A stretch of 10,028 nucleotides of DNA, from assembly GCA_023267515.1 (NCBI GenBank), contig JAHFNF010000023.1, positions 1 to 10,028 on the forward strand. Direction: 5' to 3'. The translations under genes and the position numbers were made by a program. The notes below the pieces were generated by a model, which saw nothing but the letters and a program-made list of their open reading frames with translations, was not told the origin of the DNA and did no database searches. Positions 1 to 10,028 of this stretch are shown one piece after another; positions within the stretch are counted from its first letter, which is position 1, and each line of letters opens with the position of its first letter. The stretch is from Candidatus Nomurabacteria bacterium. GTDB lineage: Bacteria; Patescibacteriota; Minisyncoccia; Phycocordibacterales; UBA9973.

Positions 1-33
1 GTGGGAGAACCCCATTTAATGTAAAATAGATAT

Positions 34-1926
34 ATGCTAGATTTATCAAAATTAGACCCTAAAGACCGTAGAAGACTAGAGAAACTAGCCAAGCTCGTTA
101 AGAACGGCGACGTGGCAATTCTTGACCACCTTTTAGAAGTTGAAAATCGGATTGAAGACTTAAAACAAAATGTGCCTGACGTTCAAGCCGTCTTAGATTC
201 TATTAAGGGTCAAGACGGTAAAACTCCAATCAAAGGTCAAGACTATTTTACAACTGACGAACTAGCTACTGTCGCTGACGCTATCTATGACCGAGTGCCT
301 AAACCTCAAGATGGTGTGACCCCGATTGCCGGTCAAGATTATCCCACGAAACAAGAAATTGTTAGCTACATTGATAGTTTAATCTCTAAGATACCGAAAC
401 CAAAAGACGGTTTAACCCCAGTGGCGGGTATTGATTTTCCCTTACCAATTAGGGGTGAAACTGGTCTGACGGGACTATCAGGGATAGACGGTAAAGATGG
501 CTCACCTGATACTCCACTCCAAGTAGCTGAAAAACTTAATACCCTGTCACAAGCGATTAAACAAGATGTGATTATCGGTTTACCTGATTTGGTGCGGAAC
601 TTTCAACATAGTTTGGGCTTTTCCCCAACGACGATTCTATTTTATCAAAGTGGAGTTTTGGTGGGACGAGCTAGCAATATCAATGTCATAGGCACTGTAA
701 CGGTCTCTGGTGATTTGGCGACGATTACGGCTGGTGGCGCTGGCACGCCGGGCGGTTTAACCACTCAAGTCCAGTTTAACGATGCTGGGAGCTTCGGTGG
801 TGACGCCGGTTTTACTTATAGCAAGACCACGGACACGGTGACAGTCGTCCATCTAAAAACCGACTCAATCGTTAGCACGACCAACGACATTGTGCAGGCG
901 CCCGAAGGTATTTTCGTTGATGATGACCGGAGTTTGGATTTTGGCGGCACCTACATGATCAGCACTAAGAGTTCAATCTATACTTCGGCTGATGTCTTCC
1001 ACATTGCCGGTGGTAGTAATATCGGCACTGGTAACGGGATGGACATCTTAATCGAAACGGCCAATGGCACCGTCAACGGCAATATCCGGTTTGCTAATAA
1101 CAATACGGAGGTCATGCGGATCACAAATCTATTGCTCGGTATCGGCACTGCGACACCAGTAAACCAGCTAGATATCCCGACTAACAATACTGATAACAGC
1201 ATCATGCGTCTCGGTAATTTGGAGTTTTCCTCTTACGGCGTGAATAATTGCTGGTTTGGCACTAATGTCTACTACAGTAGCGGTTTTATTCATCGGGACG
1301 ACGGCTATATGGGTTTGTTCTATTTTGCGAATGACGAGGGGCAGTTTAGATTTTTTGATACCCAAGTAGCAACGACTAACGATGGTGATGGGGTGTCGCA
1401 GTTAAAAATCAATCGGAGTGGTCAATTCGGGGTCGGAGCTGGCATTGTGAATAGTGTCGGCGATTTTACCGGTTCAGATTTTTTGGTTGATGTGGGTAAG
1501 GTGACGGTCTATAACACGATTAACACAGTGACAAATGGTGTGCCTTCTTTGTTTGCTCAATCAAATTTGACTACTCAACAGGCGGTCATTAACGCGACTA
1601 CGATTTATGCTGTTCCTGCCGGTCACGCTGGGGTCTATCGGGTGGTGTGGGTCGCCACTATCACTCGGGTCGCTTCGACTTCCTCGGTCTTGGGGGGTAC
1701 TAATGGATTCCAAGTTAAATACACCGATAACGATGACAGCGTGGTCAAGACCTCAATTGTTGGCAACTCGATTACCAGCGCGGCCAACACCACCGCCACT
1801 AGTATCAGTGGCAGTCTGATTGCCAACTGTAAAGCTTCAACCAATCTCCAGTTTTTGTTTGACTATACTTCGATTGGAGCAACCCCGATGCAGTATAATT
1901 TACATATCCGCGTCGAGGCGATATAA
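34..1926 (+). CDS. Phage tail fibre / receptor-binding structural protein with collagen-like stalk
   Basis: A 630-residue fibrous virion protein, probably a tail fibre or spike that contacts the host surface. Residues 1-58 are helical and charged. Three DGxTPxxGxDY/F units follow at about 61-71, 93-103 and 125-135, separated by short helical linkers, and then about six Gly-X-Y triplets (140-157), a collagen-like trimeric stalk. Residues about 233-280 are Gly/Thr-rich (GGLTTQVQFNDAGSFGGDAG). A GIGTATPVNQLDI segment lies near residue 369; similar segments are common in phage fibres. The last 125 residues look like a compact beta-rich tip. No Cys-rich or peptidase S74 chaperone end is visible. 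No SD precedes ATG 34; a TAAAAT element at 22-27 makes a near-leaderless start possible. The role follows from repeat architecture; the exact virion position is unknown. Confidence 0.85.
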   Translation: MLDLSKLDPKDRRRLEKLAKLVKNGDVAILDHLLEVENRIEDLKQNVPDVQAVLDSIKGQDGKTPIKGQDYFTTDELATVADAIYDRVPKPQDGVTPIAGQDYPTKQEIVSYIDSLISKIPKPKDGLTPVAGIDFPLPIRGETGLTGLSGIDGKDGSPDTPLQVAEKLNTLSQAIKQDVIIGLPDLVRNFQHSLGFSPTTILFYQSGVLVGRASNINVIGTVTVSGDLATITAGGAGTPGGLTTQVQFNDAGSFGGDAGFTYSKTTDTVTVVHLKTDSIVSTTNDIVQAPEGIFVDDDRSLDFGGTYMISTKSSIYTSADVFHIAGGSNIGTGNGMDILIETANGTVNGNIRFANNNTEVMRITNLLLGIGTATPVNQLDIPTNNTDNSIMRLGNLEFSSYGVNNCWFGTNVYYSSGFIHRDDGYMGLFYFANDEGQFRFFDTQVATTNDGDGVSQLKINRSGQFGVGAGIVNSVGDFTGSDFLVDVGKVTVYNTINTVTNGVPSLFAQSNLTTQQAVINATTIYAVPAGHAGVYRVVWVATITRVASTSSVLGGTNGFQVKYTDNDDSVVKTSIVGNSITSAANTTATSISGSLIANCKASTNLQFLFDYTSIGATPMQYNLHIRVEAI

Positions 1927-1927
1927 T
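1899..1927 (+). promoter_or_regulatory. Sigma70-type promoter across the fibre stop codon
   Basis: TTTACA (1899-1904), a 17-base spacer and a perfect TATAAT (1922-1927). The fibre stop codon TAA lies inside the -10 box. The predicted start near 1934 leaves about a 20-base leader before ATG 1954, so this promoter could drive the small-protein, membrane-protein and protease operon separately from the fibre gene. Confidence 0.65.
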
Positions 1928-1953
1928 TTAATTATTACTAGTAAGTAACCTAT

Positions 1954-2106
1954 ATGGATATTACAAAAATGGATTTGAAGGAGTTAAAAGTTTTAGCCTA
2001 TGACAACCTAGCCCAGATTCAAGCCTGTCAGGATAATTTGAAAGCAATCAATCACGAGATTAGTAAAAAAAGACTTCCGGTTAATGTCGAAGTTGATAAA
2101 ATATGA
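1954..2106 (+). CDS. Small helical protein of unknown function (50 aa)
   Basis: A 50-residue protein, hydrophilic and almost wholly helical: MDITKMDLKELKVLAYDNLA, then a Gln/Asn-rich helix and a basic turn (ISKKR) before a short beta-like tail. It starts 27 bases after the fibre stop and ends with an ATGA overlap with the next gene, so it is the first gene of the post-fibre operon. Heptad-like Leu/Ile spacing suggests a short coiled coil, possibly an oligomerising accessory to tail or lysis. No catalytic motif and no signal peptide are visible. The function is unknown; gene reality rests on spacing, the promoter upstream and the overlap. Confidence 0.7.
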   Translation: MDITKMDLKELKVLAYDNLAQIQACQDNLKAINHEISKKRLPVNVEVDKI

Positions 2107-2522
2107 AAAATACTTTAACTCGCTGGATAATCTGGTATGGGGTTATCATCCAGTTTATTTGGGGAAGCTTAATAACTCTTAGTCCTGACCCACTTAAAAT
2201 CACGGCTTTGGGAACACTATATCGATTTGTTCCCGAGGGATTGAACTACCTTCTAGTAATCAGTGGTATTCTCGCCCTGTGGAGTTTATTAAGTAAAAAT
2301 AAATATGCTTTCTTTGCTCTTATCCCCCAACAGATACTACTCTTAATGGCCGCCGGAAGTGCCCTTAATTCCATTCTTCTATCTTCTTACGCTGATGGAG
2401 TGCTCCACCCTCGTTTATTCATTGCCGCCGATCAAAGCCCCGCTATTCTGATCGCCATTCTCCATATTTTTGCTATCTTGGAGCTTTATAGCACTGGTTG
2501 GTTAAAGAAAATTACCAAATGA
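2103..2522 (+). CDS. Integral membrane protein, about four helices (139 aa)
   Basis: Four hydrophobic stretches fit membrane helices at about residues 8-27, 46-63, 68-92 and 112-131. The ends are short and positively charged (MKNTLTR at the start, LKKITK at the end). The gene begins in the ATGA overlap with its upstream neighbour and ends in an ATGA overlap with the next, so the four genes from 1954 to 3648 should be translated as a unit. A holin or another membrane component of lysis or superinfection control fits the setting, but four helices are more than most small holins have and I recognise no family. There is no SD. Membrane location is secure; function is not. Confidence 0.75.
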   Translation: MKNTLTRWIIWYGVIIQFIWGSLITLSPDPLKITALGTLYRFVPEGLNYLLVISGILALWSLLSKNKYAFFALIPQQILLLMAAGSALNSILLSSYADGVLHPRLFIAADQSPAILIAILHIFAILELYSTGWLKKITK

Positions 2523-2764
2523 GTTTCGAACTTGCTATCCCAGTCGCGGCGGTTGTTATTTCTCTGGCAACTCTGATAATGACAGGGTTGAGTCTGCGCG
2601 GAAAAGCTAGCAAAGAGCATTTAACAGAAACTGATGAGCGGATCAAACAAATGATGTCAGAAATTTCTATTTTACAAAAAAGAATCGAGGAGTGTGAAAG
2701 AATCCGAAAAGAACTGTTTGACAATAACGTTGAGTTAATGAAAAAACTAATCAAAAAGAAATGA
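2519..2764 (+). CDS. Single-pass membrane protein with coiled-coil tail (81 aa)
   Basis: I chose ATG 2519, overlapping the previous stop (ATGA), over the TTG at 2498, because the overlap pattern is used throughout this operon. The first 25 residues form one membrane helix (ELAIPVAAVVISLATLIMTG). The remainder is a long charged helix, about residues 30-80, with coiled-coil spacing and a Lys-rich end (KKLIKKK). A one-helix protein with a basic cytoplasmic or periplasmic tail next to a four-helix protein and a protease could be a class III-type holin, an antiholin or a spanin-like connector. No lipobox Cys is present, which argues against an o-spanin. Its role in lysis is inferred only from its position. 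Confidence 0.72.
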   Translation: MSFELAIPVAAVVISLATLIMTGLSLRGKASKEHLTETDERIKQMMSEISILQKRIEECERIRKELFDNNVELMKKLIKKK

Positions 2765-3648
2765 GCCAAATGAATAAAGCAGAAAATAAGCACGGAACAG
2801 GAGGGGTTAAAAGTCCATTAGACTTACGAGACCATAAATATCACAAGACTCCCATTGGGATGAGTTCAATCCCTTTTGATTGGAAACTTGGCTATAACGT
2901 TGAGCAAGATTTAGCCACCTATCTAAACCGGCCTAATTTTAAGTTACCAGTCAAGAATCAGAATGGGTCAGGATCATGTGGCGGTCAGGCCTTTGCCACC
3001 TATGAATCAGTCCAAGACGCGTTTGAAAAGGGCACTTTCACTGAAAAATCAGCCAAGGATATCTATTCCCAAGTCTATGTCCAAGGCGGTGGTTCGACTG
3101 GCCGTGATCTTTGCCGACTATTAGTTAATCAAGGGGCCTGTAAAGAGTCCTTAATCGTGTCCTATAGTCAAGGTCAACCACCCTCCGAGTCCTTTATGGA
3201 GTTACGGGAGCAAACAACTCAATCTATAAGCAATGCCTTAACTGCCAAAGGACAACGCTATGCGACAGTCTTAAAGGACATTGACCTATTGGCTCAAACG
3301 GTCAGGGACAATAAAGGTCTCATTCTCGGAGTAGACGGGGCTAACAATGGCACTTGGTTGTCGCCATTCCCCGCACCACCTCAACAAGTCGAATGGCGTC
3401 ATTGGTTGTATTGTGGTGGGGCGCAAACAATAAACGGCGTAAAATATCTGAAGGTTCTTAATAGCTGGGGTTCGACTGTTGGTACTGCCGGTTGGCAGTG
3501 GTTGGGTGAATCCTACCTACCTCACTTTTTTGAAGCGTGGACTCTTTACGATGGTCTGCCCCAGACTAATCCCCAAGTTATCAACCTCCTCCAACAGCTT
3601 CTTGCGCTCTATCAACAATTGGTATTAAAATTAAAAGGTCGAGAATAG
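2761..3648 (+). CDS. Papain-family (C1) cysteine protease
   Basis: A 295-residue protein with the papain catalytic set. The oxyanion Gln67 lies six residues before the nucleophile Cys73 (PVKNQNGSGSCGGQAFA). His214 is in WRHWLYCGGAQ and Asn234 is in LNSWG. Spacing and order match C1 peptidases, though the Trp that normally follows the Cys is replaced by Gly. There is no secretion signal. A proline-poor inhibitory propeptide is not evident: only about 40 residues precede the fold, beginning DLRDHKYHKTP. The C-terminal 25 residues form an amphipathic Leu/Gln helix (NLLQQLLALYQQLVLKL) that could bind a membrane or a partner. The gene begins in an ATGA overlap with the membrane-protein gene, tying it to the lysis or tail module. 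Likely roles are digestion of host surface protein (for example an S-layer) or a protease-type lysin; virion maturation is less likely. Confidence 0.88.
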   Translation: MSQMNKAENKHGTGGVKSPLDLRDHKYHKTPIGMSSIPFDWKLGYNVEQDLATYLNRPNFKLPVKNQNGSGSCGGQAFATYESVQDAFEKGTFTEKSAKDIYSQVYVQGGGSTGRDLCRLLVNQGACKESLIVSYSQGQPPSESFMELREQTTQSISNALTAKGQRYATVLKDIDLLAQTVRDNKGLILGVDGANNGTWLSPFPAPPQQVEWRHWLYCGGAQTINGVKYLKVLNSWGSTVGTAGWQWLGESYLPHFFEAWTLYDGLPQTNPQVINLLQQLLALYQQLVLKLKGRE

Positions 3649-3699
3649 ATTAGATATTAGATATTAGATATTAGACATTAGAAGATTAGATAATAGACT
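3649..3699 (+). repeat. Heptad-repeat leader A (AGAYATT units)
   Basis: Starting right after the protease stop, the units run AGATATT three times, then AGACATT, AGAAGATT, AGATAAT and AGACT, ending in the ATG at 3700. A TAG falls about every seven bases, so all three frames are closed. Bases 3672-3697 recur exactly at 3803-3828. The preceding AAAAGGTCGAGAA (3633-3645, still coding) recurs at 7744-7756 before the third leader. The tract is poor in secondary structure and has no SD. Confidence 0.85.
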
Positions 3700-3798
3700 A
3701 TGGATGAAACTAAAACCACCGAGGGAGTAGAAGACGTTGAGATTGTCGAACCGGAAGAGGAAGAGGAAGAAGAAAGTCCTGAAGAAGACCTTGTTTAA
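3700..3798 (+). CDS. Very acidic small peptide (32 aa)
   Basis: The sequence starts MDETKTTEGVEDVEIVEPEE and continues with a Glu run to SPEEDLV. Sixteen of 32 residues are Asp or Glu, including seven consecutive Glu, so the peptide is probably disordered. It sits exactly between two copies of the heptad leader, each ending at an ATG, which is the best evidence that it is translated. DNA-mimic or antirestriction-type acidity, or a linker role in lysis, can be imagined but nothing supports either. The function is unknown and it could be a fortuitous ORF. Confidence 0.5.
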   Translation: MDETKTTEGVEDVEIVEPEEEEEEESPEEDLV

Positions 3799-3801
3799 TT
3801 A

Positions 3802-3852
3802 CTAGACATTAGAAGATTAGATAATAGATATTAGACACTAGATATTAGAAAT
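3802..3852 (+). repeat. Heptad-repeat leader B (AGAYATT units)
   Basis: Units AGACATT, AGAAGATT, AGATAAT, AGATATT, AGACACT and AGATATT lead straight into ATG 3853. The first 26 bases (3803-3828) are identical to 3672-3697 in leader A. Like leader A it contains TAG in every frame, no SD, and abuts a start codon. Confidence 0.85.
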
Positions 3853-4044
3853 ATGACTAAATCAATTTTTGCCTCCAAGACCCTGTGGTTCAATGGCATT
3901 ACTATCCTGTTTGCCGTTGTCACCTATTTTGGCTGGGCTCCCGACGCTTCGCTCGTCGCCAATACCAGTAAACTCTTAGTGACTCTGGCTCCAGTTCTGA
4001 ACTTTGGTTTGCGCTTTTGGACAACTAAACCCGTTTCGCTCTAA
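3853..4044 (+). CDS. Holin-like small membrane protein (63 aa)
   Basis: It starts MTKSIFASKTLWFNGITILF and ends LNFGLRFWTTKPVSL. Two hydrophobic stretches (about 10-29 and 36-57) surround a short GWAPDASL turn. The SKTxWFN start and the LRFxTTKP end resemble small phage holin-like proteins, which I recognise as a general style rather than a named family. A holin would form inner-membrane lesions that let the muralytic enzyme reach the wall; the transglycosylase gene lies 480 bases downstream. Translation appears to begin from the heptad leader without an SD. Confidence in the two-helix membrane topology is high, in the holin role moderate. Confidence 0.72.
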   Translation: MTKSIFASKTLWFNGITILFAVVTYFGWAPDASLVANTSKLLVTLAPVLNFGLRFWTTKPVSL

Positions 4045-4052
4045 CCTAAACG

Positions 4053-4070
4053 ACAGCCCTAATGGGCTGT
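4053..4070 (+). other. Perfect hairpin after the holin-like gene, no U tract
   Basis: ACAGCCC (4053-4059), loop TAAT, GGGCTGT (4064-4070). No T run follows on either strand, so it is a poor intrinsic terminator. It may protect the 3' end of the upstream mRNA or be a processing site. Confidence 0.55.
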
Positions 4071-4115
4071 GGTGTGGGCTTGAGCTGGTAACCCAGTAAC
4101 CCAAATGTTCTTTTT

Positions 4116-4123
4116 AAGGAGGT
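4116..4123 (+). promoter_or_regulatory. Strong Shine-Dalgarno site
   Basis: AAGGAGGT lies four bases before ATG 4128. It is the only clear consensus ribosome binding site in the window, which suggests that the next gene is made at high level or was acquired from another genetic background. Confidence 0.85.
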
Positions 4124-4127
4124 CTCT

Positions 4128-4364
4128 ATGGCTGACAAAGTGTCTGGTGATTTGATGTTACCTTTCTCGCGAAAGGAGGTGATCCCCTATATCTCTCCTT
4201 ACGAGGAGATTGACGGCCTACTGCTTAATCTAGCAGCCGCCGCCGCTCGCTTACCCCAAGACAATCGTTTGCGCAACAAGATTTTGGCATTCGTCACCCC
4301 GACGCTGGCAATCGTGGAGCATTCACTCCCCGATACTCCACTCGTGAGTGACGAGTGCCAGTAA
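4128..4364 (+). CDS. Unknown protein (78 aa) with strong ribosome binding site
   Basis: A soluble protein beginning MADKVSGDLMLPFSRKEVIP, with a helical centre (EEIDGLLLNLAAAAARLPQD), a second helix (RLRNKILAFVTPTLAIVEHS) and an acidic tail. There is no signal peptide, Cys pair or recognised motif. It differs from its neighbours in having a near-perfect SD and in being followed within 60 bases by a strong terminator, so it may end the late transcript that begins upstream or form its own unit. Codons 14-19 hold an internal anti-SD complement (separate entry). A small regulator or lysis-control protein is possible; I do not recognise it. Confidence 0.72.
   Translation: MADKVSGDLMLPFSRKEVIPYISPYEEIDGLLLNLAAAAARLPQDNRLRNKILAFVTPTLAIVEHSLPDTPLVSDECQ
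4161..4185 (+). promoter_or_regulatory. Internal 15-base complement to the 16S rRNA 3' end, preceded by a hairpin
   Basis: GAAAGGAGGTGATCC (4171-4185) is exactly complementary to the common bacterial 16S 3' tail GGATCACCTCCTTTC. CCTTTC-TCGC-GAAAGG (4161-4176) can fold and mask its first six bases. It lies inside the 78-residue gene with no start codon at a usable distance downstream, so it is not an ordinary ribosome binding site. Programmed pausing, an RNA ribosome sponge or chance coding of SRKEVIP are the alternatives. Confidence 0.6.
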
Positions 4365-4392
4365 GCTACGCCACAGGCGAGTAAACCTCCAA

Positions 4393-4450
4393 TCCCGCTA
4401 CCTGCGGGACCCTCCGACGGCTGGGGTTTGCTTCTCCCCAGCCGTTTTTT
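4393..4450 (+). terminator. Strong intrinsic terminator with leading hairpin
   Basis: TCCCGC-TACCT-GCGGGA (4393-4409) is followed by a perfect 10-base-pair stem ACGGCTGGGG / CCCCAGCCGT (4417-4426 with 4436-4445) and then six T. This should end the transcript of the holin-like and 78-residue genes and separate the transglycosylase gene. Confidence 0.92.
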
Positions 4451-4521
4451 GTGTTAAGATAAGTGTCCGTTAGTTCCCCGTCTGGCAATACCAAAGGGGC
4501 TCTCGTCGAGCCACTTCAAGG
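4451..4521 (+). promoter_or_regulatory. Leader of the transglycosylase gene with competing hairpins
   Basis: CCCC (4476-4479) can pair with GGGG (4496-4499), while GGCTC (4498-4502) can pair with GAGCC (4508-4512). The two stems share G4498-4499, so they exclude each other. No SD is usable: AAGG touches the ATG. A weak TAAGAT (4455-4460) is the only -10 candidate. This could be a translational control leader for the lysis enzyme. Confidence 0.35.
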
Positions 4522-5034
4522 ATGAGAACCGAGAGTCCGGATAATTACAAACTTATAAAATACTTACTTTGTTTAACTCTTTTAATCTGGTTATTCCCTC
4601 AAGTCGTTATCGGCCCCACCTACGCGCAAATTGACGCTCTTACCCCCATGACTGGGGTAGATAGTCGTCTTTTGCTTAAACTCTCGTTTAACGCGTCACC
4701 AGAGGCCAATAAAGCCATGTTGGAGGGTGGGACTGACCCACCGCTGAGTCAGATTAAGGACTGGATTGTAAAATGGTCTAAATTCTATGGGGTGGATACT
4801 AATTTGTCATTGGAAGTGGCAAGGTGCGAGTCTGGGTTCAAACCTAGCGCACTTGGCGACGGGGGAATGGCCTACGGCGTTTACCAATTTTGGCCTTCCA
4901 CTTTCGACCTCTTCGCTCAAGAATTGGGGGAGAAACTGGACTACCATTCCGTGGAGGATGGAATCAAATTAGCGAACTGGGGTCTGGCTCACGGCAAAGA
5001 ATCCCACTGGAGTTGTTTTGCCCGAGTAGTATAA
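4522..5034 (+). CDS. Exported lytic transglycosylase / lysozyme-like protein
   Basis: A 170-residue murein-degrading candidate. Residues 12-36 form a signal sequence or signal anchor (KLIKYLLCLTLLIWLFPQVV) ending near TYAQ. About residues 75-165 resemble the SLT/goose-lysozyme-type catalytic fold. VDTNLSLEVARCESGF carries the likely catalytic Glu103 in the usual ES motif, followed by GDGGMAYGVYQFWPSTF and a helical end. Cys102 beside the active Glu and Cys165 (HWSCF) could form a disulfide, which fits an extracytoplasmic enzyme. It would cleave the MurNAc-GlcNAc bond of peptidoglycan during lysis or DNA entry. It stands as its own unit between two terminators. The size is typical of a single-domain lysin; no separate wall-binding domain is seen. 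Confidence 0.85.
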   Translation: MRTESPDNYKLIKYLLCLTLLIWLFPQVVIGPTYAQIDALTPMTGVDSRLLLKLSFNASPEANKAMLEGGTDPPLSQIKDWIVKWSKFYGVDTNLSLEVARCESGFKPSALGDGGMAYGVYQFWPSTFDLFAQELGEKLDYHSVEDGIKLANWGLAHGKESHWSCFARVV

Positions 5035-5035
5035 T
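5030..5035 (+). promoter_or_regulatory. Possible -10 box over the transglycosylase stop codon
   Basis: A perfect TATAAT includes the TAA stop, as in the promoters at 1922 and 9098. No good -35 box stands 16-18 bases upstream. If active, it would make a transcript of about 80 bases ending at the terminator at 5123. Confidence 0.35.
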
Positions 5036-5100
5036 AGGGGCGGGAGTAGGTTATTACGACCAATCACTTACTCTTGCTCATAGTTTTGGTGAAACAAAAG

Positions 5101-5123
5101 CTTGCCCTTCGGGGCGAGTTTTT
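5101..5123 (+). terminator. Intrinsic terminator with TTCG loop
   Basis: CTTGCCC-TTCG-GGGCGAG (one G-T wobble) followed by five T. It ends the transglycosylase transcript 67 bases after its stop. The preceding AAAA also makes a fair terminator on the other strand. Confidence 0.9.
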
Positions 5124-5130
5124 GTATTAT
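5102..5130 (+). promoter_or_regulatory. Promoter-like element inside the terminator
   Basis: TTGCCC (5102-5107), a 17-base spacer and TATTAT (5125-5130). The -35 box lies in the terminator stem. The predicted start is near 5137, just before a chain of hairpins. Confidence 0.4.
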
Positions 5131-5136
5131 AAAAGC

Positions 5137-5326
5137 ACAAGTCATTTAACTAGCCGTAGTGACAATGACTCGGAAAAGGCAAACTGTCGGGTCAGCCCTT
5201 TTCTTAAAGTAGGGTTCGCCCTCTTTGCTTAAAAAGCGAAGTTACCCGCTCTGGCCTCAAACATCCGAACGGCCGGATTGGTCAGAGGATTAAATCCACA
5301 AACGCTGGCTTACAAGGCCAGTTTTT
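5137..5326 (+). ncRNA. Candidate structured RNA of about 190 nt
   Basis: No ORF is convincing here, but consecutive foldings are visible. GAAAAGG/CCTTTTC (5173-5179 with 5197-5203) encloses CTG-TCGGGT-CAG. AGGG-TTCG-CCCT lies at 5211-5222. CTTTGCTT-AAA-AAGCGAAG lies at 5223-5241. A nested element follows, in which CTCTGGCC (5249-5256) pairs with GGTCAGAG (5280-5287) around ATCCG-AACGGC-CGGAT (5263-5278). A terminator closes the series at 5305-5326. Promoter evidence is modest. I do not recognise an Rfam family; it lacks tRNA, tmRNA and 6S hallmarks. The start is approximate. Confidence 0.5.
5305..5326 (+). terminator. Intrinsic terminator
   Basis: CTGGC-TTACAAG-GCCAG followed by five T. It closes the hairpin series upstream and would separate it from the next small RNA. 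Confidence 0.8.
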
Positions 5327-5331
5327 GTTAC

Positions 5332-5340
5332 TTATCCACA
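5332..5340 (+). promoter_or_regulatory. Consensus DnaA box 1
   Basis: TTATCCACA, an exact match to the bacterial DnaA box, between a terminator and the promoter at 5351. It could bind host DnaA for replication initiation or control the adjacent promoter. A second copy in the same orientation lies at 7139. Confidence 0.5.
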
Positions 5341-5350
5341 GAATGTTATT

Positions 5351-5377
5351 TTGACTTTAATTAGGCTCTGGTATAGT
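5351..5377 (+). promoter_or_regulatory. Extended -10 promoter for a small RNA
   Basis: TTGACT (5351-5356), a 15-base spacer and TATAGT (5372-5377), preceded by TGG, an extended -10 (TGn). The extended motif compensates for the short spacer. The predicted start, 5384-5385, falls right at the base of the 12-base-pair stem of the RNA below. Confidence 0.65.
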
Positions 5378-5383
5378 TATGGT

Positions 5384-5494
5384 AATGGTTAAAAGTAATT
5401 TCACTGTAAATGTAGAACAGCACCTGAATCTTTCGGGGATTGCTCTACTTTTAACCAGTAGCAAGAGTCCCGCCCGTTAAACGGCGGGATTTTT
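5384..5494 (+). ncRNA. Candidate small RNA of about 110 nt
   Basis: A complete small-RNA cassette: extended -10 promoter, body and terminator. TGGTTAAAAGTA (5386-5397) pairs perfectly with TACTTTTAACCA (5446-5457), closing a 48-base loop. Inside the loop AATC and GATT around TTTCGG can form a small hairpin. GTAGA (5412-5416) could instead pair with TCTAC (5444-5448), competing with the main stem. A single-stranded linker then leads to the terminator. There is no ORF with a plausible start. Its position between lysis and early modules suggests a regulatory RNA acting on phage or host. No known family is recognised. Confidence 0.62.
5468..5494 (+). terminator. Intrinsic terminator of the small RNA
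   Basis: TCCCGCC-CGTTAAAC-GGCGGGA followed by five T: a GC-rich perfect 7-base-pair stem, the third terminator within 400 bases. Confidence 0.92.
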
Positions 5495-5703
5495 GTGTGT
5501 CATAGACGCTGGGGGGCTTATAGTTGGAGCGTCTCTAAAATACGCCAACACGCTCGGCGACCACGCTGTAAATGGTAATGGCTCGGGGGAATAAGTGTGG
5601 CGCTCTCTCAACTCATTTTTCCTTAATCGGACTATGGGGGAGGGGGGTGCTACAAATGGTCTCGAAAGAATTAAGTAATTAATACAATGCAATAAACCCA
5701 ACT
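5495..5703 (+). other. G-rich intergenic region before the early operon
   Basis: No credible gene is seen on either strand. AGACGCT (5504-5510) pairs with AGCGTCT (5528-5534). CGCCAACAC (5543-5551) nearly pairs with GTGTGGCG (5597-5604). G runs occur at 5511-5516, 5585-5589 and 5636-5647 (GGGGGAGGGGGG). The 10-mer ATGGTAATGG occurs here (5573-5582) and in the small RNA start (5379-5388). TACAAT (5683-5688) could be a -10 box for the nuclease gene, but its -35 is poor. This may be a regulatory, origin or packaging region; nothing distinguishes these. Confidence 0.45.
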
Positions 5704-6042
5704 ATGAGATATGGGAATTTAAGAAACTACAAAAAGCATTTGAGATTCAAAAAAGATTTTAAGAATCCGGCCGAGCAAGAGTTCAAAAAAATGTGCGAAA
5801 AGTTCACTGTCAATTTTATTCGCAAGGGCTATCCCGATTTTATAATTCTTGACCAAGTAGGAGAAATAGTTGGATTTGTTGAGGTGAAACCTAATAAAGA
5901 ATCCAAATTGAGACCAACCCAGTTGCGATTCGAGAGATTTTGTATTCGGCATAATATTCCTTTCTTTTTGTGGACACCAGAAACTGATGGAAAATTACTG
6001 GAGAATTTTTTAGGCCAGCATAGCAATGAAACCCCTAACTAA
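5704..6042 (+). CDS. VRR-NUC domain nuclease
   Basis: A 112-residue single-domain nuclease of the PD-(D/E)XK superfamily, VRR-NUC type. The core is visible in order: Glu24 in an N-terminal helix (NPAEQEFKKMCEK), GYPDFIIL with Asp45, then VGFVEVKPN giving Glu60-X-Lys62, and Gln73 in LRPTQLRFERF, followed by NIPFFLWTP. Stand-alone VRR-NUC proteins of this length are common in phage replication and recombination modules, where they are expected to cut branched or single-strand-containing DNA. It is the first gene of the early operon and overlaps the next by 17 bases. No SD is seen; a poor promoter candidate lies 16 bases upstream. Confidence 0.9.
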   Translation: MRYGNLRNYKKHLRFKKDFKNPAEQEFKKMCEKFTVNFIRKGYPDFIILDQVGEIVGFVEVKPNKESKLRPTQLRFERFCIRHNIPFFLWTPETDGKLLENFLGQHSNETPN

Positions 6043-6274
6043 CTTCTTACAAGTTCTCAAACCCAAAGCTCATAGTGAGCGCGCCGAACTCCTTGGTGAA
6101 CTATTTATTTACCTAGAATCCGAATGGCGTGGTCTCAAACCTTTAACGATAAAATACCTAGCTTTTAGAACCTCCCACTTAGAAGTAAAGGATTTAAGGT
6201 ATTTATTATCCATTTCGCGCGACTCACGGAACTTTGGTAAAACCTTTTGGGGAGCGCTCAAGCCAAGAGTATGA
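6026..6274 (+). CDS. Unknown small protein (82 aa)
   Basis: Begins MKPLTNFLQVLKPKAHSERA and is largely helical, with EWRGLKPLTIKYLAFRTSH followed by LEVKDLRYLLSISRDSRNFG and a final KTFWGALKPR. The pattern of helix, turn, helix and a basic Trp-containing end could be a small winged-helix or other DNA-binding fold, but no family is recognised. It overlaps the nuclease gene by 17 bases and the next gene by 4 (ATGA), so it belongs to the same operon. It is coded at normal density and lacks signals for export. Gene reality is good; function is unknown. Confidence 0.7.
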   Translation: MKPLTNFLQVLKPKAHSERAELLGELFIYLESEWRGLKPLTIKYLAFRTSHLEVKDLRYLLSISRDSRNFGKTFWGALKPRV

Positions 6275-6609
6275 ACTGGCTCATTCGTCTTTTAACTTAC
6301 TTTACTAAACCCTTAAATGGGAATCCTGACGAATGGCTAGAAAGGCCGTGGCCTCGTGACCCTAATTGGCGTGACTTCAACTGCGGTTCCTGTCGTGGAC
6401 TTTATCGGGTCAAAGACAAAGAGTTTGAGATCCTTGCCGTTCAGAACACCCAAAAGAATAAGCATTTTGATAAAGTCTTAGATTGGTTCAATCGTTCCGC
6501 CCAGAGAGACAAAATGACGATTAGCTTTTTAGAGATTGAAAACCCTAAATTAAGAACTAAACTAGAAAGACTCGGTTACACGGGTAACCAAACTAAAATG
6601 AGTTTATAA
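6271..6609 (+). CDS. Possible GNAT-like protein (112 aa)
   Basis: I chose ATG 6271, overlapping the previous stop as ATGA, over the TTG at 6247. The N-terminus is MNWLIRLLTYFTKPLNGNPD, followed by DPNWRDFNCGSCRGLYRV, a beta-strand (EFEILAVQNTQ), a helix with HFDKVLDWFNRSAQRDKM, a strand TISFLEIENPKL and RTKLERLGYTGNQTKMSL. The strand-bulge-helix ending, with NPKL and the ERLGY motif, resembles the last part of an N-acyltransferase fold. A full acetyl-CoA site (Q/RxxGxG/A) is not visible, so this may be a degenerate or distant member. It belongs to the early operon behind the VRR-NUC gene. The assignment is tentative. Confidence 0.62.
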   Translation: MNWLIRLLTYFTKPLNGNPDEWLERPWPRDPNWRDFNCGSCRGLYRVKDKEFEILAVQNTQKNKHFDKVLDWFNRSAQRDKMTISFLEIENPKLRTKLERLGYTGNQTKMSL

Positions 6610-6611
6610 GA

Positions 6612-6872
6612 ATGAAAAGTCTTTTAAGTAAAAATTATAAATTTATCCAATTAAGTGAAAAACCAGTTCACGCTGAACTTGGAGGTTTTAAGATATACCA
6701 CAGAAAAGAAACGGAGCGAGAATACCCAATTGTTTATACTGACCTAGTCGCTGGGAAATTAAGATATTATCTAAATAAACTTCCGAAAGAAATCAGAACT
6801 TCTATTTGGAAATTGGAAATAAGACAAGGAGACTCGTGGTTTAATACCCCCCTAATAGACAATAATTTATAA
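6612..6872 (+). CDS. Unknown small basic protein (86 aa)
   Basis: Begins MKSLLSKNYKFIQLSEKPVH. A beta-rich first half (AELGGFKIYHRKETEREYPI) leads to a helix (LVAGKLRYYLNKLPKEIRTS) and a final strand (IWKLEIRQGDSWF). Net charge is basic. Its stop-to-start gap to the gene upstream is two bases, so it is cotranscribed with the VRR-NUC operon. Codon use is more AT-rich than in the preceding gene. There are no Cys pairs, no membrane segment and no recognised motif. It could be a nucleic-acid-associated accessory, but that is only inferred from charge and position. Confidence 0.65.
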   Translation: MKSLLSKNYKFIQLSEKPVHAELGGFKIYHRKETEREYPIVYTDLVAGKLRYYLNKLPKEIRTSIWKLEIRQGDSWFNTPLIDNNL

Positions 6873-6895
6873 GTTTATATTGGAACTAAACTATT

Positions 6896-7135
6896 ATGAA
6901 CACGCTCGCTCGCTGTCCTAATGACCACCACGCTTACTGGTTAGAATTAGGCTGTGACTTTTGTAGTGGCCAGAAGATTGAATACGAACCGATTATCCCT
7001 TTTTTCCACTGTCACAACTGTGGTGACCGTCTTCCTATCCATCGGCGAATCTTCTGTGACTCCCACTGTTATGTTCACTACAAAGGTAAATACCAAGCCA
7101 GTTATCGGCTAAGAAAGCGGTTAGATAATGAATAA
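6896..7135 (+). CDS. Two-site zinc-binding protein (79 aa)
   Basis: Two likely Zn sites are visible. The first uses Cys7, His11/12, Cys20 and Cys23 (ARCPNDHH and CDFC). The second uses Cys39, Cys42, Cys54 and Cys58 (HCHNCGDRLPIHRRIFCDSHC). The C-terminus is a basic helix (YQASYRLRKRLDNE) fit for nucleic acid contact. The second half resembles the CxxC...C..HC ribbon also found at the end of the HNH protein at 9549. It follows the previous gene after 23 bases and has no SD. It is the last gene of the early operon before the DnaA box and promoter at 7139-7185. Probably a DNA- or RNA-binding accessory; the specific role is unknown. Confidence 0.75.
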   Translation: MNTLARCPNDHHAYWLELGCDFCSGQKIEYEPIIPFFHCHNCGDRLPIHRRIFCDSHCYVHYKGKYQASYRLRKRLDNE

Positions 7136-7138
7136 AAG

Positions 7139-7147
7139 TTATCCACA
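7139..7147 (+). promoter_or_regulatory. Consensus DnaA box 2
   Basis: TTATCCACA immediately after the zinc-protein stop and 9 bases before a -35 box. It has the same orientation as the box at 5332, so DnaA could act on replication or on the promoter that follows. Confidence 0.5.
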
Positions 7148-7156
7148 CCCCATTAC

Positions 7157-7185
7157 TTGACTACTAGCCACTAATAGATTAGACT
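7157..7185 (+). promoter_or_regulatory. Promoter-like element left of the inverted-repeat cassette
   Basis: TTGACT (7157-7162), a 17-base spacer and TAGACT (7180-7185). The start near 7192 would fall at the outer edge of the left inverted repeat, so the transcript would begin with the repeat. The spacer is rich in TAG, like the heptad leaders. Confidence 0.45.
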
Positions 7186-7189
7186 AGGG

Positions 7190-7261
7190 TTAGTCGGTCG
7201 TTGAGCGGGGGGAGAAAGTGCTAAAAGTCAGGACGGTTTGGTCATTGACAATTAGGGAGAG
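7190..7261 (+). repeat. Left arm of an imperfect inverted repeat of about 75 bases
   Basis: This arm matches the reverse complement of 7668-7744. The innermost 21 bases (7241-7261, ending TCATTGACAATTAGGGAGAG) agree at 19 positions. The outer part (TTAGTCGGTCGTTGAGCGGG) agrees at 16 of 20, all differences being transitions. The middle contains CTAAAAG and TCAGGA in both arms with small gaps. The arms bound a 406-base interior holding two small genes. Confidence 0.8.
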
Positions 7262-7272
7262 AAAATAACAAT
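7245..7272 (+). promoter_or_regulatory. Possible promoter in the left arm
   Basis: TTGACA (7245-7250) with AACAAT (7267-7272) after 16 bases. The start would fall at or next to ATG 7280, giving a leaderless message. The equivalent place in the right arm, read leftward, has CTGGCA and GATAAT, so both arms may be inward-facing promoters. Confidence 0.4.
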
Positions 7273-7279
7273 AAAAAAT

Positions 7280-7474
7280 ATGCCAACAAAATTGAGTTTG
7301 AAAGATCGGCGGATGTTTGCAAGAATGTTGGGAAACAATGCAGATCGTATCTTGTCCGCATTATCTAGCTCTTATTGTGAAGCAGATGACAAAGAGTTCA
7401 AAGGCGACTTCGGTATTAGCATTAAGGAAATGACAAAGGTTGTTGAAAATGTGATTAACTACTTCAACAACTAG
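7280..7474 (+). CDS. Unknown small protein (64 aa) inside the inverted-repeat cassette
   Basis: Begins MPTKLSLKDRRMFARMLGNN, followed by DRILSALSSSYCEADDKEF, an acidic loop and a final helix (IKEMTKVVENVINYFNN). It appears to be all helical and soluble, without a Zn site or signal. Its start lies 18 bases inside the left repeat arm and its stop directly abuts the interleaved-stem element at 7475. No SD is present, and the message may be leaderless. A small helical regulator, such as an antirepressor or antitoxin, would fit a self-contained cassette, but no family is recognised and the role is open. Confidence 0.65.
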   Translation: MPTKLSLKDRRMFARMLGNNADRILSALSSSYCEADDKEFKGDFGISIKEMTKVVENVINYFNN

Positions 7475-7523
7475 CACGGCCATCTTCGGAGGGACACCCC
7501 GATGGCGGTGCGTGTCTCCGAAG
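7475..7523 (+). ncRNA. Interleaved stems: pseudoknot or two-state RNA switch
   Basis: Segment A, CACGGCCATC (7475-7484), pairs with A', GATGGCGGTG (7501-7510), at 9 of 10 positions. Segment B, CTTCGGAGGGACAC (7484-7497), pairs with B', GTGTCTCCGAAG (7512-7523), with 12 pairs and a two-base bulge. The order A-B-A'-B' allows an H-type pseudoknot or two mutually exclusive hairpins. It fills the gap between the stop of the 64-residue gene and the AT-rich start region of the zinc ribbon gene, so it could gate translation or processing. No known riboswitch or ribozyme family is recognised. Confidence 0.55.
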
Positions 7524-7534
7524 CCAATAATAAA

Positions 7535-7657
7535 ATGAAACAGAATTTAGCTTCAATGAGACGGTGGTTAAGATTATGTATTAAGTGTGGCAAAGAAGTT
7601 TCTAGGAAAAAGCACCCGAACAGTCTTTTGTGTCACCAATGTTTAGTTAAAAAATAA
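7535..7657 (+). CDS. Miniature zinc ribbon protein (40 aa)
   Basis: A short protein starting MKQNLASMRRWLRLCIKCGK and ending CHQCLVKK. Cys15/Cys18 and Cys33/Cys36 are spaced as in a minimal zinc ribbon, with a strongly basic knuckle (SRKKHPNS). It lies inside the inverted-repeat cassette, 11 bases after the interleaved-stem element, and its stop falls 10 bases before the right arm. The AATAATAAA before the ATG offers an unstructured start without an SD. A nucleic-acid-binding regulator is plausible. Its small size makes independent evidence desirable, but the paired CxxC motifs support it. Confidence 0.62.
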   Translation: MKQNLASMRRWLRLCIKCGKEVSRKKHPNSLLCHQCLVKK

Positions 7658-7667
7658 ATTATCAGCT

Positions 7668-7744
7668 CTCTCCCTAATTGCCAGTGACTAGACCTATCCT
7701 GAACCTTTAGGATTGATTGCTTCTCCCGCCCAGCGACTGATTAA
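7668..7744 (-). repeat. Right arm of the inverted repeat
   Basis: Reverse-complement partner of 7190-7261; the - strand copy reads TTAATCAGTCGCTGGGCGGG at the outer end and CACTGGCAATTAGGGAGAG at the inner end. It carries small insertions relative to the left arm. AGACTAG occurs just outside both arms (7181-7187 and 7756-7762), a possible target duplication, although it is also a unit of the heptad leaders. Confidence 0.8.
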
Positions 7745-7753
7745 AAAGGTCGA

Positions 7754-7801
7754 GAAGACTAGACACTAGAGATTAGATTTTAGACACTAGATTTTAGACA
7801 A
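7754..7801 (+). repeat. Heptad-repeat leader C
   Basis: Units AGACT, AGACACT, AGAGATT, AGATTTT, AGACACT, AGATTTT and AGACAA run into ATG 7802. It is preceded by AAAAGGTCGAGAA (7744-7756), the same 13 bases that precede leader A. The layout matches leaders A and B although the units have drifted. Confidence 0.8.
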
Positions 7802-7963
7802 ATGGAAATTAACCAAGAAGATCGCAGTGTGAAGATTACGGCTCCAGCCTACACTCACTTGGCTTTGCGGAGCCTCTACGAGAAAAAGAGCATTAAAGGT
7901 TTGATTGACGAATTAGTAAAGGAAGATAAAAAAACCACCAACTATGACAAATTATCAAAATAG
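7802..7963 (+). CDS. Ribbon-helix-helix-like DNA-binding protein (53 aa)
   Basis: A strand (DRSVKITAPA) is followed by two helices (YTHLALRSLYEKK and SIKGLIDELVKE) and a basic tail (DKKTTNYDKLSK). This is the order and length of an Arc/CopG-type ribbon-helix-helix domain, in which a strand pair contacts the DNA major groove and the protein dimerises. It would act as a small transcriptional regulator or an antitoxin-like repressor; no toxin partner is obvious next door. It starts straight from the heptad leader and overlaps the next gene by 20 bases. The fold is inferred from pattern only. Confidence 0.68.
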   Translation: MEINQEDRSVKITAPAYTHLALRSLYEKKSIKGLIDELVKEDKKTTNYDKLSK

Positions 7964-8048
7964 TCTAAGTAAGATTTTAACTGTCCTATTTGTCCTTGGC
8001 GTATTTATTCTAGCCGCCCATTGGGATTATCAATTCTTAATGTCTTAA
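7944..8048 (+). CDS. Single-helix membrane peptide (34 aa)
   Basis: Begins MTNYQNSLSKILTVLFVLGV and continues FILAAHWDYQFLMS. One membrane helix spans about residues 9-27, with a short polar N-terminus. The ATG lies inside the upstream gene and the stop is directly followed by the next ATG (TAAATG). Such tiny one-helix phage proteins may control lysis, exclude superinfection or modulate membrane enzymes. No motif distinguishes these. Support comes from tight packing in a series of small overlapping ORFs and from the clear hydrophobic segment. Confidence 0.55.
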   Translation: MTNYQNSLSKILTVLFVLGVFILAAHWDYQFLMS

Positions 8049-8132
8049 ATGGAAGAATATATCACCCTAAACGACGAACAGCGTCAGGCCGAGCAAAAGG
8101 AAAAAGACGAGACAGAAAAACACTATGACTAA
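8049..8132 (+). CDS. Charged peptide (27 aa), tentative
   Basis: Begins MEEYITLNDEQRQAEQKEKD and ends ETEKHYD. It is extremely hydrophilic and probably a single helix. It fills exactly the gap between the membrane peptide (stop TAA touching its ATG) and the zinc-ribbon gene, which starts inside its last codons (ATGACTAA). It may be a real peptide, or merely a translated spacer that couples the two neighbours. No function is recognised. Confidence 0.4.
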   Translation: MEEYITLNDEQRQAEQKEKDETEKHYD

Positions 8133-8307
8133 ATTAAAAGTAAAACACTTAGGGGGAGTAAATGAAATTGCTATAAATTCCATTCCTTGTTGGAGTTGTG
8201 GTGAGAAAGATGACCCACGGGTGATGTTTGAACACCCCGCAGGAATGACTTGTCAGGGGTGCGCTGACCACTTAGGACAGACGAGAAATTACAATTACTA
8301 TGACTAA
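8125..8307 (+). CDS. Small zinc ribbon protein (60 aa)
   Basis: Begins MTKLKVKHLGGVNEIAINSI and contains Cys22/Cys25 (PCWSCGE) and Cys43/Cys46 (TCQGCAD). The knuckles are about 18 residues apart, with strands between, typical of a zinc ribbon. The tail is aromatic and polar (QTRNYNYYD). It is coupled to the genes on both sides by the same eight-base overlap, ATGACTAA. Probably a nucleic-acid or protein interaction module of the early region; no enzyme motif is visible. Confidence 0.68.
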   Translation: MTKLKVKHLGGVNEIAINSIPCWSCGEKDDPRVMFEHPAGMTCQGCADHLGQTRNYNYYD

Positions 8308-8488
8308 TATCACTAATTTAGTAATCAACCAATATCCTTCCGACGGTGGACGAGACATTGTGCTCTCTAAAGTCAAGAAGTTTTATCAAAACCCCTCGGT
8401 CTCACGGGCGCAAGAACTAGAGAACTTAGTCGAGGGGATAAGTCCTGACGTCGAGGAGAACCCTAATGGTGGAAGAAACCATGATTGA
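8300..8488 (+). CDS. Unknown small protein (62 aa)
   Basis: Begins MTNITNLVINQYPSDGGRDI, then a helix (LSKVKKFYQNP), a second helix (SRAQELENLVEGISP) and an acidic, Asn/Gly-rich end (DVEENPNGGRNHD). The first half looks like a small alpha/beta unit, the rest partly disordered. It starts in an ATGACTAA overlap and ends overlapping the next ATG. No motif or family is recognised. It is held to be real because of the continuous overlapping chain from 7802 to 8648. Confidence 0.55.
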   Translation: MTNITNLVINQYPSDGGRDIVLSKVKKFYQNPSVSRAQELENLVEGISPDVEENPNGGRNHD

Positions 8489-8648
8489 TTATCACAACAC
8501 CCCAAATCAAAACCGCCGTAAGACTTGGAATTACCGCGAGTGGGCTTTGAGAAACCTAGAATGGCTTGGAAACAATTTGTGGTCACCAAAAGACAATTAT
8601 CAGGAATTAAATAAACAAAATGGCAAAGTATCTAGTAAAATTCAGTGA
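8481..8648 (+). CDS. Unknown small protein (55 aa)
   Basis: I chose ATG 8481, overlapping the previous stop by eight bases; ATG 8466 would add five residues. The sequence begins MIDYHNTPNQNRRKTWNYRE and has a Trp-rich helix (WALRNLEWLGNNLWSPKDNY) with a basic approach, then a polar end. Four Trp in 55 residues is high and suggests a compact binding helix. It overlaps the following gene by 29 bases. The function is unknown; because the overlap is long, its last part may be constrained by the gene at 8620. Confidence 0.5.
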   Translation: MIDYHNTPNQNRRKTWNYREWALRNLEWLGNNLWSPKDNYQELNKQNGKVSSKIQ

Positions 8649-9102
8649 GGAAACCCAATCAAAAGCTGGTGTAGCTTATAAGCACGGCCTTTTAGAAGCC
8701 GAGGATAACAAGCAGATAGGCTTCCTAGCGTTCAAAAAGGGCTATCAGAGCTACGATTCTATCCAAGTTGGCGCTTTCATTGATTGTGAGCTAAAACCCA
8801 CCAAGGAGGGCGATAAATGGTTTGTGAACGACATTAAAAGTAATTTAGGAACTAGACCTAACTGGGCGAAAACTCCTAGTAACATTGCCAAAGCCCAAGA
8901 TCGCAAAGAGGAAATGATTAAGGGGGCGCAAGAACGTAAAGACGCTTCCATTGCATTTTTCAACTCTACCAATAGTGCAATTCAAGTCACTGCCCAGAAA
9001 ACTTACTCTAATGACTTTGAAAGGCAACAGGATTTAATCGTTTGGCGTAACTGGTTTCTGTCCGAGTGGAGTAATTACGAAGCTCAACCTAAAGGGGTAT
9101 AA
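8620..9102 (+). CDS. Possible OB-fold DNA-binding protein (160 aa)
   Basis: The first 75 residues are beta-rich, with spacing like a small OB barrel: IGFLAFKKGYQSYDSIQVGAFIDCELKPTK is represented by strands near 32-37, 45-58 and 66-73. Residues 80-115 are a basic, Ala/Lys/Gln-rich helix (AKAQDRKEEMIKGAQERKDA). The C-terminal helices include QQDLIVWRNWFLSEWSNYEA. A single-stranded DNA-binding or recombination-accessory role fits its place directly before a NinG-like gene, but the OB fold is inferred and no acidic SSB tail is present. There is no SD before ATG 8620. Its stop codon lies in a TATAAT box. Confidence 0.68.
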   Translation: MAKYLVKFSEETQSKAGVAYKHGLLEAEDNKQIGFLAFKKGYQSYDSIQVGAFIDCELKPTKEGDKWFVNDIKSNLGTRPNWAKTPSNIAKAQDRKEEMIKGAQERKDASIAFFNSTNSAIQVTAQKTYSNDFERQQDLIVWRNWFLSEWSNYEAQPKGV

Positions 9103-9103
9103 T
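9098..9103 (+). promoter_or_regulatory. Possible -10 box before the NinG-like gene
   Basis: TATAAT across the stop TAA of the 160-residue gene, with a weak -35 (TTACGA, 9075-9080) at 17 bases. A start near 9110 would leave about 10 bases before GTG 9120. It is the third stop-overlapping TATAAT in the window. Confidence 0.4.
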
Positions 9104-9119
9104 ATGTTACAATTAAAGG

Positions 9120-9518
9120 GTGAAACAAACTCCCCTAAGGAAGAAAGGGAAACAGAAAATCTCTCTAATTCAAAGGAAACTATGGAACGAGTGCAAGCGG
9201 ATAATCCGAGCCAGATATAGCAATCAGTGTTACACCTGTTTAGATAAGGGTTTAGTGGGCAGTAATTGGCAAACAGGTCACTTAATCGCCAAAGCATCAC
9301 TTGGAGCTTATCTCAAATATGACCTTAGATTACTTCGGCCCCAATGCGCACGGTGTAATTTATGGGAAGGAGGGCAGGGCGCGCTATTCATTACGAGGAT
9401 GAGAAAGATTGAAGGAGATGAGTATGTGGATAAGATTCTTAAAGATCGGAGTATCACAGTGAAAGCCTACGACCATTACTTAGAACTCTTAGAACGATAT
9501 ACCAAATTACACCATTGA
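9120..9518 (+). CDS. NinG-like recombination nuclease (Rap family)
   Basis: A 132-residue protein with the NinG pattern: a basic N-terminus (KQTPLRKKGKQKISLIQRKLW), Cys37/Cys40 (QCYTC), WQTGHLIAKAS with His54 in the HNH-like position, then LRPQCARCNLWEGG with Cys76/Cys79 and Asn80, and a helical end. In lambda, NinG (Rap) is a structure-specific endonuclease that cuts recombination intermediates and helps pair strands. It is a little shorter than the lambda protein. The start must be GTG 9120, since an in-frame TAA lies two codons upstream. It pairs functionally with the VRR-NUC protein and the possible OB-fold gene. The reverse-oriented DnaA box in its codons is probably chance. Confidence 0.85.
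   Translation: MKQTPLRKKGKQKISLIQRKLWNECKRIIRARYSNQCYTCLDKGLVGSNWQTGHLIAKASLGAYLKYDLRLLRPQCARCNLWEGGQGALFITRMRKIEGDEYVDKILKDRSITVKAYDHYLELLERYTKLHH
9425..9433 (-). promoter_or_regulatory. DnaA box sequence within the NinG-like gene
   Basis: TGTGGATAA, the reverse complement of the consensus box, coding for part of Tyr-Val-Asp-Lys. Because it is inside a conserved gene it may be coincidental, but it is the third exact match in the window. Confidence 0.25.
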
Positions 9519-9542
9519 CAATAAATGACTATTTGATATACT
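9515..9542 (+). promoter_or_regulatory. Near-consensus promoter for the HNH gene
   Basis: A perfect TTGACA (9515-9520) overlaps the NinG stop TGA, then a 16-base spacer and TATACT (9537-9542). The expected start is at or next to ATG 9549, so the HNH mRNA is probably leaderless and can be expressed on its own. Confidence 0.7.
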
Positions 9543-9548
9543 TGGCTA

Positions 9549-10028
9549 ATGAAGAAGTGTGTTAAATGCAAGGTCGAAAAAAATGATGATGAGTTCCACA
9601 AAGATAGACTCAGGCCAGATGGATTATTCCCTTATTGTCGTGCTTGCCGAGGATGCAAAAAATTAGAGAAGCACTTGAATAAGACGCGACAGGGTTATCT
9701 TCGGTGGGGCGCTGTCTGGCATCATCGCTTTGTTATTGAACAGGCATTAGGGAGAAAACTTGGTCGTTATGAGGTTGTCCATCATAAAAACGGAATCAGG
9801 GATGACAATAGGCTTGAAAACTTGGAGGTAATGAGTCTTGGAGACCACAGTCGTCACCATCAGAGCTATAAGGATGCTTGGAAGTTCGTTAAATCAAAAA
9901 AGTTTAACTGCCAGATTTGTGGGCTGGTATTTGAGTCAAAACATTATGCCGCCAAGTATTGTTCTCCCCACTGTGTCTATCAAGCCAACAAAGAATACGT
10001 TAAAAGTTGGAAACTTAAAAAATTAAAA
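9549..10028 (+). CDS. HNH endonuclease with zinc ribbons (3' end outside the window)
   Basis: 160 codons are open to the end of the window with no stop. The N-terminal zinc ribbon has Cys4/Cys7 and Cys30/Cys33 (KKCVKCK and YCRACRGC). The HNH core, residues about 72-104, reads YEVVHHKNGIRDDNRLENLE and then GDHSRHH, giving His78/79, Asn87/Asn91 and His100-104 as catalytic and metal positions. A second ribbon uses Cys121/Cys124 and Cys138/Cys142 (CQIC and YCSPHC). This is the layout of a phage homing-type HNH endonuclease, which nicks or cuts DNA and may promote its own spread. Its independent promoter and end-of-operon position agree with a mobile, free-standing gene. Function is well supported; mobility is inferred. 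Confidence 0.9.
   Translation, partial: MKKCVKCKVEKNDDEFHKDRLRPDGLFPYCRACRGCKKLEKHLNKTRQGYLRWGAVWHHRFVIEQALGRKLGRYEVVHHKNGIRDDNRLENLEVMSLGDHSRHHQSYKDAWKFVKSKKFNCQICGLVFESKHYAAKYCSPHCVYQANKEYVKSWKLKKLK

Follow-up and report, generated by a model that had tools for sequence, protein, structure and literature searches.

The pyrBI operon of Escherichia coli would be the closest described parallel, in its logic, to the element reported here, which we call unit C. In excerpts of two published accounts (PMC4824070, PMC5021804), pyrBI carries a short leader gene (pyrL) with an intrinsic terminator inside the coding stretch, an arrangement found in unit C as well, and a nearby ribosome suppresses termination, as it may do in unit C. 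The excerpts add that ribosomes repress a terminator almost fully when a stop codon is only a few bases away (PMC4824070) and that pyrBI attenuation needs tight coupling over the leader gene (PMC5021804). The pyrBI leader gene is given there as 135 bp (PMC4824070), whereas the leader frames here have 29-38 codons. Unlike pyrBI, unit C has a predicted leaderless start, a long-range stem that can take in its AUG and a stop codon placed in the terminator loop, and it stands at the head of a phage early operon; the likeness drawn here is one of logic. Attenuators of amino-acid biosynthesis operons of the trp type also share a leader peptide, hairpins and a terminator with unit C, but in the excerpted account (PMC4824070) over 20 bp separate their terminators from the leader gene upstream, whereas the terminator of unit C overlaps its frame. 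In further contrast to the trp type, inspection by eye revealed no run of a single codon in the unit C frames.

Phage small RNAs such as oop, 24B_1 and VpdS have their own promoter and terminator. Like the predicted unit C transcript they are short phage RNAs, but in the excerpted source (PMC12197685) they act on other RNAs or genes, whereas unit C recurs before an early operon in all four loci known to us. DnaA boxes at a phage promoter region are also described for lambda, where, according to an excerpt of PMC3985674, they are located downstream of pO near the origin; here they lie upstream of the -35 element, mostly by 8-9 nt. In open-access literature, as far as titles and the first lines of abstracts tell, no such element is named under phage leader-peptide attenuation with leaderless starts or early-gene attenuation, nor under phage small RNAs in this phylum or DnaA boxes and leaderless promoters in the radiation. 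To our knowledge, how phages of uncultivated small-genome bacteria control their genes has been little explored. Unit C may be leader-peptide transcription attenuation, an already known kind of control, in an altered form.

The window, meaning the whole stretch of DNA that was analysed, is a contig of 10,028 bases from a 644-kb genome bin of 76 contigs. Its gene content is phage-like, with a tail fibre, an SLT transglycosylase, a VRR-NUC nuclease, and NinG-like and HNH nucleases, and by eye also a papain-like protease and short membrane proteins. Between the lysis gene and the first early gene, 669 nt (5035-5703) are free of listed genes. This is the longest of the 25 gene-to-gene intervals in the window gene list, the runner-up being 157 nt, and it bears out an earlier note on this DNA which had called a noncoding stretch of about 670 bases unusual for a packed genome. 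The dense hairpins reported there were also confirmed. The + strand of the gap folds with z = -6.5 relative to shuffles (0/20 as good). Units A, B and C reach -5.0, -4.1 and -5.5, and still -5.2, -3.3 and -3.5 after removal of their terminators (0/300 shuffles each in both cases). Two further kinds of repeat were seen elsewhere in the window. A 28-nt inverted repeat (86%; 7235-7262 and 7667-7694) flanks small frames at 7280-7474 and 7502-7657 and resembles a small cassette or mobile element. Short tandem repeats of the ATTAGAT type occur at 3649-3697, 3816-3853 and 7758-7800, each just before the start codon of a small frame.

Table 1 Features of the gap and its flanking genes in the window
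Feature	Coordinates	Strand	Basis or remark
Lysis gene (SLT transglycosylase) preceding the gap	4522..5034	+	Pfam SLT, E 3.6e-7
Unit A hairpin, directly 3' of the lysis gene stop	5038..5079	+	fold of 5037-5081
Unit A intrinsic terminator	5094..5125	+	14-bp hairpin into T run
Unit B multi-hairpin stretch	5136..5297	+	z -3.3, 0/300 shuffles; promoter at background level
Unit B intrinsic terminator	5298..5328	+	hairpin with T run
Unit C	5332-5496	+	box, promoter, stem, frame, terminator
DnaA-box-like motif TTATCCACA	5332..5340	+	3 copies in window vs 0.08 expected
Unit C promoter	5351..5377	+	TTGACT, 15-nt spacer, extended -10 TGG TATAGT
Short leaderless frame, 31 codons	5385..5480	+	AUG at predicted +1
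Closing stem, 5' arm	5386..5397	+	12-bp stem
Closing stem, 3' arm	5446..5457	+	12-bp stem
Unit C intrinsic terminator	5461..5496	+	fold; loop 5475-5482 contains the stop codon
Leader, terminator C to first early gene	5497..5703	+	short weak similarity to L075
VRR-NUC nuclease, first early gene	5704..6042	+	Pfam VRR_NUC, E 1.5e-6; 63% identical in L001
Small early protein, common to four element-bearing phages	6026..6274	+	SER near N terminus, aromatic C-terminal part

The earlier note had read the gap as a tandem array of three promoter-terminator units without open reading frames. All three terminators proved to be hairpins with T runs (Table 1). A mechanical scan of 5000-5720 returned three terminator-like sites against 0.8 expected, namely B, C and one on the - strand; terminator A is absent from its list. 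Promoters were scored with a weight matrix, for which the 95% background level for the best site in 209 nt is 11.8. On this scale the site at 5372 scores 12.9, while those at 5030 (9.1) and 5125 (10.3) do not rise above background. Of the three proposed promoter-terminator units one is therefore left: only unit C has its own promoter and terminator. Its promoter score is matched or exceeded at only three sites, itself included, among 20056 contig positions (same matrix). The mechanical scan of the same interval gave two promoter-like sites against 1.1 expected, a list that includes 5125 and lacks 5030 and 5372. The array reading is partly supported, in that one unit is real and recurrent.

Unit A (5038-5125) appears to close the lysis operon at its 3' end. 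Its hairpin folds well on the + strand only (5037-5081, z = -6.4 vs -1.8 on the - strand), which points to a structure at the RNA level. Unit B (5136-5328) is structured and lacks a convincing promoter; its middle, too, folds well on the + strand only (z = -3.1 vs -0.65), which again speaks for RNA. Hairpin C is alike on both strands (z = -3.2 on + vs -3.05 on -). Where two or three small RNAs had been expected, production of one structured short RNA, with its end at the third terminator, is likely; A and B found no support as separate small RNAs. Base pairing between the units was considered as well and set aside, as shuffles did as well as the A-B, A-C and B-C duplexes in 175, 69 and 242 of 300 cases, respectively. 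Ahead of the SLT gene, the stretch 4365-4450 forms very stable hairpins and includes a strong terminator (z = -5.9), and a frame at 4128-4364 contains AAAGGAGGTGATCC (4172-4185; 0.00 expected), which we take to be the complement of the 16S rRNA 3' tail.

Codon use was scored for eight frames inside or overlapping the gap, and the best value was 0.065, over 33 codons. Twelve known genes range from -0.02 to 0.16, and wrong frames average -0.105 (sd 0.089, maximum 0.057); short frames are thus not judgeable by codon use. The statement that no plausible coding frame exists agrees with this test, weak as it is for short frames, but comparison with other phages singles out the 31-codon frame in unit C as meaningful. 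A conserved protein frame over the gap, which by the earlier note would have spoken against its reading, was looked for and did not turn up. In L001, the one locus with a clear relative of the VRR-NUC gene, a frame of 274 codons (2145-2969) does cover the gap and is unlikely by composition (3.5e-7 per start); its codon use is that of a wrong frame, and it shows no similarity to the window. The L001 gap is structured and has no clear unit C, although terminator-like hairpins are present and a box lies at a similar distance. A 45-nt RNA motif with a covarying stem is common to L001 (2751-2793) and L073 (11334-11378), before the early operon (73%, E 1.6e-4 in a tiny search).

Searches with the gap as DNA found no homologs in phages. 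Among 379 genomes of the phylum (about 0.4-2 Mb each), five gave matches, namely its own copy and four short ones, three of them at terminators and one at a -10 region. Rfam returned three matches for the window and L001 at E up to 1, each below half its gathering score, and none for L069, L073, L075 and L080 at E up to 5. A weak match to freshwater-1 in L001 lies below the cut-off.

Three more phage loci have the anatomy of unit C with other letters in the stem: L069, L073 and L075 (L099 is a duplicate of L075). The order common to the four distinct loci is box, TTGAC, TATA, AUG at +1, closing stem, and terminator with the stop codon in its loop or apex. L069 was first spotted not by structure but by 17 letters, starting at the -10 element, that are identical to those of the window; the unit C promoter elements recur in it, and its closing stem sits at the position matching that of the window with different letters. 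L073 and L075 were retrieved by structure scans of collected loci in which the stem was a search criterion, so their pairing is partly due to selection. All 12 stem pairs can form in all four loci (standard pairs in 48/48 cells, including two G-U), and two-sided changes are seen over the four at 10 of the 12 positions. Between the window and L069, 12/12 pairs are kept, 6/12 with both sides changed. Minimum-energy folds contain the full stem in the window only; in L073 and L075 the outer seven pairs are kept and the rest slipped, and in L069 a longer alternative stem replaces the closing stem.

The AUG follows the -10 element by 6-7 nt in all four loci, which is the predicted +1, and opens frames of 29-38 codons that overlap the terminator at the sequence level in 4/4 members. 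The stop codon lies in the terminator loop in the window (TAA, 5478-5480), L073 and L075, and in the apex in L069. By shuffling, the chances of the frames staying open are 0.13, 0.33, 0.22 and 0.19. With rough factors of our own for the AUG placement (2/64) and the in-frame loop stop (1/3), the joint chance is about 2e-11, a post hoc figure that is only indicative. Short frames that follow a promoter and end in a terminator loop were sought on both strands of 230 sources (1.95 Mb, the window among them), with ten matches. All five that have a box, four of them distinct, show +1 stems of 12-14 bp, and the five boxless ones have 5-9. A scan with TTGACA promoters gave, among the matches listed, no further member with a frame.

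In all four loci the element lies before the early operon, with its intrinsic terminator between the promoter and the first structural gene on the same strand. Depending on the start chosen, about 100-210 nt separate terminator and first gene; in the window this stretch (5495-5703) folds with z = -1.8, and 17/300 shuffles are as good. The small early protein is encoded by gene 1 in L073, gene 2 in the window and L075, and about gene 3 in L069. A position between lysis and early genes, as the earlier note had it, applies to the window and to L069, each with an SLT gene immediately upstream (in L069 by eye); by eye, L069 has SLT-like and holin-like genes on one side and early genes on the other. 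It does not extend to L073, whose nearby SLT-like gene is divergent and separated by other frames (by eye), or to L075, in whose surroundings no SLT gene was seen by eye. L073 has a fair second promoter after its terminator (score 11.1 vs its 95% background of 10.6, same matrix).

The element is present in four of the eight distinct collected loci with the small early protein, which gives no frequency estimate since the loci were mostly collected via the box promoter. Among the others, in L077 a box promoter is followed at once by the small early protein; L080 combines such a promoter with a different structured leader and a terminator, without a frame of the unit C type; a scan of L048 showed no element; and L239 offers just 296 nt upstream of the small early protein. 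A search for the small early protein family in the 379 genomes returned its own copy and three matches read as host genes, not phage. These relatives (L265, L266, L267) lie in apparent host chromosomes near murA, mreB and def/fmt, as judged by eye. Other searches for VRR-NUC relatives left L001 as the sole clear one, with a weak match in G028 (E 6.9e-4, 30%, stop inside).

The box also occurs at other promoters. Two of the three TTATCCACA copies in the window sit 9-10 nt before TTGACT, and L001 contains three copies against 0.07 expected. In IMG/VR, the order box-gap-TTGACT-gap-TATA was found in 90 stretches, compared with 19 for the reversed box, and the gap from box to promoter peaks at 8-9 nt (45/80, for 80 of the 90 stretches). 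On the host side, the pattern with TTGACA or TTGACT occurs at 40 places in 35/379 genomes, and the reversed pattern at none. Two of the 30 host box promoters read in detail head dnaA (by eye) with AUG at +1; box promoters at dnaA itself are in keeping with a true DnaA box. A second box promoter of the window (TTATCCACA, TTGACT, TAGACT; 7139-7185) lies within a 144-nt gap. Five others (L286, L287, L289, L291 and L292, from G461, G261, G010, G051 and G345) carry a GTGAAC..GTTCAC palindrome, presumably SOS-box-like, between -35 and -10.

An AUG near +1 was found at 34/173 distinct phage-side box promoters, as against 661/8934 TATANT sites (7.4%); for boxless promoters the count is 13/93. Stems of at least 11 anchored at +1 occur at 6/177 box promoters compared with 55/8092 TATANT sites (Fisher p 0.0018), and at 1/86 boxless promoters. 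Two of the six are L069 and L073, and the remaining four have no frame of the unit C type. As +1 stems are commoner at box promoters, they may be a wider habit of the class, with frame and terminator found in a subset. In the box-promoter leaders of L119 (-) and L192 (+4651), the 3' arm of the +1 stem lies, by eye, inside the loop of a later hairpin, the two folds being mutually exclusive.

An AUG at +1 and a stop codon inside the terminator loop favor a cis-acting leader over trans-acting small RNAs, and unit C is probably such a leader. More specifically, it is quite possible, and the reading we tentatively adopt, that unit C is the head of the early operon and acts as a transcription attenuator read by ribosomes through a leaderless leader peptide. 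From the observed anatomy, recurrence, stem covariation and position, we infer start site, translation, readthrough and RNA release as follows. A DnaA-box-tagged promoter of the sigma-A type would start an RNA with AUG as its first codon. While this RNA is short, a ribosome would load on the 5' AUG and translate about 30 codons to the stop in the terminator loop. There it would hold the terminator open, and the polymerase would continue into the early genes. If no ribosome arrived soon enough, synthesis would proceed through the 3' stem arm, the AUG would be buried, the terminator would form, and a stable RNA of about 110 nt would be released. Unit A is taken here as the lysis-operon end and unit B as a structured stretch. 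Several observations speak against the attenuator reading: the set has just four distinct members, two of them with pairing partly due to selection; minimum-energy folds of three members do not keep the full stem; L192 combines stem and terminator without a frame; L080 and L077 have the box promoter but no such frame or leader, respectively; and L073 has its second promoter beyond the terminator.

To follow the mean pairing of the first seven bases, growing transcripts were folded by partition function. In the window and L073 it is 0.03-0.45 up to 60 nt, and from about 66-72 nt on it reaches 0.7-0.93 in the window, L073 and L075. L075 shows pairing of these bases at 30-42 nt, too, followed by opening at 54-60. 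L069 reaches 0.82 at 72-78 nt and returns to about 0.4 from 90 nt, because an alternative stem frees the AUG, so that its pairing is only transient. Masking a ribosome footprint at the stop removed the terminator in silico in 4/4 loci, a loss that follows from the placement of the mask and is a matter of geometry, not functional evidence.

It is unlikely that unit C is instead a stand-alone phage small RNA, a stable transcript of about 110 nt that pairs with or binds other targets while the frame is incidental. Promoter, compact structure and terminator are what a small RNA gene requires, a 5' end inside a stem would be stable, and L192 (+4651) has a stem and terminator, with the box in reverse orientation, without any frame. 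However, the loop sequences are hardly conserved across members (by eye), and such an RNA would not call for an AUG at +1 with a stop in the terminator loop or apex, or for the place just before the early operon, all found in 4/4; among units A, B and C themselves, pairing showed no advantage over shuffles. Rather unlikely, too, is a role as 5' stabilizer and punctuation, in which the +1 stem protects the early mRNA and the terminators merely insulate operons. The excess of long +1 stems at box promoters would fit, but an RNA ending before the operon and a stop codon in the terminator loop are left unexplained.

Quite improbable is a leaderless micro-gene whose small protein is itself the product. 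Leaderless ATG starts are common behind box promoters, as counted above, but the four leader peptides have no sequence in common (by eye), codon scoring (-0.06 for 5379-5480) tells nothing about the frame and the stem covariation is left unexplained. A replication origin or other DNA-level site, with box and inverted repeats acting as DNA, is highly improbable: the boxes are enriched in the window and L001 and a shallow local minimum of cumulative GC skew lies near the gap but outside it (4251-4750), but the boxes are single and unclustered (four within one mismatch in the whole window), mostly precede -35 elements at the distance noted above, and hairpin A folds well on one strand only.

Two further candidates were set aside. 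For the unit C loop, a Cas12a-type repeat or an RNA anti-CRISPR, judged against a consensus, was dropped because similar fuzzy matches occur elsewhere in the window; the cas12a profile matched 0/100 genomes, with its control likewise silent in all, so that absence is not implied. For a guide-RNA array of the TIGR type, the gap lacks a repeat array and has one 13-nt pair, at two terminators only.

The ribosome-read attenuator can be extended to a gate on the early operon, in which the DnaA-box promoter ties expression to the host replication state and the 5' AUG, kinetically buried in the stem, sets readthrough by the speed of ribosome loading. We regard this extension as speculative and somewhat doubtful. 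If it is true, unit C would stand for a kind of phage early-operon gate not described before, in a phylum of small-genome bacteria, and early genes would open only in cells with DnaA and free ribosomes. Leaderless initiation as the sensor would be a new wiring for an attenuator and would make the role of leaderless translation in these hosts testable. The box-plus-promoter pattern also serves as a handle for reading promoters across the phylum.
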